Notes under the pieces: generated by a model | The model's database searches: none | What the model was told of the DNA's origin: nothing | What the model saw: only the letters and a program-made list of their open reading frames with translations | Program-made: the position numbers and the translations under genes | NCBI GenBank assembly: GCA_015521115.1 | Contig: WAOT01000001.1 | Coordinates: 62,001-126,000 of the forward strand | DNA length: 64,000 bases | Origin: Desulfurococcales archaeon | GTDB taxonomy: Archaea > Thermoproteota > Thermoprotei_A > Sulfolobales > Acidilobaceae | Reading direction: 5' to 3' | Shown here: piece after piece, positions 1-64,000 of the stretch | Layout of the letters: each line of letters starts with the position of its first letter | How positions within the stretch are numbered: the first letter of the stretch is position 1

Positions 1-1
1 C

Positions 2-556
2 ACTAAACTGTTCGAGGAGAAGAGTGTGAGGAGCCTCCAAATGGAGGACAAGGGCCTCCTAGCCGACATGCAGGAGCAGTCGAAGTTCACTATGTACACG
101 AGCGTGGGGATGTTCGTCACACTCTTCTACTTCATAATATTCTGGAAGTACATAGACCCCCTACACGCACTCTTCGCACAATGGGTAGCAGACAAGCTCG
201 CACTCTTCCTAGCGTTCCTCATATACTTCGAGGGCGTCTTCATACTCAACCAACTATTCATGATCTGGGGGCTAAAAAAGGTGGGCAAAGTACCCATAGT
301 ACAGGTGGCACAGTCCTACACGGTGACAGATAAGGGCATCGTCATAGGCGGGCTAGTGGGGAAGAACACCATACTATTCCCCCTACCCGAGGACACCTAC
401 GTGGTTAAGAATGAGAGGAGGAAGTTCGTCGAGCTCATAAGACACGGTAAGAGGTCAATCGTTAGAATACGCTTCTACACTAGAAGGGTCAAGAGGCTAG
501 AGGAGATACTCAGAAAGTACGGTAAAGCGAGACCCATCGAGCAGAAGCCAAGCTAA
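2..556 (+). CDS. Small two-helix membrane protein, 5' end outside window
   Basis: The frame is open from base 2, so the gene may begin before the window. Internal starts are GTG at 26 and ATG at 41; the latter has GAGGAG about 8 nt upstream. Two hydrophobic segments lie near residues 25-45 and 58-85, followed by a soluble, strongly basic C-terminal part. This looks like a membrane anchor with a cytoplasmic nucleic-acid- or lipid-facing tail. A DUF2208-type archaeal membrane protein is possible, but I cannot confirm the family. No catalytic motif is visible. The gene is followed by a short spacer and an unrelated amidohydrolase on the same strand. Confidence 0.65.
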   Translation, partial: TKLFEEKSVRSLQMEDKGLLADMQEQSKFTMYTSVGMFVTLFYFIIFWKYIDPLHALFAQWVADKLALFLAFLIYFEGVFILNQLFMIWGLKKVGKVPIVQVAQSYTVTDKGIVIGGLVGKNTILFPLPEDTYVVKNERRKFVELIRHGKRSIVRIRFYTRRVKRLEEILRKYGKARPIEQKPS

Positions 557-628
557 GCAACAAACCACCAAGCCTGACTGGCACCAAACGGGGGATACAA
601 GGGAAAGCCTCGCTACGGGGGTAGCCGG

Positions 629-1744
629 TTGGAGAAGGCTATCAGATTCGGAGCAGCCCTAACGGGTGAGAGCCTAGAGCTGAAGGGCCCGGGATGCCTC
701 TGGCTTGACTCGGGGCGTATATCCTCTATCACCTCCACAGGCAGCTGCCCCCAAAATGCTCTAGGCGGGGACAGGCTTCTCATCCTCCCCCAGCCCGGCC
801 TGGCCCACGCACACAGTGCCGACTACGCCTTCACAGAATATGGGGCCAAGAAGCCGATATCAGCCCTAGTCAGCTACCCTGGGGGTGAGAAGCACAAGAG
901 GCTCATCAGACTTTCTCGGTCAAAGCTTGTCGAGGCCACAAGACGCTACTACCTTGAAGCCCTAAGGCTCGGCGTAGGGGTGATACTCGACTTCAGAGAG
1001 ATGGGCGGGTACGGGTGTGAGACCGCCAGACAAGCCCTTGCCGGGGTTGAGGGGCTCGACGTTGTACTTCTTGGGCGTCCAGGCCCAGGATGGCCCGGAG
1101 CATGCGATGGGCTCGGCATATCTTCACCTTTAGACTACCCATTGGAGGATCTCAAGAGCCTTGTCAAGATATACAGGCCCTCAGCAGCACATGTGGCTGA
1201 GACCCCCGCAACACTAGAGGCCGGGGACTTCGACCTCGCCGTGGAATTAGGCTTCGACTTCATAATACACGGTACCTTCCTCCGCAGGGAACACTTGGGG
1301 GAGCTGGCCAAGCGTGGGATAGGGCTAGTTTTTAGCGTCAGGAGCAATATGTGGCACGGCCTTGGGCTCCCGCCTGTACTCGAAGCGCTGGGCGAGGAGG
1401 GCCTGCTAGTGGCTTTAGGGTCGGATAATGCGGCATGGATCCCCCCAGACCCTTGGGGAGAGCTATCAGGCGCCCTCTACGCTGCTAGGCTGCAGGGGTT
1501 CGTTGCTGAGGAGGAAGCCCGTAAACTCCTGTCCGCGGCCTTCATAGCCCCCTACGTACTAGCAGGCCTCAAACCCAGGCTGGTCGCTGAGGGTTCAGAT
1601 GCCCACCTCGTAGGTCTCTACGTTGACGTTGACAGCCTGCTAGACTCCGAGTCTCCGATGCTTTGGATTGCTAAAAGGGTGGGAGCAGGGCTTATTGTGA
1701 TAAGGGTTGATGGGGAAAGAGTCTCGAAGCCCTTTATAGGTTAG
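629..1744 (+). CDS. Amidohydrolase-superfamily protein (cytosine deaminase/imidazolonepropionase-like)
   Basis: The start is TTG with GGGGGT about 7 nt upstream. The protein of 371 aa has the amidohydrolase layout: a short N-terminal beta part, then HAHS (about residues 59-62) as the first metal-binding HxH, a histidine in HVAET (about 187), a histidine in HGTF (about 214), and GSDNAAW (about 267) carrying the catalytic aspartate. Members hydrolyse C-N bonds in purines, pyrimidines or cyclic ureas using Zn or Fe in a TIM barrel. The substrate cannot be read from the sequence, and the neighbours give no clear pathway. It ends 4 bp inside the convergent SCP2 gene. Confidence 0.8.
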   Translation: MEKAIRFGAALTGESLELKGPGCLWLDSGRISSITSTGSCPQNALGGDRLLILPQPGLAHAHSADYAFTEYGAKKPISALVSYPGGEKHKRLIRLSRSKLVEATRRYYLEALRLGVGVILDFREMGGYGCETARQALAGVEGLDVVLLGRPGPGWPGACDGLGISSPLDYPLEDLKSLVKIYRPSAAHVAETPATLEAGDFDLAVELGFDFIIHGTFLRREHLGELAKRGIGLVFSVRSNMWHGLGLPPVLEALGEEGLLVALGSDNAAWIPPDPWGELSGALYAARLQGFVAEEEARKLLSAAFIAPYVLAGLKPRLVAEGSDAHLVGLYVDVDSLLDSESPMLWIAKRVGAGLIVIRVDGERVSKPFIG

Positions 1745-2094
1745 ACTTTGCCTGTCCCGAGGTCTATGAGCTTCTTCAAGTTCATAGTGTCTAGCACATT
1801 CCCCGTTATGGCGATCTTCCTCATCATGAACGCCTTCATAGCGTCCAGCTCCCCACTGAGCACTTTCTTCAGCGTGTCACTATCAGTTGTCAGAGTTGCG
1901 ATGGGCCTGGGGTGCTTGCCCTCCACTACCTTTAGCTCCCCATCCTTTATTTCGATGTAGAATTCCCCGTTATCCTTAACAACGAACTGGTAGACCTTGC
2001 TCCAGCCCTTGATCGACGGATCCTTCTCAAGGGCCTTCTTGAATAGATCCTCGATCACAGTCTTGAACTCTTCTAGACCCGCCACTTCACACAC
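1741..2094 (-). CDS. SCP2 sterol-carrier-domain protein
   Basis: This 117-aa protein is a single SCP2-like lipid-binding domain. It has the alternating pattern of the family, with an acidic N-terminal helix, a short beta sheet, PIATLTTDSDTLKKVL and a GKV end. In archaea such proteins are thought to bind acyl-CoA or isoprenoid lipids. It diverges from a thiolase/DUF35 operon, which fits acyl-CoA or mevalonate-type metabolism, although the partnership is inferred. TATA-like elements lie in the shared upstream region near 2184-2220. Confidence 0.85.
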   Translation of the reverse strand: MCEVAGLEEFKTVIEDLFKKALEKDPSIKGWSKVYQFVVKDNGEFYIEIKDGELKVVEGKHPRPIATLTTDSDTLKKVLSGELDAMKAFMMRKIAITGNVLDTMNLKKLIDLGTGKV

Positions 2095-2330
2095 CTCTCT
2101 CGCGTTCCTGCTGTCAAGATATAGCTCATTGGGCGAGGGATGAATTTGTTGAAGTTCATTGAGAAATACACGACGATGAAGCCTGCTTATATAGACTGTC
2201 CCTCTCTCGACCTATTTATACCCAGTTAATGGAGTGTATTGTGTTCTGCATATGTATAACAACCCATATCCCCTTGACACCACCTAGACCTGTAGTGAAG
2301 TCCTCTAACAACTCGGGAGGGTGTATAGGT

Positions 2331-3524
2331 GTGGCTAGAAGAGTAGCAATCGTGGGAACAGGACACTCAAAGTTCGGTGTAAGAAATGATGTAAACATAG
2401 CTGAGCTTGCCTACGAGTCCATCACTCAGGCGATAAGAGAGGCAAACATAGAGAAGGACGAGATCGACCTCGTAATAACAGGTTACGTCGGCGGGTGGAG
2501 CAGTGAGCCGCTAGCACCTCCACTGCTCCTCGAGTATACTGGGCTGACAGGAAAGCCGGGATACAGGGTTGAAGCTGCGTGTGCCACGGGCAGCGCCGCC
2601 ATAAAGGCAGCTTACGACGCAATCAGCGCTGGTGAGGCAGATATAGCCCTGGTAGTGGGAGTAGAGAAGATGAATGAGAGCCCCACCCCCACCGTTGTCG
2701 AGTTCATCGGTAGAGCAGGCAACTACTTCTGGGAGTTCGAGAACTTCGGCCTCACATTCCCCGGCTACTACGCACTATATGCGACAGCCTACATGCAACA
2801 GTATGGAGCGACTGAGGAGGACTTCTGCCGCGTCGCTGTTAAGAACCACTACTACGCTAGCATGAACCCCAAGGCCCAGTTCCCCAGGAAGATAACGCTA
2901 GAGCAGTGCATGGGCTCAAGGTACATTGCATGGCCACTCAAACTCTTCGACTGCAGCCCGATAACTGACGGTAGCGCTGCAGTGGTGCTTGCAAGCGAGG
3001 AGGTAGCTAAGAAGCTCACCGACAGCCCCGTATGGATTGAGGCGATAGGCGCAAGCATAGGGACAAGCAACCTATCAAAGAGGCCGGGCTTCACCAGCCT
3101 CCCTGCAGCGGTGACTGCCGCCAAGGCAGCCTACAAGAAGGCCGGAATAGACCCCGACAACCCAGCGAAATACATCGACGTGGCTGAGGTTCACGACTGC
3201 TTCACTATAGCCGAGATCTTAGCGTATGAAGACCTAGGCTTCGCCAAGAGGGGAGAAGGCTACAAGCTCATAAGAGAGGAGCAGACCTACATCGGAGGCA
3301 AGATCCCCGTCAACCTCAGCGGAGGCCTGAAGGCTAAGGGCCACCCACTGGCCGCCACGGGAGTCAGCATGGCTGTCGAGCTGGCGAGACAGCTGCTAGG
3401 CAAGGTGGAGAAGGGCAGGCAGGCACCAATAAAGAACGGTAGAGCCCTAGCCCACAACATCGGAGGCACAGGCCACTACGCATACGTGACTATTTACTCG
3501 CTCGAGAAGCCCAGGCAGGCATAA
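2331..3524 (+). CDS. Thiolase-family acyl-CoA acetyltransferase
   Basis: I place the start at GTG 2331, which has GGGAGGG about 12 nt upstream; the frame is open back to 2229 but that part looks non-coding. The protein of about 397 aa has the thiolase nucleophile cysteine in EAACATGSAA, the VHDCF segment, and the C-terminal GHPLAATG histidine and NIGGTG motifs. Archaeal thiolases of this SCP2-thiolase-like group make acetoacetyl-CoA and channel it to HMG-CoA synthase through a DUF35 scaffold. The following gene is a DUF35 protein 13 bp downstream, so the pair probably forms a complex. No HMG-CoA synthase is in the window, so the substrate could also be another acyl-CoA. Confidence 0.9.
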   Translation: MARRVAIVGTGHSKFGVRNDVNIAELAYESITQAIREANIEKDEIDLVITGYVGGWSSEPLAPPLLLEYTGLTGKPGYRVEAACATGSAAIKAAYDAISAGEADIALVVGVEKMNESPTPTVVEFIGRAGNYFWEFENFGLTFPGYYALYATAYMQQYGATEEDFCRVAVKNHYYASMNPKAQFPRKITLEQCMGSRYIAWPLKLFDCSPITDGSAAVVLASEEVAKKLTDSPVWIEAIGASIGTSNLSKRPGFTSLPAAVTAAKAAYKKAGIDPDNPAKYIDVAEVHDCFTIAEILAYEDLGFAKRGEGYKLIREEQTYIGGKIPVNLSGGLKAKGHPLAATGVSMAVELARQLLGKVEKGRQAPIKNGRALAHNIGGTGHYAYVTIYSLEKPRQA

Positions 3525-3537
3525 GGGGGTGTTAGAG

Positions 3538-4077
3538 ATGAGCACGCAGAGAGAGCAGGCGGACATGTTCCTCGCCCAGATGGATCAGTTCGCAGAGACC
3601 ATGAAGCAGAGCGTGGGAGCGCCAATACTCTTCGACCAGAAGACAGGAGCGGCTCTATGGTGGGATCAGAGGGAGATGAAACTCCGCTTCATAATAAGCA
3701 TTGAAAAGATCAGGAAGTTCTTCGAGGCCCTCTCCGAGGGTAAGCTCCTCGCCACTAAATGTAAGAAGAGCGGGCAAATACTGTTCCCGCCACAGGCATT
3801 CTGCCCTGACCCCGAGGATGAGATCGAGTGGGTAGAGCTCCCCAAGGAGGGAGAACTCCTGACATGGACAGTAATTTACACTAAGCCCTACAGCTTCGGC
3901 CACTACCCGGACTACACTGTCGGCATAGCTAGGCTCACAAACGGAGTCCAGGTTCTAGCGTGGGTTAGAGAGACTGACCCGAAGAAGCTAAGGGCAGGGA
4001 TGAAGGTGAAGATCGAGATCGTTAAGAGACAGCCAGAAAACTACCTCACATACGAGATAGTCCCCGTAGAGGAGTAA
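3538..4077 (+). CDS. DUF35 OB-fold acyl-CoA-associated protein
   Basis: ATG 3538 is preceded by GGGGGTG at ideal spacing; it starts 13 bp after the thiolase. The product is about 179 aa. The C-terminal half is a DUF35 OB fold (LLTWTVIYTKP to the end). The N-terminal rubredoxin-like zinc ribbon is degenerate: only the cysteine in ATKCKK and the one in AFCPD remain of the usual four. An extra N-terminal helical stretch of about 65 residues precedes the ribbon. In archaea DUF35 bridges thiolase and HMG-CoA synthase and binds CoA. Here it likely serves the upstream thiolase. Confidence 0.85.
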   Translation: MSTQREQADMFLAQMDQFAETMKQSVGAPILFDQKTGAALWWDQREMKLRFIISIEKIRKFFEALSEGKLLATKCKKSGQILFPPQAFCPDPEDEIEWVELPKEGELLTWTVIYTKPYSFGHYPDYTVGIARLTNGVQVLAWVRETDPKKLRAGMKVKIEIVKRQPENYLTYEIVPVEE

Positions 4078-4094
4078 CGCTTTCATTAAACCTT

Positions 4095-4904
4095 TCAACG
4101 TTTTTCCACGAGCCCATATAGATCCCTTCTCCTAAGCTCTAGGAGGGGCAGCTTTGATCTCGCCTCCATCAACACCCTACCGTCTAAAACTGCCTCCAAC
4201 ACCTTCTCCCCGATCCCAGCCTCAGCGACCACGACACCGTAGGGGTCTACAACTAGGCTCCTGCCTGTGAACCTCTCACCGTAAAGAATGGCCCCTATAA
4301 CGTATGAGACATTCTCATGGGCCCTAGCCTGTGCGAGAACCCTGTAGGTCTCCTCCTTAAGATGGCCTGTATACCAGGCGCTTGGGATGAAGAACACGTC
4401 GACACCTTTCTCAGCCTGCAGCCTGAAGAGCTCGGGATACCGGATCTCAAAGCAGATTGCTAGCCCCACTCTAGCACCGCATAGCTCTACAGGCTCGAAG
4501 AGCTCTTCTCCAGCTAGGATCTTCTCGCTCTCCCGGTATCCTAGGATGTCGAAGAGGTGGGTCTTCCTGTAAACTGATATTACATCGCCGTTGGGGTCTA
4601 TAAGGACAGCAGTATTATACACCCTAGGAGGCTCTGGGCTCTTCTCGAATAACGTCCCGATCACGCAGGAGCCCTTCTCCCTAGCGACGTTTCTGAGTGT
4701 GTTGACCCATGACCCGTCTAGCGTCTCACTAGTTTTGTAGAGGGTTTCAGGGTCGAGATCCGTTGGGTCTACCATCGCGTATTCAGGCATAACGATAATA
4801 TCTCCCCTAGCCTCTGACACCAGCTTCTTCAACTTCTCGAGTGCTTCCGCCTTAGTCCGGGAGGCGCTCATCTGGAGTACGGATACTACCAGTTCCTCGT
4901 CCAT
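4095..4904 (-). CDS. Nitrilase-superfamily carbon-nitrogen hydrolase
   Basis: The 269-aa protein has the full Glu-Lys-Cys triad of the CN-hydrolase family: PEYAM (Glu near residue 41), YRKTHLF (Lys near 113) and AICFEIRYPE (Cys near 147). Such enzymes cleave amides or nitriles, for example omega-amidase or N-carbamoyl hydrolase. The ATG overlaps the stop of the upstream aminotransferase in a TAATG junction, so the two are translationally coupled. An omega-amidase acting after a transaminase is one plausible reading, but the substrate is not determined. Confidence 0.88.
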   Translation of the reverse strand: MDEELVVSVLQMSASRTKAEALEKLKKLVSEARGDIIVMPEYAMVDPTDLDPETLYKTSETLDGSWVNTLRNVAREKGSCVIGTLFEKSPEPPRVYNTAVLIDPNGDVISVYRKTHLFDILGYRESEKILAGEELFEPVELCGARVGLAICFEIRYPELFRLQAEKGVDVFFIPSAWYTGHLKEETYRVLAQARAHENVSYVIGAILYGERFTGRSLVVDPYGVVVAEAGIGEKVLEAVLDGRVLMEARSKLPLLELRRRDLYGLVEKR

Positions 4905-6139
4905 TATCCCCTACCTCCACTCAGCCTCTTCAACTCCTCCACGAACACTTGTATATCGTCCGAGTTGTTATAGATGTGGAAGGATATCCTAATACCGTGG
5001 AAGCCCGCCTGCCCTCTGCAAGATACCGCGACTCCCCTCCTCTCGAGCTCCTTGCACAGCTCGTACTCCCTCGCAGGCTTCATCCCCGTCCTCACGAGCA
5101 GTATTCCGCTTTTAGAGTCAAAACTATAATCTTGGAGAGCGTAGCTGAAGCCAGCGTCCTCAAGCATGTCCTCAGCAACTTTTCTAAGCCCTAAAATGTG
5201 ATCTTGAACGGCCTCCAAGCTTATACTGTTCAGGTAGCTTGCCACGTGGAACGCTGAGTTTACACTCATTGGGGGAGGGGTGTTGATCATCATGAACCTG
5301 TCGGCATCCTCTTTCAATGCTAGTGACCCGAGGAGCCTGCCTTCAGGGCTGCAGTAGTCTCGCTCTGAGTATAAGGAATTCTTCAAGTTGAACACGTATG
5401 GCCTAACATCCTCCCTAAGCACCCTGTCGGATACGTGAACTACACCTAGAGACCCTAGAGGGTCGAGCAACCACTTCCTCGTAGTCGAGCATAGAAAGTC
5501 GACGCCTGATGCCTCCGGGTCTAGGGGGAGCTGTCCCACCTGCTGGGCTCCATCAACGACTAGCCAGGCCCCATCTCTTCTAGCCTTCGACCCGACCTTC
5601 CCGATCCTGGCACGGTAGCCTGTGACCCACTCCACACTGCTAGCCACAACTATGTGTCCACCCTCATCTATGAACCTCTCGGCATCCTCCTCCCACTCCG
5701 GCACCCCCTCACGGCCAATGAACTCTAGGGAGCTGCACGCATAGCCTAGGCTCTCACAGAGGGATCGAACCGCCTGCACTACGCCAGGGTACTCATGGAC
5801 TGTGAGGGCGACCCTGGCTCGCTCCCTTCTAGTCTTGTATATGTGTAGGACTAGGGAGGCGACAGCCTTGACAATGCAGGACGTGGTGCTCATCTCCAAA
5901 GTTATGTTATCGGGTCTGCGGCTCTGTAGGAGCCTTGTTAGCTCCCTCTTCAGGTATGCATACTGGAGCCTAGCGTCTCTAAGCTTCCCATGGGGATCCG
6001 AGATGTATTCTATAACTCCCCGGACAAGTTCGTCCCTAACAGTTGCAGGCATGAGGCCGACGAGTGCAGTATTGAGGTAGCTCCTATAGAACCCTAAAGC
6101 GGGGAAGTCCCCTCTAATATAGGTTGAAAGCAACACCAA
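4904..6139 (-). CDS. Class V PLP-dependent aminotransferase
   Basis: The 411-aa protein belongs to the cysteine-desulfurase/kynureninase-like fold type I group. It has a VVDGAQQVG segment that holds the PLP aspartate and STTRKWLLDP with the Schiff-base lysine. No conserved cysteine loop typical of IscS or SufS is apparent, so cysteine desulfurase is not supported; an isopenicillin-N-epimerase-like or other transaminase role is likelier. The best start is TTG 6139 or GTG 6136. It forms a two-gene unit with the downstream nitrilase through a 1-bp overlap. Confidence 0.85.
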   Translation of the reverse strand: MVLLSTYIRGDFPALGFYRSYLNTALVGLMPATVRDELVRGVIEYISDPHGKLRDARLQYAYLKRELTRLLQSRRPDNITLEMSTTSCIVKAVASLVLHIYKTRRERARVALTVHEYPGVVQAVRSLCESLGYACSSLEFIGREGVPEWEEDAERFIDEGGHIVVASSVEWVTGYRARIGKVGSKARRDGAWLVVDGAQQVGQLPLDPEASGVDFLCSTTRKWLLDPLGSLGVVHVSDRVLREDVRPYVFNLKNSLYSERDYCSPEGRLLGSLALKEDADRFMMINTPPPMSVNSAFHVASYLNSISLEAVQDHILGLRKVAEDMLEDAGFSYALQDYSFDSKSGILLVRTGMKPAREYELCKELERRGVAVSCRGQAGFHGIRISFHIYNNSDDIQVFVEELKRLSGGRG

Positions 6140-6523
6140 ACACCCAGAAAAGGCTAGCGTGTCACCAGCAGGAAGTTAAAGTGTTACCTCCACGTGCCGT
6201 TTGCCCCTAGGGGGTCATCCCAGCCATTTTTAGAGTTGTAGGGCCATGGGTGGCGGTCGAGCCCAACGGCACGGGATCCATCTAGGGCGAACCCTATAGG
6301 GCTTGGAGCGTAGCCCCCATCACCCCGTAAGGCTCTGATCCCTGACCGTCAGCAGGCTCCCCAATTGTCACTAATAAAGGTTTCTGCCCCGTGTAAACAA
6401 ATTATAGTATTAGCAGGTATAGATTACTCCTTAGAAGCTATTATACGTGATACTCAACATATATTTGTCTCGGCCATTCACGTACAATACTGGTTAGAAA
6501 AGCGCCAGAAGGGTGTAAATTCC
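6140..6523. other. 384-bp gene-free region with structured core
   Basis: There is no convincing ORF between the divergent aminotransferase and AbrB-PhoU genes. The reading frame of the latter extends upstream to 6365, but that part looks non-coding. The central section 6241-6359 is GC-rich and folds extensively (listed separately). The distal part 6365-6500 is AT-rich and contains TATA-like sequences expected of the AbrB-PhoU promoter. Confidence 0.6.
6241..6359 (+). ncRNA. Candidate structured RNA of unknown class
   Basis: Nested complementary segments give a multi-branched fold. P0 is 6241-6245 with 6355-6359. P1 is 6252-6258 with 6344-6350. P2 is 6259-6263 with 6331-6335. P3 is 6271-6275 with 6324-6328. 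Two hairpins sit inside P3: 6283-6287 with 6292-6296, and 6299-6303 with 6312-6316. P0 and P1 each include one G-U pair that works only if the plus strand is transcribed. A TATA-like ATTTTTAG lies near 6226-6233. It does not match the RNase P, SRP, 5S or C/D features I can recall. It could be an independent sRNA or a leader of the AbrB-PhoU mRNA. Confidence 0.45.
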
Positions 6524-7537
6524 ATGATTGAAAACGACAAGAATTTAGAGCCCAGGAAGGTGCAGAAGCTGGGAGCAAGCTCATTGATCGTGACACTCCC
6601 GAAGAGGTGGGCAACTACCCTGGGGATTAAGCCGGGCGACACGGTATACCTCAAGTACAGCGATACACATATAAAGATAATACCCCAATCAATTTTAGAC
6701 AATAACAAAACTATTGAAATAAATATAGGTAAAGATATACCGGAAAACCTTAGTAGAGTGGCTGTGAGCTGTCTGTACATTCTAGGAGTCGAGGACGCAA
6801 TCATAAATGTTCCCGGGGAGGAGAAGAGTAAGATACTCCTCGACATAAAATCAGCCTCACAGGATCTCGTAGGTGTCGACATTATAGAGGACAATGGGAG
6901 CCTGAGGTTTAGGGTGTTCATTGACCCAAAGAAGCTAGATTTCAATAGTATAATTAAGAATTTTGATAATATAATATCAATGTTAATAGAGAATATTTTA
7001 GAAATAATTGAGACTGGGATTGCAGATGAGAGGAAGAATGAGATCGTTAAACGTGATATAATAAGGTACCAGCACCTGTTACTCAGGCTGCTGAAGGAGC
7101 AGGCTAGGGATGACCCCCACTTCGCAAACGGATCAGAGAGCTGTAGCATTGGACTAGGGACGTATTTGGGCCTGGCCGCAGACTCGCTCCTCAACCTGGC
7201 AAGAACCCTTACAGAGCTCGTAAAGAGGGGGGAGAAGCCCGAATACAATGATGAGTCTGTAGCCCTCCTCAAGGAGGTTAAGAAGTTAATCAGTGAGATG
7301 CTCAGCATCTTTAGAACACGGGACGCTGACACATTAATGAGACTGAGAGAAAAGACCAACATGCTCCAGGTGAAACTCATGGAACACATAACTAGGGCAT
7401 CGTCTAAAACAGACGTCCTAGTCTCGTCCATGCTATTACCTGTGATCAGAATAATCAAGATCTACACTGGAATCCTATACTGCTACATACTAGAGAGGGA
7501 AGTGCTAAAACGGGGAGGGATATGGCCCTACTTCTGA
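6524..7537 (+). CDS. AbrB/SpoVT-PhoU domain phosphate-type regulator
   Basis: The start is taken as ATG 6524, because the conserved domain begins right after it. Residues about 8-50 form an AbrB/SpoVT swapped-hairpin DNA-binding domain (KLGASSLIVTLPKRWA, then GDTVYLKY). The rest is a helical PhoU-like repeat region. This archaeal architecture is annotated as a phosphate uptake or metal-responsive regulator. No Pst transporter lies nearby, so its regulon is unknown. The Cas4-like gene overlaps its 3' end by 16 nt, indicating cotranscription. Confidence 0.85.
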   Translation: MIENDKNLEPRKVQKLGASSLIVTLPKRWATTLGIKPGDTVYLKYSDTHIKIIPQSILDNNKTIEINIGKDIPENLSRVAVSCLYILGVEDAIINVPGEEKSKILLDIKSASQDLVGVDIIEDNGSLRFRVFIDPKKLDFNSIIKNFDNIISMLIENILEIIETGIADERKNEIVKRDIIRYQHLLLRLLKEQARDDPHFANGSESCSIGLGTYLGLAADSLLNLARTLTELVKRGEKPEYNDESVALLKEVKKLISEMLSIFRTRDADTLMRLREKTNMLQVKLMEHITRASSKTDVLVSSMLLPVIRIIKIYTGILYCYILEREVLKRGGIWPYF

Positions 7538-8136
7538 CGGGCTACCTGCTACAGAACATGGCGATCTGCGAATACAGGGGAGTGCTAGAGGGCAGCCAGG
7601 GAGGCCGGAGGAGACCTCCACCTCTGACAGCTAGGAGTATTATCTCGGCACACGTAGGTAAATGTGGGGATATGTTCTGTCTCGAAAGGAGGAGGTATCG
7701 GGGGCATGTTTTGGGGATAGAGTACGCAGTGAGCCCAGACCTTGTTATCACGAGTAAAGACGGGATCCCTCTTGCCGTCATGAAGGCGTCCTTGACCAGC
7801 TCAACAAGGAAAGACCACTACTTCACTAGGCTACTGCTCGAAGCTTATGCGATAATGAGGGAGGAGGGGGTTGAAAGTCTCATCCTAGCAGTTCTCCAAG
7901 CCGGAGATGCTACCAGCCTGCTGAGGGGTATAGCTTTTGTCCGAGACAACTGGGATCTAGCTCCCCACAAAGGTGACGGCTTCATAATCTCAACAAGACT
8001 CTATGACGAGCAGGAGGCACTATCAGTAATTGGCCGGGCAGCCCGTGTTCTCCTCGGAGAAGCAAAGCCTATGCCGAGGCCCGGGGCCGCCTGCAGGTAC
8101 TGCCCTTACAGGCAGAGCTGTCCATATGCCCCTTAA
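7522..8136 (+). CDS. Solo Cas4-like Fe-S protein with altered nuclease motif
   Basis: The 204-aa protein resembles Cas4/PD-(D/E)XK nucleases. It has an N-terminal LTGYLLQNMAIC segment with the first cluster cysteine (about residue 16) and a C-terminal CRYCPYRQSC triplet, together giving the four cysteines of a Cas4-type 4Fe-4S cluster. The core SPDLV aspartate and the MKAS lysine are kept, but the residue at the usual Glu of ExK appears to be Val (AVMK). The protein may therefore be a DNA-binding or inactive relative. No cas1, cas2 or CRISPR repeats are present in the window. The start is fixed by homology, because the SD is only 3 nt away. Confidence 0.75.
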   Translation: MALLLTGYLLQNMAICEYRGVLEGSQGGRRRPPPLTARSIISAHVGKCGDMFCLERRRYRGHVLGIEYAVSPDLVITSKDGIPLAVMKASLTSSTRKDHYFTRLLLEAYAIMREEGVESLILAVLQAGDATSLLRGIAFVRDNWDLAPHKGDGFIISTRLYDEQEALSVIGRAARVLLGEAKPMPRPGAACRYCPYRQSCPYAP

Positions 8137-8171
8137 CAATTAACACGTCCGCCCTACTAAGTACTAGGTGG

Positions 8172-8250
8172 GAGGGGCGGTGATGGAGAGGCCCGATCGC
8201 TGCTGATTACTTAATAGTGATGAGCGAACCCGAGTCTCGAGCCGCCCCTC
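8172..8250 (+). ncRNA. Possible C/D box guide RNA
   Basis: A perfect 9-bp terminal stem (8172-8180 with 8242-8250) encloses C-like GTGATGG (8180-8186), D' CTGA (8203-8206), a 10-nt spacer and perfect C' GTGATGA (8217-8223). The expected D box is imperfect: TCGA at 8237-8240, followed by a few extra bases. An AT-rich TATA-like stretch at 8133-8146 is suitably placed upstream. The 3' half runs antisense to the last codons of the neighbouring membrane-protein gene, whose tail is not part of its conserved domain. The imperfect D box keeps this tentative. Confidence 0.4.
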
Positions 8251-8506
8251 TCTTACTTTTATCCTGGGATCTCAGCTCGTTGACTAGCCTGTAAAGGAGG
8301 AACATTACTATGCCGGCCTCGACTACAGTGAATATGATATCGCCCTGCAAGTATGCGTATATAGCGAGCAGTAGGGCCCCGCTCATGTTGAAAGTATAGA
8401 GCCACACCCACCTCTTAACGATGAATGAGAGGAACACTAGTATCATGCCCGCAAGACCTATTAGCTCGACGCCACTTGCCGCCACTTCCCATCCTTGGAG
8501 TATCAT
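8207..8506 (-). CDS. CBU_0592-like small membrane protein
   Basis: This 99-aa protein has three hydrophobic helices (about residues 13-30, 36-53 and 59-77) separated by KRWVW and LQGD turns. The GALLLAIYAYLQGD segment recalls the CBU_0592 family of small membrane proteins related to PnuC-like folds. The function is unknown. The charged tail after about residue 80 looks non-conserved and overlaps a possible C/D RNA on the other strand. The upstream region (8507-8651) carries a TATA-like element in CCTTTATC on the minus strand. Confidence 0.7.
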   Translation of the reverse strand: MILQGWEVAASGVELIGLAGMILVFLSFIVKRWVWLYTFNMSGALLLAIYAYLQGDIIFTVVEAGIVMFLLYRLVNELRSQDKSKRGAARDSGSLITIK

Positions 8507-8651
8507 TAAGAGGACAATAGTACTCCCTTATTAGTGAAACTGTCCCTGCCTGAGGAGGCGTATTGATCGGCCAGTCAACTAGATAGCACGGCGATACCCT
8601 ACCCAAGATAAAGGCCCCCACCTGGCACATTCGCCTGGCGATGAGACGGGG

Positions 8652-9242
8652 GTGAGGGGGTTTAGGGGGGTCTATGTCGAGGCCATAGCCTTACCGTGTG
8701 GAACTGAGAGATACACGATGCCGCTCGGCATCGTATTATTCGATAATATCGCATACTTCAGGATCTTCAGGGGGGCAGGGCTTGAGGGCGTGATCCGAGA
8801 GTCTACAGGACTCATACTGTTACTCCCCCTCGACCCACTCTTGTTCGCCGACTCCCTCTTCCACAGTCTAGAGAGGAGTCGGTGGTGGAGGGGTGAGTGC
8901 CCTCATCCACCAGAACATCTTGGTTCCATTAGTGTATGTTCCGACCCTTTACTAGTCTACTCAGATACAATTGCCGACCACTACATGTGCCAGGTGAAGA
9001 GTGTAACGGCGCCTGTATTCCAAGGATATTCTAGGACATACGGTTGCCTCGTAGAGCTGTTAGTCTACTTCACTAAAGCTAGAGCAGGCGTTTTTACCTG
9101 TGTGGAGCGGGATGTAGTAGAATACTTGATGAGGTGTATCCGGAGGGCCTCCCGATATGCTGATGATAGACTACGGTCTAGGCTCGAAAGCGTTATGCAA
9201 CGTGTACTCGAAAACCTGCAGGGCATGCCTCCCTGCCCGTGA
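8652..9242 (+). CDS. DUF447 family flavoprotein-like protein
   Basis: The 196-aa protein follows the DUF447 pattern: an N-terminal MPLGIVLF strand, the RIFRGAG segment corresponding to the flavin-binding split-barrel region, then a DPLLF motif and a helical C-terminus. DUF447 genes accompany archaeal tetrahydromethanopterin biosynthesis genes, and here an MptE-type pyrophosphokinase starts 29 bp downstream. A role in a methanopterin-like pathway is inferred from this pairing; the reaction is unknown. The GTG start directly follows a G-rich tract. Confidence 0.75.
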   Translation: MRGFRGVYVEAIALPCGTERYTMPLGIVLFDNIAYFRIFRGAGLEGVIRESTGLILLLPLDPLLFADSLFHSLERSRWWRGECPHPPEHLGSISVCSDPLLVYSDTIADHYMCQVKSVTAPVFQGYSRTYGCLVELLVYFTKARAGVFTCVERDVVEYLMRCIRRASRYADDRLRSRLESVMQRVLENLQGMPPCP

Positions 9243-9270
9243 ACTCTACGTCGGGGTAGTGGAGCCGGTA

Positions 9271-9939
9271 ATGATGCATCCACGATTCTTGGAGGCGGAG
9301 GCCTCCCTTACTGGAGCCTTTAAGTGCTCTCCTCCACCGCATTCTGTGTGCAACTCCCTCACCCGTCTGGAACATCTCATAACGGGGAGGAGTGTATGTG
9401 TTATCGGCCCTCTGGCCGGCGAACATACTATGGGTTTTAGTTGCGACACCATTATTGTTGTCGACGGCGTTGATAAGGTTAGACCGGATCTTGCTGGTAT
9501 TGCAGACGTGTATGTAGGAGACGCGGACAGCACTGACCCCGCTTTTCTAGTCGAGTGGTGTTCTATGGGGAGGCTCTGCCTCATCCACTTCCACGGTGAC
9601 AACTATAACCATCTCCTACCCTACTGCCCGTTCCCGACGGGTACAATTATAACGTCGCAGCTGTTTTGTGCTCCCCCCGTTCTCGGAGTGGGTGGCTATA
9701 CTGACGGTGATAGGGCACTAGCGGTCTCTATGGCGTTGAGGGCCCTAGAGGTCTCTGTTACCGGTTTCAACTTCAATCACGTCTATAGAGTGCATAAGGG
9801 CTCTCGCTCTGCTAGCGGTGATAAGCGGGTTAAACTGGGTCTTGCTCGTATCCTTTTAGAGCGGCTCATGGAAGTTTATGGGTATAGGCTCGCCCGCCGT
9901 GATACCCTCGGGTTTCAATTGAGGAGAGAATTGAAATAA
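9271..9939 (+). CDS. mptE: MptE-like 6-hydroxymethylpterin pyrophosphokinase
   Basis: The start is ATG 9271 with GGAG 6 nt upstream; the frame is open to 9157 but that would overlap DUF447. The protein of 222 aa has the DUF115/MptE core: VCVIGPLAG (nucleotide loop region), TIIVVDGVD, DVYVGDADSTDPAF, IHFHGDN and a later FNFNHV segment. MptE transfers pyrophosphate from ATP to 6-hydroxymethyl-7,8-dihydropterin in archaeal C1-carrier biosynthesis. Its partner DUF447 precedes it. This suggests that the organism makes a methanopterin-type cofactor although no methanogenesis genes are seen. Confidence 0.8.
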   Translation: MMHPRFLEAEASLTGAFKCSPPPHSVCNSLTRLEHLITGRSVCVIGPLAGEHTMGFSCDTIIVVDGVDKVRPDLAGIADVYVGDADSTDPAFLVEWCSMGRLCLIHFHGDNYNHLLPYCPFPTGTIITSQLFCAPPVLGVGGYTDGDRALAVSMALRALEVSVTGFNFNHVYRVHKGSRSASGDKRVKLGLARILLERLMEVYGYRLARRDTLGFQLRRELK

Positions 9940-9948
9940 TAGCTCAAG

Positions 9949-9956
9949 CTTATATA
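9949..9956 (+). promoter_or_regulatory. TATA box for leaderless CBS gene
   Basis: CTTATATA lies 24-31 bp before TTG 9980. That places the transcription start at or next to the start codon and supports leaderless translation from TTG 9980 rather than from the internal GTGs. Confidence 0.6.
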
Positions 9957-9979
9957 GTAGCTCCACCCTATAGCTATAA

Positions 9980-10807
9980 TTGCTGCGGGTGGAGAGCGTG
10001 CTACCAAGGTTTCCTGTTACTAGGGATACGCTCGTGGGTGAGATCTCTACGAGGAAGTTCGCCCTGATATCGCCCGAGGAGCCTGCTACAAGCGTGAGGA
10101 GGCTAATGAGAGAGTTAAGGAGCAGGGTCGCTGTGGTTGTTGATAGGAGGAACAGGCTCCTGGGGATCATAACACGTGGAGACATACTGACGATAAGCAG
10201 TAGGAAGAGTAATGCGAGGGCTAAAGATCTTATGAGGGAGCCCACAGTAGTCCTCTCATATAATGATAAGGTTGTCGACGCAGTCAAAGCCATGCTGAGG
10301 GCCGATGAGTGGTACGCCCCAGTTGTTAAGAACGACATCGTTGATAGCCTCTTCGGCCTAGAGCACGCTATTCAGAGGATGCTTGACGAGGGAGAGGATG
10401 AGCTAGAGAAGATCCCTGTAGCCGACATTATGACGAGAGAGGTCGAGACCGTCTCGCCGGATGACCATGTAATGAGCGTGTGGGAGAAGATGAGAGAGCT
10501 GAGATATGCGGGCCTCCCTGTGGTGGACGAGAAGGGCAGGCTCATTGGGATAGTTACACAACACGACCTACTAGCTAAGGGTGTGGTCATCGCGCGCGAG
10601 ACCACGGGAGGGCCTTCGAGGGGGGCGAAGATAAGAGACTTGATGACATCGGCCGTGGAGTACGTTACGGTATCTGATAGCGCAGCAGCACCCGCAAAGC
10701 TGATGGTCTATAGGGGGTATGGAAGGATCCCCGTGGTAGAGAGCAGGAAAACTAGGAAGCTCGTTGGGATAGTGGATAGGGAGGACATTGTACGCCTCCT
10801 ACTTTGA
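9980..10807 (+). CDS. Four-CBS-domain protein, first of three
   Basis: The 275-aa protein is made only of CBS repeats, in two Bateman pairs: about residues 8-125 and 140-275. Typical motifs are LLGIITRGDIL, GLPVVDEKGRLIGIVTQHDLL and LVGIVDREDIVRL. CBS pairs bind adenine nucleotides or SAM and regulate partner enzymes or channels. No catalytic domain is fused. It opens a run of three CBS-only genes on the plus strand. The start is judged leaderless because of the TATA box 26 bp upstream. Confidence 0.85.
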   Translation: MLRVESVLPRFPVTRDTLVGEISTRKFALISPEEPATSVRRLMRELRSRVAVVVDRRNRLLGIITRGDILTISSRKSNARAKDLMREPTVVLSYNDKVVDAVKAMLRADEWYAPVVKNDIVDSLFGLEHAIQRMLDEGEDELEKIPVADIMTREVETVSPDDHVMSVWEKMRELRYAGLPVVDEKGRLIGIVTQHDLLAKGVVIARETTGGPSRGAKIRDLMTSAVEYVTVSDSAAAPAKLMVYRGYGRIPVVESRKTRKLVGIVDREDIVRLLL

Positions 10808-10858
10808 CCTTGTCCCCCTATGGTCTGAGCTACACGTATTGGAGTGGAGGTGAGTGTT

Positions 10859-11893
10859 ATGGTCGCGAGGGGAAGACCTGGCGGGGGAGCCCCTAGGAGG
10901 CCTCCTATTAAGAAGGTGGCTAGCGCCCGGCTAGGGCGCATTCCTAGGAGGCCCCGCGTTATCATAAAGCCCGAGGGGATAAGGTATCTGAGGGCTGATG
11001 GCACCCCCAACTGGGAGAACCTGGGTAGGATCAGCGAGGGCGAAGTTAAGCTCCTCGCAAGCCATCCTGCGGTGACCGTTACGACATCATCCAACATACT
11101 GGAGGCTGCCGAGACGATTGCTGCTAAGAAGGTGAGAGGGCTGCCGGTTGTTAAGGCCGGCAGCGAGGTGCTTGCGGGCCTTGTAACCGCCTTGGACATA
11201 GTGAACTACCTCGGCGGTGGGGAGTACTATAACATTGTGCTGGCGAGGCATAAGAGGAACATATACTCGGCCCTACGCGATGAGAGCATAATGTCAATAG
11301 CCAACCCGACACCGGCCTATGTCTATGTGACGGACAGGCTGAAGGATGTTGTCGAGCTAATGATATCAACTGGGATCGGACTCATACCGGTACTCTGGGA
11401 GGACGGTAGCGTTTACGGCGTAATCACAGAGCACGACGTGGTGAAGCACTTAGCGGGTAAGAGGACTGACGTGAAGGTGAGTGATATAGCAACTCGGAGC
11501 GTAGTAATGGTAGAGATCGAGGCCACGATAAAGAGGGCTGCCGAGGTAATGGTCACGAACGGTTTCAGGAGGCTACCAGTATACAACCCGGCAGACGGCT
11601 CAGTGAAAGGAATGGTGAACGCAAAGGACATAGTCTCATACTTCGGGAGCCACGAAGCCTTCAAGGCCATCACTAGCACTGATATAGAGGAAGCTCTTAG
11701 CACGCCAGTCTACGAGGTCATGACACCCGGCGTCTACACTGTTAGCGAGGACACCGATGTTGGAGAGGTTGCCAAACACATGATCGAGCTCGGCGTCAAC
11801 AGCCTCCTAGTAGTGAGGGAGGAGGACTCCCAAGTTATCGGAATAGTCACTGAGAGGGACGTTTTAGGCGCCCTTATCATGGGGGGTGAGTGA
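10859..11893 (+). CDS. Four-CBS-domain protein, second of three
   Basis: ATG 10859 follows GGAGGTGA by 5 nt. The 344-aa product has a proline/arginine-rich, basic N-terminal extension of about 50 residues, possibly contacting nucleic acid, and then four CBS motifs. Their signature strands are LAGLVTALDIV, VYGVITEHDVV, VKGMVNAKDIV and VIGIVTERDVL. Its stop overlaps the GTG before the next CBS gene, so the second and third genes are closely coupled. The ligand and partner are unknown. Confidence 0.85.
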   Translation: MVARGRPGGGAPRRPPIKKVASARLGRIPRRPRVIIKPEGIRYLRADGTPNWENLGRISEGEVKLLASHPAVTVTTSSNILEAAETIAAKKVRGLPVVKAGSEVLAGLVTALDIVNYLGGGEYYNIVLARHKRNIYSALRDESIMSIANPTPAYVYVTDRLKDVVELMISTGIGLIPVLWEDGSVYGVITEHDVVKHLAGKRTDVKVSDIATRSVVMVEIEATIKRAAEVMVTNGFRRLPVYNPADGSVKGMVNAKDIVSYFGSHEAFKAITSTDIEEALSTPVYEVMTPGVYTVSEDTDVGEVAKHMIELGVNSLLVVREEDSQVIGIVTERDVLGALIMGGE

Positions 11894-11895
11894 GG

Positions 11896-12759
11896 ATGGC
11901 GCCCCGAGTATCCTCCTATTATAACCCGGAGGTCATCGTGATCAGCCCAAATGACACCCTAGCAGCAGCTAGGAAGAAGATGATCAGGTACGGTGTCAGG
12001 AGACTAATAGTCGTAGACGAGGAGAGCAGGCCCATAGGAGTGCTCACAGTAACCGACATAGCTGACGCCCTCCTAGGGAGACACCAGACCAGGCCTCTAG
12101 ACACCATCAGGGTCGCGGAGGTCATGAACAGGGACGTGATCACAATAGAACCTACGAAGAGCATTAAGACAGCCGCCAAGCTAATGTTAAAGTATAAGAT
12201 CGGCGGTCTCCCAGTTGTTGACGCCGAGAACAGGCTAATAGGGATAATAACGAAGACAGACCTGCTAAGGGCTTTCGCCGACAGGTTCAGAGGCCACTAT
12301 AAGGTGAATGATCTAAAGAGGCCGGCATACGCCAAGGCAAACCCCGGACACAGCGTGTACTACCTGTGGAGGATAGTCCAGATGGATCCCTCGGGGAAGA
12401 TAATAATAGTTGACGAGAACGAGAGGCCCATCGGCGTCGTGACGAGATGGGATCTCGCTACCGTAACAATACCCGACGCAGTCCTCTACCTAAGAGGGAA
12501 GGATCGGTACAGGAGGATCAAGCAGAGGGACAGGTTCAAGGACAGGGTAGTACCCTTCAGGGAATACTATGTCCCCATTGCTGAGTCGATTATGAGTACA
12601 GACGTCATAACTACAAGGGATGAGGTCGACGCTGCAGAGGCTGCCGAGGTAATGTATGAGAATAGGATAGGTGTGCTCCCAGTTGTAGACGACGAGGGGG
12701 TTCTAACGGGCATTGTGACGAAGAGAGAATACCTCATAGCAATAGCGAATAAGGGCTAG
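11896..12759 (+). CDS. Four-CBS-domain protein, third of three
   Basis: ATG 11896 has GGGGGTGA 6 nt upstream and lies 2 bp after the previous gene. The 287-aa protein holds four CBS units (PIGVLTVTDIA, LIGIITKTDLL, PIGVVTRWDLA and LTGIVTKREYL). The third unit is less regular, with a long basic insert RYRRIKQRDRFKDR between the third and fourth. It ends 4 bp inside the convergent ftsY. The three neighbours differ too much to be recent duplicates, so they may form a hetero-oligomeric nucleotide sensor; this is inference. Confidence 0.85.
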   Translation: MAPRVSSYYNPEVIVISPNDTLAAARKKMIRYGVRRLIVVDEESRPIGVLTVTDIADALLGRHQTRPLDTIRVAEVMNRDVITIEPTKSIKTAAKLMLKYKIGGLPVVDAENRLIGIITKTDLLRAFADRFRGHYKVNDLKRPAYAKANPGHSVYYLWRIVQMDPSGKIIIVDENERPIGVVTRWDLATVTIPDAVLYLRGKDRYRRIKQRDRFKDRVVPFREYYVPIAESIMSTDVITTRDEVDAAEAAEVMYENRIGVLPVVDDEGVLTGIVTKREYLIAIANKG

Positions 12760-13682
12760 CCTAGGATCATCTCCACATATTTCCTCGGGTCGAAGGGCTC
12801 TAGATCCTCGTATTTTTGCCCGGTTCCCAGGTAGACTACAGGCCTCTTTATAGTGTAGGACACTGAGAGGATAGTTCCTCCCTTAGTGTCTGCGTCCGCC
12901 TTAGTGACTATTACTGCATCCACCCCTACAGCACCGTTAAACTTTACTGCCTGCTCTACAGCGTCATTCCCGGTTAGGGCGTCCACTACTAGCACCTTGT
13001 AGTCTGGCCTAGCGACCCTCACGATCTTCCTAAGCTCACCCATGAGGTCATAGTCAACGTGCATCCTCCCCGCCGTGTCTACTAGGACGGCCTTAAACCC
13101 CCTGCTCTTCGCATACATTATTGCATCATGGGCGACACTCGCAGGATCACTACCATACCTCCCCTTCACAATGGGGATCCCCAGTCTCTCTGCATGGATC
13201 TCGAGCTGCTCCTGCGCACCTGCCCTGAAAGTGTCTGCCGCAGCTAGGACTGGCGTGATCCCGGCCTTTTTCAGGCGGTAAGCAAATTTAGCTATAGTGG
13301 TCGTCTTCCCCACGCCGTTAACGCCTAGAAAGACTATTACGAGGGGGTCACCTGCCCCCCTTTTGAGCGCCTCTTCCTCGAGGTCAGGGCGCGGTAGATC
13401 GACTATCTCGAGGATCTTCTGTTTAAGGGCGCTCTTCACATATTCTCCTACGTCTGTCCCCCTTCTCAGCTTTCTCCCTACAAGGACGCCCTTAATATGC
13501 TCCACAATCTCGTAGGCCACATCATAGGCCACATCGGCCTCGACGAGCGTGAACAGTAGGTCATCTAGGACATCAGCTATATCGGACTCTCTGATCTCCT
13601 TGTAGGCTACCTTCTCTGAGACGGTCTCCTTTATACGGGAGGTGGCTTTTGTGAAGGCTTTCCTCAGCTTATCGAAGACCAT
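12756..13682 (-). CDS. ftsY: Signal recognition particle receptor FtsY
   Basis: The 308-aa protein is the archaeal SRP receptor GTPase, which docks SRP-ribosome complexes at the membrane. It has an N-terminal helical N domain and a G domain with GVNGVGKTTT (P loop), DTFRAGAQEQL, DTAGRMH and TKADAD. The long acidic N-terminal tail seen in bacteria is absent, as usual in archaea. It is the last gene of the L39e-aIF6-prefoldin operon, a conserved archaeal arrangement. Confidence 0.97.
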   Translation of the reverse strand: MVFDKLRKAFTKATSRIKETVSEKVAYKEIRESDIADVLDDLLFTLVEADVAYDVAYEIVEHIKGVLVGRKLRRGTDVGEYVKSALKQKILEIVDLPRPDLEEEALKRGAGDPLVIVFLGVNGVGKTTTIAKFAYRLKKAGITPVLAAADTFRAGAQEQLEIHAERLGIPIVKGRYGSDPASVAHDAIMYAKSRGFKAVLVDTAGRMHVDYDLMGELRKIVRVARPDYKVLVVDALTGNDAVEQAVKFNGAVGVDAVIVTKADADTKGGTILSVSYTIKRPVVYLGTGQKYEDLEPFDPRKYVEMILG

Positions 13683-13694
13683 GATGCCTTGACC

Positions 13695-14144
13695 TCACGT
13701 CTTAGGGGCCTGCCTCCCGGCCTGCGTCCTCGCCGCTGCAAGGGCCGCGTTTATTATGTATTCGAGCTGGGCTAGCTGGTCTGCGGTTACCTGCTTCTCC
13801 TTGTTGAGCTGGTTCATTGTTTTGCCTAGTGTCTGGAGCCTGCGTAGGAGGAGCTCTTCAACCTTATCTCTTGGTAGGTATGCGTATATGTTGCCTCCTA
13901 TGTGGTAGAGCACCTTCTCCTTGTCCTCTACTCTCGCCTTAAAAATAGTGTTGAACCCGGCATCACCCGGTGCTAGGACTATATCGCTTGACGAGATCGC
14001 TGAGAGGGTCTTGAGCGCGGCCTCTACGTTCGAGATCGCGGCCTGAACATCGGCTATGAGGAGGTCTAGGGCTGCTAGCCTCTCCCTTAACAGCTCGGCC
14101 TGGGCTACAATAGTGTTGATATCTATTGCCTGTTGCTGGCTCAT
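13695..14144 (-). CDS. pfdA: Prefoldin alpha subunit
   Basis: The start is ATG 14144, 2 nt after the L18a stop, with GGGTGA positioned upstream inside the L18a end; the in-frame ATG 14159 is less well placed. The 149-aa product has two long coiled-coil helices flanking a short beta hairpin region (VLAPGDAGFNTIFKA, then VLYHIGGNIYAYLP). Prefoldin holds unfolded proteins for the thermosome. The subunit sits between L18a and ftsY as in many archaea. Confidence 0.93.
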   Translation of the reverse strand: MSQQQAIDINTIVAQAELLRERLAALDLLIADVQAAISNVEAALKTLSAISSSDIVLAPGDAGFNTIFKARVEDKEKVLYHIGGNIYAYLPRDKVEELLLRRLQTLGKTMNQLNKEKQVTADQLAQLEYIINAALAAARTQAGRQAPKT

Positions 14145-14146
14145 CC

Positions 14147-14407
14147 CTACTTCACCCATTTCTCTAGCTGTGAGAGCTTTATCACGTTCAGGTCGTCTAC
14201 CTCCTCGAGGGGCACCTCCTTTATCTCCTCGATCTTTATATGATACCTCTTCAGCTTATGCCGGGATCCCAGCTCGGAGTAGACCTTCTCAGCGGCGTGC
14301 TCCTTCTTGAGTGCTCTGACGTAGACGCTGAACTTCCTCCACTCGGGGAACTTGTCGTGGGATATGAGCATTTTACCCGTGACTCTATAGACCTTCACCT
14401 CACTCAC
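14147..14407 (-). CDS. rpl18a: 50S ribosomal protein L18Ae (LX)
   Basis: GTG 14407 (MSEVKVYRV) is preceded by GGTGGAGGAGA and overlaps the aIF6 stop by 8 nt. The 86-aa product matches archaeal LX, with [10 protein letters not shown], a central [13 protein letters not shown] helix and [14 protein letters not shown] binds the large subunit near helix 25 and the stalk region. It belongs to the aIF6-LX-prefoldin cluster. Confidence 0.94.
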
Positions 14408-15107
14408 TCTCCTCCACCTCTCCACCGCTCAAGGCCATCTGTATCCTAACCGCTTCAGGGCCCGTCGTGTCGCTGCCCGCAAGGGCCCCGAAGCTGTTGG
14501 CCACCAGTCCTGTTCTTACGAATGACATGCCGAAATTAACTGTTCCTGTCAGTATGGGCACCTTGAAAAAGTCTCTGAGGAACTCCAGCTCCTCCTCTGA
14601 GACGTCAGGGTGGACTAGGCCGCCCTTGTTTGTAACTGTTAGTATACTACCGACTGTGGTTATCCCCGCAATGGCCCTTGCTTCGACCTCAACATCTAGC
14701 GTGTCACGTATTACGCGGATCGCCTCCCTGTCAAATCCGGGGTAGACGAGGGCTGCACGGTCATTTGCCGCCACCAGGTTTCCTACGGCGTTGTTCCTTG
14801 ATGGGACTACTGCCACATCGACTCCGGGTAGCGCGGCCTTCAGGGCGTCGACCTCGTCCTCCCTAACCGTTGAGCCAAGGAGGAGCCCCTTACTATTACC
14901 TGCAGCTAGAACCCCCACTAGCCTGCTTCCACCGACTAGGGCCTCAACTATGGGGACTCTTAAAACGGATGAGATCGTCTCCATCTCTTTACCCTCAACC
15001 CCCTGAGCCACTATGACGTACTTGTCGGAGGCGGTCATGTATACTCCTATGTTCGTGTTCCCGAAAAGGGATAGGAGTGCTAGCTCGAACTTGCCGTCCC
15101 TTGCCAA
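14400..15107 (-). CDS. eif6: Translation initiation factor aIF6
   Basis: The 235-aa protein is the pentein-fold anti-association factor that binds the 50S subunit via L14/L24e and prevents premature 70S joining. FGNTNIGVY near the N-terminus, repeated GG/L-V-H-P strands and [14 protein letters not shown] are typical. The start is TTG 15107, preceded by a GA-rich stretch. It overlaps L18a slightly and lies 62 bp after L31e. Confidence 0.95.
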
Positions 15108-15169
15108 CTCTGGATCCCTCTTGGTCGATACTCTATATTACCCCTTACTAAGAGGTGTTTGAGGGCGAT

Positions 15170-15529
15170 TTAGGCCTTAGCCTCCGATTTGACCTTGAAG
15201 AGGCCTGGTTTCGCATCTTTAGGCGCAAGCTTTACTTTAGCTATTTTCAGCTCCTTCTTCTCCTCCCCCTCCTCGGCCTCCTCTGTAGTCTTGTAGAGGA
15301 GGACTAAGATCTTCACCCTCCTAGGAGGCTTCTCTCTCCCCCTGCTCCATATGTAGTTGTTTACCTCGTTATAGATTAGAACCCTGTCAGCCTTTGTGTG
15401 GCGTTTCACGAAGTTCCTTATGAGCCTCACCGCTCTATCGGCCCTGTTCGTCCTCCTGCCCCAGTAGAGCCTCGTGAGGGGGACTACGTAGACCATCGCC
15501 TTCTCAAGCGTCTCCTTATCCTTAGCCAT
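15170..15529 (-). CDS. rpl31e: 50S ribosomal protein L31e
   Basis: The 119-aa protein carries the L31e core: YVVPLTRLYWGRRTNRADRA, AVRLIRNFVKRHTKADRV and NNYIWSRGREKPPRRVKI. A lysine/glutamate-rich tail of about 25 residues extends the usual length of 90-100. L31e lies by the peptide exit tunnel and contacts SRP, fitting an operon that ends in ftsY. Confidence 0.96.
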   Translation of the reverse strand: MAKDKETLEKAMVYVVPLTRLYWGRRTNRADRAVRLIRNFVKRHTKADRVLIYNEVNNYIWSRGREKPPRRVKILVLLYKTTEEAEEGEEKKELKIAKVKLAPKDAKPGLFKVKSEAKA

Positions 15530-15560
15530 ACCCTTGCACCCCTACCCTCCCGGGCTCGCG

Positions 15561-15716
15561 CTAGACCTTAAGCTTACTCGTCCTCCAATGCCTCCTCTTG
15601 GGGTTGAAGCGTATCCTCCTGTTGGTCTTGATCACAACCCATGCTGGAACCGGCTGGTTACTCTTGAACGCTCGAGCAAGTCTCAGCTTTCTCGCTACAT
15701 GCTTGTTCCTAGCCAT
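15561..15716 (-). CDS. rpl39e: 50S ribosomal protein L39e
   Basis: This short gene of 51 aa begins with ATG 15716 ([16 protein letters not shown]) and ends [12 protein letters not shown]. It shows the [14 protein letters not shown] segment invariant in archaeal L39e, a small basic protein that lines the exit tunnel. It sits between PDCD5 and L31e, its normal place in archaeal operons. Confidence 0.96.
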
Positions 15717-15730
15717 CCCCCACTCGCACC

Positions 15731-16075
15731 TCACTTCCTCTTGAACCTGATCTGGAAGTCACGCCTTGTCCTTGAGTCCAGCTCCAGTAATATAGCCTTA
15801 ACTTGGGCCTCCGTAACGGGCACGGGAAGCCTCCCGGCCTGAACTAGCTGGATTATCAGATCCTCAGCCGCCTTCGCGAGCTCCGGCTTTACCAGCTTTA
15901 TATTGGCGAGCCTCTCACGGGCCTTCTCCGTCATTATCCTCCTCAGGATGGCCTGCTTCTGGGCCTCCAGCTGGGCCTCTAACTGCTTCCTCTTTTCCTC
16001 CTCCTCTAGCTGTTTCCTCAGCTCCATTAGTTTCCTCCTTCTCAGCTCTTCAAGCTCCCTATCATCGTATGCCAT
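15731..16075 (-). CDS. PDCD5/TFAR19 family DNA-binding protein
   Basis: The 114-aa protein starts [16 protein letters not shown], then has a long charged helix and the three-helix PDCD5 core ([46 protein letters not shown]). Archaeal homologues bind DNA nonspecifically and are often the first gene of the L39e-L31e operon, as here. The upstream 16076-16286 region holds its promoter, divergent from the coiled-coil gene. Confidence 0.93.
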
Positions 16076-16219
16076 GCCACATCACCCCTCTATAACGGGC
16101 ACTGCCTGGGAGGATTTAACTTGTGGAGGAATCTAAGCCCACATGAACAGTGGTGTTTCTCGCGTTACACTCGTTCACGAATAGCAAGTTTTAAATGCAC
16201 GCCCTTCACTTTGATATTC

Positions 16220-16272
16220 GGCCCGTTCGAGTGGGCCACACAATGTGCACGCACGAGCAGATGCCTGTGGCC
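16220..16272 (+). promoter_or_regulatory. Leader with mutually exclusive hairpins before coiled-coil gene
   Basis: Segment 16220-16224 pairs with 16233-16237 (GGCCC with GGGCC). Alternatively 16234-16240 pairs perfectly with 16266-16272 (GGCCACA with TGTGGCC). Both use 16234-16237, so only one can form. The second stem ends directly before the ribosome-binding GGTGAT. A TATA box TTTTAAAT lies near 16190-16197, so this is transcribed leader. Confidence 0.4.
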
Positions 16273-16286
16273 AGGTGATGTAAAGG

Positions 16287-17165
16287 TTGGCCCAGAAAGA
16301 GCTAGAAATAACAGAGAAGGAGTTGATCAAGAAAATAGACGAACTCCGTAACCGCATTGTCGAGATCAAGAAGCAACGCAGAGAGCTCATCGAGGAGACG
16401 AAGAAGCTGAGGGAGGAGAGGAGGAAGCTGATCGACGAGCGCAGGAGGCTTATAGAGAGGCTGAGGGAGGTAAGGGCTAGGAGGAGAGAGCTCCTCGAGG
16501 AGCTATCACAGCTTAGGGAGAAGAGGGACGAGATCAAGGAGGAGCTTAAGGTAAAACTGGAGCAGCTGAAGGAGAAGAGGAGACAGTTAAAGAACATGGG
16601 CAAACTCCCCAACATGAGCTTGAAGAGGCTTAGAGAGAGGCTAGAAGAGCTGGAGAGATACCAGGAGACACACGTCCTGAGGCCCGACGAGGAGAGACGC
16701 GTTATAGAGAGGATAGAGAGGCTAGAGGAACTAATAGCACAGGTCTCAGAGGCTAAGAAGCTAAAGAATGAGGTCATAGAGCTGGAGGCAGAGGTGAAAG
16801 CCCTCAAGCTCGGCCTCAAAGACGTCCTAGATAGGATGAACAAGATAAGGGAGGAGATTGGGACGCTAAAGAACGAGATCCAAGAGCTCACACCCAGATT
16901 AGACTCCATAAACAAGAAGCTAGACGAGCTCACACAGCAGGTCGAAACGAGGAGCAAGCTAATAGACGACCTATCAAAACAGCTAGACGCACTCTACAGC
17001 GAGTACCGTGAGGCCCTAATAACACTGAAGAAGATAAAGAGTGCAAAGCAGAAGGGCATGACCCTAGAGGAGATCGAAAAGAAGAGACAGGAGGCACTAG
17101 AGAAGTTCAAGCGCGGCGAGCCGCTCTCCCTCGAGGAGCTCAGACTCGTGTTCGGAGAGATATAA
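16287..17165 (+). CDS. Archaeal coiled-coil protein (COG1340-like)
   Basis: TTG 16287 has GGTGAT about 8 nt upstream. The 292-aa protein is almost continuous charged coiled coil, rich in Arg, Glu, Lys and Leu heptads, from residue 3 to about 245. It is followed by a conserved small C-terminal segment, GMTLEEIEKKRQEALEKFK then LSLEELRLVFGEI. This matches the uncharacterised archaeal coiled-coil family COG1340, which lacks ATPase heads, so it is not an SMC protein. The function is unknown. Confidence 0.75.
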   Translation: MAQKELEITEKELIKKIDELRNRIVEIKKQRRELIEETKKLREERRKLIDERRRLIERLREVRARRRELLEELSQLREKRDEIKEELKVKLEQLKEKRRQLKNMGKLPNMSLKRLRERLEELERYQETHVLRPDEERRVIERIERLEELIAQVSEAKKLKNEVIELEAEVKALKLGLKDVLDRMNKIREEIGTLKNEIQELTPRLDSINKKLDELTQQVETRSKLIDDLSKQLDALYSEYREALITLKKIKSAKQKGMTLEEIEKKRQEALEKFKRGEPLSLEELRLVFGEI

Positions 17166-17337
17166 CAAGGAGCAATACAACCCTGCTGATAGCTAGAAAA
17201 CTAATTATTAGGCAAGCATAAATAGTATATCCTTTAGAATTACCCCGAGTAATCCTATTTACCTCTAGTATGAGCTAATACGGAATAGTAGCACGTGTAG
17301 GACGAAGCTAGGACACCTCACTTTTGGGGCAGAGGAG

Positions 17338-18486
17338 TTGGAGAACGGGGAGAGGGATAAGGAGAGGATACCAGTAGTAATAGTAGTGGATATAGATGAC
17401 GATCTAGGCGAGGTACTCGGGAAAAGCCTCATTGTTGGAGAGGAGAATATCAAGAAGGCTGTGACTGAGTACGGGGTGAGGAGGCCCACAGACCCCGATG
17501 TAAACGCTCTCCTAGCAGGACTCAACCTCTACGCTCGCTTTAAGGAGGAGGGGAGGAGGCCTGTAATAATCGCGGTAGGAGGCCATAGAACCGACTTCTT
17601 AACCGCTCAGAGGCTTATAAAGGAGCGCGTCCGCAAAGCCCTCGAAAAGGTGGATGGCAAGCCAGAGTTCTATATAGTGAGTGATGGTGAAGACGAGTTC
17701 ATAATCTCACAGGTTCTACACGATATAGGGACAATTGGGGGGTTCAAACGGGTTATAGTTGAACAGAGCCTGGACATAGAGGGCAGGTACCTGCTCATCC
17801 TTAAGTACTTAAAGAAGGCGGCATTCGACCCCCGGTTCAGCAAGTACTTCCTAGGCATACCTGGCATAGCCATAGCAGTGTTCTCCCTGCTCTCGCTAAT
17901 AGGTTATGCTTACGTGGCCGCCAAGGCAACAGCGCTAGTCATAGGCCTTGCCATGATAGCAAGGGGGTTCAACCTGGAGGAGCCTATTGAGGCCTGGATC
18001 GCCCGGTTCGTAGCCAATGTGAGGGAGAGACCCCACTTACAGCTTGGAGGTCTAACGATACTACTCCTCGCAGTCCTCGCCTCCGCAATAACCGCTAGAC
18101 AGTCGCTCGCATTAGACGTCTCAAGCGTCATGAAGTTGGCTTATATCTCCCGTACAAGCATACCCCTATTATTAGCAGGGGTCTCCATATACCTCCTAAT
18201 AGCAGGTGTCTTCTACAAGCTTGTCTACGAGGTTGAAGGTATACTCACAGATGTAGCGGCCATAGCGGCGACGATAATGGCTGCAGTAGCCTTCTACCAG
18301 CTTGGCGACTACATCATAGAGTTTGGAGTAAACGAGTTCTCAGTCTCCCTCTTCGTGGACAGCGGGTTCGTACAGTTTATGATAAGCGGCACTGGGATAG
18401 CGGCAATAATCGAGATGGCCCGGAGGGTTAAGGAGAGGGGAAGAGAGGGGAAGCTGGTTAAGGGCGAGGTCGGAGGCTCTAAGTAA
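17338..18486 (+). CDS. DUF373 family membrane protein
   Basis: The TTG start is placed just after AGAGGAG. The N-terminal 165 residues are soluble and start with a nucleotide-binding-like VVIVVDIDDDLG, followed by AVGGHRTDF and VSDGEDEFI. About six hydrophobic helices follow, and a short basic tail ends the protein. The layout matches DUF373, a widespread archaeal family of unknown role. TATA-like sequences occur near 17216-17230. No partner gene is evident. Confidence 0.85.
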   Translation: MENGERDKERIPVVIVVDIDDDLGEVLGKSLIVGEENIKKAVTEYGVRRPTDPDVNALLAGLNLYARFKEEGRRPVIIAVGGHRTDFLTAQRLIKERVRKALEKVDGKPEFYIVSDGEDEFIISQVLHDIGTIGGFKRVIVEQSLDIEGRYLLILKYLKKAAFDPRFSKYFLGIPGIAIAVFSLLSLIGYAYVAAKATALVIGLAMIARGFNLEEPIEAWIARFVANVRERPHLQLGGLTILLLAVLASAITARQSLALDVSSVMKLAYISRTSIPLLLAGVSIYLLIAGVFYKLVYEVEGILTDVAAIAATIMAAVAFYQLGDYIIEFGVNEFSVSLFVDSGFVQFMISGTGIAAIIEMARRVKERGREGKLVKGEVGGSK

Positions 18487-18528
18487 TAGTTGTAGTCAAT
18501 AGGGGGACACAGGCCTCTCAGCCACCTC

Positions 18529-18933
18529 TTACTTCTCCCCTTCCTCTATTAGGACTGCGTTCACAATACCGTCCTGGCCTGGCCTTGACGTTACCCGGGC
18601 CCTTCCGATTTCGGTCTCTATTATTGCTCCTTTCACTATTATGTTCCTCCTAGCAAACTCTCTGTTCGCGGGGGTGACGATGACCGCCTTTATCTTGACC
18701 TTCTTAGACTCACCGGTCTTTGGGTTGGAGACTACTGCGAAATATGTCTTCCTAAGTCTGAGCTTCACATTACCCCCGCGGGCCCTCACAGGCTTGACCT
18801 CGTGCTCCTCTTCGGGGGTGAAGACTGCGGGGACGAAGGGGCGGCCTGTGGCGTACTTCCTCTTCACCTTATAGTACCAGTTCCTCTTACCGCCCGTCCT
18901 CTTCTTGTGATCCCTCCACTGGTAAACTCCCAT
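18529..18933 (-). CDS. rps8e: 30S ribosomal protein S8e
   Basis: The 134-aa protein begins MGVYQWRDHKKRTGGKRNWY and keeps the S8e hallmarks RARGGNVKLRLRK and VIVTPANREFARRNIIVKG. The ending shows the RVTSRPGQDGIVNAVLI segment. It is a standard archaeal small-subunit protein, standing alone on the minus strand ahead of the DUF84 NTPase gene's 5' neighbour region. Confidence 0.97.
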   Translation of the reverse strand: MGVYQWRDHKKRTGGKRNWYYKVKRKYATGRPFVPAVFTPEEEHEVKPVRARGGNVKLRLRKTYFAVVSNPKTGESKKVKIKAVIVTPANREFARRNIIVKGAIIETEIGRARVTSRPGQDGIVNAVLIEEGEK

Positions 18934-18971
18934 ACTGCCTCCCTCCCCACAGCTTCCGTCTCGGGCGGCGG

Positions 18972-19598
18972 CTATATATTGGTTATTCCCTTAAGCTCCT
19001 CAAGCAGTGCTAGACTGCTTTCCTCTCCGGTATACCAGGGGACTAATGCCATCACGACTGACTGGAAGGTGAGGTCGGCCCTCGTCACGAGCCCGCTAGT
19101 GGCTACTCCAATATACCCTATAGACTCTCCAAGGTCGCCTTCTCCCCTCCGCCATGGTACCAGGGATCCGAGCTCAGCCCCCCTGCGCATCCTCTCAACT
19201 ATACCCGCAGGGAGCTCGAAAGACTGGCTTAGCCCCACACTAACCCTCCCCCCCGGGCCTATGATCACGGCCACCTGTGTCTCAATTACTCCTGTCCCCG
19301 TGTAGAACTCGATAGGGCCAGCCTCGACGCCCACACCGAACCCTTTACCCCCGACGTAGTTATACGCCTCTAAAGCCCTTAGGAGGGCGCCCCTGAAGAC
19401 CTCTAGACTGCCGAAGGGCTGGGGCTTAAGGCCCTCTGGAGGGGGGACTACGTGGACTTCTTTCTCGCCTATCCCGCAGAGGATCTTAAGGGCTCTCCTC
19501 ACGGGCCTGATCTTTCCCGGATTACGCGTGGCCACAGCAGCACTTTTAGGGCAGGCCAAGACTGCCTCACCAGTATGAGATAGCCGGAATCTCCGCAT
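18972..19598 (-). CDS. DUF84 inosine/xanthosine triphosphatase (YjjX-like)
   Basis: The 208-aa protein belongs to the house-cleaning ITPase/XTPase family. AAVATRNPGKIRPVRRAL is the substrate-binding N-terminus, GVGVEAG holds the metal-binding acidic residue, and GLSQSFELP and LGSLVP follow the family pattern. Such enzymes hydrolyse deaminated purine NTPs. About 15 extra residues precede the conserved start, so the true start may be slightly downstream. Confidence 0.85.
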   Translation of the reverse strand: MRRFRLSHTGEAVLACPKSAAVATRNPGKIRPVRRALKILCGIGEKEVHVVPPPEGLKPQPFGSLEVFRGALLRALEAYNYVGGKGFGVGVEAGPIEFYTGTGVIETQVAVIIGPGGRVSVGLSQSFELPAGIVERMRRGAELGSLVPWRRGEGDLGESIGYIGVATSGLVTRADLTFQSVVMALVPWYTGEESSLALLEELKGITNI

Positions 19599-19720
19599 CT
19601 TAAATTGGCTGAGACGGTATCCTCCCGTGGAGGTTCAGGATAAAAGCTTAGTTACAACACCTCTGACACTACTGGATGGTGCCACCGGCTAGATGCTGAG
19701 TGAGTACAGTGTGATGTGGT

Positions 19721-20362
19721 ATGGACAATATCATGCCAAGGCATGTCGGTATAATACCGGACGGTAACAGGAGATGGGCCAGGAGAGAGGGGAGGGCTCT
19801 CTATGAGGCCTACATGAAAGGCTACAGGAATGTTGTTAGAGTTACAGAGTACCTTTTCGATAAGGGAGTAGACATTGTAAGCGTTTACGGGCTGAGCTAT
19901 GATAACTGTCTTAAGAGGAGTAACGGTGAGAAGAGTATTATAGAGAAGATCGCCTTATTCGCCTTACGTGACCTTAGGCGTAGAGTTGCCAGTAGGGGCT
20001 TCCAGGTTCGCGTCAAGTTCCTCGGGGATCCAAGTATTTTCGGTAGCAGGCTTGCAAGAGAGGCCTCCCTCACGGCTAAGTACCTAGACCGGGGGGATAA
20101 GACCCTCATACTCCTCGTCTGCTACTCGGGCTCTTGGGAGGCTAGGAGCTACAGGTGTGTAACCCCTCCATCCCTACTCCTCCCCCCGGTAGACCTTATC
20201 ATCAGGACTGGAGGAGCCCGCAGGCTTAGCGGGTTCCTCCCTATTTTATCTGAATACGCTGAGCTCTACTTCACCGACACGCTCTGGCCCGACTTCAGTA
20301 TAGAGGAGCTTGAAGAGGCCCTCGAATGGTTCCGGAGACAGCAGCGGAACTTTGGGAGATAA
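19721..20362 (+). CDS. uppS: Cis-prenyltransferase (polyprenyl diphosphate synthase)
   Basis: The 213-aa protein has family motifs in order: HVGIIPDGNRRWA with the catalytic Asp, IVSVYGLSYDN, IIRTGGARRLSGFLP, SEYAELYF and LWPDF. It condenses isopentenyl diphosphate to long polyprenyl carriers used for glycosylation in archaea. It is a little shorter than bacterial UppS (about 240). ATG 19721 or ATG 19733 may be used. It lies alone between the NTPase and an aminotransferase. Confidence 0.93.
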   Translation: MDNIMPRHVGIIPDGNRRWARREGRALYEAYMKGYRNVVRVTEYLFDKGVDIVSVYGLSYDNCLKRSNGEKSIIEKIALFALRDLRRRVASRGFQVRVKFLGDPSIFGSRLAREASLTAKYLDRGDKTLILLVCYSGSWEARSYRCVTPPSLLLPPVDLIIRTGGARRLSGFLPILSEYAELYFTDTLWPDFSIEELEEALEWFRRQQRNFGR

Positions 20363-20426
20363 TCATCCTTGAATATACATTCCTAGCTCTCCGGCTTATA
20401 ATCCCGCCCTGTGCTCGACTGATCTA

Positions 20427-21662
20427 GTGCATCACTGGGTGGTGGATGTGAAAGCCCCGACACTAGATCTCCAGCCTACTATGTACGAGATACAGGGGGA
20501 GACAGCCTTCGCCTTCCTGGCGCTAGCGAAGAAGCTTGAGGCGCAGGGCAGGAGGATTATAAGCTTCGGGATAGGCCAGCCCGACTTCCCCACTCCTAAG
20601 AATATAAGGGAGGCTGCCAAGAAGGCCCTAGACGAGGGGTTCACCGGGTACACGGAAACAGCTGGCATACCTGAGCTTAGGGAGGCTATAGCAGAGTACC
20701 TTAATAGGCGCTACAATGCTGGGGTCGAGCCCGACGAGATCGTTGCGACTACAGGCGCTAAGACAGCGATCTTCCTAGCTATAGCGGCATACCTTAGACC
20801 TGGAGAGGAGGTCATCGTCCCAGACCCCAGTTACTACGCTTATGCTATGATTGCTAAGTTCTTCGGCGGGAAACCCGTTTATGCGGGGATGAAGTTCGAG
20901 CCCCACTACGGGTTCAAGCTGGACATAGAGAAGATCGAGAGCCTTGTAACGGACAAGACTAGGATCATTGTGGTCAACAACCCCCATAACCCGACGGGCT
21001 CGATATTCGATGCCGACCAGATAGCGGAGCTCTATGACCTGGCACGGAAGAAGAACATTATACTCCTCTTCGACGAGATATACGACAACTTCGTCTACGA
21101 GGAGGGCAAGTTCAAGAGCATACTATCGTTCCCCGACTGGAGAGATAATGTGGTATACGTTAACGGGTTCTCTAAGACCTTCTCAATGACAGGCTGGAGG
21201 CTCGGCTACCTCGTAGTGAGAAAGGAGGTTATCCCAAAGATCCTAGACCTAGCGGTCTCAGTATATAGCTGTCCACCGAGCATCGCCCAGAAGGCGGGCA
21301 TAGAGGCTCTTAAGGGGGACTGGAGCGAGGTTTACAAGATGATCAACGAGTTCAAGAAGAGGGCAGAGATCCTCTACGACATCTTGAAGGACGCCTACGG
21401 TATTGAGCCCTACAAGCCCCACGGCGCCTTCTACATGTTCCCCAGGGTTAGAGAGCTCCTAGATAAGGCAGGCCTCAGCGTTGAGGAGTTCTCCCACAAG
21501 CTACTATATGACTACGGCGTCGTAGTACTACCGGGCACGAGCTTCCCCGGGAGCCTAGGGAAGGACTTCATAAGGCTGAGCTTCGCTACAAGCACAGAGG
21601 ACATAAAGGAGGGGGCAAAAATAATAGTCAAAGCCTCGAAGGAGCTAGCTGGAGCGGGCTAG
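20427..21662 (+). CDS. Class I aminotransferase (aspartate aminotransferase-like)
   Basis: The 411-aa fold type I aminotransferase includes [31 protein letters not shown] (PLP Asp/Tyr region) and [16 protein letters not shown] with the Schiff-base lysine, plus the arginine in RLSFA near the end. It resembles archaeal AspC/alanine or aromatic aminotransferases; the substrate is not decided. A TATA box CTTATAAT 26-33 bp upstream favours leaderless GTG 20427, but GTG 20448 behind GGTGG is possible. It ends over the convergent DUF355 gene by 4 bp. Confidence 0.9.
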
Positions 21663-22156
21663 CGCTTGTACCCTATCTTCCTCAGGAACTCTTTCCTCTC
21701 CCTAATGTCCTCCTCAGACTCAACGCCTAGCGGCTTGAAACCGTCGGCGACCCCTAAGAGGGCCCTCTGCTCTCCCAGGTCTGCAACAACCACCTTCACA
21801 GGGTTTGCTGTGGCCGCGTCAATGGATACTACCTCCTGCACGTCTTTGATAGCGTTGAGCACATTTATCGGCCAACCCTCCTTGATGTAAACGACGAACA
21901 CGTGCCCCGCAGCTATCTTCTTACACGCCTCTATCGCAAGGTTGCGTAGCTCCTCACTGTTCCCATCATGCCTTATCAGTCTTTTCCCTGAGGCCTCACA
22001 GAACGCTATTCCGAACTTCAGCGTGGGACAAGAAGTTACTAGCGCCTCATACAGGTCTTCCACGGTCTTGATGAAATGAGATCTCCCAATAATTACATTG
22101 GTTCCCTCAGGAACGGGGATCTCCTCGACCACTATTCTGGCCTCCATGGCTGGCAC
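21659..22156 (-). CDS. Adenosine-specific kinase (DUF355)
   Basis: The 165-aa protein matches the archaeal adenosine-binding family: [60 protein letters not shown] and [15 protein letters not shown] 22156 would be leaderless from the TATA-like element at the centre of the upstream palindrome; ATG 22147 has a Shine-Dalgarno AGAGGTGTG. It likely works in adenosine salvage or nucleotide sensing. The promoter architecture suggests tight regulation. Confidence 0.88.
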
Positions 22157-22164
22157 ACCTCTTA

Positions 22165-22198
22165 CCGCACACCATCACATTACTATAATGGTGTGCGG
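22165..22198. promoter_or_regulatory. Palindromic operator around a TATA box
   Basis: A perfect 11-bp inverted repeat (22165-22175 with 22188-22198, arms CCGCACACCAT and ATGGTGTGCGG) encloses a 12-nt centre. Read on the minus strand the centre contains TTATAG. That element lies about 26 bp before ATG 22156, so a dimeric regulator bound to the arms would cover the core promoter of the adenosine-kinase gene. Confidence 0.6.
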
Positions 22199-22442
22199 GC
22201 TGATATCATTGTTCTCATCAGACTTATGGATGCTTTATGGGCTGGACGAGCTGGCACGACTCTCGAGGGTCTGTGGCGGATGAACCGCTAGTGTCTCCCA
22301 CAAGAACATTATTTATAATATATTTATTAAAGAGAACTCGCTAACTCACTATCAACACCTAGAACCCTACTGCCGGTAAATAGTCTCCCCGGTAGAACCA
22401 CTTTAAAACATGTTTACAAAACCTTAGAGGCACTCCAAATAG

Positions 22443-24233
22443 TTAACTCTCTTCATGTTCAGACTTAGCCTCTATGACTTTACTGTCAAAGCAAACCTCC
22501 CCGAGATCCTCCAGCCTGACACATACTATGGCATCGACCTTGGAGCACCTCTTCCCTTTCTCGGAGATTGCATAGACGGTGTACCTATTCTCAGTCACGC
22601 CATGCCAGATTGTACGACATCCATCTTCATCGGAGAGAGTGGGCTCCACTTTCGCTATTTTCAGGGGCTCTCGAGACTTGAGGGCTAACTGGTGTAGCGC
22701 TCCCCCTATAAGAGGCACTGTTTCCCGGGAGACTTCCAATCCATTAATTATCCTTCTAACCAGCATGTCAGCCGCCAGCCCTAACCTAACCATAACCGGA
22801 ACCCTGTCAGGAATAGTGTCACAACCTCCCAGCCGTTCACAAGCATCTAATAGCCTTGATAGCCTCTCCTCTGCAAGTCTCTCTAAGCCTAGTGGGAGCT
22901 CTTCACTTGCTAGTATAGTAGTTAGAGCCTCGAGCTTATCAAAACCTAGCGCGGCTAGTATAAGAACCGAATCTTGTTCTTCAAATCTTAATTTAATAGT
23001 ATCATAAAAATATTTTTTATAACATTCTATTCTAATTTCTTTTTTCATCATCACATGCTTAAGCCCCTCTAGACCTACAATAACACTTCTGCTGGGATTA
23101 TCTAAATGCCCGTAGCGATAGGAGAACTCATCAACGCCAAGGAGACCAATCTCGCGGAAAACTTTCATTTGGGAGGGGATAACATCGACATAGACCCATG
23201 GATGATAGAATGCATGCTCCTGTAAGACCTCACTTATCCTCCTTATCCTTTCGTAGTCCTTCTCGCCTAGGCGGACTTCAAGGAAAAGCCTGGCTGCTAG
23301 GCTCGCTATTTCCCAGTCCTCTGTCTCCCTTAGCCTAGTTAGTGGTTTATTGACTACACGGAGGATCTCCTCTCTAAGGCTACATGGAGGTCTTGTGCTC
23401 TTAAGGCGGTCAAGTATTGCTTTGTAGAGGCCTTTGAGGGCTTCTATCACGTCCTCCCGATCTGGATCCTCCTTTAGGAGGCCCACTAGTCTATCTTCAA
23501 CCTCCTCTATCCGCTTTAGGAGCTCTGGGATTAGTTCCAGATCATTCTTAACTAGCTTTGATATAAGTTGCATTGTCTCGCCTATCGTAGCGCTGTACCT
23601 GTCTCCCAGCTCTTCTATCAATACTTCCAAGCCTTCTGTGCTTAGCGTGCCGTCCGCTACCCTACTGAGGAATGCTTTAAGGAGTCTCTGGCGCTGCTCG
23701 CCGTCCAGTCTATTGAAATCGATTAGCTCGGCTAGGATTCTTACTGATTCCTCTAGAGGCTTGCTCTTTTGTGATTCTACTAGCAGTTTTAATAGGGCGT
23801 CAGCCAGGCGGCTGTCCTCTATTAGGCCAGAGTACCTTGGTAGAAGTCTGCAAAGTCGTGGCTCATGGGGGCACCAGGCTAGTATAGCTTCTACAAGCCT
23901 CGTGCTGTTGGGATCCTCGGGTGGAATGAGTATGGCCGCGTTTTCAAGTATCGAGTATACCGTATCCCTTATATCCTCGACGACACCGTCAGGGTCAACT
24001 ATCTTTTCTAGAAGGCGTTGTACAAGTCTAGGATGTGAGGATGCCACCATAGGTACTGAAGCCAGCCTGGCCGCCGCCTTGAGCATAGTCTCGCTATCAT
24101 CGAGCCCAGCTAGGACGACCTCTATCAGCTCGTCTAGCTTATGAGCGGGTAACTGCGCCACTAGAGCAGCAGCCTCCTCCCTCCACCCGGAACCCGCCTC
24201 AACAAGCCTCTCTAACACTTTCTCCGGCTCCAC
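22443..24233 (-). CDS. Large alpha-helical (HEAT-like) repeat protein, unknown function
   Basis: The 596-aa protein is predicted helical throughout. It has recurring leucine-rich helix pairs of about 35-40 residues in the first 330 residues (for example KLDELIEVVLAGLDDSETMLKAA), suggesting HEAT/ARM-type repeats. The C-terminal 60 residues look like a small beta domain with several cysteines. No enzymatic motif or membrane segment is visible. Local A/T-rich codons occur around 22980-23040. It is probably a scaffold protein; no family is recognised. Confidence 0.7.
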   Translation of the reverse strand: MEPEKVLERLVEAGSGWREEAAALVAQLPAHKLDELIEVVLAGLDDSETMLKAAARLASVPMVASSHPRLVQRLLEKIVDPDGVVEDIRDTVYSILENAAILIPPEDPNSTRLVEAILAWCPHEPRLCRLLPRYSGLIEDSRLADALLKLLVESQKSKPLEESVRILAELIDFNRLDGEQRQRLLKAFLSRVADGTLSTEGLEVLIEELGDRYSATIGETMQLISKLVKNDLELIPELLKRIEEVEDRLVGLLKEDPDREDVIEALKGLYKAILDRLKSTRPPCSLREEILRVVNKPLTRLRETEDWEIASLAARLFLEVRLGEKDYERIRRISEVLQEHAFYHPWVYVDVIPSQMKVFREIGLLGVDEFSYRYGHLDNPSRSVIVGLEGLKHVMMKKEIRIECYKKYFYDTIKLRFEEQDSVLILAALGFDKLEALTTILASEELPLGLERLAEERLSRLLDACERLGGCDTIPDRVPVMVRLGLAADMLVRRIINGLEVSRETVPLIGGALHQLALKSREPLKIAKVEPTLSDEDGCRTIWHGVTENRYTVYAISEKGKRCSKVDAIVCVRLEDLGEVCFDSKVIEAKSEHEES

Positions 24234-24656
24234 CCCCTCACACCCCCCACCAGTTAAATCTTCTTATCGCCTCATTACAAAAAATATACTGTTTAGTTCA
24301 ATAAGCCTGTACAAAACAGTAAGAAACATGTACTCCCCTTATACCCGGACGCTTTACCTCTCATGAGTAGCCCTGAATGATGCCCCCGCTACTATGCGGA
24401 GGAGCTGAGGATCTGGCTGGTTCTTAGAACATCAGGAGGTTTGACTTCTCTCTTTGTAGGAGAACCGTTTTCTCGGTTGTTAATACAGGCTTTCGATCCT
24501 GCGGGCTAGGCTTTTACACTAACTACATGCTTTCACTAGCCACAGGACAGATCTTCTTATCGCTGGGACTGCTGGTGTGGCCAGACAAGTGGTTTAGGCC
24601 ATGTCTAGAAGTTTGACTTCCTACGATTTAATTATGAAAAAAGAGGGGTTAGGAGG
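24234..24656. other. 423-bp gene-free region with repeats and hairpins
   Basis: There is no ORF of note between gdhA and the helical-repeat gene. The region has a 13-bp direct repeat ATCTTCTTATCGC at 24258-24270 and 24551-24563, and a 10-bp repeat GTTTGACTTC at 24439-24448 and 24611-24620. The latter is part of a short palindrome with 5-bp arms. Other complementary pairs are GGCTAG/CTAGCC and GCCACA/TGTGGC between 24490 and 24595. A TATA-like stretch for the downstream minus-strand gene lies near 24283-24295. It may hold an RNA gene or remnants of one. Confidence 0.5.
24637..24642 (-). terminator. T-tract terminator of gdhA
   Basis: A run of six T on the minus strand lies 15 nt after the gdhA stop, directly following CCCCTC. 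Such U-tracts end archaeal transcripts. Confidence 0.5.
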
Positions 24657-25931
24657 TTATATCCAGCCCCTTAGCTTCATGGCTCTTACTACTCTGTCCA
24701 CTGCTATTGCGTATGCGGCAGCTCTCATGTTGTATTTGCTTGTGTCGAGCTTTGTCTGCCAGTAGTCCCAGACCTTTGCGAAGTTGTTCATCATCTTCTG
24801 CTCTAGCCTGTTCCTGGCCTCTTCCTCTGTTATCCAGCCGCCCATCCTGTTGTTGACCCACTCGATGTGGCTCATTATTACTCCGCCAGCGTTTGCGAGT
24901 ATGTCGGGTACTACGATGATGCCCTTCTTGGTCAGTATCTCCTCCGCCTCAGGCGTTGTCGGGCCGTTTGCAGCCTCCACTATTGCCTTGGCCTTGATCT
25001 TGTCGGCGTTGGCCTCTGTTATCACGTTCTCGATAGCAGCTGGGACTAGGATGTCTACGTCTAGCTCTAGTAGTTCCTCGTTTGTTATCCTCTTAGCATT
25101 GGGGAAGTTGATCACGCTCCTCGTCTCGCGCTTGACCTTGAGTACCTCGTCTGGGTCTAGTCCGCTCTCGACCAGGATTCCGCCCTTGCTGTCGCTCACT
25201 GCTATGATCTTAGCGCCCCACTCGTGTAGGAACTTGGCAGCGTAGTAGCCTGCGTTGCCGTAGCCCTGTACGGCTACAACCTTACCCTCTAGACCGCCCC
25301 AGAGCTTCTTAGCAAGCTCCCTTGCAGCCACTGCGGTACCGAAGCCTGTGGCTATGATCCTAGTCTGTAGGCCGCCGAGCTCGAGTGGCTTACCTGTGAC
25401 TACGCCGAAGTACTGTCCCCTCTTGATCCTGCTGTATGCGTCGAAGTACCAGGCCATTGTCTGTGGGTTCGTGTAGACGTCGGGTGCGGGGATGTCCTGG
25501 TCTACGCCTACTAGGTCGGAGATTGCCTCGAAGTATGCTTTGCTTAGTCTCATGAGCTCGGACTGGCTGAGCTTGTGGGGGTCAACCCTGATACCTCCCT
25601 TACCACCACCGTAGGGTAGTCCTGCTAGGCTGTTCTTCCAGGTCATCCACATGCTCAGTGCTATTACCTCGTGCGCGTCAGTGTTGGGGTGGTATCTCAC
25701 TCCTCCCTTGTAGGGGCCGAGTGCACTGTTGTGCTGGCTCCTCCATGCTATGAAGACCTTGACAGTCCCGTCGTCCATCTTGACGGGGAGTCTTACCTGT
25801 ATGAGCCTCTCAGGGTATGCAAGGATCTCGTAGATCTCCTCGCTTAGACCTAAGAGCTCAATTGTCTGGCGGAGCTGCTTCTTAGCCTCCTCATATGGGT
25901 CATGTACATGTGCCATTCCGGGTCGCCTCAT
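24657..25931 (-). CDS. gdhA: Glutamate dehydrogenase
   Basis: The 424-aa enzyme interconverts glutamate and 2-oxoglutarate with NAD(P). It shows YKGGVRYHPN, the catalytic-lysine PYGGGKGGIRVDP segment, DIPAPDVYTN, the Rossmann motif VQGYGNAGYYAAKF, and PAAIENVIT. The length is typical for hyperthermophile hexameric GDH. It is monocistronic, with its own U-tract terminator and an AT-rich upstream region. Whether it uses NAD or NADP cannot be told securely. Confidence 0.97.
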   Translation of the reverse strand: MRRPGMAHVHDPYEEAKKQLRQTIELLGLSEEIYEILAYPERLIQVRLPVKMDDGTVKVFIAWRSQHNSALGPYKGGVRYHPNTDAHEVIALSMWMTWKNSLAGLPYGGGKGGIRVDPHKLSQSELMRLSKAYFEAISDLVGVDQDIPAPDVYTNPQTMAWYFDAYSRIKRGQYFGVVTGKPLELGGLQTRIIATGFGTAVAARELAKKLWGGLEGKVVAVQGYGNAGYYAAKFLHEWGAKIIAVSDSKGGILVESGLDPDEVLKVKRETRSVINFPNAKRITNEELLELDVDILVPAAIENVITEANADKIKAKAIVEAANGPTTPEAEEILTKKGIIVVPDILANAGGVIMSHIEWVNNRMGGWITEEEARNRLEQKMMNNFAKVWDYWQTKLDTSKYNMRAAAYAIAVDRVVRAMKLRGWI

Positions 25932-26040
25932 GTTTTCTCTCGAGTCTAGAAGGTTCTCCTATTAGGATATAAACAGTTTACCCTCCGTAACATACACGTA
26001 ACACTCTAACACAAGTGGAACACTAGTGGGTTTAACAATA

Positions 26041-26115
26041 ATGTGTAGCGCGGCCCAGAGGCCAGCCCATCACACCCCGCCCCCAGCGGGGTCTGGGCGG
26101 CGTCGCAGCCGCGCC
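26041..26115 (-). ncRNA. H/ACA box guide RNA with K-turn
   Basis: Read on the minus strand, GCGCGGC near the 5' end pairs with GCCGCGC at the 3' end, followed by one base and the ACA box (26046-26044), three nt before the end. An upper stem (GCC-GCCC with GGGC-U-GGC) leads to a perfect K-turn: strand UGU-GA-U opposite A-GA, capped by CCCCGC/GCGGGG. The pocket sides are UGCGAC and CUCUGG. The distance from the upper stem to ACA is 14 nt, as required in this class. A TATA-like AAATTTTT lies near 26146-26153. The predicted target is CCAGAG-U-N-GUCGCA, or part of it. Confidence 0.72.
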
Positions 26116-26193
26116 TAATATAAGCCACTACACGGGAGGGGAGAAAAATTTGTACGGGCTGCACGCCAACTCCCCCGGGAGGGTTGAAGGCGT

Positions 26194-27042
26194 ATGCCAG
26201 AGTCCCGTCTTAGGAGTGTGGTGCTCATATCAGACTTCGGCGATAGCCCCTATACGGGGATAATGAGGGGTGTCATTAAGAGTATAGACCCGGGCATAGA
26301 TGTTATAGATGGCACACACGGTGTCCCAAATTTTAGCGCTCTAGCCGGCGCCTACGTCGTGTATAACATGTACCGCTGGATGCCTAAGGAGAGCGTGATA
26401 GTCGCTGTCATCGACCCGGGTGTAGGCGGCTCACGTAAAGCCCTAGCCGTGAAGGCGGGCGACTACTACTTTGTGGGGCCAGATAATGGAGTCCTATACC
26501 CGGCCATCGCCAGGGAGGGCTTCCAGTTCGGAGTAGCACTCGACTATGCAAGCGTGAATAAGCTGGCAACTAGCAAGTTTAAGGGGAAGCTGCCGCCACA
26601 GGGCTGGAGGGTTTCCGATACCTTCCACGGGAGAGACGTCTTCGCCCCCGCAGCTGCCCTGATAGCCATAAACACGCCACTAGACGTCCTAGGAGTCCCG
26701 ATAAGCCAGTCCGACATGCGGAAGCTCACCTTAGAGGCCGTGGAGAGGCAAGAGGAAGGGTATAGGCTCAAGATCATATACATCGACAAGTTCGGCAACA
26801 TAGCACTCAGCGCAACACAGGGCGCCCTACCATTAAGACAATGGCAGAGAGTAGCGGTCACGACAAGTGGGGGAGCAATGTATCAGGCAGTAGTCGGTAG
26901 GAAGTTCTCAGATGTGAGCCCTGGGGATCTAGTTATATACGTGAACAGCTTCGGTTTCGTGGAGATAGCCGCTAACCAGGACTCAGCCGCTAGGAAGATG
27001 GGAGTGAGTATAGGTGATAAGGTGGGCATTGTCCCGATTTAG
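26194..27042 (+). CDS. SAM hydroxide adenosyltransferase (DUF62)
   Basis: The 282-aa protein has the DUF62 pattern: LISDFGDSPYTGIMRGVI, AVIDPGVGGSRKALAVK, GPDNGVLYPAI, FHGRDVFAPAAA and YIDKFGNIALS. Family members convert SAM and water to adenosine and methionine, using Asp-Arg-His residues conserved here. Its physiological role in archaea is unclear. It overlaps the convergent unknown gene by 4 bp; the H/ACA RNA lies upstream on the other strand. Confidence 0.92.
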   Translation: MPESRLRSVVLISDFGDSPYTGIMRGVIKSIDPGIDVIDGTHGVPNFSALAGAYVVYNMYRWMPKESVIVAVIDPGVGGSRKALAVKAGDYYFVGPDNGVLYPAIAREGFQFGVALDYASVNKLATSKFKGKLPPQGWRVSDTFHGRDVFAPAAALIAINTPLDVLGVPISQSDMRKLTLEAVERQEEGYRLKIIYIDKFGNIALSATQGALPLRQWQRVAVTTSGGAMYQAVVGRKFSDVSPGDLVIYVNSFGFVEIAANQDSAARKMGVSIGDKVGIVPI

Positions 27043-27524
27043 CGGGAGTATGCGACCTTAAAGCCCGCATCTGAGAGTACTCCTATAATTTTATCGACGT
27101 CGGTCGAGGAGACGAGTAGATCCGGGCCATCGATTATGATTGTCACACCCTCGAGAGGGTTGCTGGGCGGCTCAAACGGTATGAAGGAGGGCTTCGTACT
27201 GCCCGCGTAAACAGCTCTCCCCTTCTCGCCCCGTCTGAACCAGTAGCGGCCGTAGTATACATAGACTAGCCTCCTACCCTGCTTTACCTTGTAAACCTTG
27301 TGTACGGGCTTGATGAAATAGCCGTAGCTAGATATCATGCTATTATAGTGGTAGTAGGGCTCCTTCACCCGTATCTCGACAGTCTCTAACGCTGTCTTTC
27401 CGTTAATTATGCGTACGTAGCCCGAGACGTCCGGGACTATCGTTAGAACGGGTAGAGGTTCGGGCTGAGGCTCGTTCGGCTCTTCCTTCTCACCGCCCCT
27501 CCGGGCTCTGCTCGTCGCAGGCAT
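27039..27524 (-). CDS. Conserved hypothetical, end of ribosome-biogenesis operon
   Basis: The start is taken as ATG 27524, with GGCGGTGA upstream. The 161-aa product has a basic, proline-rich N-terminus and a beta-rich middle with many aromatic residues (YYHYNSMISSYGYF, VYVYYGRYWFRR). It ends with a small alpha/beta segment (VTIIIDGPDLLV, IIGVLSDAGFKVAY). I do not recognise the family. Its place after NMD3-aIF1A-RIO1-Dim2 hints at RNA or ribosome work, which is inference only. Confidence 0.65.
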   Translation of the reverse strand: MPATSRARRGGEKEEPNEPQPEPLPVLTIVPDVSGYVRIINGKTALETVEIRVKEPYYHYNSMISSYGYFIKPVHKVYKVKQGRRLVYVYYGRYWFRRGEKGRAVYAGSTKPSFIPFEPPSNPLEGVTIIIDGPDLLVSSTDVDKIIGVLSDAGFKVAYSR

Positions 27525-27594
27525 CGTCACCGCCCCAGCCCGAACCCAAGTTTTAAGCACGCGGCTGGGCCTCATAACGTTATACGCATACCTT

Positions 27595-28188
27595 CTAATA
27601 TCTGAACTCGTCCCTGGCCCACATTTTTAACTGTTCTCTCCTTTTTATCTCTCTTAACTCTCTTTCAAGGTATCTATATACGGTGCTGTGCATTCTCCCC
27701 TCTACTAGCATCTCTATAGCCCTTTTCGCTACCATTGCCCTCTCATAGTCTCCTATGATCGCAACAACCGTGTCACCGACGTTGATATAAGTGTCTGTCA
27801 TCTGCTCCAAGGTTTTCCTCGCCCTCCCCTTCTCGCCTATTATCCTGGCCTTGACACGCTTCAAGTGGTTGGGAGAGTCTCCTACCACCTGTTTGAGGTC
27901 GACTACTACCAGTATCTGATCCTCTTCTGCCAGTCTCATTGCCTTCTCGGGAGGGAACCCTAGGGCGATCGCTTTCACAATTTCCGCCGCCCTCATAACA
28001 TTGATCGGAGGGATACCCTCTACCTCGGGTTCCACTATGACGACACCGTTCTCACTATCAACTGTTATCCTCGTACCCGTTGCGTCCATGATCATCCTCT
28101 TAACCCGGCCGCCCTCCCCGATCACGGCGCCCAGCCTATCGGGGGGCACCTTCACGTAGATCCTCGGCTTTACTGGGGCTGCAGACAT
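27595..28188 (-). CDS. KH-domain ribosome assembly factor Dim2/Pno1
   Basis: The 197-aa protein has two KH-like domains: PDRLGAVIGEGGRVKRMIM (a GxxG loop) and KARIIGEKGRARKTLEQMT. It is the archaeal homologue of Pno1/Dim2 (COG1094), which places the dimethyltransferase and the endonuclease at the 16S 3' end. It overlaps the end of the RIO1 gene by 19 bp, and the two are functionally linked in small-subunit maturation. Confidence 0.93.
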   Translation of the reverse strand: MSAAPVKPRIYVKVPPDRLGAVIGEGGRVKRMIMDATGTRITVDSENGVVIVEPEVEGIPPINVMRAAEIVKAIALGFPPEKAMRLAEEDQILVVVDLKQVVGDSPNHLKRVKARIIGEKGRARKTLEQMTDTYINVGDTVVAIIGDYERAMVAKRAIEMLVEGRMHSTVYRYLERELREIKRREQLKMWARDEFRY

Positions 28189-28949
28189 CTCCGGATCTCC
28201 TCCAATTCCAGATCCAACTCCTGATCTGTATAGCGGGAGAAGAAGGCGGTTATGTTCTCAATGTCCCGTCGTAGGAGCTCCAGTGCAAGGGGGTGGGAAT
28301 GCTCCACCGCTTGGGAGACGTCGATTATCCAAGGCTCCTCCCTCCATATCATTATATTGTACTCGCTGAGATCCGCGTGTACGAGGCGTGCCCCGCAGAC
28401 GATTAGCCGGATCTGTCTGACTACTTCCCTGTAGAGCCTGTTTACCTCGTCCTCGCCTAATTCTTCGATCACCTCAACGAGGAGGGGGGCACGGTACCCT
28501 TCCTCACCGAGGAACTCCATGACTAGGATGTTGCCCGAGAACGCTAAGGGTTCTGGGACGTTGACACCGGCCTTCTTCATCCTCACGAGGTTCCGATACT
28601 CTTTACGGGTCCAGGCGTAGATGAGTTTGCGGAAGTTGTGTTTTGGGATGGACTCGAAACGTGGGTCTCCCATTATGTACTTTTTTATACTCTTCCTGAA
28701 CTCCGCCGTCGCCGAGAGGTATATTTTTACTGCTAGGTCACGCCCCTTCTTGTCCTTACCCCAGTATACTCTGGCCTCTTTCCCGCTACTGATCACTCCT
28801 TTGAGCTCCCATATGATGCCTTTCGATAGAAGGCGTTCGAGGTGTTGGAGGGTGAATACGTCAAATACCTCCTCTACTGTTTTGAACAGGTCTGCGTCCT
28901 TGATCCGGGGCCTCCTCTCCCTCTTCCTTATCCTTGTGGGCTTTACCAC
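28170..28949 (-). CDS. rio1: RIO1 family atypical serine kinase
   Basis: The 259-aa kinase has the RIO1 signature: GVISSGKEARVYWG, AVKIYLSATAEFRK (ATP-binding lysine), VHADLSEYNIM (catalytic loop) and IIDVSQAVE (the DFG equivalent). Archaeal RIO1 acts in late 40S/30S maturation. The N-terminus is basic and helical. The gene lies 1 bp after aIF1A and before Dim2. Confidence 0.95.
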   Translation of the reverse strand: MVKPTRIRKRERRPRIKDADLFKTVEEVFDVFTLQHLERLLSKGIIWELKGVISSGKEARVYWGKDKKGRDLAVKIYLSATAEFRKSIKKYIMGDPRFESIPKHNFRKLIYAWTRKEYRNLVRMKKAGVNVPEPLAFSGNILVMEFLGEEGYRAPLLVEVIEELGEDEVNRLYREVVRQIRLIVCGARLVHADLSEYNIMIWREEPWIIDVSQAVEHSHPLALELLRRDIENITAFFSRYTDQELDLELEEIRRCLQPQ

Positions 28950-28950
28950 G

Positions 28951-29274
28951 CTACTCTCCCGCCTCCTCGATGAAGTCCTCTGTTATGAGCCCCATCTCTA
29001 TTAGCTTGTTTACCTCGTTCCTCCTATACCTGTAGACTACCTCCCCCTTCATGTCCCTTGTACCCCATGGTAGGAAGAGTATCACGTCTCCAGGCCTCAT
29101 CCATACTCTCCTCCGCATTCTCCCGGGGATCCATGCCTTGTAGGTTTCACCGTCGGTACAGAACACCTCTAGATAGCCTCCACCGAGGTTCCTCAATATG
29201 ACGCAAAGCATTGTACCCTCGTTCTCATCGGGCAAAGGCATTTCGCCCTTCTTCTCTCCCGCACCTTTAGCCAT
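28951..29274 (-). CDS. eif1a: Translation initiation factor aIF1A
   Basis: ATG 29274 (MAKGAGEKKG) is preferred over ATG 29283. The 107-aa OB-fold protein contains MLCVILRNLGGGYLEVFCTD, WIPGRMRRRVWMRPGDV and LFLPWG, the usual aIF1A sequence. It binds the A site of the small subunit during initiation. It heads the RIO1-Dim2 set behind NMD3. Confidence 0.96.
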   Translation of the reverse strand: MAKGAGEKKGEMPLPDENEGTMLCVILRNLGGGYLEVFCTDGETYKAWIPGRMRRRVWMRPGDVILFLPWGTRDMKGEVVYRYRRNEVNKLIEMGLITEDFIEEAGE

Positions 29275-29349
29275 ACCTTTCACCCAGTGGTGGTTGTGTT
29301 GTATGTCGAGACTATATAGTATACACTGGTCGAGCGGGCTAGAGGATCA

Positions 29350-30444
29350 CTACCGGATTCTCCTCATAACATAGGCCCGGCCTTTTACCATGAGAACCTC
29401 ATAAACCCCTCCCTGCTCGAAGTTATCAATTAGCACCCTGACCTTTTCCTTGGGGATTTCCACCTTCTCATAGCCTAGATCCTCGTCGAGGAATATTACC
29501 TTCCTACCGGTTCTCGCTAGGAGGATTAACCTTCTCGTCTCAGGGCCGGTGTCTCTCTTCCTGAACCCGCGATCCCATAGGGTGTCAGGCTTTAGTGAGA
29601 CTTCCCTGCCCGTCTCTAAGTCGAGCATAAGGGGTGAGCCGGCCCTTGACTGGGCGAGGTAAAGGTATGGGTGGCCCCCGACATCGATTACCTCACCGAC
29701 ATCTATATCGGGGAGCCGGACTAGGATTGTGAGCCGGCCTTTCCTCGAACCGTCGCTCTTCCTCCCAACAAGCTTCCAAGTCTCCACCGTCTTGCCCATG
29801 AAGGCCTGCCTAATCTTTGAGGCTATCATCCTCGCACTTGAAGGCTCATTCACGAGCAGGTCGAAACCCTCCTTGTGCTCCTCTGTCCCTATGATAGTCG
29901 CCCTCAGTACCGTAGATAGATCCTTGTTTATGAACCTCTCCACCCTCCTGCGTAGATCCTCGCTGAGGCGTCCCTCGCTGCTCCTTATCTGAACTATGGC
30001 ATTGTATCCTCTCTTTGTCAGCTTATTAGTGCAATCAGGGCATACTCCAACATCTACTTTCACTTTTATAACTCGATCCTCACGGACGACAACGTCCCCG
30101 CTTCTGCCTGCGATCCTCACAGTAGCAGTATAGATGCCGGGGCCTGTTAGTGGTCTATCAAGGTGGACGTCCTCGACCCAGATCTCCTCAATATCCCTAG
30201 TCGGCTTAGCCTTCTTAGTCACCACGAGGTGGATGAAGTCCTTGAGTGTCTCCTCGAGTGTCCCACTAGGCTCATTCCAACCTCCCTGATACTTATAGCG
30301 GCCGCAGTAGCGGCAGAAGACGTAGTGGAGGTGTTCTGGAACCTTGGCTACACTGTATACCTCAACGTAGCAGTCCTTACACAGCCTACCAATGAACTCT
30401 ACTTCACTGCTCCTCCTTCCACACCTTGGACATATCTTTTCCAT
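29350..30444 (-). CDS. nmd3: NMD3-like 60S export/large-subunit factor
   Basis: ATG 30444 begins MEKICPRCGRRS, with GGAAGGG upstream; ATG 30483, about 22 bp from a TATA box, would add 13 residues. The 364-aa product has zinc-binding pairs CPRC, LCKDC, CRYC and CPDC in the first 150 residues, followed by the NMD3 OB and eIF5A-like parts (HEGFDLLVN, DRGFRKRDTG). Archaeal NMD3 binds the 50S subunit; export does not apply. The open frame reaching 30840 is an antisense artefact over the next gene. Confidence 0.92.
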   Translation of the reverse strand: MEKICPRCGRRSSEVEFIGRLCKDCYVEVYSVAKVPEHLHYVFCRYCGRYKYQGGWNEPSGTLEETLKDFIHLVVTKKAKPTRDIEEIWVEDVHLDRPLTGPGIYTATVRIAGRSGDVVVREDRVIKVKVDVGVCPDCTNKLTKRGYNAIVQIRSSEGRLSEDLRRRVERFINKDLSTVLRATIIGTEEHKEGFDLLVNEPSSARMIASKIRQAFMGKTVETWKLVGRKSDGSRKGRLTILVRLPDIDVGEVIDVGGHPYLYLAQSRAGSPLMLDLETGREVSLKPDTLWDRGFRKRDTGPETRRLILLARTGRKVIFLDEDLGYEKVEIPKEKVRVLIDNFEQGGVYEVLMVKGRAYVMRRIR

Positions 30445-30497
30445 TGCTGTGACCCTTCCATCGGGGGAGGCTACCAACTCCATAATCCCCAGCCCAC

Positions 30498-30510
30498 GCC
30501 TATATACTAT
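30498..30510. promoter_or_regulatory. Shared TATA element of divergent genes
   Basis: CCTATATAC sits midway in the roughly 50-bp gap between NMD3 (minus strand) and the 6PGDH-like gene (plus strand). TATATA reads the same on both strands and lies about 25 bp from both candidate starts (30483 and 30536), so one box could serve both directions. Confidence 0.5.
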
Positions 30511-30535
30511 TCCCAGACCCTCCGGCAAATAGAGG

Positions 30536-31447
30536 GTGTCGAAGGTGGGCGGCCTCCCGAAGCCTAGAGTTGCGATCCTAGGGACTGGTAGGATGGGTTC
30601 AGCTGCGGCTAGGAGATTAAGCGCCCTAGGCTTCCCCTTGACCCTGTGGAATAGGACTAGGGAAAAAGCACAGGCCCTAGCGGAGGAGATAGGGGCGGCC
30701 GTAGCACGCTCCCCCGTTGAGGCGGTCTCGCAGGCGGAGATAGCGGCAGCGTATCTGGCTGACGATGACGCACTCTTCTCGGTTCTCGCGGGTATTAGAC
30801 GTATGGACGGGCTAGTGTTCGTCAACATGGGAACTAACACGCCACGCGCAGTATCGAACGCTAAGAACTATGTCACAGGCAATGGGGGATGCTATGTTGA
30901 GGCCCCAATAGTCGCGGGGCCGAGGGTGCTACAGAGGGGAGAGGCCGTCCTAATAGTTGCTGGGGAGAAGACCTGCATAGCGCAAGCTAGCCCCCTCTTA
31001 GAGGCCCTCTCATCACATACCGTGTACGTAGGTGAAGAGCCTGAGAGGGCGCAGGCGCTGAAGCTCTCCTTCAACCTCCTCCTCATAACGACCGTAAACA
31101 GCCTCTCCGAAGCCCTAGCGCTGGCCGAATCCTATGGTATAGGTAAGGATGTCGTTAAGGAGCTACTATCTCATACAGTGTTCCGGGGGATAGCAGAGAA
31201 GTACGTTGACAGGGCAACTAGCGACCCGGCAAAGCCTGCCAGCTTTCCTCTAAGGCTGGCGGCCAAGGATCTATACTATGCGGTCTCATCAGCTTTCGAC
31301 CGGGGTCTCCCCCTCGAGGGTGTTGCTACTGTAATGGAGAAGTATCTCAGGGCAGTGAGAGAGGGGCTTGGCGAGGCAGATTACACTAGGATATACTGGT
31401 TGGATAGGAAGGAGAAAGAGGCGCAAGAGACATCTAAGCAGGGGTGA
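30536..31447 (+). CDS. 6-phosphogluconate/3-hydroxyacid dehydrogenase-like protein
   Basis: The 303-aa protein has an N-terminal Rossmann motif (VAILGTGRMGSAAARRL with LWNRTREKA), a GGCYVEAPIVAGPR substrate loop and the helical C-terminal domain with ALKLSFNLLL (the catalytic Lys position). This is the beta-hydroxyacid dehydrogenase family, for example 3-hydroxyisobutyrate or glyoxylate/succinic semialdehyde reductases; the substrate is open. NRT after the second strand suggests NADPH. The start may be GTG 30536 or GTG 30545. Confidence 0.85.
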   Translation: MSKVGGLPKPRVAILGTGRMGSAAARRLSALGFPLTLWNRTREKAQALAEEIGAAVARSPVEAVSQAEIAAAYLADDDALFSVLAGIRRMDGLVFVNMGTNTPRAVSNAKNYVTGNGGCYVEAPIVAGPRVLQRGEAVLIVAGEKTCIAQASPLLEALSSHTVYVGEEPERAQALKLSFNLLLITTVNSLSEALALAESYGIGKDVVKELLSHTVFRGIAEKYVDRATSDPAKPASFPLRLAAKDLYYAVSSAFDRGLPLEGVATVMEKYLRAVREGLGEADYTRIYWLDRKEKEAQETSKQG

Positions 31448-32351
31448 ATACGGGGTTATCCATGGTGGCTATTTCCTTCACACCCTCAACCTCCGTCCTG
31501 ATGTGCTTGGGTATGCTGAACATCCAGCGGTGGCCTGTGGAGTCGTAGAACCTGTTCTCCCCCTCTACTAGCTGTGCTAGTCTCTCGTCGATATTTACCC
31601 TGTTGAGCTCCTCCGGGTCTTTATCGTCGCTTGCTAGTACAAAGCCCCACATGCTGTCAAAGCTCTTCACATAGACCATGTAATAGCTTGCATGTGCGAA
31701 CACGCTCCTGATAGTGTTGTAGATCACTCCGAAAGTGTAGGGCATCAGTGTGGGGCTCGTCGCCTGAGTCACGAACACCCCTCCCGGCCTCAGCCTCTTC
31801 TTCACAGCCTCGTAGAACTCTTTGACGTAGAGCTTGTATGCGGGGCCCGCTTCTATCGGGTCTGCTAGGTCGGCGATTATCACGTCGAACGTCTCACCCT
31901 CCTCCATAACGTACTTCAGGCCATCACCAATTATTAGCTCAAGTCTTGGGTCATCAAACGAGCCCTGATGCCACTCGGGGAGGTACTTCTTAGCAACCTC
32001 TATGACAACCGGGTCTATGTCGACCATGACGACCCTCTTAACCGCCTTAAACCTGAGGACTTCCCTAGCTGTCGCACCCTCTCCCCCTCCAAGGATGAGA
32101 ACCTTCTCAGGGCTACCATGGAGGAGCATTGCAGGGTGGACGAGGGCCTCGTGGTATACGAACTCATCTATTATGGCAGACTGCGTCTTACCGTCGAGAA
32201 CTAGCGCTTTTCCGAGATCCTCGTACTCTAGGACTTGGATCTCCTGGAACTCGCTCCTGCCCTGGAATATGTGTTTTTTAACAGCATACATATGCGCGCT
32301 GGAGGGGGTGCCCCATTCGATTAGCCAGTTCCACCTGTAAGCTTCGCCCAT
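31434..32351 (-). CDS. speE: Spermidine synthase / aminopropyltransferase
   Basis: The 305-aa enzyme transfers aminopropyl groups from decarboxylated SAM. The motifs are VLDGKTQSAIIDEFVYHEALVHP (split below the conserved Asp), LILGGGEGATAREVL, VDIDPVVIEVAKKYL and IIADLADPIEAGPA with the catalytic Asp. Hyperthermophile enzymes often accept agmatine or make long polyamines. It ends over the convergent 6PGDH-like gene by 14 bp. Confidence 0.94.
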   Translation of the reverse strand: MGEAYRWNWLIEWGTPSSAHMYAVKKHIFQGRSEFQEIQVLEYEDLGKALVLDGKTQSAIIDEFVYHEALVHPAMLLHGSPEKVLILGGGEGATAREVLRFKAVKRVVMVDIDPVVIEVAKKYLPEWHQGSFDDPRLELIIGDGLKYVMEEGETFDVIIADLADPIEAGPAYKLYVKEFYEAVKKRLRPGGVFVTQATSPTLMPYTFGVIYNTIRSVFAHASYYMVYVKSFDSMWGFVLASDDKDPEELNRVNIDERLAQLVEGENRFYDSTGHRWMFSIPKHIRTEVEGVKEIATMDNPVFTPA

Positions 32352-32435
32352 TCCACCAACACCTCCTAAGGGGGTCTAGTGCATGGACTAAGTTTAAAGA
32401 CAATCCCTTGAGGACACCCTCGCGGGTGCACGCCG

Positions 32436-33146
32436 GTGACTAGGCTCAAGCTTGTAGCGACCGATGTGGACGGAACAATAACGGTGAGACGGGGCTCCCT
32501 ACTCCTAAGCATCGAGGCGGTAGAGGCGATAAGGGAGCTGGAGAGGAACGGCATAAAGGTATCCCTAGTTAGCGGCAACAGCGTGCCCGTCACAGCAGGG
32601 CTTAGCCGCTACGTTGGGGCCACCGGGCCCACTGTGGCTGAGAATGGCTGCGTGGTCTTCTCGCACGGGAGAATCTACCACGTATGTAAGGGTAGGCCTA
32701 GCAGTGAGCTAGTTGAAAGGATAAAAGAGTTGGGCTTCAGGGAGAGCTGGCAAAACGCGTTCCGATTCCACGACCTCGCATTCCTACACGACTCGAAGGA
32801 GGAGATGGCAGCCCTTATACCAGAGGTTGAGAAGATAGTCCAAGCTGAAGGTATGAGGATCCTCTGGAGCGGGTACGCCATACACATACAGCCCCCTAAT
32901 GGAGGCAAGGGGCGTGGCCTAAAGTTTGCGGCCGAGCTAGCTGGAGTACGCCCCTCCGAGATAGCTGCTGTGGGTGATGGTGACAATGATGCTGATATGT
33001 TCGAGATCGCTGCGTTTAGGGCGTGCCCCTCGGATGCCTCCGAGGGGCTTAAGAGGCTTGCAGATTATGTAGCCTCCAGACCAGGGGGAGCCGGGTTCGC
33101 TGAGGTGGCCCGGTATATCCTTAGGGAGCTTGGGTTTAGAGGGTAG
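32436..33146 (+). CDS. HAD phosphatase (phosphoglycolate phosphatase-like)
   Basis: The 236-aa protein is an archaeal TA0175-type HAD hydrolase. Motif I is VATDVDGTITV, motif II is SLVSGNS, the conserved lysine is in GGKGRGLKF, and motif III is AVGDGDNDADMF. The middle cap domain fits subfamily IIB. The likely substrate is phosphoglycolate. GTG 32436 follows a TATA element TTTAAA at about 32391. Confidence 0.92.
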   Translation: MTRLKLVATDVDGTITVRRGSLLLSIEAVEAIRELERNGIKVSLVSGNSVPVTAGLSRYVGATGPTVAENGCVVFSHGRIYHVCKGRPSSELVERIKELGFRESWQNAFRFHDLAFLHDSKEEMAALIPEVEKIVQAEGMRILWSGYAIHIQPPNGGKGRGLKFAAELAGVRPSEIAAVGDGDNDADMFEIAAFRACPSDASEGLKRLADYVASRPGGAGFAEVARYILRELGFRG

Positions 33147-33254
33147 GTTGAATACCCTAGCCATATAACCGGGGATTATCATGGGCGGGATGAAGAGTAG
33201 CAAACCGAGGCTACCCTGAGTGGGGGTGGCCGGAGGCTCTCGCACGACCGCCCA

Positions 33255-33758
33255 CTACCTCTTACCCTCAGGGGTGAATCCTAGTAGGCCCCTCACGACA
33301 CCGTCAGCCTCCCAAAGCTTCCTCAGGACAGACAATACAAGAACCTCCTCCACCCCGCCTATCTCGGCTATGTCATCTATGATCTTGAGGACTTCCTCCT
33401 GAGAGGGGGCTGCAACCTCGACTAGGAAGTTGTATTGTCCCGTGATCTCGTAGATCCTAGCAATATAATTCCTTCTAATGAGGGTGTTTCTCACTTTGTT
33501 AAAGGAGGGCGCCTTCACCTTAAGCATGAGGAAAGCTAAGTAGCGGAGGCCGAGGGCCTGTGGGTTGATCTTCACGCTAAACCCTTTCAGGACACCACGC
33601 TCCGCAAGCTTCTTTATTCTCAGGTAGATTGTTGTCTCGCTGACTCCTAGTCTTCTGGCTAGCTGTCTCCACGGTATTCTGGCATCCTCCTCGAGCGCTG
33701 CAAGTATCTCGAGATCTCTTTCATCCACTATAGTTATCTCACGTCTCCTAGGGTTCAC
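33255..33758 (-). CDS. Lrp/AsnC family transcription regulator
   Basis: The 167-aa protein has an N-terminal HTH (residues about 12-60: DLEILAALEEDARIPWRQLA, VSETTIYLRIKKL) and a C-terminal RAM/Lrp effector domain (YNFLVEVAAPSQEEV). Such dimers/octamers sense amino acids. It overlaps the start of the geranylgeranyl-reductase gene by 4 bp, so they form one transcription unit, but a direct link is not obvious. Confidence 0.93.
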   Translation of the reverse strand: MNPRRREITIVDERDLEILAALEEDARIPWRQLARRLGVSETTIYLRIKKLAERGVLKGFSVKINPQALGLRYLAFLMLKVKAPSFNKVRNTLIRRNYIARIYEITGQYNFLVEVAAPSQEEVLKIIDDIAEIGGVEEVLVLSVLRKLWEADGVVRGLLGFTPEGKR

Positions 33759-34834
33759 TTGACTCCGCCCCCCATGAACTTCCTCAGCTTGAATAATAGG
33801 GTGGGCCTCCTAGCGAGAGCGGCCATGATATCGCGGGCGGAAACCTTTCCTAGAGCTACTTTAACGTGGAGTCTCTCAGGTATTGATAGGAGTAGCTCCC
33901 TCCTCAATTCAGGCTTCATCGATTTAACAGCGTTCAAGATCTTCCTATGAAGGGTTATCGACCTTGTTATATCGGACTTTAAAATATCCCGGGGGCTGCC
34001 TCCACGGGTTAGTGCTTCGGCCAGCCGGTAGGCGGAGACTATGCTCGGTCTTATGCCCTCCCCTGTGAGGGGTAAAACATACCCGGCCGCTTCCCCAATA
34101 TGCACCGGAACTCTAGAAACAAGATCTTCGGCTACGCCGCCCACGGCTATCTTCGCACCCTCAACTCGGAAGGGGCCTTCTCTGAGGGTGCTCCTCGCCT
34201 CCTTATTCTCACGCAGGAATCTCCTAAGCCTTGTTCTGAGGTCAGAGACATCTGAAAAGCCTCCGACGCCCACTTCCACGTAACCTGGTGCCCCAGGGAA
34301 GATCCAGTAATAGCCTATTAGCTCCGTGTCGAAGTATATGATGAGCTCGTCGGGAGTCTCGCCCTTGTATATTTCTTGAACAGCGTTTATCTTCTCCCCA
34401 GGATAGAAGGGGTTGCCACCAGCTATTATGACTCTCCGAGGATCCAGCTTAACCTTTTCACCGTTCAACCGGAGTGTACCAGTGCGCATGTCATAGTACG
34501 CCTTAAGCGCGAGATCTGATCCCTCGAGGAGGCTTCTAGTTAGACACTCCCTGTCTATAATGTACCCCTTCAGGCCTGTGACAGTGAACGCCCTAACACC
34601 GTCAACGTAGAGGGTCGCCCCTTTAACCTCTCTCTGCACACACTCGCTCGGGATCTTGAAGGGCAGGTCTTGGGAGTCCGGGATCCCCCTGCCGCACGGC
34701 TTCATTCCGGGTTTTGGAGCCGCATCTGCCACGAGCACGTTGAAACCCTTATCGCTTAATACCCTCGCTAGTGTCGCTCCCGCTGGGCCTGCCCCTATTA
34801 TGTAATATTCATACCTCCTCAGTTCCTGCTCCAC
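33755..34834 (-). CDS. Geranylgeranyl reductase family FAD protein
   Basis: The 359-aa flavoprotein starts with the dinucleotide motif YYIIGAGPAGATLARVL and PKPGMKPCGRGIPD. It keeps YWIFPGAPGYVEVGVGG (the YxWxFP-like GGR motif) and the GEAAGYVLPLTGEGIRPS FAD segment. Family members saturate isoprenoid chains of archaeal lipids or quinones. The position beside an unknown membrane protein fits lipid work. The exact substrate is not determined. Confidence 0.88.
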   Translation of the reverse strand: MEQELRRYEYYIIGAGPAGATLARVLSDKGFNVLVADAAPKPGMKPCGRGIPDSQDLPFKIPSECVQREVKGATLYVDGVRAFTVTGLKGYIIDRECLTRSLLEGSDLALKAYYDMRTGTLRLNGEKVKLDPRRVIIAGGNPFYPGEKINAVQEIYKGETPDELIIYFDTELIGYYWIFPGAPGYVEVGVGGFSDVSDLRTRLRRFLRENKEARSTLREGPFRVEGAKIAVGGVAEDLVSRVPVHIGEAAGYVLPLTGEGIRPSIVSAYRLAEALTRGGSPRDILKSDITRSITLHRKILNAVKSMKPELRRELLLSIPERLHVKVALGKVSARDIMAALARRPTLLFKLRKFMGGGVK

Positions 34835-35372
34835 CAGCCCACCCCAGCCTTCCTAGAACCATTAGTAATCCAGCCAGCTTTATGATATCGCCCACGAGTG
34901 CAACTAGCGCAACAGACTGGTTTAAGATGATTATTGGCAGTGATACTATGAATATGGTAACGCCCATGACGAAGAGAAGGGCACCCGTGGGGTGCACCTC
35001 TTTATAGTCTATGTATAGTTTTGAGCCCACGAAGAACTCCACAACATACGCTAGGAAGATGAGGGCTCCACCCTCCACGGGCCTAAAGTAGCCTACAGCT
35101 ATTGCCAATGAGCCTAGGACGAGGGCTATTGGAGATATGTTCTTCATATGCCAGTATGAGACTTTGGAGAAGCCTAGATAGCCGTATAGGGCTACTAGTC
35201 CCACAATGATTAGTGCTACTAGGAGGTAGAGGCCTGGCGGTTTGAAGGCCGCCTCTATCCCGTCATAATATACTATGATTAGCACTATTGCTATTAGTAT
35301 GGAGGCAATGGATGACGCTACTGTCCCGATAATACCTCTTTTCACTCTACCACTATCTTTTGAACTCATCAC
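34809..35372 (-). CDS. Six-helix membrane protein, unknown
   Basis: The 187-aa protein has about six hydrophobic helices, starting near residues 15, 47, 82, 103, 130 and 158, and short loops. The start is ATG 35372 or 35369. It overlaps the geranylgeranyl-reductase start by 26 bp, so the two are cotranscribed. I recognise no family; a small crenarchaeal DUF973-type protein is one possibility. Confidence 0.65.
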   Translation of the reverse strand: MMSSKDSGRVKRGIIGTVASSIASILIAIVLIIVYYDGIEAAFKPPGLYLLVALIIVGLVALYGYLGFSKVSYWHMKNISPIALVLGSLAIAVGYFRPVEGGALIFLAYVVEFFVGSKLYIDYKEVHPTGALLFVMGVTIFIVSLPIIILNQSVALVALVGDIIKLAGLLMVLGRLGWAGGAGTEEV

Positions 35373-35420
35373 ATTCTACCTCTGCATTATCACTGTATAG
35401 CGTGCTCTGCCATAGCATAA

Positions 35421-38271
<2,851 letters not shown>

Positions 38272-38379
38272 AGTCACACCCTCCCCGAGTAGCATGCATC
38301 GGAGATATTATCGGAGCGTATAGACACCCTATATCATGGGCTGAGGGTTCGAGGCCTGTGATCCCGGGGATGATGAGGG

Positions 38380-39102
38380 GTGCCTCGAAAGAGCAAGAGG
38401 AAGACCAGGACTAGCAAGGCTAAGGGAGCGGGCAAGCGGAAAACTACTGTGGAAAAGAAGGAGGAGCCTAAGACCAAGAGGGAGCCCAAGGAAAAGGTGA
38501 AGGCTCCCGTTGTCAAGGTTAAGGTGAGATGGTTTAAGAGGGCAAGGGTTAAGGTGTCTGGTGTCGAGCTTGACGTGCTAAAGCCCGTTAAGGAGATTGA
38601 GAGGGAGGAGGTTGGAGCCCCCCTCGATGTGCTGATGAGGGTTGCTGAAGAGCTCTCCACAACGGGGGGCGGCACCTTCGAGGTCGAGGTTGAGGGCGGC
38701 GTTAGGAGGGTTTTTGGCGAGGAGAAAGCTCCAGAGCCTTCCGACAGTGAGGTCTCAATGCTATTCCCCCGGCCTGCTAGGTTGAAATCTATCGCTGTCG
38801 TCAGGTTTAACGCCCTGGAAGAGGCAAGCGAGGGGGGAGTGTCTGTTTTTGCCGTGAAAGAGGATAAGCTAAGGTTTGCTAAAGTCAAGAGCGAGCTCTA
38901 CGTATATGAGGGCCGTATTAAAGCTCCAGACGATGTGTACCTGATAGTGCTAGACACAGACCTGGGGAGGAGGCTTGTAAGGGTTCCGAGGGAGCCTATA
39001 ATTTCGAAGCTCGTCCGGCCCTCTCAGCCTCTTCCCGGACTAGATGGAGAATCTCGGAGTAATGAACACGAACAAGGTGAAGATAATACCCCTTCCTCGT
39101 AA
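38380..39102 (+). CDS. Lysine-rich hypothetical protein
   Basis: The 240-aa protein starts with about 45 very basic residues (KSKRKTRTSKAKGAGKRK and similar), then an alpha/beta domain (VKVSGVELDVLKPV, LKSIAVVRFNALEEAS, DVYLIVLDTDLG). The last 30 residues are low-complexity and overlap the zinc-finger gene on the other strand by 107 bp. The basic tail suggests nucleic-acid binding. DUF2286 is a possible family but is not confirmed. GTG 38380 follows GATGAGGG. Confidence 0.6.
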   Translation: MPRKSKRKTRTSKAKGAGKRKTTVEKKEEPKTKREPKEKVKAPVVKVKVRWFKRARVKVSGVELDVLKPVKEIEREEVGAPLDVLMRVAEELSTTGGGTFEVEVEGGVRRVFGEEKAPEPSDSEVSMLFPRPARLKSIAVVRFNALEEASEGGVSVFAVKEDKLRFAKVKSELYVYEGRIKAPDDVYLIVLDTDLGRRLVRVPREPIISKLVRPSQPLPGLDGESRSNEHEQGEDNTPSS

Positions 39103-39289
39103 AGGGCCCCCTACCACAGAGGGCACAGTATATAGTGCTACTTCGGGGACGTAGCCTGGTGCCTACAATCCTTATTGAGTCCACAACGTGATCCGCTAGG
39201 AGTGTGACGCTATAATCTTCGGGCTCTAGTAGGCCTGCGGCTATCCTTGCTACAGCGTCGACTATTTTCTCTTCGAACCCTATCCTCAA
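38996..39289 (-). CDS. Small C2H2 zinc-finger protein
   Basis: The 97-aa protein ends with a C2H2-type finger, YCALCGRGPFTRKGYYLHLV then HYSEI (C-x2-C-x11-H-x4-H). This is unusual in archaea but known in small crenarchaeal DNA-binding proteins. The N-terminal 50 residues are helical with acidic patches. Its 3' end overlaps the convergent basic protein gene by 107 bp. It lies 22 bp after the start side of the HD-hydrolase gene, in the same direction. Confidence 0.65.
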   Translation of the reverse strand: MRIGFEEKIVDAVARIAAGLLEPEDYSVTLLADHVVDSIRIVGTRLRPRSSTIYCALCGRGPFTRKGYYLHLVRVHYSEILHLVREEAERAGRASKL

Positions 39290-39311
39290 CCCGCTACTCC
39301 TCCTGTTTGGT

Positions 39312-40136
39312 TTAGCAGTTTCCGGGGAATATCGGTTTGAGCCTTCTGGCGTTGACTCCGAGTAGTACTGGTTCTACGATTATGTACTCGCCTATGATTG
39401 ACGTTTTAATCTTCGGGAGCAGGACTCTCTCGATCTGGAACATTCCCGCCATGTCCTCCATGTACACCTTTATTCTCAGCGGTCTCCTGCTGTCCCTGTT
39501 CTCCTCTATGATCACCTTCTTTATGCTAAGGGCGGAGAGGGCGTGTATGTCTTCTTTGCCTTTAGCGTATGGTAGCCTAGCCCTCCCCTCCGCCATGTCT
39601 GTTGCGTCTGCCACTTTCACGACGCTGGCCTCTAGTGTGAGGGCTTCAACGTCCATGGCTGTCGCGTAGATTGCGTGTTGGATCTCGGAGCGGATCATGT
39701 AGGGGTCGCAGTCCTCCCCCTCAACTATTGCTGGCAGGAGCCTATCTAGTATTGGCGCGGCCATCATTGCACCGACAAGCTCGTGGTGTTTCCTGTGTAT
39801 ACTGTTACCTATGTCGTGTAGGTAGGCCCCCATTAGTACTATCAGCTTGGCGCAGTCAAGACTCCGTGTTATTCTGTGTATTATTGATGAGGGCCTTAAC
39901 CCGTGCCTGTAGAGTATGTCGAAGATCTCCAGGGCTGAGCCCGAGACTATTGCTGCATGTACTGGGCCGTGGTCGTTATAGAGGAGCCTCTCGACCGCGT
40001 TTATGTTAGCCATCCTTAGCAGGCTCTGGATCTCCCTGTCAGTTGTTAGGGCCTCCCATGCCCTACTCAGTAGGGGGCTCTTCTCGACGTGGGCTGCGAC
40101 AAGTTTAGGCCCTACTAGCGCCCCCAACATCATCAC
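39312..40136 (-). CDS. HD-domain metal-dependent phosphohydrolase
   Basis: The 274-aa protein shows the HD superfamily metal sites: HGPVHA near residue 56, AYLHDIGNSIHRKHHE near 105-120, and a later D in VVKVADATDM. The substrate is unknown; relatives act on nucleotides or cyclic nucleotides. The last 80 residues form a beta-rich part. It overlaps cutA by 4 bp at its start, suggesting cotranscription. Confidence 0.88.
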   Translation of the reverse strand: MMMLGALVGPKLVAAHVEKSPLLSRAWEALTTDREIQSLLRMANINAVERLLYNDHGPVHAAIVSGSALEIFDILYRHGLRPSSIIHRITRSLDCAKLIVLMGAYLHDIGNSIHRKHHELVGAMMAAPILDRLLPAIVEGEDCDPYMIRSEIQHAIYATAMDVEALTLEASVVKVADATDMAEGRARLPYAKGKEDIHALSALSIKKVIIEENRDSRRPLRIKVYMEDMAGMFQIERVLLPKIKTSIIGEYIIVEPVLLGVNARRLKPIFPGNC

Positions 40137-40459
40137 CTACACTCTCTCATCTCCCCCAGGGCCCACGCCTTGTATTCGTCTAGGACGTATGATGGGGGTA
40201 TTGCGACGATCTCAGGCACTTCGTAGGGGTGGAGCTCCCGTATTCTGTCCCTGAGGGGGTCTAGTAGACATTTTATCGTCTTGATTATCATGAGATCCTC
40301 ACTGTCATCCTCCACTTTACCCTTCCACCAGTATATGCTCCTGATCCCCTCGATGATGTTTATGCAGGCCGCAAGCCTCTCATTAACGAGTACCCTCGCT
40401 ATTTCGACAGCCTTACCCCTGGGTGCTGTGACAAGTACTACCACAAGCTCGTCCAACAC
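40133..40459 (-). CDS. cutA: CutA1 divalent-cation tolerance protein
   Basis: The 108-aa protein is CutA1: VVLVTAPRGKAVEIARVLV, ERLAACINI, SIYWWKGKVEDDSEDLMIIKT and HPYEVPEIVAIP. The trimeric protein is linked to copper tolerance in bacteria, though its role in archaea is obscure. It precedes the HD hydrolase with a 4-bp overlap. Confidence 0.95.
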   Translation of the reverse strand: MLDELVVVLVTAPRGKAVEIARVLVNERLAACINIIEGIRSIYWWKGKVEDDSEDLMIIKTIKCLLDPLRDRIRELHPYEVPEIVAIPPSYVLDEYKAWALGEMRECR

Positions 40460-40537
40460 CCCTCACCTGCCAGCTTACGGGTTAGAGCAGGATCTAACTA
40501 TAAGATCAAGCAAACTAAATAAATACGCTTACAGGCA

Positions 40538-40591
40538 TAGGGGCTCGGCATGCCCCTACGGGGCGGTATTGGTTCTTTAAGGGCTCCCCTA
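40538..40591 (+). promoter_or_regulatory. guaA upstream region with alternative hairpins
   Basis: TAGGGGC (40538-40544) pairs perfectly with GCCCCTA (40552-40558) around a 7-nt loop. TAGGGG can instead pair with CCCCTA at 40586-40591. A TATA-like TAAATAAAT lies near 40515-40523, so at least the later part may be transcribed leader, about 110 nt before ATG 40657. Confidence 0.35.
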
Positions 40592-40656
40592 TTGGACTCA
40601 CACCTCGGAGGGTCTAGATGTATTGAGTCGACCATGTAGTGTGGGGGCTGTAGCGT

Positions 40657-42222
40657 ATGGTAAAAACTAGCGGAGAGAATAGGCCAGTCCTAGTAATAGA
40701 CTTTGGGGGACAATATGGCCATCTAATAGCCCGGAGGTTCCGGGAGCTCGGATACAGGGTGACTCACCTCCCGGCTAAGACCGTCAAGGGTGCAGGAGTC
40801 AGGGAGGTTACCGCAGAGGTAGCAGGAGTCGTTCTAAGCGGCGGGCCGGCGAGTGTGTGGGAGAGCATGCACGACGATATTGTGAGGGCCGTGTTAAACA
40901 CGGGGATACCCATGCTAGGGATATGCTACGGGCACCAGCTCCTTGCAAAAATGTTGGGAGGGAGGGTCAGTAAGGCGCCTAAACCGGAGTTCGGCCCCAC
41001 CGAGGTTAGAATATTACGCCCAGAGGATCCCATTTTCAAAGGCTTCCACTCTGATAGGATACTAGTGTGGATGAGCCATAACGACGCTGTAATAACGCCT
41101 CCACCGGGGGCGGAGGTTTTAGCAGTCTCTGAGGGGAGCCCCGTCGCCGCTATGCGGGTCGGCGATAGGATCTATGGGGTTCAGTGGCACCCGGAGGTGT
41201 CCCATAGCCAGTACGGTAGCAGGCTACTCATGAACTGGGCTGAGATCTCCGGGATCCCGCGGGGCTGGGGTGAGAGTGAGATACTGAACCTAGCAGTGCA
41301 GACGTTGAAAGAGCAAATTGCTGGGCTAGAGGGGGGCGCGCGGGTGATCTCCGCTGTCAGCGGCGGTGTGGACTCGACCGTTGCGACCGTCCTAGCGGAA
41401 AAGTATTCGGAACTCGATATCATACCGGTGCTCCTCGAGCACGGACTGCATCCTGCGGGCTGGGTGGAGGATACAGTCGACGCTCTTAGGAGTCTCGGAA
41501 TTGAGGTCGTAGTAGTCGACGTCTCTGACAGGTTTCTAGATGCCCTTAAGGGCCTCACTGACCCTGAGGTCAAGAGGAAGGTCATATCAAGGTTATACTT
41601 CGACGAGCTCCATAGGATAGCTAAGGAGTATAATGCTAAGGGGCTAATACAGGGCACAATTTACCCCGACGTGATAGAAAGTGGGGGGCTCCCTGGAGCG
41701 GACAGGATCAAGACACACCACAACATAGGCCACCGGGAGGCGGCCCATGGCCTCATAATAATTGAGCCGCTCCGCTGGCTCTACAAGGACGAGGTCAGGA
41801 GACTAGGGAGAATGCTCGGTATACCCGATTCAATTCTAAACAGGCAGCCCGTCCCAGGCCCTGGGCTGGCAGTCAGGATCGAGGGAGAGGTTACACGGGA
41901 GAAGGTTGAGGTAGTTAGGAGGGCGGACGCCATCGTGAGGGAGGTGATCAGAAACCATAAGCTCGAAGAGGGTCTGTGGCAGTACTTCGCCATACTAACA
42001 GGGAGCAGGGCGACGGGAGTTAAGGGGGATAGAAGAGAGTATGGCTACGTGATCGCCGTAAGAGCCGTTGAGAGTAGCGAGGCTATGACCGCGAGGGCGG
42101 CACGCCTACCATGGGAGGTGCTCGAGGAGATCATGGTGAGGATAACAAGGGAAGTCCCAGGCGTCACGCGGGTACTCTACGACCTGACGAGTAAGCCGCC
42201 CGCCACAATAGAATGGGAGTAG
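40657..42222 (+). CDS. guaA: GMP synthase (fused amidotransferase and synthetase)
   Basis: The 521-aa enzyme converts XMP to GMP with glutamine and ATP. The N-terminal class I glutamine amidotransferase has VLSGGPAS, GICYGHQLLA (nucleophile Cys) and WHPEVSHS. The synthetase part has the PP-loop SAVSGGVDSTVA, and the C-terminal dimer domain holds the XMP-binding GPGLAVRI segment. Many euryarchaea split the two parts; here they are fused. The stop lies 2 bp from the convergent zinc-ribbon gene. Confidence 0.97.
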   Translation: MVKTSGENRPVLVIDFGGQYGHLIARRFRELGYRVTHLPAKTVKGAGVREVTAEVAGVVLSGGPASVWESMHDDIVRAVLNTGIPMLGICYGHQLLAKMLGGRVSKAPKPEFGPTEVRILRPEDPIFKGFHSDRILVWMSHNDAVITPPPGAEVLAVSEGSPVAAMRVGDRIYGVQWHPEVSHSQYGSRLLMNWAEISGIPRGWGESEILNLAVQTLKEQIAGLEGGARVISAVSGGVDSTVATVLAEKYSELDIIPVLLEHGLHPAGWVEDTVDALRSLGIEVVVVDVSDRFLDALKGLTDPEVKRKVISRLYFDELHRIAKEYNAKGLIQGTIYPDVIESGGLPGADRIKTHHNIGHREAAHGLIIIEPLRWLYKDEVRRLGRMLGIPDSILNRQPVPGPGLAVRIEGEVTREKVEVVRRADAIVREVIRNHKLEEGLWQYFAILTGSRATGVKGDRREYGYVIAVRAVESSEAMTARAARLPWEVLEEIMVRITREVPGVTRVLYDLTSKPPATIEWE

Positions 42223-42224
42223 AG

Positions 42225-42545
42225 CTACTCTGGTGGCTCCTCAAGATCTACGGAGTCCAGGTCTGAGAGGTCTATTTCTATTATTTCCCCCTCCTCCTTC
42301 TCCTGCTGTGGGGCCTCTCGAGGCGGAGTACCGCCCTCTTTAATCTTCTTCAAGACAGCCCTCCACTTATAGCCGCAGTTTGGGCACACGAAGCTCCCCA
42401 TAACAGTAATCGTTATCCTCCCATACTTGTCGGGGAGTGGGGATACGAGAGTCCATGTCTTTACTGGCTCGGCAACCCTGGTTCCACAGCGTGGGCAGAC
42501 GAATGGATCCTTCTTCTGCCTCCTCCCTCTAGCCACAGAGTTCAC
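42225..42545 (-). CDS. Zinc-ribbon protein
   Basis: The 106-aa protein has two CPxCG knuckles, CPRCGTRV (near residue 17) and CPNCGYKW (near 54), about 35 residues apart. They form one ribbon, joined by a beta-rich stretch. A 45-residue acidic tail follows. It could be a chromatin- or transcription-associated factor (Elf1- or TFS-like size), but I see no diagnostic motif. It stands first in a possible minus-strand group with MscS. Confidence 0.75.
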   Translation of the reverse strand: MNSVARGRRQKKDPFVCPRCGTRVAEPVKTWTLVSPLPDKYGRITITVMGSFVCPNCGYKWRAVLKKIKEGGTPPREAPQQEKEEGEIIEIDLSDLDSVDLEEPPE

Positions 42546-42575
42546 CCCTTCAAATGTTTCCCTTTGCTGGGCGTA

Positions 42576-43403
42576 TTAAGTCTGTAGCGATATAGTAAAC
42601 GAGTATCCTGTTTCTTTTAGTGATACAGCTAGATCCTCTAGGAGCCTGTTGAACTTCCTCCTGCTCACTTTCCTCCCAGGCACTGGTAGCTTGATGCTTA
42701 TTGTTACGCTATCACTACTCAACTCCTCAACACTACTCTCGAGCTGGAGGTGTCTGGGGCTCGTTACTAGGGGTCTCGTGAGGGTCGCTATCTCGTCCTC
42801 AATCCTCTGTATTATGCTTCTGGCCACCTCCGGGTCGTCCAGTCCCCAGATCCTGATGTTGAGGGTTACAATTGCGGGTTCAACGGGCATCTTAACCATC
42901 TTATGGAGAACTACCCTGTTCGGTATCTTATACACACCGTCTTCGCCCTCAACCACGACGAAGAACGGGTTTATCTCCCTGACTTTGCCTACTATATCAT
43001 CAATCGACACTAGATCGCCCTTGTTTAGGCCGCGGCTTATGAGTATTACATAGTATGAGGCGACATTTGCTATTACCTCCCAGCTGGCCGCTATGAGTAT
43101 TAGGATCACCCCTAGGATGAAGTACGCTATCGCCTGCTGCTGTGTGAGTATATATAGAATTATGAATAATGTCACTATTATCGTCGCAGATTTAATCAGA
43201 CTATACATGTTCTCTATACTGGCCTCGCTCACGCCTGCAGTTTTACTTATACCTCTGAGTATATTTTTTATTATTAGTAATATTATTAATATTATAAATA
43301 ATATTAATACTGATTCTATAATTCTAACAACAAATATATTGCTGGATATCTCCCCCAGATATCCCGACAGTCTGTCAATCCCCGTGAGATAGTATTCGAA
43401 CAT
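42576..43403 (-). CDS. MscS family mechanosensitive channel (short)
   Basis: The 275-aa protein has three or four N-terminal membrane helices (residues 25-110), then the MscS beta domain: GLNKGDLVSIDDIVGKVREI, VPKIPNRV-like YKIPNRVV and a C-terminal alpha/beta part. It protects against osmotic shock. The membrane region is A/T-rich. The next gene upstream is a TrkA-type potassium regulator, suggesting an ion-homeostasis unit. Confidence 0.88.
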   Translation of the reverse strand: MFEYYLTGIDRLSGYLGEISSNIFVVRIIESVLILFIILIILLIIKNILRGISKTAGVSEASIENMYSLIKSATIIVTLFIILYILTQQQAIAYFILGVILILIAASWEVIANVASYYVILISRGLNKGDLVSIDDIVGKVREINPFFVVVEGEDGVYKIPNRVVLHKMVKMPVEPAIVTLNIRIWGLDDPEVARSIIQRIEDEIATLTRPLVTSPRHLQLESSVEELSSDSVTISIKLPVPGRKVSRRKFNRLLEDLAVSLKETGYSFTISLQT

Positions 43404-43439
43404 TCCTGGTCACCATCCGTGCACACAAAAGGTATGGTT

Positions 43440-44108
43440 CTAAAAGAGTTCATTAAACTCTTTGAGACTCCGATTCGATACTAACGCTACCACCACGTGT
43501 CCCGGCTCGAGGGGAGGGGCCTCGGTGGGGTCGTAGAAGTTCTCGCCGTCGAACACTGCAAGGATCTTAACACCCTTAGGTATCTCTTCATCCATAATGT
43601 GGGAGAGTATCTTACCCCTGATCTTGCTTGTCTCCCTGACGGCTCCAGCCACGAGGAAGAACTCTCCTGTAAGTGCAGAGACCAGATGCACCAGTTCATA
43701 CTTCCCCTGGATGAGGGAGTACAACATGTTTGCCGCTATAAGGGGTTCTACGATGACGCTTTCCACCCCTATCAAGTTCAGAAGAGATATTGTCTGCGTG
43801 TTCTTCGCCCTGACGAAGATCCTCTCGACGTTGTATAGTCTGGCTATGGATGCTACGAACAAGTTTACCTCGTCCCTATCTGTAGCTATAACAATCGCGT
43901 CATAGCTTGACAGGTCAATGTCCTCGAAGAACCTTGGATCCGTGACGTCCCTTGATAGTCCCTCAACATCGGCTATGTTTATCACCGACAGGATCTTCCT
44001 CTCATCCTTGTCTACAACCGTGATGTCATGTCCGAGCTTGCTCAGCCTCTCAGCTAGGTGGCTCCCTACGCGGCCTGCACCGATAATGAGTATCCTCAAC
44101 CCGCACAC
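43440..44108 (-). CDS. TrkA-type NAD-binding potassium regulator
   Basis: The 222-aa protein has a TrkA-N Rossmann domain (ILIIGAGRVGSHLAERL, ITVVDKD, DAIVIATDRDEVN) and a TrkA-C domain after residue 140 (RGKILSHIMDEEIPKG). It gates K+ transporters in response to NAD(H)/ATP. No Trk/Ktr membrane subunit is in the window; the adjacent MscS gene may be coregulated. Confidence 0.92.
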   Translation of the reverse strand: MCGLRILIIGAGRVGSHLAERLSKLGHDITVVDKDERKILSVINIADVEGLSRDVTDPRFFEDIDLSSYDAIVIATDRDEVNLFVASIARLYNVERIFVRAKNTQTISLLNLIGVESVIVEPLIAANMLYSLIQGKYELVHLVSALTGEFFLVAGAVRETSKIRGKILSHIMDEEIPKGVKILAVFDGENFYDPTEAPPLEPGHVVVALVSNRSLKEFNELF

Positions 44109-44206
44109 CCCTTACGACAGCCGCTCTAAATGTGGGAGGCAGCCCCGTCCACAGCTCTAACATATATCGCTAAGCCGGTGCTTAATTATGGAATCGGTGT
44201 TCCGGT

Positions 44207-45502
44207 ATGGCTGGCGCCGAGATATTATCGGTTAAAGGCCTCTACGCTCTGAACTCCCGGGGACACCCTACCATTAAGGTTGTCGTGGCTACACGATCTG
44301 GCGCTAAAGGCTACGGTCTGGCACCGAGTGGGGCCAGTAGGGGTGAGAGGGAGGCTGTAGAGCTTAGAGATGGTGGACGTAAATGGCTTGGGAGGGGTGT
44401 TAGCCGGGTATTAGCTATTCTCGAGAACGAGGTTGCGCCTAGGCTCGTCGGGGTGGACGTCACAAGGCAGAGATACGTTGACGGGCTCCTTATCAGCATA
44501 GACGGAACCCCAAACAAGTCGAGGATAGGTGGCAACCTCACGACAGCGACCAGTATAGCCGTGGCTAGAGCCGCATCTAGCCATCTCGGCCTCGAACCAT
44601 TCCAGTATATTGGCGGCGTCGAAAGGAGGCTCCTACCAACGCCCCTCTTAAACATCATAAACGGAGGTGTGCATGCAGGGAACAAGCTCAGCATCCAGGA
44701 GTTCATGATCATCCCTGTAGGTGCTGACAGCTTCCTGGACGCCATGAGAATAAGCGTCGAAGTCTACGGGACACTCAAAGAGATCCTGAAGGAGAAGTAT
44801 GGAAAGCAGGCCATAAACGTGGGAGATGAAGGAGGCTTTGCCCCTCCATTGGAATATACACGTGACGCATTAGACCTTCTAGTGGAAGCTATAACGGGGG
44901 CGGGATACGCTCCCGGCGCAGACGTAGCCCTAGGGATAGATGCCGCCGCAAGCCAGTTCTACGACCAGAACAGCCAGTCATACAGCATTGACGGCAAACA
45001 GCTAACCGCCCCCGAGCTCTTAGAATACTACTCTGCCCTGGCAGATGAGTACCCTCTAGTATATATCGAGGATCCCTTCTGGGAGAATGACTGGGAAAGC
45101 TTCAGAGAGATAACCAGGAAGCTGGGCAGCAGGCTCTTGATAGTGGGAGATGACCTATACACTACCAACGTAAGATACCTTAGGAAAGGGCTGGATCTCC
45201 ACGCCACAAACGCCGTCCTTGTTAAGATCAACCAGGTCGGAACCCTTTCCGAGACGATAGACTTCGTACACGAGGCAAAGTGGAATGGGCTGAGAGCCAT
45301 AGTGAGTCATAGGAGCGGGGACACAGAGGATCCGTTTATCGCAGATCTCAGCGTGGCCTTAGGTACTGGCCTTATCAAGACTGGAGCACCCGCACGAGGT
45401 GAGAGGACTGCCAAGTATAACAGGCTGATCGAGATCGAGAGCATGATAGATTCGCCCGCCTATGCAGGGGCTAGGCCCTTCCCCAGTAAGCCCAAAGGCT
45501 GA
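44207..45502 (+). CDS. eno: Enolase
   Basis: The 431-aa enzyme converts 2-phosphoglycerate to phosphoenolpyruvate. Family residues are intact: ALNSRGHPTI, GASRGEREAVELRDG, NVGDEGGFAP, YIEDPFWENDWESF (Mg ligand Glu/Asp), GDDLYTTN, KINQVGTLSETI and SHRSGDTED. TATA CATATATC precedes it near 44160. It is followed by a leucyl aminopeptidase after 113 bp. Confidence 0.97.
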   Translation: MAGAEILSVKGLYALNSRGHPTIKVVVATRSGAKGYGLAPSGASRGEREAVELRDGGRKWLGRGVSRVLAILENEVAPRLVGVDVTRQRYVDGLLISIDGTPNKSRIGGNLTTATSIAVARAASSHLGLEPFQYIGGVERRLLPTPLLNIINGGVHAGNKLSIQEFMIIPVGADSFLDAMRISVEVYGTLKEILKEKYGKQAINVGDEGGFAPPLEYTRDALDLLVEAITGAGYAPGADVALGIDAAASQFYDQNSQSYSIDGKQLTAPELLEYYSALADEYPLVYIEDPFWENDWESFREITRKLGSRLLIVGDDLYTTNVRYLRKGLDLHATNAVLVKINQVGTLSETIDFVHEAKWNGLRAIVSHRSGDTEDPFIADLSVALGTGLIKTGAPARGERTAKYNRLIEIESMIDSPAYAGARPFPSKPKG

Positions 45503-45616
45503 GCCTACACCTCTCTAGATAACAATACCTTCTCCCAGTGGATAGGCCATGATACAGGATATGCGCCACCTATAATTACCCGTTCTCCCAACTACAAGGC
45601 TAACCGGTGGGAGATA

Positions 45617-47089
45617 ATGGTCTTGTGGACTAAGCCCCCAACGCTTGAGATCTTCGCTGGAGACCCGGTAGAGTTTGAAGGCCCCATCATAGTACCAGTA
45701 CAGCAGGTAGAGGGCAAACCGTCGATCCCACCAGTACTGGAGAAGCTTGACAAGGAGCTAAGCCTCGGTGTTAGAGAACTGGTTGAAGCCGAGAAGATCA
45801 AGGGGAAGAAGGGAGAGCTCCTCGAGATCGTCAGAGGGAAGAAGATAGTTGTAGTAGTGGGCTTAGGTGAGAGCCCCGACGCTGAAACAGTGAGGAGGGC
45901 TTACGCTAAGGCCTCCAAGAAGTACGTCAACACTCATGAGAGCGTACTCCTGGTTGTGACCCCCCTCCCCGAGGATCTCCGTGTTGAGGCCTATATAGGG
46001 GCGGCCCTAGGCGTGTATGTTCTAGAGGAGTTCAAGACTGAGAAGAAGAGGAAACTCGCTAAACTCTTCGTCGACTCGGGACTAAAGGGTGCTGAGGAGG
46101 CAAAGGCCATAGTAGAGGGTGTGTACCTCGCCCGGGATCTGGCTAACGCCCCTCCAAACCACCTATACCCTGAGAGGATAGCAGAGATCGCCCAGAACCT
46201 CTTCCCGCCCCTAGGGGTTGAGGTCGAAGTATTCGACTACGAACGCCTCTTGAAGGAGGGCTTTGGGGGGATAGTGAGCGTTGGTAAGGGGAGCGCGAAG
46301 AAGCCGGTTCTCATAGTCCTCAAATACAGGAGGGGTGAGGGCAAGCCTGTCGCCCTCGTGGGTAAGACTATAGTCTTCGACAGTGGAGGTATAAACCTCA
46401 AGCCATCCCACTCTGTCGGGACAATGAAGTATGATAAGGCGGGAGGCGCCGCCGTGCTGGGAGCCCTCTGGACAATAGCCAAGGCTGGCTTAAAGGCGAA
46501 CGTCTACGTCCTTCTACCGGCAGCAATAAACGCTCCAGGGGGAGAGAGCTACCTGCCGAGCGACGTGATCAAGATGTGGGACGGCACATGGCTAGAAATA
46601 GGCAACACGGACGCGGAGGGTAGAGTGGTTCTCTCTGATGCTGTTGCATACGCCGCCAAGGGGTTAGAAGCAGACACGATAGTTACGTTCGCGACACTAA
46701 CAGGCGCTATAGTACTAGCCTTAGGCCCCCTCATCGCCGGGGTTTTCACAAGAGATGAAGACCTGCTCGAGAAGATAAAGGACGCGTCAAAGGCCAGCGG
46801 CGATAAGGTATGGCCCATGCCAATGGACGAGGACTATAAGCCCCTACTCGCAAAATCCGCTAAGACCGGTGACGTTAACAACATCGCCACTAGATGGGGC
46901 GACCCAATATATGCGAGCTTCCTCCTCGAGAAGTTCAGCCACGGGAAGAGGTTTGCCCACATAGACATGGCTGGGCCAGGCTTCGGGGCTGAGGGCCCAG
47001 TGCCAGCACCAGACTACTGGCCCAAGGGGTCACCTGGCTTCGGAGCGAGGCTCGCATACGAGCTAGTGAAGAGGCTAGTCAAGGGCTAG
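45617..47089 (+). CDS. pepA: Leucyl aminopeptidase (M17)
   Basis: The 490-aa protein has an N-terminal macro-like domain and a C-terminal peptidase with the two-zinc signature: GKTIVFDSGGINLKPS (Lys/Asp ligands), MKYDKAGGAA and NTDAEGRVVLSDA (Asp/Glu ligands). It removes N-terminal residues from peptides. The start is ATG 45617 or the nearby internal one. It is not obviously an operon member; BtpA follows after 54 bp. Confidence 0.95.
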   Translation: MVLWTKPPTLEIFAGDPVEFEGPIIVPVQQVEGKPSIPPVLEKLDKELSLGVRELVEAEKIKGKKGELLEIVRGKKIVVVVGLGESPDAETVRRAYAKASKKYVNTHESVLLVVTPLPEDLRVEAYIGAALGVYVLEEFKTEKKRKLAKLFVDSGLKGAEEAKAIVEGVYLARDLANAPPNHLYPERIAEIAQNLFPPLGVEVEVFDYERLLKEGFGGIVSVGKGSAKKPVLIVLKYRRGEGKPVALVGKTIVFDSGGINLKPSHSVGTMKYDKAGGAAVLGALWTIAKAGLKANVYVLLPAAINAPGGESYLPSDVIKMWDGTWLEIGNTDAEGRVVLSDAVAYAAKGLEADTIVTFATLTGAIVLALGPLIAGVFTRDEDLLEKIKDASKASGDKVWPMPMDEDYKPLLAKSAKTGDVNNIATRWGDPIYASFLLEKFSHGKRFAHIDMAGPGFGAEGPVPAPDYWPKGSPGFGARLAYELVKRLVKG

Positions 47090-47143
47090 CCCCACAGATT
47101 TATCCTATACCCCCTTAAACTAGTTTACTCGGGTGAAAGCTTA

Positions 47144-48028
47144 ATGGGGCTGTTTGATAAGTGCAAGCCCCTCATAGGGGTAGTACACCTCCCACCACTA
47201 CCAGGATCCTACGGGTATAGGAGGAGGCCCTTCCCCTTCCCTAGGGGGCCACGCTATAGTATTGACGAGATCGTGGAGTACGCGGTTAACGAGGCTAAGA
47301 AGTACCATGCTTCCGGTTTTGACGCTGTAATAGTTGAGAACTTCGGTGACAAACCATACAAGCAGACAGTGGGCCAAGCGGAGGCCGCAGCTATGGCTAG
47401 AGTTGTCGCAGAGGTCGTTAAGTCCGTGCCTATCCCTGTGGGCGTCAATGTACTCCGGAACAGTCCATACACGGCTCTAGTCGTTGCCCATGTATCGGGT
47501 GCGAGCTTCATAAGAGTGAACAGCCTCTGCGAGACCCGCTACGCAGTCGAGGGGATAATAACGCCGAGCATGCACCAGCTAGCTGAGGCCGCTCGGGAGC
47601 TAGATGTTTATGACGATATACTCACGGGTAAGATCGAGGTCATAGCAGACATAAACGTTAAGCACAGCTACCCCGTACACGCCCAGGGCACAGACTACAA
47701 CCTAGTAGTCAAGGACTGCATAGAAAGGTCTGGGATCCCTCTTGCCGGCATGATTATAACAAGCCCCTCGACCGGTGTTGCACCTGACGTGAAATACGTG
47801 GAAGACATGTCAAACATCATTAGATCACACCACGTACCCGTCATAATAGGCTCGGGGGTTAAGCCAGAAAACATCGCTAGGTACTGGAGGCTCGTAGACG
47901 GGTTCATTGTGGGCACTAGCGTAAAACTTGGGGAGATGACTGAGAACGTAGTCCAGATGGAACGGGCGCAGAGGCTTGCACAACTTGTTAAACGCTATAG
48001 AGAGGTATGGCCATGCAGTTCCCGCTAG
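47144..48028 (+). CDS. BtpA family TIM-barrel protein
   Basis: The 294-aa protein matches BtpA/COG0434: IGVVHLPPLPGSYGY, VIVENFGDKPY, VPIPVGVNVLRN, ASFIRVNSLCET, VIADINVKHSYP and GFIVGTSVK. In cyanobacteria BtpA stabilises photosystem I, but in archaea the role is unknown and unrelated to photosynthesis. Some members act in nucleoside/sugar metabolism. GGGTGA precedes ATG 47144 by about 8 nt. Confidence 0.93.
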   Translation: MGLFDKCKPLIGVVHLPPLPGSYGYRRRPFPFPRGPRYSIDEIVEYAVNEAKKYHASGFDAVIVENFGDKPYKQTVGQAEAAAMARVVAEVVKSVPIPVGVNVLRNSPYTALVVAHVSGASFIRVNSLCETRYAVEGIITPSMHQLAEAARELDVYDDILTGKIEVIADINVKHSYPVHAQGTDYNLVVKDCIERSGIPLAGMIITSPSTGVAPDVKYVEDMSNIIRSHHVPVIIGSGVKPENIARYWRLVDGFIVGTSVKLGEMTENVVQMERAQRLAQLVKRYREVWPCSSR

Positions 48029-48223
48029 GATCTAACTTTCCAGCGTTACTATGAAGACCGTTATGAGACTACATAATATCGTGGAGGGCTGGATGAAGAG
48101 AAGAACCCGGACTCCTGAGCCCGGTAAAGTAGGGCTATGAAGAGTCCTAGTCCATCTGACATTACACCTTTACACCTAGTAATACCAGGCTGGGCCTCTT
48201 ACCTTGGGGTTGCAGCATAGTTT

Positions 48224-48718
48224 ATGTATGGGTGTAACCCGGTGGGAGAGGCTATAGTTAGGGATGCTATGGATCTGGGGCTTCCCTTCCAGGATATGAG
48301 CCCCCTTGTTGATGAGATGGTAGGTTTCCTTGTCGTGGCCTCAGTTGCCGGTAGAGAGGCCATTGACCTTGTTAACGAGGCGCTCGTAGTATATGATGAT
48401 GTGATCCTACCCCTCATAAAGGCCCGCCTAGACGAGGCAGCACTCTACCACATCGATTACACGGGGGTTGACGCATTCGAGCTAATAGACTGTCTAGGGG
48501 GAGACGCTATTGCTGGCAGCCTAAGCTGGGCCCTGAACGTGCTCTCAGAAAACGCTGCAGGCGAGCCGCCGGAGGAGGTTGTACACCTCTTCGGGTGCCT
48601 CGGGATCGATAAGCAACTGCTCGATATGTCAGACGATGTTGCCGCGAGCGCTATAGTCTATGCGTTCACTGCTGCAATCAACAGAATGCTCACTAACTTA
48701 ATAGACACCATACAATAA
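48224..48718 (+). CDS. Hypothetical helical protein
   Basis: The 164-aa protein appears largely helical, with an acidic isoelectric point. Hydrophobic stretches are too short for membrane helices, and there are three scattered cysteines. No motif or family is recognised. The start is ATG 48224; a 195-bp region upstream holds its promoter. It precedes the DUF432/MscS pair by 64 bp on the same strand. Confidence 0.55.
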   Translation: MYGCNPVGEAIVRDAMDLGLPFQDMSPLVDEMVGFLVVASVAGREAIDLVNEALVVYDDVILPLIKARLDEAALYHIDYTGVDAFELIDCLGGDAIAGSLSWALNVLSENAAGEPPEEVVHLFGCLGIDKQLLDMSDDVAASAIVYAFTAAINRMLTNLIDTIQ

Positions 48719-48782
48719 GCCTTTTGCAGCGCCACATCTATAATACCCTCAAATGGTACCCACGCCCTGCCCGGGGGCTTAA

Positions 48783-49505
48783 TTGAACGGATCGCCCTGG
48801 GGAGACATAGGGAGGGACTCCAAGGCGTTCGAATGGAAAGGCTGCGGGGCAAGCATATCGTTCGACTCAAACGGCAAGATCCTAAGAGCATGCGATAGAT
48901 ACGGTTGCTCCGAGATCATAGTAGATCCCCCTGTAAGAGTCATTCCTGCACCCCCCATCCTACGGCCCTTCTCGATAACAAGCGTTGTCTTCATAGGTTT
49001 TACGCGGAGGGCATTCGTCCAGAAACACCAAACGATCTGGGCTAAGATCCCTCTAGACATAGAGATCGCCAAAGACCGGCAAACCCTCGCTGTCCTAGCG
49101 ACCTCTAAGGTTAAGTACAGGCTAGTAGGTAGTCTCGTCGAAGGCGTCATAGCGAGAAACGTTATGAGCGACATATCCTTTACCACCCCGCCCACTCCCG
49201 GCCCCTGCGAGGCCCTAGTCGCCCTGAAAATCGCTAGAGGCAGCGATGTAATAGATGGAGTACCATTTAACGTTGGAAGCTCAGTACTGTACTCTGATAG
49301 AGGGGAAAGACTGTACACTTCACTTGTTGAGGTCTCACTCGACCATGTCATTATAGATGCTAAAACCACCGCCTATCCACCGCTACCAGGCCTCAAGCAG
49401 GTGAGGAGGCCGCCTTATGGGAGGAATGTCAGGCTACTCAGCATCGGGCAACCGGCTGTCACTGTGGAGAGGGGGTGGAGGCTTTGGCCGACGCTGAAGG
49501 GCTAG
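48783..49505 (+). CDS. DUF432 protein
   Basis: TTG 48783 is preceded by GGGGG. The 240-aa beta-rich protein has the DUF432 features PPVRVIPAPPILRPF, AKIPLDIEI and a C-terminal VERGWRLWP. DUF432 genes in archaea commonly neighbour MscS channels, and here the channel gene overlaps the end by 31 bp. It may be a soluble or extracellular partner of the channel, which is inference from conserved linkage. Confidence 0.8.
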   Translation: MNGSPWGDIGRDSKAFEWKGCGASISFDSNGKILRACDRYGCSEIIVDPPVRVIPAPPILRPFSITSVVFIGFTRRAFVQKHQTIWAKIPLDIEIAKDRQTLAVLATSKVKYRLVGSLVEGVIARNVMSDISFTTPPTPGPCEALVALKIARGSDVIDGVPFNVGSSVLYSDRGERLYTSLVEVSLDHVIIDAKTTAYPPLPGLKQVRRPPYGRNVRLLSIGQPAVTVERGWRLWPTLKG

Positions 49506-50374
49506 CCCGGTTAATCCCTTCCGTGGTCTCAGAGCTGCTCGAAAAGGCTTACCACGACGTATACAGGCTTACGGAGGCTGTCGTTATACTTGGTGTTGGC
49601 CTCCTGATAGCCCTATTAGTTAGGAATTCCATGAGGAGGAGTCTGAGCCCGCGCCTCCCCGCCCATGTCTATAAACCCCTGGAGAACTTAGTCTTCTATA
49701 GTATTGTGTTCGTAGCTGCTATAACAGCGCTCCGCCCCTTCGGCCTTAACCTGGGAAGCCTCCTTGTCGCGGGGGGTCTCGCCAGCATCGTGATAGGCTT
49801 AGCGGCCCAGAACACGCTCGGCGACGTTATAAGTGGGGTCTTCCTACTTATAGAGCAACCCCTCCGTGTAGGCGACCCTGTACAGATCGGTGACGTGGCC
49901 GGTGAGGTAGTTGACGTTCGCGTGATCAGCACGCTCATTAGAACCTGGGACGGCCACCTGGTCAGGATCCCGAATAAAATCGTATTCGACTCAATAATAA
50001 TTAATTTCTCCCGTACACGAGCGAGAAGGATAGACTTTACAATAGGGATCCACTATAAGAGCGACCTACAGGATGCTATAAAGGCTGTGAGGGGTTTAAT
50101 AGACGAGTCCCCCTACTGTCTGCTGAGCCCGCCGCCAGAGATATTCGTGGACTCATACGGTAGTAGCTCTATTAACCTGAGGGTAAGATGCTGGACTCCG
50201 ACGAGGCTCTGGTATCCTGCGAAGATGCAGATACAGACGGAGATCAAGAGGGTACTGGAAGAGCATGGAATCGAGATCCCCTATCCACAGCTAGACCTCC
50301 ACCTCCGAAGCGCTCACACGGATCTCCGTGTGAGGCTAGAGGGATCCAGAGGAGAAGGAGAAAAGGTGGAATAA
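49475..50374 (+). CDS. MscS mechanosensitive channel
   Basis: The 299-aa channel has membrane helices near residues 30-45, 68-88 and the pore helix GGLASIVIGLAAQNTLGDVI typical of MscS TM3, then the beta domain (VGDPVQIGDVAGEVVDV, RIPNKIVFDSIIINFSR) and the C-terminal vestibule. Compared with the other MscS here it is closer to canonical. It is translated after DUF432 from an overlapping GTG. Confidence 0.92.
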   Translation: MEALADAEGLARLIPSVVSELLEKAYHDVYRLTEAVVILGVGLLIALLVRNSMRRSLSPRLPAHVYKPLENLVFYSIVFVAAITALRPFGLNLGSLLVAGGLASIVIGLAAQNTLGDVISGVFLLIEQPLRVGDPVQIGDVAGEVVDVRVISTLIRTWDGHLVRIPNKIVFDSIIINFSRTRARRIDFTIGIHYKSDLQDAIKAVRGLIDESPYCLLSPPPEIFVDSYGSSSINLRVRCWTPTRLWYPAKMQIQTEIKRVLEEHGIEIPYPQLDLHLRSAHTDLRVRLEGSRGEGEKVE

Positions 50375-50418
50375 CCCTCGATAAACCTTTGACTGGAGAC
50401 GGGGGCCGATGAAGAGCG

Positions 50419-51168
50419 ATGGGCAGTCGGAGTATGATTGATGCAGAACCTTTGCAGAACCGAGGCCCTCCGAGAAGGCTCTACGCCTCCAGCGATATCC
50501 ACAGCCCACACTACCTCTTACCCTTCAAGAGTAGCCTGAAGACTGTTAGGGAATGCTGCATATTCATGTTGGCAGGCGACATAGTGGACAGGGGTAACGT
50601 TGCAGCTGCAGAGCCCGTGTTTAAGGCTATAAGAGAGGTCTCCCCGGGCTCAGTAATCGTAGCTGTCTTCGGCAACGAGGAATACCACGAGAGAGAGGAT
50701 CTCTTCCGCAAGAGGTACAGGGACATAATATGGTTGGACGACGAATACCAGGTTTTCCAATGCGGTGAGAAAAGGATAGCAATCGTCGGCACCCGCGGAG
50801 CACTTGAAAAGTTAACTAGTTGGCAGAAGAGGAACATGCCGTGGCTGCGGAGGGTCTATAATGAGAGGCCTAAAATAGTCGCCAACCTCATAGCTGAGGC
50901 GAGGAAGGAGGCAGATCATGTCATACTGTTATCCCACTACGCTCTCTCTAGGGAGACCATAAAGGGTGAGAACCCCGCGGTATGGCCCCATCTATACCAT
51001 CCCGGAATGGAAGAGGTAGTGAAGAGCTTGAAGCCGGATGCGGCTGTCCACGGGCATGCTCACAGGGGTAAGCCTAAAGCCTTTGTGGCAGGTGTCCCCG
51101 TCTACAATGTGGCCTTCCCGCTCAACAGGGCACCCGTTAGAATTGCTATCCAGACCAGACTCTTCTGA
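50419..51168 (+). CDS. Metallophosphoesterase
   Basis: The 249-aa calcineurin-like phosphoesterase has metal motifs ASSDIHSPH, AGDIVDRGN, GNEEYHE, LSHYALSR and HGHAHRGKP. Target phosphoesters may be nucleotides or nucleic acid. The first 20 residues look poorly conserved, so the true start may be later. It follows the MscS gene by 44 bp. Confidence 0.85.
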   Translation: MGSRSMIDAEPLQNRGPPRRLYASSDIHSPHYLLPFKSSLKTVRECCIFMLAGDIVDRGNVAAAEPVFKAIREVSPGSVIVAVFGNEEYHEREDLFRKRYRDIIWLDDEYQVFQCGEKRIAIVGTRGALEKLTSWQKRNMPWLRRVYNERPKIVANLIAEARKEADHVILLSHYALSRETIKGENPAVWPHLYHPGMEEVVKSLKPDAAVHGHAHRGKPKAFVAGVPVYNVAFPLNRAPVRIAIQTRLF

Positions 51169-51305
51169 CCGCTATATCCTATTTAAGGTCGGATCGTGCC
51201 GGTTATGATATCCGGGTTCGAGTGGGGTGACAGGTAACGCGGAGCATTAACATTAAGCCAGCCCTCCTAGTATTTGGAGTTGCGCTTCTAGCGGCTACCA
51301 TAATA

Positions 51306-52118
51306 GTGTCTAGCGCTGCTATCATGTTGAGCTTCGCTGGGCGGAGCCCCACTCTAACCCAAGTCCTAGTTTCAATCCTTGTAGTTGCAGGAGCGCTTTT
51401 CCTAGCTAAGAACGTGATCGCTAGAGCTCTGATAGGGGTCATCCTTAGACAGAGAACCATAGAGCCCTTCTCCGACCTAGAGGACGATAGTATAGACGCG
51501 TTCATGTCCATATCTACGGAGGATGAGGGCAACATCTACCGGTTCGTGGTCTGGAGCCTACTCGATAGGATCAGGAAAATGATAGCCCCGTGGACTTCCC
51601 GCACCGTTATGGTTGTCCATGCTGGAGGAGTCCCCTACTCGAGCTACCCCGACGACGCCATTAACGAGCTGGCTCTAGAGGATGTGACCATAGACCCCTC
51701 GCACGAGATCTACACGATAATGCCCGATGACGATACTATCGAGTTCTGGATCTCCTACCGGGTCTATGCGGCCCTTAAGGAGGCTGCAAGGAGAGGGTTT
51801 GAGGTCGATGATGGTGAGGAGGGTGAGGCAATCGAAGTTTCAGACCCCAAAACACTAGAAGCCATATACAGGATCGTAAAGCAAGCATACAAGACTATAA
51901 ACAAGGGGGCTCCCGAAGAGTTAGCCGCATACATAGCGATCAAGACCATTATAAGGCTCGATAGAGAGGGCGTCATCAAGATCAGACAGCCATTAGCGTA
52001 CATACTGCCCGAGGGCATCCCCGAGGGGAGAGAGCTGAGGAGGAGGCTTAAAGAGCAGCTCGAAGAGGAGGGACTATTGAACACTACTGGAGGTAAATTG
52101 CAGAAGGGAGGCGGATAA
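51306..52118 (+). CDS. Membrane-anchored hypothetical protein, start uncertain
   Basis: The protein has two N-terminal hydrophobic helices, then an acidic soluble domain of about 200 residues without a known motif, ending in a charged helix. The first hydrophobic helix actually lies before GTG 51306: the frame is open to 51231 and encodes KPALLVFGVALLAATIIV, yet contains no ATG, GTG or TTG. Either a rare start (ATT 51246) or a frame change is involved. No family is recognised. Confidence 0.6.
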   Translation: MSSAAIMLSFAGRSPTLTQVLVSILVVAGALFLAKNVIARALIGVILRQRTIEPFSDLEDDSIDAFMSISTEDEGNIYRFVVWSLLDRIRKMIAPWTSRTVMVVHAGGVPYSSYPDDAINELALEDVTIDPSHEIYTIMPDDDTIEFWISYRVYAALKEAARRGFEVDDGEEGEAIEVSDPKTLEAIYRIVKQAYKTINKGAPEELAAYIAIKTIIRLDREGVIKIRQPLAYILPEGIPEGRELRRRLKEQLEEEGLLNTTGGKLQKGGG

Positions 52119-52160
52119 ACCTTTAAATCCTCACAGGACGTTAGACCTAATCATTGGCGC

Positions 52161-52184
52161 TAGGCCCACGCAATTCAGGGCCTA
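52161..52184 (+). other. Perfect hairpin in the pre-tRNA leader
   Basis: TAGGCCC (52161-52167) pairs with GGGCCTA (52178-52184) around a 10-nt loop, ending 2 nt before the tRNA 5' end. GGCCC could also pair with the tRNA's own GGGCC. A TATA-like TTTAAA is at 52121-52126, so the hairpin should be transcribed and removed by RNase P. Confidence 0.5.
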
Positions 52185-52186
52185 AA

Positions 52187-52260
52187 GGGCCCGTAGCTCA
52201 GCCTGGTAGAGCGCCCGGCTGATAACCGGGCGGTCGGGGGTTCGAATCCCCCCGGGCCCA
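52187..52260 (+). tRNA. tRNA-Ile (GAT)
   Basis: A complete cloverleaf: acceptor GGGCCCG with CGGGCCC, D stem GCTC/GAGC, anticodon stem CCCGG/CCGGG with loop CTGATAA (anticodon GAT), variable loop CGGTC, T stem GGGGG/CCCCC with TTCGAAT, and discriminator A. CCA follows in the genome at 52261-52263. No intron is present. A pyrimidine-rich tract after it may terminate transcription. Confidence 0.97.
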
Positions 52261-52313
52261 CCACCTTCTCCTCTACTTCTCAACTTAAAGGTTCTAGACC
52301 AGAGACTCTTCCG

Positions 52314-52634
52314 ATGGTGGTCGGTGTGGTGCTTCAGAGAGAGCTAAAGGGTAAGCGGGTAATACTGTATCCTGCATACTTCGATTCACGACTTAGTCGT
52401 AGTCAAGGTCGAAGGGTTCCTAGGGAGCTAGCTGTTAAGGCCCCTTCAGCTGAGGAGGTGGCCAGGGCAGCGAGAGAGGCTGGGTACGACGCTTTCGTTG
52501 AGGATGGTGTAAGATACCCTAGGGTGTGGTGGCTCTCTGAGGGAAGAGTCGTTGTCGAGAAGAAAGGTAAAAGCAAGACTAAAATAATAAGAGAAATCGC
52601 TGAAATAATGGTTCGACGAAGGTCGAAGGGGTGA
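52314..52634 (+). CDS. srp19: SRP19 subunit of the signal recognition particle
   Basis: The 106-aa RNA-binding protein matches archaeal SRP19: ILYPAYFDSRLSRSQGRRVPRE, PSAEEVARAAREAGYDAFVE, RYPRVWW and a basic tail. It binds SRP RNA helices 6 and 8 before SRP54. No SRP RNA is visible in the window. The gene follows tRNA-Ile and precedes gar1. Confidence 0.95.
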   Translation: MVVGVVLQRELKGKRVILYPAYFDSRLSRSQGRRVPRELAVKAPSAEEVARAAREAGYDAFVEDGVRYPRVWWLSEGRVVVEKKGKSKTKIIREIAEIMVRRRSKG

Positions 52635-52752
52635 CCCGCAAGTATTTTCCTCTTTCGCCCCCGAATCCCCGGGAGTTCCCTTATTTGGAAGAAACGAAAA
52701 TCCCAATATTACCCTGGCGACCTCCCCCGGGATACTTTCCCGGTGTGCGTGC

Positions 52753-53127
52753 GTGAGAAAGAGGGTAATGCTCGGCCAGGTTCATGCCGTGGTCGGTACT
52801 GGACACGTGGTGGTTAAGCTTAACAATCCCAGTATGAGGGTTAGGATGGGATCCAAAGTCGTAAAGGACGGCGGCGAAATGGTAGGCAAGCTGGTCGACC
52901 TAATAGGAAACATAGAGTCGCCATACGCTGTGATCAAGGTAAAGGGGGAGGTCGCTGTTAACCCTGGAGAAACTCTATTCATATTAATTGAAAGAAGGAG
53001 GAAACCTAAGAGGAAAACGAGGGGAGGTGGAGGACGTGTCAAACCCAAAGGGGAGAAGAAAAAGAAGGGCCGACATAGAGGCGGAGTCCCCAGACGGGGA
53101 GGTGGGAAACGGCAACGGGGAGGTTAA
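52753..53127 (+). CDS. gar1: H/ACA RNP component Gar1
   Basis: GTG 52753 gives RKRVMLGQVHAVVGTGHVVVK, aligned with known archaeal Gar1 starts; ATG 52768 is possible. The 124-aa protein has a beta-barrel core (VGKLVDLIGNIESPYAVIKV, GETLFILIERR) and a Gly/Arg/Lys-rich tail as in eukaryotic GAR domains. It joins Cbf5, Nop10 and L7Ae to guide pseudouridylation. Its last 92 nt overlap the TFB gene in another frame; gar1-tfb pairing is common in archaea. Confidence 0.92.
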   Translation: MRKRVMLGQVHAVVGTGHVVVKLNNPSMRVRMGSKVVKDGGEMVGKLVDLIGNIESPYAVIKVKGEVAVNPGETLFILIERRRKPKRKTRGGGGRVKPKGEKKKKGRHRGGVPRRGGGKRQRGG

Positions 53128-54142
53128 TGTAACCGGTTTTCTCGATGAGCTCGATTTCCCGGACGCTTTTAACACCCCATACGGTGTTTCCTGGCACGGA
53201 TACGACCCCTTCCAATTGCCTCGGGACGAGGACGAACACCTAACGGATAACCTTGCCGATGGTAAGGAGTGGCGAAACTTCTCAGACGGAAGAAAGGGGG
53301 GTGTTAACAGGGCGAACATCCCCCCTCCAACCCACAACATCCTACACCTGAACGAGATAACATACCAGAAAAAGCCTAGGAGGTACAGGAAAGTAGACAG
53401 CGTCATGTACAGCAAGCTCGGGAAGAACGAGAGGAAGCTCAAGTGGGCAATCGATATGACCAAGCACGTCCTGGCAAGGCTTGAACTAGGGAGCCACAGG
53501 GGGGTGACGAACACCGCGTACCACCTAGTATATTCGTACATAGAGCACAAACAGAAGAAAGGGAGGAAGATCTCAAATAAGGAGATAATGGCACTAGTCA
53601 CAGCAGCAGTCCTGGAGGCTATAAGGCTAGAAAACGTCCCTATACCTAGAAGGTTAGTGGTAGATACTGTACTAGGCCTCGACTTCCACACATCTCCTCC
53701 CGATGCTGAGATGCTTATGAGGAGGACGAGGACAGTCCTTGAAAACATGTTCGCCTTCGGGATCATGAGGCGCGTCCTAGAAACCCATAGGGAGTACATG
53801 GGCGGACAACACCACATGCTTAAGAGGACACTCATGTTCATCCGCTCGCTCGTGTCAAAACTAGACCTGCCACCAGAGGACAAGAAGGCCGTTGAGAAAG
53901 GGGCTATGATGCTAGTGGAGAAGAGCGTGAAAAACGGTAAAAGCCTCTCAGGCAAATACCCTGAGGCTATAGCTGCAGCGAGCATCTACATAGTTGCTAG
54001 ACTCCTTAGCTTCGAGATCAACCAGAAAGACATCGCCAAGCTAGCTATGATAAGCGAAACCAATGTGAGGAAAGCCTTTAGATTCCTCGTGGAGGATCAG
54101 GCGATTGTTGTGCCACTAACACCCGTAAACCCCGTTGCCTAA
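53036..54142 (+). CDS. tfb: TFB (TFIIB) paralogue lacking the zinc ribbon
   Basis: GTG 53036 follows GGGGAGGTGGAGGAC, a strong ribosome site. The 368-aa protein has a B-reader-like segment (GKEWRNFSDGRK, then RANIPPPTHN) and two cyclin folds (NERKLKWAIDMTKHVLARL; KYPEAIAAASIYIVARLL with a helix-turn-helix TNVRKAFRFL). The N-terminal 70 residues contain no cysteine and are acidic and Gly/Asn-rich where canonical TFB carries a CxxC zinc ribbon. The first cyclin repeat is divergent. This may be an alternative TFB; TFE-beta is the next gene. Confidence 0.85.
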   Translation: MSNPKGRRKRRADIEAESPDGEVGNGNGEVNVTGFLDELDFPDAFNTPYGVSWHGYDPFQLPRDEDEHLTDNLADGKEWRNFSDGRKGGVNRANIPPPTHNILHLNEITYQKKPRRYRKVDSVMYSKLGKNERKLKWAIDMTKHVLARLELGSHRGVTNTAYHLVYSYIEHKQKKGRKISNKEIMALVTAAVLEAIRLENVPIPRRLVVDTVLGLDFHTSPPDAEMLMRRTRTVLENMFAFGIMRRVLETHREYMGGQHHMLKRTLMFIRSLVSKLDLPPEDKKAVEKGAMMLVEKSVKNGKSLSGKYPEAIAAASIYIVARLLSFEINQKDIAKLAMISETNVRKAFRFLVEDQAIVVPLTPVNPVA

Positions 54143-54396
54143 TAGTCCCGGGGGGATCTCTACCACATGTTAGGCCTTAATCTCAATAATCCCCATGTAT
54201 ACCTTGTTTCCTAGATTAATCAATTATTCAATAAAAGGTCTCCCATCCCCCCAGTTTCCCACCGGCTTAACTTTAACCCTGGATAGCTAAACTTCTTAAC
54301 GCATATATCCTCTAAATCCTCATATCATGTAATTATGGGTTTCGACTCCCCATACCATACTCTAACATGCCGACTGGACGACGAAGAGGTAGGTGA

Positions 54397-54804
54397 ATGC
54401 TGGTGGCGCATCCAAACTTGAGCAGTTTAGAGAAGAAAGCCTTAGAGCTGATAAAAAGGAAGAAGGGGATACTTCAGAGTGAGCTATGGAAGACCCTCAA
54501 GCTCGACAGCAGAGAGGGGTCTAGGCTCGTACTGCGTCTTCAACGTAAAGGCCTAATACGTAGGGAGCAGGTTTCCGTTAATGGCCGTAGAACCTATAAG
54601 CTTTATCCAGTAGAGCTCAGGCCCCAGGACAAGCAACTCCTAGTAGATATCGGATACGCCCTGATCGTCCCCTGCACTACATGCCCCTATTTTCAAGCGT
54701 GTGGGAACACACCACCACTTGAGCCGACCTCGTGTCCTATCCTGGATCGGTGGCTTGACTATATGGCGAAGAAGAGAGAGGCTGGGAGGAACTCTAAAGG
54801 CTAG
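54397..54804 (+). CDS. Transcription factor TFE-beta (RPC34/39-like)
   Basis: The 135-aa protein has an N-terminal winged helix (EKKALELIKRKKGILQSELWKTL, LVLRLQRKGLIRRE) and a C-terminal cluster of four cysteines, CTTCPYFQAC then TSCP, expected to hold a cubane 4Fe-4S cluster. This is the crenarchaeal TFE-beta, partner of TFE-alpha in promoter opening. Its closeness to an unusual TFB is striking. It overlaps the convergent trm1 by 4 bp. Confidence 0.88.
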   Translation: MLVAHPNLSSLEKKALELIKRKKGILQSELWKTLKLDSREGSRLVLRLQRKGLIRREQVSVNGRRTYKLYPVELRPQDKQLLVDIGYALIVPCTTCPYFQACGNTPPLEPTSCPILDRWLDYMAKKREAGRNSKG

Positions 54805-55970
54805 CGCCACCACCCTCTTATAAGGTCAGCTACAACCTGGAAGGGAGCATCCGTCCTTATACCCGCAGGGTCGAAGTGTGTCCTAGCCGCTTTATAGCCC
54901 CTGTCCTCAAGCTCTTGGACTAGCCCTCTGATCGGGGGCAGGTTTGTTTTCAGCTTTGAAGCTATCGTGTCAAGCCTATAGTATATGCATGAACTGCAGA
55001 CCTGTGCTTCACGGTAAATGTCTGAGAGTAGCTTGATTATTCTCCTATAGGTTGGCAGATACTTGTATCTTTCCACGAGGAGGAGGAGCTTCTCAAGGTA
55101 ATCCTTATCGAACAGGCCTCCAACCCAGAGCGGGCCGATTTTTACCCCATTAGGACAGGCTTCCCCGTCTTTCACAAACGATTTCCCTATAGCAGGACAG
55201 TATGTGACCGTGCCGACGTGCTCTCTCAGCATTGCGTCAGCCTTCTTAGCGCCTCTCTCGACAAGGAGGTATACGCGGTAGTAGTGGTCTGCGTAGTATG
55301 CTAGTAACGGTCTAACAGATTTATCGAGAGACGCTGCAACCCTCGCTAGATACCCTAGCAGGATTCTCACTCCGACCTCCTTAGACTCTGGCACCTTGAC
55401 AGCTTCGACCCAGTACTTCCTTCTGGCCGCCTGGGGCTTGGAGGCCTCAAGGACTGCTAGATCTGTTGCTGTAAAAGCTGCTAGCCCCTTATGACCTGTC
55501 GCCTTTAGGGCCTGCTGGGAGTAGGGGGCTGGGGAGCCGAAGGGGTCTACGTCTATGAAGAGGAGGGGTTCCTTCCTTCTCAGCTCTGTAAGAAGGGAGA
55601 TGGCATCCCTGCAATGCGCAACTACTCTGTCTTTGAGCCCGTTGAGGATAATGTTTTCTTGAATAACCCTGCAGGCAAGGGGGTCTATGTCGTTAGCGTG
55701 AACGGTCTCCACATGGCTTGTCTCGAGCGAGTACCTGATCGCCCTAACACCAGTACCGCTGAGCGCGTCAACAAGGTGTATGGGCTTGTGAGGGGCATAG
55801 TATGCGGTGTACGCTTCCAGAGCTAGTACACTCAGATCCCTATTGAAGGTCATGCGCGGGTTATAGAATACCGGTAGCCACGCTGGTTCGATCCCGTGGG
55901 GTGCCCTAGCTGCCTCCGGATCTGCTATCATTAGAAGAGCTTTCCCCTCCCTCAGCACCGCATACCTCAA
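54801..55970 (-). CDS. trm1: tRNA (guanine26-N2)-dimethyltransferase Trm1
   Basis: The 389-aa enzyme dimethylates G26 of tRNA using SAM. It begins EGKALLMIADPEAARA and continues PVFYNPRMTFNRDLSVLAL, DALSGTGVRAIRY (SAM site), HANDIDPLAC and FIDVDPFGSPAPY. A CSSC pair lies in the C-terminal domain near residue 313. The first 65 nt overlap the end of the THEP1 gene in another frame. Confidence 0.96.
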   Translation of the reverse strand: MRYAVLREGKALLMIADPEAARAPHGIEPAWLPVFYNPRMTFNRDLSVLALEAYTAYYAPHKPIHLVDALSGTGVRAIRYSLETSHVETVHANDIDPLACRVIQENIILNGLKDRVVAHCRDAISLLTELRRKEPLLFIDVDPFGSPAPYSQQALKATGHKGLAAFTATDLAVLEASKPQAARRKYWVEAVKVPESKEVGVRILLGYLARVAASLDKSVRPLLAYYADHYYRVYLLVERGAKKADAMLREHVGTVTYCPAIGKSFVKDGEACPNGVKIGPLWVGGLFDKDYLEKLLLLVERYKYLPTYRRIIKLLSDIYREAQVCSSCIYYRLDTIASKLKTNLPPIRGLVQELEDRGYKAARTHFDPAGIRTDAPFQVVADLIRGWWR

Positions 55971-56520
55971 CCGCTAGCACCCTGACATAGTCTAGTACTT
56001 TCCTCCTAACTATAGGCCTAGACTCCCTATCAAGCCATAAGATTGGCCCCTTTTGTCTTACCAGGCTGTAGATGTTTGGGTACTTTGATTTTAGCCTCCT
56101 ATGAACAACTCCAAGCACGGGCTTTTTGCTGCTTAGAACTTCGATGATAGCTTCTCGGATTTCGGGTACTAGGAGCTCCATTGGGCCGATCTCGTCTATA
56201 ACTATGACGTCACCGGTTTTGAGAGCATCCCGGAGGATGAGTGCTGCTCTAGCGGCCTGCTCAATGCAGACGCCATATCTCCCCACTTTGACGGTGGACA
56301 AACAATCTATCCTAGCAAGCGGGGTTCTCATTGTACATTCTAGGTCGCATATGTCGAAGCCAACCCTCCTACCCCCTTCCCTAATCTCGGGGGCGTAGAA
56401 TCCTTTGACCCTACACCCACCTTCCCGGAGGATCTCGGACGCCTCCCGTATGAGTGTCGTCTTACCGGAACCTGGCGGGCCGGTTAAGAAGAGCGATCCC
56501 GGGCTCTCTCCTCTTCGCAT
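55906..56520 (-). CDS. THEP1-type nucleoside-triphosphatase
   Basis: The 204-aa P-loop protein has FLTGPPGSGKTTLIRE, GFYAPEIREGGRRVGF and VIVIDEIGPMELL (Walker B), the COG1618 pattern. Members hydrolyse ATP and GTP in vitro and their cellular role is unclear. It overlaps the upstream HTH regulator (37 bp) and downstream trm1 (65 bp), forming a compact three-gene operon. Confidence 0.93.
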   Translation of the reverse strand: MRRGESPGSLFLTGPPGSGKTTLIREASEILREGGCRVKGFYAPEIREGGRRVGFDICDLECTMRTPLARIDCLSTVKVGRYGVCIEQAARAALILRDALKTGDVIVIDEIGPMELLVPEIREAIIEVLSSKKPVLGVVHRRLKSKYPNIYSLVRQKGPILWLDRESRPIVRRKVLDYVRVLAVEVCGAEGGESSSNDSRSGGS

Positions 56521-57485
56521 TCCCCGCCCCTCAGGATTCTCTTTACGAGCTCCTCCATCTTTATGGCCTCATATCCCTCCTTTCTCAGGATCGTTTCCGC
56601 CTTCCTCGTTTCGACAACTATGTACTTCTCCTCTATACCTATCGTGTTCGCCAGCTTTGTCAGGTAGTATGCCTTATCCGCTAGGGAGCTACTCTTACCA
56701 GGGTGTTCTACTAATATCGCAACATCCTTCTCGCCCTTCTTGGCTGCTATGTCGATAACAGTTCTCTTAACATGGGCAACCCTATAGCCTCGCTCCCTCA
56801 ATATGTCTCCTATTGAGCGCTCAACCACTGTATCGTATCGTGACTGCTTTCTCAGGGGTCTAAACCTGTTGAGGGAGAATATGTCTATGGGCTTGGCTAT
56901 GTCCTCGCCTAGGATCTTTATGAGCTTCTCTGCCTTCTCGATCGATGGTTCCATGGTGCCCTTCTCATACTCGTAGATTGTCCTCCTGCTCACCCCTACC
57001 ATTAAAGCGAGATCCCCTAATGATAGGTTCTTCTCCAGCCTCTTCCTCCTCATGACCTCTCCGTCGACGTTGAGGATGAAGGAGTCTTTCTCCATCTTAA
57101 TGTAGGCCAGCTCGCGCCCTGACAGCACGTCATCTAGTGTTTCGGGGCTTACAGCTTTTATACCGGACTTTTCATATATGACGCCTTCGAGGAGGGGTTC
57201 CCCACTTTTTGCAAGAGCTACTATTAGGGGAGGGATGTTCAGTATGATAGAGAGGGCTAGGAGCTCTTGCAACTCTGACCTTGGAATACTGTCTAGGTCG
57301 TATGCTACCTTAACCAGTACCCTCCTGCCATCACGGAGTTTTACAGCTAGATCGACGCTCCTCCTCTCTATGCTCCTGGGATGCTCCAGTACAGCTATCT
57401 CCTCGGAGTACCTATACAGGATAGCAAGTACTCTGTAGAGCACCTCTTTACTTTCGCGGCTCTCCCCCCTCCACTGTTTGACCAT
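56484..57485 (-). CDS. COG1395-like HTH regulator with nuclease-like ends
   Basis: The 333-aa protein has an N-terminal alpha/beta domain (VDLAVKLRDGRRVLVKVAYD), a central XRE-type HTH around residues 145-195 (RRKRLEKNLSLGDLALMVGV, RRTIYEYEKG) and a C-terminal alpha/beta domain (VIDIAAKKGEKDVAILVEHP). This is the archaeal COG1395 layout of predicted regulators. It probably controls its own operon with THEP1 and trm1. Confidence 0.85.
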   Translation of the reverse strand: MVKQWRGESRESKEVLYRVLAILYRYSEEIAVLEHPRSIERRSVDLAVKLRDGRRVLVKVAYDLDSIPRSELQELLALSIILNIPPLIVALAKSGEPLLEGVIYEKSGIKAVSPETLDDVLSGRELAYIKMEKDSFILNVDGEVMRRKRLEKNLSLGDLALMVGVSRRTIYEYEKGTMEPSIEKAEKLIKILGEDIAKPIDIFSLNRFRPLRKQSRYDTVVERSIGDILRERGYRVAHVKRTVIDIAAKKGEKDVAILVEHPGKSSSLADKAYYLTKLANTIGIEEKYIVVETRKAETILRKEGYEAIKMEELVKRILRGGECEEERARDRSS

Positions 57486-57544
57486 GAGGTGTTCCTCCCC
57501 AGATATTGAATAATGTGTAGGGGGTAAGCCTTAAAAGGAGCCCT

Positions 57545-57901
57545 CTAGTGTGGACAACCTGCCTCCTGGGCTCGGGGGTTGAAACTTGCGCAGAGGACGC
57601 AAACCATTTTCTTATACCTGCTATAAACGCCCTGCTTGAACCCCTCCCTCCAGGCATTCAGTATCATGTCTGCTATTTTTACGATGATCTCGCGGTATCG
57701 TGGTTCATCAAGGAGCTTCGCCTCTAGCTCCGGGTTACCCCTCTTCCCCTTTAAATAGTATGTGACTGCGGCTGGTGTTAAGCCCATTATTTTGGCCACA
57801 GAGTACTTTGAAAGACCCCTCTCCTCTACGAGATATCTAACTATGGCTGCCCTTATCGAGGGGAGGATCTCTCTAGATGCTATCTCACATGGCAGTTCCA
57901 T
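57545..57901 (-). CDS. COG2522-like HTH regulator with C-terminal cysteines
   Basis: The preferred start is ATG 57901, with GAGGT upstream. The 118-aa product has an XRE HTH (GLSKYSVAKIMGLTPAAVTYYLKGK), a helical middle and a C-terminal CVLC then GCPH that could bind a metal or Fe-S cluster. Members of COG2522 are archaeal regulators of unknown ligand. The cysteine tail suggests redox or metal sensing, which is inference. Confidence 0.82.
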   Translation of the reverse strand: MELPCEIASREILPSIRAAIVRYLVEERGLSKYSVAKIMGLTPAAVTYYLKGKRGNPELEAKLLDEPRYREIIVKIADMILNAWREGFKQGVYSRYKKMVCVLCASFNPRAQEAGCPH

Positions 57902-58086
57902 TGTGTGGTACCTCTGCAGCGTCGTCAACTCTCCCATCCCTACCATTTACAAAGGCTATAATATGTCGCCACTATTAGGGTCGTGGCCGTGGGAGGTTTT
58001 ATCAAGGGCCTATATATTTAGAGCGTGTATTCTAGAGTCAGATTTTAAAGCTGCGTTCACCCGGCTTTAGGGGAGGGTGAGAGATT

Positions 58087-58821
58087 ATGCCGTATTACTA
58101 TGAGCTTGATACTAGTGAGGAGTTCAAGGAGGAGCTCAGAGAGACTCTACTGGACATGGTCGACCCTGTAACAGTAGACGTCTTCGTGGGCCCCAACTGC
58201 GAGACCTGCGATGACACAATCCAACTACTCAAGATGTTTGAAGATGCGAGCCCAGTGAGGGACGGGAAGAGGCTCCTCACAGTGAGGATCTTCGACAAGA
58301 GCATAGAGAAGCATAGGAAGTATTTCGAGGAGCAGAGGGTCGAACGTGTACCTACGGTAACCCTAATCGGAGGATACATAAGATACACCGGTATACCTGC
58401 AGGTGAGGAGATTAAGGGGCTAGTTGAGACAATCCTGAGGATAAGCGAGGGGGACTCGGGCCTAGAGGATGAGACAGGCATAATACTTGAGGGGCTCAAG
58501 AACCAGGTGCATATCGAGGTTATTGTAACCCCATCATGCCCATACTGCCCGTATGCGGCTCTACTCGCTAACATGATGGCCTATGAAGCATACAAGAGGG
58601 GTAACCCGAAGGTCATAGCAGACACTGTAGAGGCTTATGAGAACCCAGATATAGCCGACAGGTATGGTGTAACAAGCGTCCCCACAATAGCCCTAAATGG
58701 GAAGGTGGCATTCATAGGCGTCCCAGTAGAAGAGGACTTCATACACTACATAAAGGCCGCGAGCGAGGGGAGGCTGGAGGAGATAATCCTAAGGGACTAT
58801 GGAGACGCTACAGGCCTCTAG
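58087..58821 (+). CDS. Protein disulfide oxidoreductase (PDO)
   Basis: The 244-aa protein has two thioredoxin folds, with active sites CETC (about residue 38) and CPYC (about 152), each followed by a cis-proline (RVPTVT, SVPTIA). PDO makes and isomerises disulfides in hyperthermophiles whose cytosolic proteins are disulfide-rich. A TATA element TTTTAAA lies near 58043-58049. The CETC site is atypical of the N-terminal unit but present in relatives. Confidence 0.95.
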   Translation: MPYYYELDTSEEFKEELRETLLDMVDPVTVDVFVGPNCETCDDTIQLLKMFEDASPVRDGKRLLTVRIFDKSIEKHRKYFEEQRVERVPTVTLIGGYIRYTGIPAGEEIKGLVETILRISEGDSGLEDETGIILEGLKNQVHIEVIVTPSCPYCPYAALLANMMAYEAYKRGNPKVIADTVEAYENPDIADRYGVTSVPTIALNGKVAFIGVPVEEDFIHYIKAASEGRLEEIILRDYGDATGL

Positions 58822-60043
58822 CCCCCCTCGCCCTAAGTCTGAGGAAGATCGAGCCTCCAACCTCCACATCTATTTCTCCCAGGAAGCCATGTGGAAGAGG
58901 CACTCTAAAGAGGTCTGCACTCACCGTGATCTCGTCGACACCATCAACGTCTCTAACTGTGACTTTCTTCAAGGGAAGGTAGCCTCTCAGCTCCAGCAGG
59001 CCATCACTAACGGGGCTGTACGCAAACATGGAAAACCCGTTGTCCCTCACAGTATGAACGTAGGCTATACTGCGAGCTAGCCTGGCGTGGCCTATGCCCC
59101 TACCGCAGAGCTCCTCGACTTTAAGCCGTACTAGTGACTCATGCATCAACCGAACCGCTTTTAGTATGCCTCCCCCTGCAATTCTGAGGTCTCCCTTAAA
59201 TGAAACTCTCAAAGAACCAGGCGATATCGTTATCTGGAAGGGGTTGCTCGATGCTAGCGCCAATGAGCCCCTGGGGCCTTCAATGCTCGCTGCGTTTGCC
59301 TCTGCTTTTAGGTGAGTGGCCCATCTTGAGAACGCTACAGCAGTACTAAGCAGTGATGCCTTCACCTCATAAAAGGGATGAGCCACTTCAAGCTCTCCTT
59401 CACCACCCACGGTCAGCGATTGGGCCTCCCTATCGTAGAGCATCCAGGCCTGCCCATTCCCTCCCCAGAGGAGTCCTCCCGCCGCTTTTGTAGCTCTAAA
59501 GGAGCCCCTTACCTTGAAGTCTCCTATGATAGCCTTGAAATCTTGTGGTCTATCGGTAAGCTTCAAGCATGCTCTTTCTGGGCTATGAAAGTTTAGGGGC
59601 TCGAGTCCCGGTCGTGCTAGTGGTGGGTGGCATCTAGCCTGTTCCCCTGAAATAGTTAATACGGTATGGTTACGCCATCCTAGGGGGTTCAGGATTAAAG
59701 GCCTCGTCTCCCCTTTGCAGAATTTTTTCACTATAGGGGCAGCCTCCACTGTTAAGGGTGTTGTGGGGAAGCCCTGCGAGAGCGAGGGGTTTGCCCGGAG
59801 CTCCGAGTATAGGCCTCCCCCGTTTAACTCTGCATACACGTTTCCACAGCAACCGAGAGTAAGGGTAGGATATCTTTCCGCTTCTATCCTCCTCAGGCCT
59901 GCTAATGCTAGAAATAGTGGAGCGCCTGGTGTTGATAGGATCTTGTCTATGAGACCTTGAGAGGCCCATTCAGCAACTGTTGTGCACCATTTAGGGGCGC
60001 CGGGAACCTCTAAACATTTTCTCGACGAGCTCTCCCGCTTCAT
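58808..60043 (-). CDS. Large hypothetical beta-rich protein
   Basis: The 411-aa protein has several beta-rich stretches and LILNPLGWRNHTVLTI, reminiscent of the NPL motif in glycoside hydrolase family 38 C-terminal domains, but no catalytic domain is recognisable. The gene ends over PDO by 14 bp and begins inside the next gene's 3' end by 53 bp. The function is unknown; a role in sugar or lipid handling is a guess. Confidence 0.55.
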   Translation of the reverse strand: MKRESSSRKCLEVPGAPKWCTTVAEWASQGLIDKILSTPGAPLFLALAGLRRIEAERYPTLTLGCCGNVYAELNGGGLYSELRANPSLSQGFPTTPLTVEAAPIVKKFCKGETRPLILNPLGWRNHTVLTISGEQARCHPPLARPGLEPLNFHSPERACLKLTDRPQDFKAIIGDFKVRGSFRATKAAGGLLWGGNGQAWMLYDREAQSLTVGGEGELEVAHPFYEVKASLLSTAVAFSRWATHLKAEANAASIEGPRGSLALASSNPFQITISPGSLRVSFKGDLRIAGGGILKAVRLMHESLVRLKVEELCGRGIGHARLARSIAYVHTVRDNGFSMFAYSPVSDGLLELRGYLPLKKVTVRDVDGVDEITVSADLFRVPLPHGFLGEIDVEVGGSIFLRLRARGARGL

Positions 60044-60356
60044 CTGGGCTTACACCTTTGAAGACCGCGAATAGCCTCTTCCCCTCCTCTAAATCTACCT
60101 TACCCCCGAGGTTCTGGGCTTTCTCAGCCATCGAACCTGTGGCTCTCGAACCGGACACTGTTATGTACAGTCTTCCGCTCTCCTCTCCTTCCATCTTGGA
60201 GTAGCTAACCTTGGCGTTTATCTCCTCATTGTAACCTACTAGTCTCTCCTCCCTAACGCTCTCCCCTGTGAGGGCTTCATAGACGACCTCCTTCCTATAG
60301 ACCTTAAACCCTACCCTTCTAGCCTTCTCCTCGAACAATCCCCACACCAGACACAT
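59991..60356 (-). CDS. Small hypothetical protein
   Basis: The 121-aa protein is alternately charged and beta-rich, with a central SGRLYITVSGSRATGSMAEKA stretch. A TATA-like ATAAAGG lies only a few bases before ATG 60356, so a leaderless TTG 60338 (MFEEKARR) may be the real start. It overlaps the downstream large hypothetical gene by 53 bp, so the two are cotranscribed. Confidence 0.5.
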   Translation of the reverse strand: MCLVWGLFEEKARRVGFKVYRKEVVYEALTGESVREERLVGYNEEINAKVSYSKMEGEESGRLYITVSGSRATGSMAEKAQNLGGKVDLEEGKRLFAVFKGVSPDEAGELVEKMFRGSRRP

Positions 60357-60407
60357 CCCTTTATACGAGGAGGCCTATTAGGGATTCCACCCACCCCTTT
60401 TGGGCTT

Positions 60408-60474
60408 GGAGGGGATGAGGTATTACTCCCGGCCTGAGCACGTCTATGAGGACAACTTACCCGCCTGACCCTCC
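60408..60474 (+). ncRNA. C/D box dual-guide RNA
   Basis: The RNA has a 6-bp terminal stem (60408-60413 GGAGGG with 60469-60474 CCCTCC). Boxes in order are C ATGAGGT (60415-60421), D' CTGA (60434-60437), C' ATGAGGA (60446-60452) and D CTGA (60465-60468). Both guides are exactly 12 nt, with an 8-nt D'-C' spacer. The D guide CAACTTACCCGC is complementary to GCGGGUAAGUUG, and the D' guide ATTACTCCCGGC to GCCGGGAGUAAU. Both resemble conserved neighbouring segments of 23S rRNA domain IV. The 5-position rule would methylate G in each. No gene overlaps it. Confidence 0.75.
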
Positions 60475-60598
60475 ACCCCCAATTTACTTCTGGAAGGGCT
60501 AGAATATGCCCGAGCAGGGGTCAGACCACAGTATTACCTTAATCAATCCCGCATAGAATCGCCGCGTCCAGAATAATGGAATAACCTGGGGACGACAA

Positions 60599-60892
60599 TT
60601 GGATCCAGAGGGTGGAGCGGTCTTGTCCCAGCTTACATACTGGCACGTTAGGTGGGTGATACCCGCTGCAGTAGTCAAGGCGGCGTTGGAACTGGGCGGG
60701 GGTGACGTTGAGAAGGGGCTGGACATGATAATTGAGCGCGGCGAGTACTGGATGAGGAGCATAGCCCTAGAGCTCAAGCTAGACAGGAGAGAGCTACAGA
60801 GGATCATAGACGACCTCAAAGACGGCCTGAGGGTAGACGATGACCTAGTCGAGATGATCAAGAGGAGAGTCCGGGGAGAGGCTACCTCCTGA
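60599..60892 (+). CDS. Small hypothetical helical protein
   Basis: TTG 60599 has GGGGAC upstream. The 97-aa product is predicted helical throughout, acidic in the middle and basic at the end, with no recognised motif. It ends over the convergent HD-hydrolase gene by 11 bp. The preceding 124 bp between the C/D RNA and this gene carry AT-rich promoter-like sequence near 60534-60545. Confidence 0.5.
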   Translation: MDPEGGAVLSQLTYWHVRWVIPAAVVKAALELGGGDVEKGLDMIIERGEYWMRSIALELKLDRRELQRIIDDLKDGLRVDDDLVEMIKRRVRGEATS

Positions 60893-62468
60893 GCGCATTT
60901 GTGAGCGTTTCTATCACGGCTTCCCTATAAATTCTCCTTAGCTTGCTCCTCTCCCTGTAAAGCTCCCTATGCACATTCTCATAGTCTGAGTAGACATAAG
61001 CAAATATTAAATGAATTCTGCCTAACCTTGAAAGGAACCTTACATATATTGAGCGCGAGTAGAACTCGTCGCTGACATCAGAGCCCACGACCCTCTCCCT
61101 TCTTACTTCTACCACAACACTATTCATATTAACTCCAGTGAGGACTGAAGCGATCTTCTCCTTAAACCTACTGTTTATCTCGTCTGCGAGGTTGCCCAGC
61201 TCCTTAGAGATCGTTTCGGTAAGTTCGAAATCATCATTTTCATTCCGGGCCACACCTAGGGTGTTGGTGAGCTCCATAATGAAACTGTCAGGCCTCTTTA
61301 TAAGTGATATGGGGAGGAGCCATCGGTCTGCAAGGATGGATCTAGCCCACCTCTTCGCTAGCCTATCTCCCTTCGACATGAGATTGCTTACCAGGGCGGT
61401 AAAGTCGTGATCCGTAAAGAGTGATACCCTGTCTATAATCATGGAGGCAATCCTCTCGGGCGAGTACAGTCCTTCGGGGCCACCTAGATACTCTCTTAGA
61501 TAATCGGGTGCAACCTCGTCCCAACTGCTTACAATAGCCTCTAAGACCCTAGTAAGCGCTACGTTGAGGACTATGGACTTATGGTGATAGTATACCGTCT
61601 TATACATCTTGTAGCGCGCATCAAATATGTCCTCGACTGTCTGCATACTCCTTGAGTGAACGGTTATTACCGGGCCTTCGGGGGAATCATCAAGCTCTAG
61701 ACCCACAAGAAGCCTTTCTATGTCTATGTGTCCGAATACGACTCCACACATGTGAGCGTCTCTTATGAGATAGTCTAGCCGGTCGGCGTCAACTATTTCG
61801 TGGCTTATGATGCTCCTGATGAGGTCTACTGAGCCTGTGGCTAGTCCCAGCCTCTCGAGCGAGTCAGCTGCCTCCCTCTTACTGATCCCCCCTAGAACAG
61901 CCGCTGCTGCTTTTACAAAGTCTTCATATTCTTCGTCTTCTATAAGGCCGACTAAGCGTCTGAGGAAGGTCTTCGTGTATGCCTCATGCAGCTTACCCCC
62001 CGAGCTCCCTTTAGATGCCAGTAGAGCTTCATATAGGCTTTCATCTCCTTGTAGGGCTCTCATGCGAGCGAGCTCTATCAGGCTGATCTCCAACTGGTGG
62101 CTAAGTGGTGGGTGACCAATATCGTGTAAGAGGCCTGCGAGTCTAGCTACCTCGATGAACTCTTCTGTCCCCCTATCGCAGTGCTCGAAGAAGTAGCCGC
62201 AATACTTACCTCTTCTGGCAACCTCTACGAGCCTCTTAGCTATTCTACCGGCGACCTCCATGACTCCGAGTGAGTGGCTGAACCTTGAATGGGTAGCTCC
62301 GGGGAATACTAGGTGGCTTAGCCCGAGCTGCTTTATATCGTGGAGCCTCCTGAGTAGGGGGTATTGTATAAGGTCGTATTCTATATTTTTTATCTCCATG
62401 AACCCATGTATCGGATCCCTGACGATCCCTCTCCTCTCTAATGCTTTCAATACTGCTCCCTCTACCAC
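60882..62468 (-). CDS. HD-superfamily phosphohydrolase (COG1078, SAMHD1-like)
   Basis: The 528-aa protein shows HDIKQLGLSHLVFPGATHSRFSHSLGV, GLLHDIGHPPLSHQLE (the HD metal pair) and a VDADRLDYLIRDAHMCGV segment, as in dGTPases and SAMHD1. It likely hydrolyses dNTPs or related nucleotides and lacks a SAM domain. The C-terminal 130 residues are family-variable. A promoter lies in the 62469-62609 region shared with the DUF2070 gene. Confidence 0.93.
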   Translation of the reverse strand: MVEGAVLKALERRGIVRDPIHGFMEIKNIEYDLIQYPLLRRLHDIKQLGLSHLVFPGATHSRFSHSLGVMEVAGRIAKRLVEVARRGKYCGYFFEHCDRGTEEFIEVARLAGLLHDIGHPPLSHQLEISLIELARMRALQGDESLYEALLASKGSSGGKLHEAYTKTFLRRLVGLIEDEEYEDFVKAAAAVLGGISKREAADSLERLGLATGSVDLIRSIISHEIVDADRLDYLIRDAHMCGVVFGHIDIERLLVGLELDDSPEGPVITVHSRSMQTVEDIFDARYKMYKTVYYHHKSIVLNVALTRVLEAIVSSWDEVAPDYLREYLGGPEGLYSPERIASMIIDRVSLFTDHDFTALVSNLMSKGDRLAKRWARSILADRWLLPISLIKRPDSFIMELTNTLGVARNENDDFELTETISKELGNLADEINSRFKEKIASVLTGVNMNSVVVEVRRERVVGSDVSDEFYSRSIYVRFLSRLGRIHLIFAYVYSDYENVHRELYRERSKLRRIYREAVIETLTNALRR

Positions 62469-62609
62469 TTATCCGGTTGAAAGGTGATAGGTTAAGTGTG
62501 AGCGGTCTAAAAGTTGTTTAAGCCATAGGGTGGTTAGAGGCATCTATATGGTTCAACCCATTATTCCACGGACTACGGGGGGCCTGGGAGAGGGCTGGAG
62601 GATGGCGTG

Positions 62610-64000
62610 TTGAAGGGCAAATACTATAGGCCAGCTGCGGGAGCGGCTGTAGCCCTAACCTATGCTGCCGCCACAATATTTAATCCGTTGACACTACGAG
62701 TTCTGGCTGCCGACCTAGTTGTATTCGTCCTAGTCTTCATTTGGAGGCAAAAATCGGAGAGCATACTGTGGTCAGCTGTTAGGCTCTTAGCATACACCCT
62801 ACCATACACAATGATATACTCGGTGGGCACGAGAGTTGACAACAATTTCCCCCTGTGGCCCCTAACCCTACAGTTATCACTTGTAGCGTATGGTCTAGGA
62901 GATATTGTTAGCCTCATAATATACTCGGTCACAGGGGCACCCCTACTCACACTCCCGTTGAACCCTGAGTCCTTCGGTTGGTACACGTTATCAACACTCT
63001 CAGTTCCTGTAGCCTTTTATGCTATCTTCGGCCAGGAAGGCATGAAGTATGTGAAGGCGGCGATCGAGTCGATGAGGAGGAAAAGCGGGGAGATTTTCGA
63101 ACATGCAATACCGGGCATAACCCGAGATATCGAGTGGAACGCCCTCCTGATAGATGATAAGAGTGGGAGTGTAAAAGGCCTGGTAGAGCCGGGAATACAC
63201 TACGGCCCCCTTAAGGGTATAAGCAGTAGTGTATTCCCCCAAGCCCTACTTGAGGAAAGCCGTGACACCCTGATACCTCTCCATGGGTGCGGGAGTCATG
63301 AGAGGAACCTTGTATTCTCAAAAGACTCACGAGAATATGCTAAAATTATAGCAAGAGAAGCTACAAAGCGGGGGGTAAAGTGTACACCGCTAGAACCGAA
63401 GGTGGCTAGATACAATGGATGGACGACCATACTCCTGGGATGCACTGAGAAACCCTTAATCATAGCATTTAGGAGGGATGGATCGGAAGACGTACCATGC
63501 GATCTGCTAGGAGATATGGCGAGGAATGTAATATTCGTAGACGGGCACTGCATCACAACAGATAACCCATCCCACTACGGACTAAGAGACGCCCTACAGC
63601 ATGCCCTCATGATGGTTGAAGAATGCGATTCGCCCCGATGCTGTCTAGTGAAAGTCAATATAAGCGATGATCTGATGCGGGAGGCTAACATTTGTCAGGG
63701 GTGGATTGCAGTCTATAAACAATGCTGTAGGACTAACTGCGCCTCAATCGCGATAATCCCGTCAAACAACGTGGAGAGATCCGCCGCCCCGAGGTACTGG
63801 GAACACTTAGGAGAAAGAGTTCACATCATAACAATAGACGACCATAGCTGCATAGTAGATGAGACTAACCTCGGAGAGCTCAGGTGGAGCGAAAGGCTAG
63901 CCTCCCTCATCAAAAGGCTAGAAACCGGGTGCACACCAAGCAACTGCAGCCTCAAAATAGCCAGCGGGAAAAAGAAGCTAAGGGTTTGGGGAGAAAGATC
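62610..64000 (+). CDS. DUF2070 membrane protein, 3' end outside window
   Basis: TTG 62610 follows GGAGGATG. The frame is open to the window end, so at least 463 residues are encoded. The first 145 residues contain about five hydrophobic helices. The rest is a soluble domain with EPGIHYGPLKGISSS, IPLHGCGSHERNL and FVDGHCITT, the DUF2070 pattern of paired histidine/aspartate segments. The function is unknown. It diverges from the COG1078 hydrolase. Confidence 0.85.
   Translation, partial: MKGKYYRPAAGAAVALTYAAATIFNPLTLRVLAADLVVFVLVFIWRQKSESILWSAVRLLAYTLPYTMIYSVGTRVDNNFPLWPLTLQLSLVAYGLGDIVSLIIYSVTGAPLLTLPLNPESFGWYTLSTLSVPVAFYAIFGQEGMKYVKAAIESMRRKSGEIFEHAIPGITRDIEWNALLIDDKSGSVKGLVEPGIHYGPLKGISSSVFPQALLEESRDTLIPLHGCGSHERNLVFSKDSREYAKIIAREATKRGVKCTPLEPKVARYNGWTTILLGCTEKPLIIAFRRDGSEDVPCDLLGDMARNVIFVDGHCITTDNPSHYGLRDALQHALMMVEECDSPRCCLVKVNISDDLMREANICQGWIAVYKQCCRTNCASIAIIPSNNVERSAAPRYWEHLGERVHIITIDDHSCIVDETNLGELRWSERLASLIKRLETGCTPSNCSLKIASGKKKLRVWGER

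Follow-up and report, generated by a model that had tools for sequence, protein, structure and literature searches.

What can a TFB do when its zinc ribbon, the part of TFB/TFIIB that is taught as docking RNA polymerase, has lost every cysteine, and is such a protein the main initiation factor of its genome or an accessory one? The question is raised by a locus in the window, by which we mean the whole 64,000-nucleotide stretch of Desulfurococcales archaeon contig WAOT01000001.1 that was analysed. In window coordinates (52314-55970), the features are as follows.

52314..52634, + strand: srp19 (Pfam SRP19)
52753..53127, + strand: gar1, an H/ACA RNP protein gene and marker of the TFB2 locus (Pfam Gar1 28 bits, slightly under the cut-off; synteny)
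53036..54142, + strand: tfb2, a cysteine-free TFB paralogue of 368 aa (open reading frame; Pfam TFIIB 62 bits; tree)
53072..53263, + strand: tfb2 residues 13-76, an acidic segment at the place of the zinc ribbon (composition, AF2, profile scores)
53264..53425, + strand: tfb2 residues 77-130, an EWRNF motif and a B-reader/B-linker-like basic segment (9.0 bits; alignment)
53423..54139, + strand: two cyclin (TFIIB) repeats (Pfam, AF2 model, Foldseek)
54053..54088, + strand: recognition helix of cyclin repeat 2, SETNVRKAFRFL, canonically TEVTVRNRYKE (TFB2 helix comparison)
54397..54804, + strand: TFE-beta, the RPC34 homologue (B-block_TFIIIC, MarR and Rpc34 matches)
54801..55970, - strand: trm1, tRNA guanine-26 dimethyltransferase (Pfam TRM 311 bits; synteny)

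The tfb2 reading frame is uninterrupted from a GTG at 53036 through the stop at 54142; an alternative TTG start at 52988, 16 codons upstream, would yield a protein of 384 aa. Its 5' end overlaps gar1 by ~90 bp in a different frame (53036-53127). The overlapped part of gar1 encodes a basic, RGG-like tail, and the overlap recurs in the genus. TFE-beta consists of a winged helix followed by a C-terminal four-cysteine motif, with the cysteines kept. The initial annotation placed it directly downstream of tfb2; it does lie downstream on the same strand, but across a gap of 254 bp, in which a sigma-70/terminator scan, ill-suited to archaea, gave no match. The convergent neighbour trm1 is conserved across TFB2 loci.

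The description of the product as a TFB with two cyclin folds and a B-reader-like segment was borne out. Pfam PF00382 (TFIIB) matched it in two stretches (62 bits), and the EWR/B-reader part, with KEWRNF at residues 77-82, scored 9.0 bits, a value reached by 0.3% of shuffles. In the AF2 model, pLDDT exceeded 90 across most of the cyclin repeats, and Foldseek matched the model to Pyrococcus TFB 1d3u_B (E 5.8e-7, TM 0.76 of target). The protein does contain no cysteine (0 in 368 aa), and residues 13-76 carry 17 D/E versus 1 K/R. Pfam zinc-ribbon models did not match the protein, and the N-terminus scored -0.7 bits against a ribbon profile, a value equalled or exceeded by 17% of shuffles (4.5% with sister rows). 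The structure prediction that had been proposed for the N-terminus was run: pLDDT was below 50 over nearly all of residues 13-76, with no strand predicted ahead of residue 78, whereas the model of a same-genus relative (G037) had three short strands at its cysteine-free ribbon (pLDDT ~50), both models being built on 24 sequences and weak in the N-termini.

The gar1 neighbourhood had been taken to indicate the position of the main tfb gene. It turned out to mark a second factor, TFB2, throughout the order, to which Sulfolobus and Aeropyrum belong, with TFB1 located elsewhere. A search for a second TFB in the source genome (G000; 1.73 Mb, 99.9% complete, 59 contigs), suggested in the initial annotation, recovered a canonical TFB1 of 309 aa on contig C7 (L002:841-1770), with a standard EWR motif, cyclin repeats scoring 143 bits and a two-cysteine ribbon, which rules out the window gene as the sole TFB. 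The two proteins share the EWR motif, the B-reader region and two cyclin repeats, but they are ~21% identical, and TFB1 has two ribbon cysteines and the helix TEVTVRNRYKE and is far more conserved.

TFBs were gathered from 48 family and 121 order genomes (overlapping sets), and those adjacent to gar1 were all of the second kind. In the core-domain phylogeny of 98 sequences, one branch parted 59 gar1-locus TFBs from 39 TFB1s (SH-aLRT 100); one of the 59 (G035), whose contig starts inside the gene, was placed by TFE-beta and trm1. The window protein lies in the TFB2 group, within a five-member group of its genus (support 96), and the TFB1 of the same genome groups with its genus. In Sulfolobus acidocaldarius, TFB2 and TFE-beta have consecutive tags (saci_1341 and saci_1342; PMC6335949), and the TFB2/TFE-beta cluster of S. 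solfataricus is immediately preceded by a gar1 gene missing from the annotation (PMC2770514). Like the window gene, Sulfolobus TFB2 (saci_1341 / SSO0946) is a full-length second TFB that neighbours TFE-beta and has gar1 close by. Because of the tree split, the gar1 neighbourhood and these Sulfolobus positions, the window gene is identified as the TFB2 orthologue, an accessory TFB alongside an ordinary TFB1. A third, partial TFB-like match was seen in another family, f2 (G048:C7:6522-7055, G049:C98:7206-7730).

Within the genus, TFB2 identity was 30-35%, versus 75-79% for TFB1 and 57-70% for TFE-beta, and TFB2 was the fastest-diverging gene of the locus, which also fits relaxed constraint. An initial contig scan with the window protein as query returned no relative, and no TFB2 closer than 36% to that of the window species was found.

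Ribbon cysteines numbered two in 39/39 TFB1s; therefore, the order's main factor also lacks a full four-cysteine zinc site. The TFB1 ribbon pattern throughout the order is CPPDK...C.ETGE (L002 and 38 other TFB1 loci). Among TFB2s, four ribbon cysteines were found in 21 sequences, three in 3, two in 26 and none in 7, with some counts hand-corrected for stray cysteines beyond the ribbon motif and two rows outside the count, one truncated where its contig stops and the other carrying an unusual motif. Zero was attained at least two times on the tree, in the window genus and in family f2. The suggestion that the ligands were lost in the lineage held: besides the window species, G036, G037 and G038 are cysteine-free, and the G035 sequence is truncated at the edge of its contig. 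Family f2 (G048-G050; L120, L119, L133) underwent a separate complete loss, and its segment, e.g., LIYDYERGEIIDPETGLVIEE, retains the ribbon pattern without cysteine. An Asp stands where one cysteine would be.

The TFB2s of G037 and G038 are 93% identical, and their cysteine-free ribbons showed a dN of 0 (0/79 sites) at a dS of 0.92 (12/23; p=1e-9 against equal rates). The core had a dN/dS of 0.019, and the N-terminal extension before the ribbon had a dN/dS of 0.58, for which dS may be depressed because part of the extension overlaps gar1. As judged from these substitutions, the cysteine-free ribbon of this pair is under strong purifying selection. The claim that an acidic stretch replaced the ribbon thus applies to the window species but not to its sisters, where a cysteine-free, ribbon-shaped segment is kept and constrained. 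Based on the cysteine counts, the selection in G037/G038, the AF2 models and the profile scores, we infer that the genus lost the metal site, that the ribbon persists under selection in some species and that it decayed further in the window species. It is this mode of TFB2 ribbon decay that is new here; no report of a cysteine-free TFB ribbon was found in the open-access literature.

The helix that recognises BRE also departs from the standard. In the window protein (SETNVRKAFRFL) the Arg is kept, Val is replaced by Thr and Asn by Lys. All 34 TFB2s of the window family have S/T/A for this Val and Lys for the Asn after the conserved Arg, while the Val is retained in every one of the 39 TFB1s and, outside the family, in 23 of 25 TFB2s. 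The family-wide shift is from TEVTVRNRYKE to a KESNVRKxYRFL type. We take the changed Val position to be that of human TFIIB Val283, a BRE contact in TFIIB-BRE structures. At the level of sequence, the helix change supports, but does not prove, an altered promoter choice or a separate promoter class. The TFB2 of a Sulfolobaceae-like genome (G122), which falls within the gar1-linked TFB2 group, has four ribbon cysteines and a canonical EVTIRNRYKE helix, in contrast to the window protein, which has neither. Sulfolobus TFB3 (SSO0280) also departs from the standard TFB architecture, but in reverse: it keeps the zinc ribbon and has lost the B-finger and parts of the core (PMC2246294).

Our favoured explanation, which we consider reasonably probable, is that the window gene encodes a specialised alternative TFB, accessory to TFB1, whose ribbon would carry no zinc and, in the window species, is heavily eroded. 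The cyclin folds of TFB2 would bind TBP-promoter DNA, and the changed helix would direct it to a different subset of promoters. It would contact RNA polymerase through the B-reader/linker and the core, the ribbon contributing little or no docking, and TFE-alpha/beta may help to stabilise the weaker TFB2 complexes; TFE-alpha is present in the genome. The alternative TFB/TFE-beta pair proposed in the initial annotation accords with a published hypothesis, as a 2009 study described a TFB paralogue that co-localises with TFE-beta and suggested that the two form a functional pair (PMC2770514), but the pairing is independent of cysteine loss, most TFB2s keeping two to four ribbon cysteines. Less probably, TFB2 of this genus could initiate at a promoter class of its own without a zinc ribbon, with polymerase held by the B-reader/core and TFE-alpha/beta. 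If true, TFB function without ribbon docking would have a natural example, resembling RPC34-dependent recruitment of RNA polymerase III.

The main rival, which we regard as rather doubtful, is that TFB2 of this genus is a promoter-bound competitor, which would bind TBP and DNA without recruiting polymerase and so repress, at its targets, the transcription that TFB1 drives. In its favour, TFB docks polymerase through the ribbon (PMC7289017, PMC2246294), which is unrecognisable in the window protein, and the DNA-binding core is well preserved. However, the EWR/B-reader part, required only within the polymerase complex, is still recognisable, and the absence of amino acid changes in the sisters' cysteine-free ribbon at such a high dS favours a docking function that persists in those species.

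It appears unlikely that a TFB2 lacking its ribbon relies on a further protein, such as TFE-beta, to bring in polymerase in trans, by analogy with RPC34 and the TFIIB-like factor in the RNA polymerase III system. The conserved TFB2/TFE-beta neighbourhood would agree with this, trans recruitment has been suggested for crenarchaeal TFB paralogues (PMC2770514), and Sulfolobus TFB3 works in trans with TFB1 (PMC7289017). The neighbourhood, however, is present whatever the number of cysteines, the two genes lie 254 bp apart here, and several family members with intact ribbons (Acidilobus-like) had no TFE-beta match in the 1.5 kb examined. TFIIIB70/Brf1 with RPC34 also combines a TFIIB relative with an RPC34 homologue, a functional analogy proposed in PMC2770514. 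Unlike TFIIIB70/Brf1, the window TFB2 has no Brf-specific C-terminal extension, ending 16 residues past the last model helix (H341-352), and its interaction with TFE-beta is putative.

As for a ribbon supplied in trans, as the initial annotation had envisaged, the best TFIIB-like ribbon found elsewhere in the genome, known factors aside, is the four-cysteine ribbon of a 185-aa protein (L006:1447-2001; G000:C31:45512-46066). This candidate was rejected because relatives that retain an intact TFB2 ribbon have the protein too, and its distribution does not track cysteine loss, which further argues against recruitment in trans. The protein is of TFB3-like size, and it has another region without a Pfam match. 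Relatives are scattered in the order, with any match in 29/117 genomes, some of the matches being TFB2 itself.

There is very little likelihood that tfb2 in the window species is decaying to a pseudogene or a free-running gene. The very rapid divergence within the genus and the erosion of the ribbon would be expected of such a gene, but the reading frame is intact, the invariant core residues are retained in an alignment of 24 family members, the core is modelled with high confidence and its dN/dS is very low between the sister species. Finally, a normal CxxC ribbon hidden by an assembly error or frameshift, conceivable for a genome in 59 contigs, is refuted, as the three forward frames over 52740-53420 contain no CxxC (the sole one lies in a reverse frame and is unrelated) and cysteine is likewise absent from all three relatives in the genus whose N-terminus is complete.

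Sulfolobus TFB2 is reported to be cell-cycle-dependent (G1/S) and reduced after UV (PMC6335949, PMC2246294), Sulfolobus being the only case in which such cell-cycle dependence is known (PMC6335949, PMC7617429), and it may be linked to replication genes, as others have suggested (PMC2246294, PMC6335949, PMC7617429). An accessory TFB that occurs with four, two or no zinc ligands offers natural variants for testing to what extent the ribbon is required, and here selection still acts on a metal-free ribbon in some species, whereas in another the ribbon has eroded. The change in the BRE-recognition helix makes the old question of crenarchaeal TFB2-specific promoters testable.
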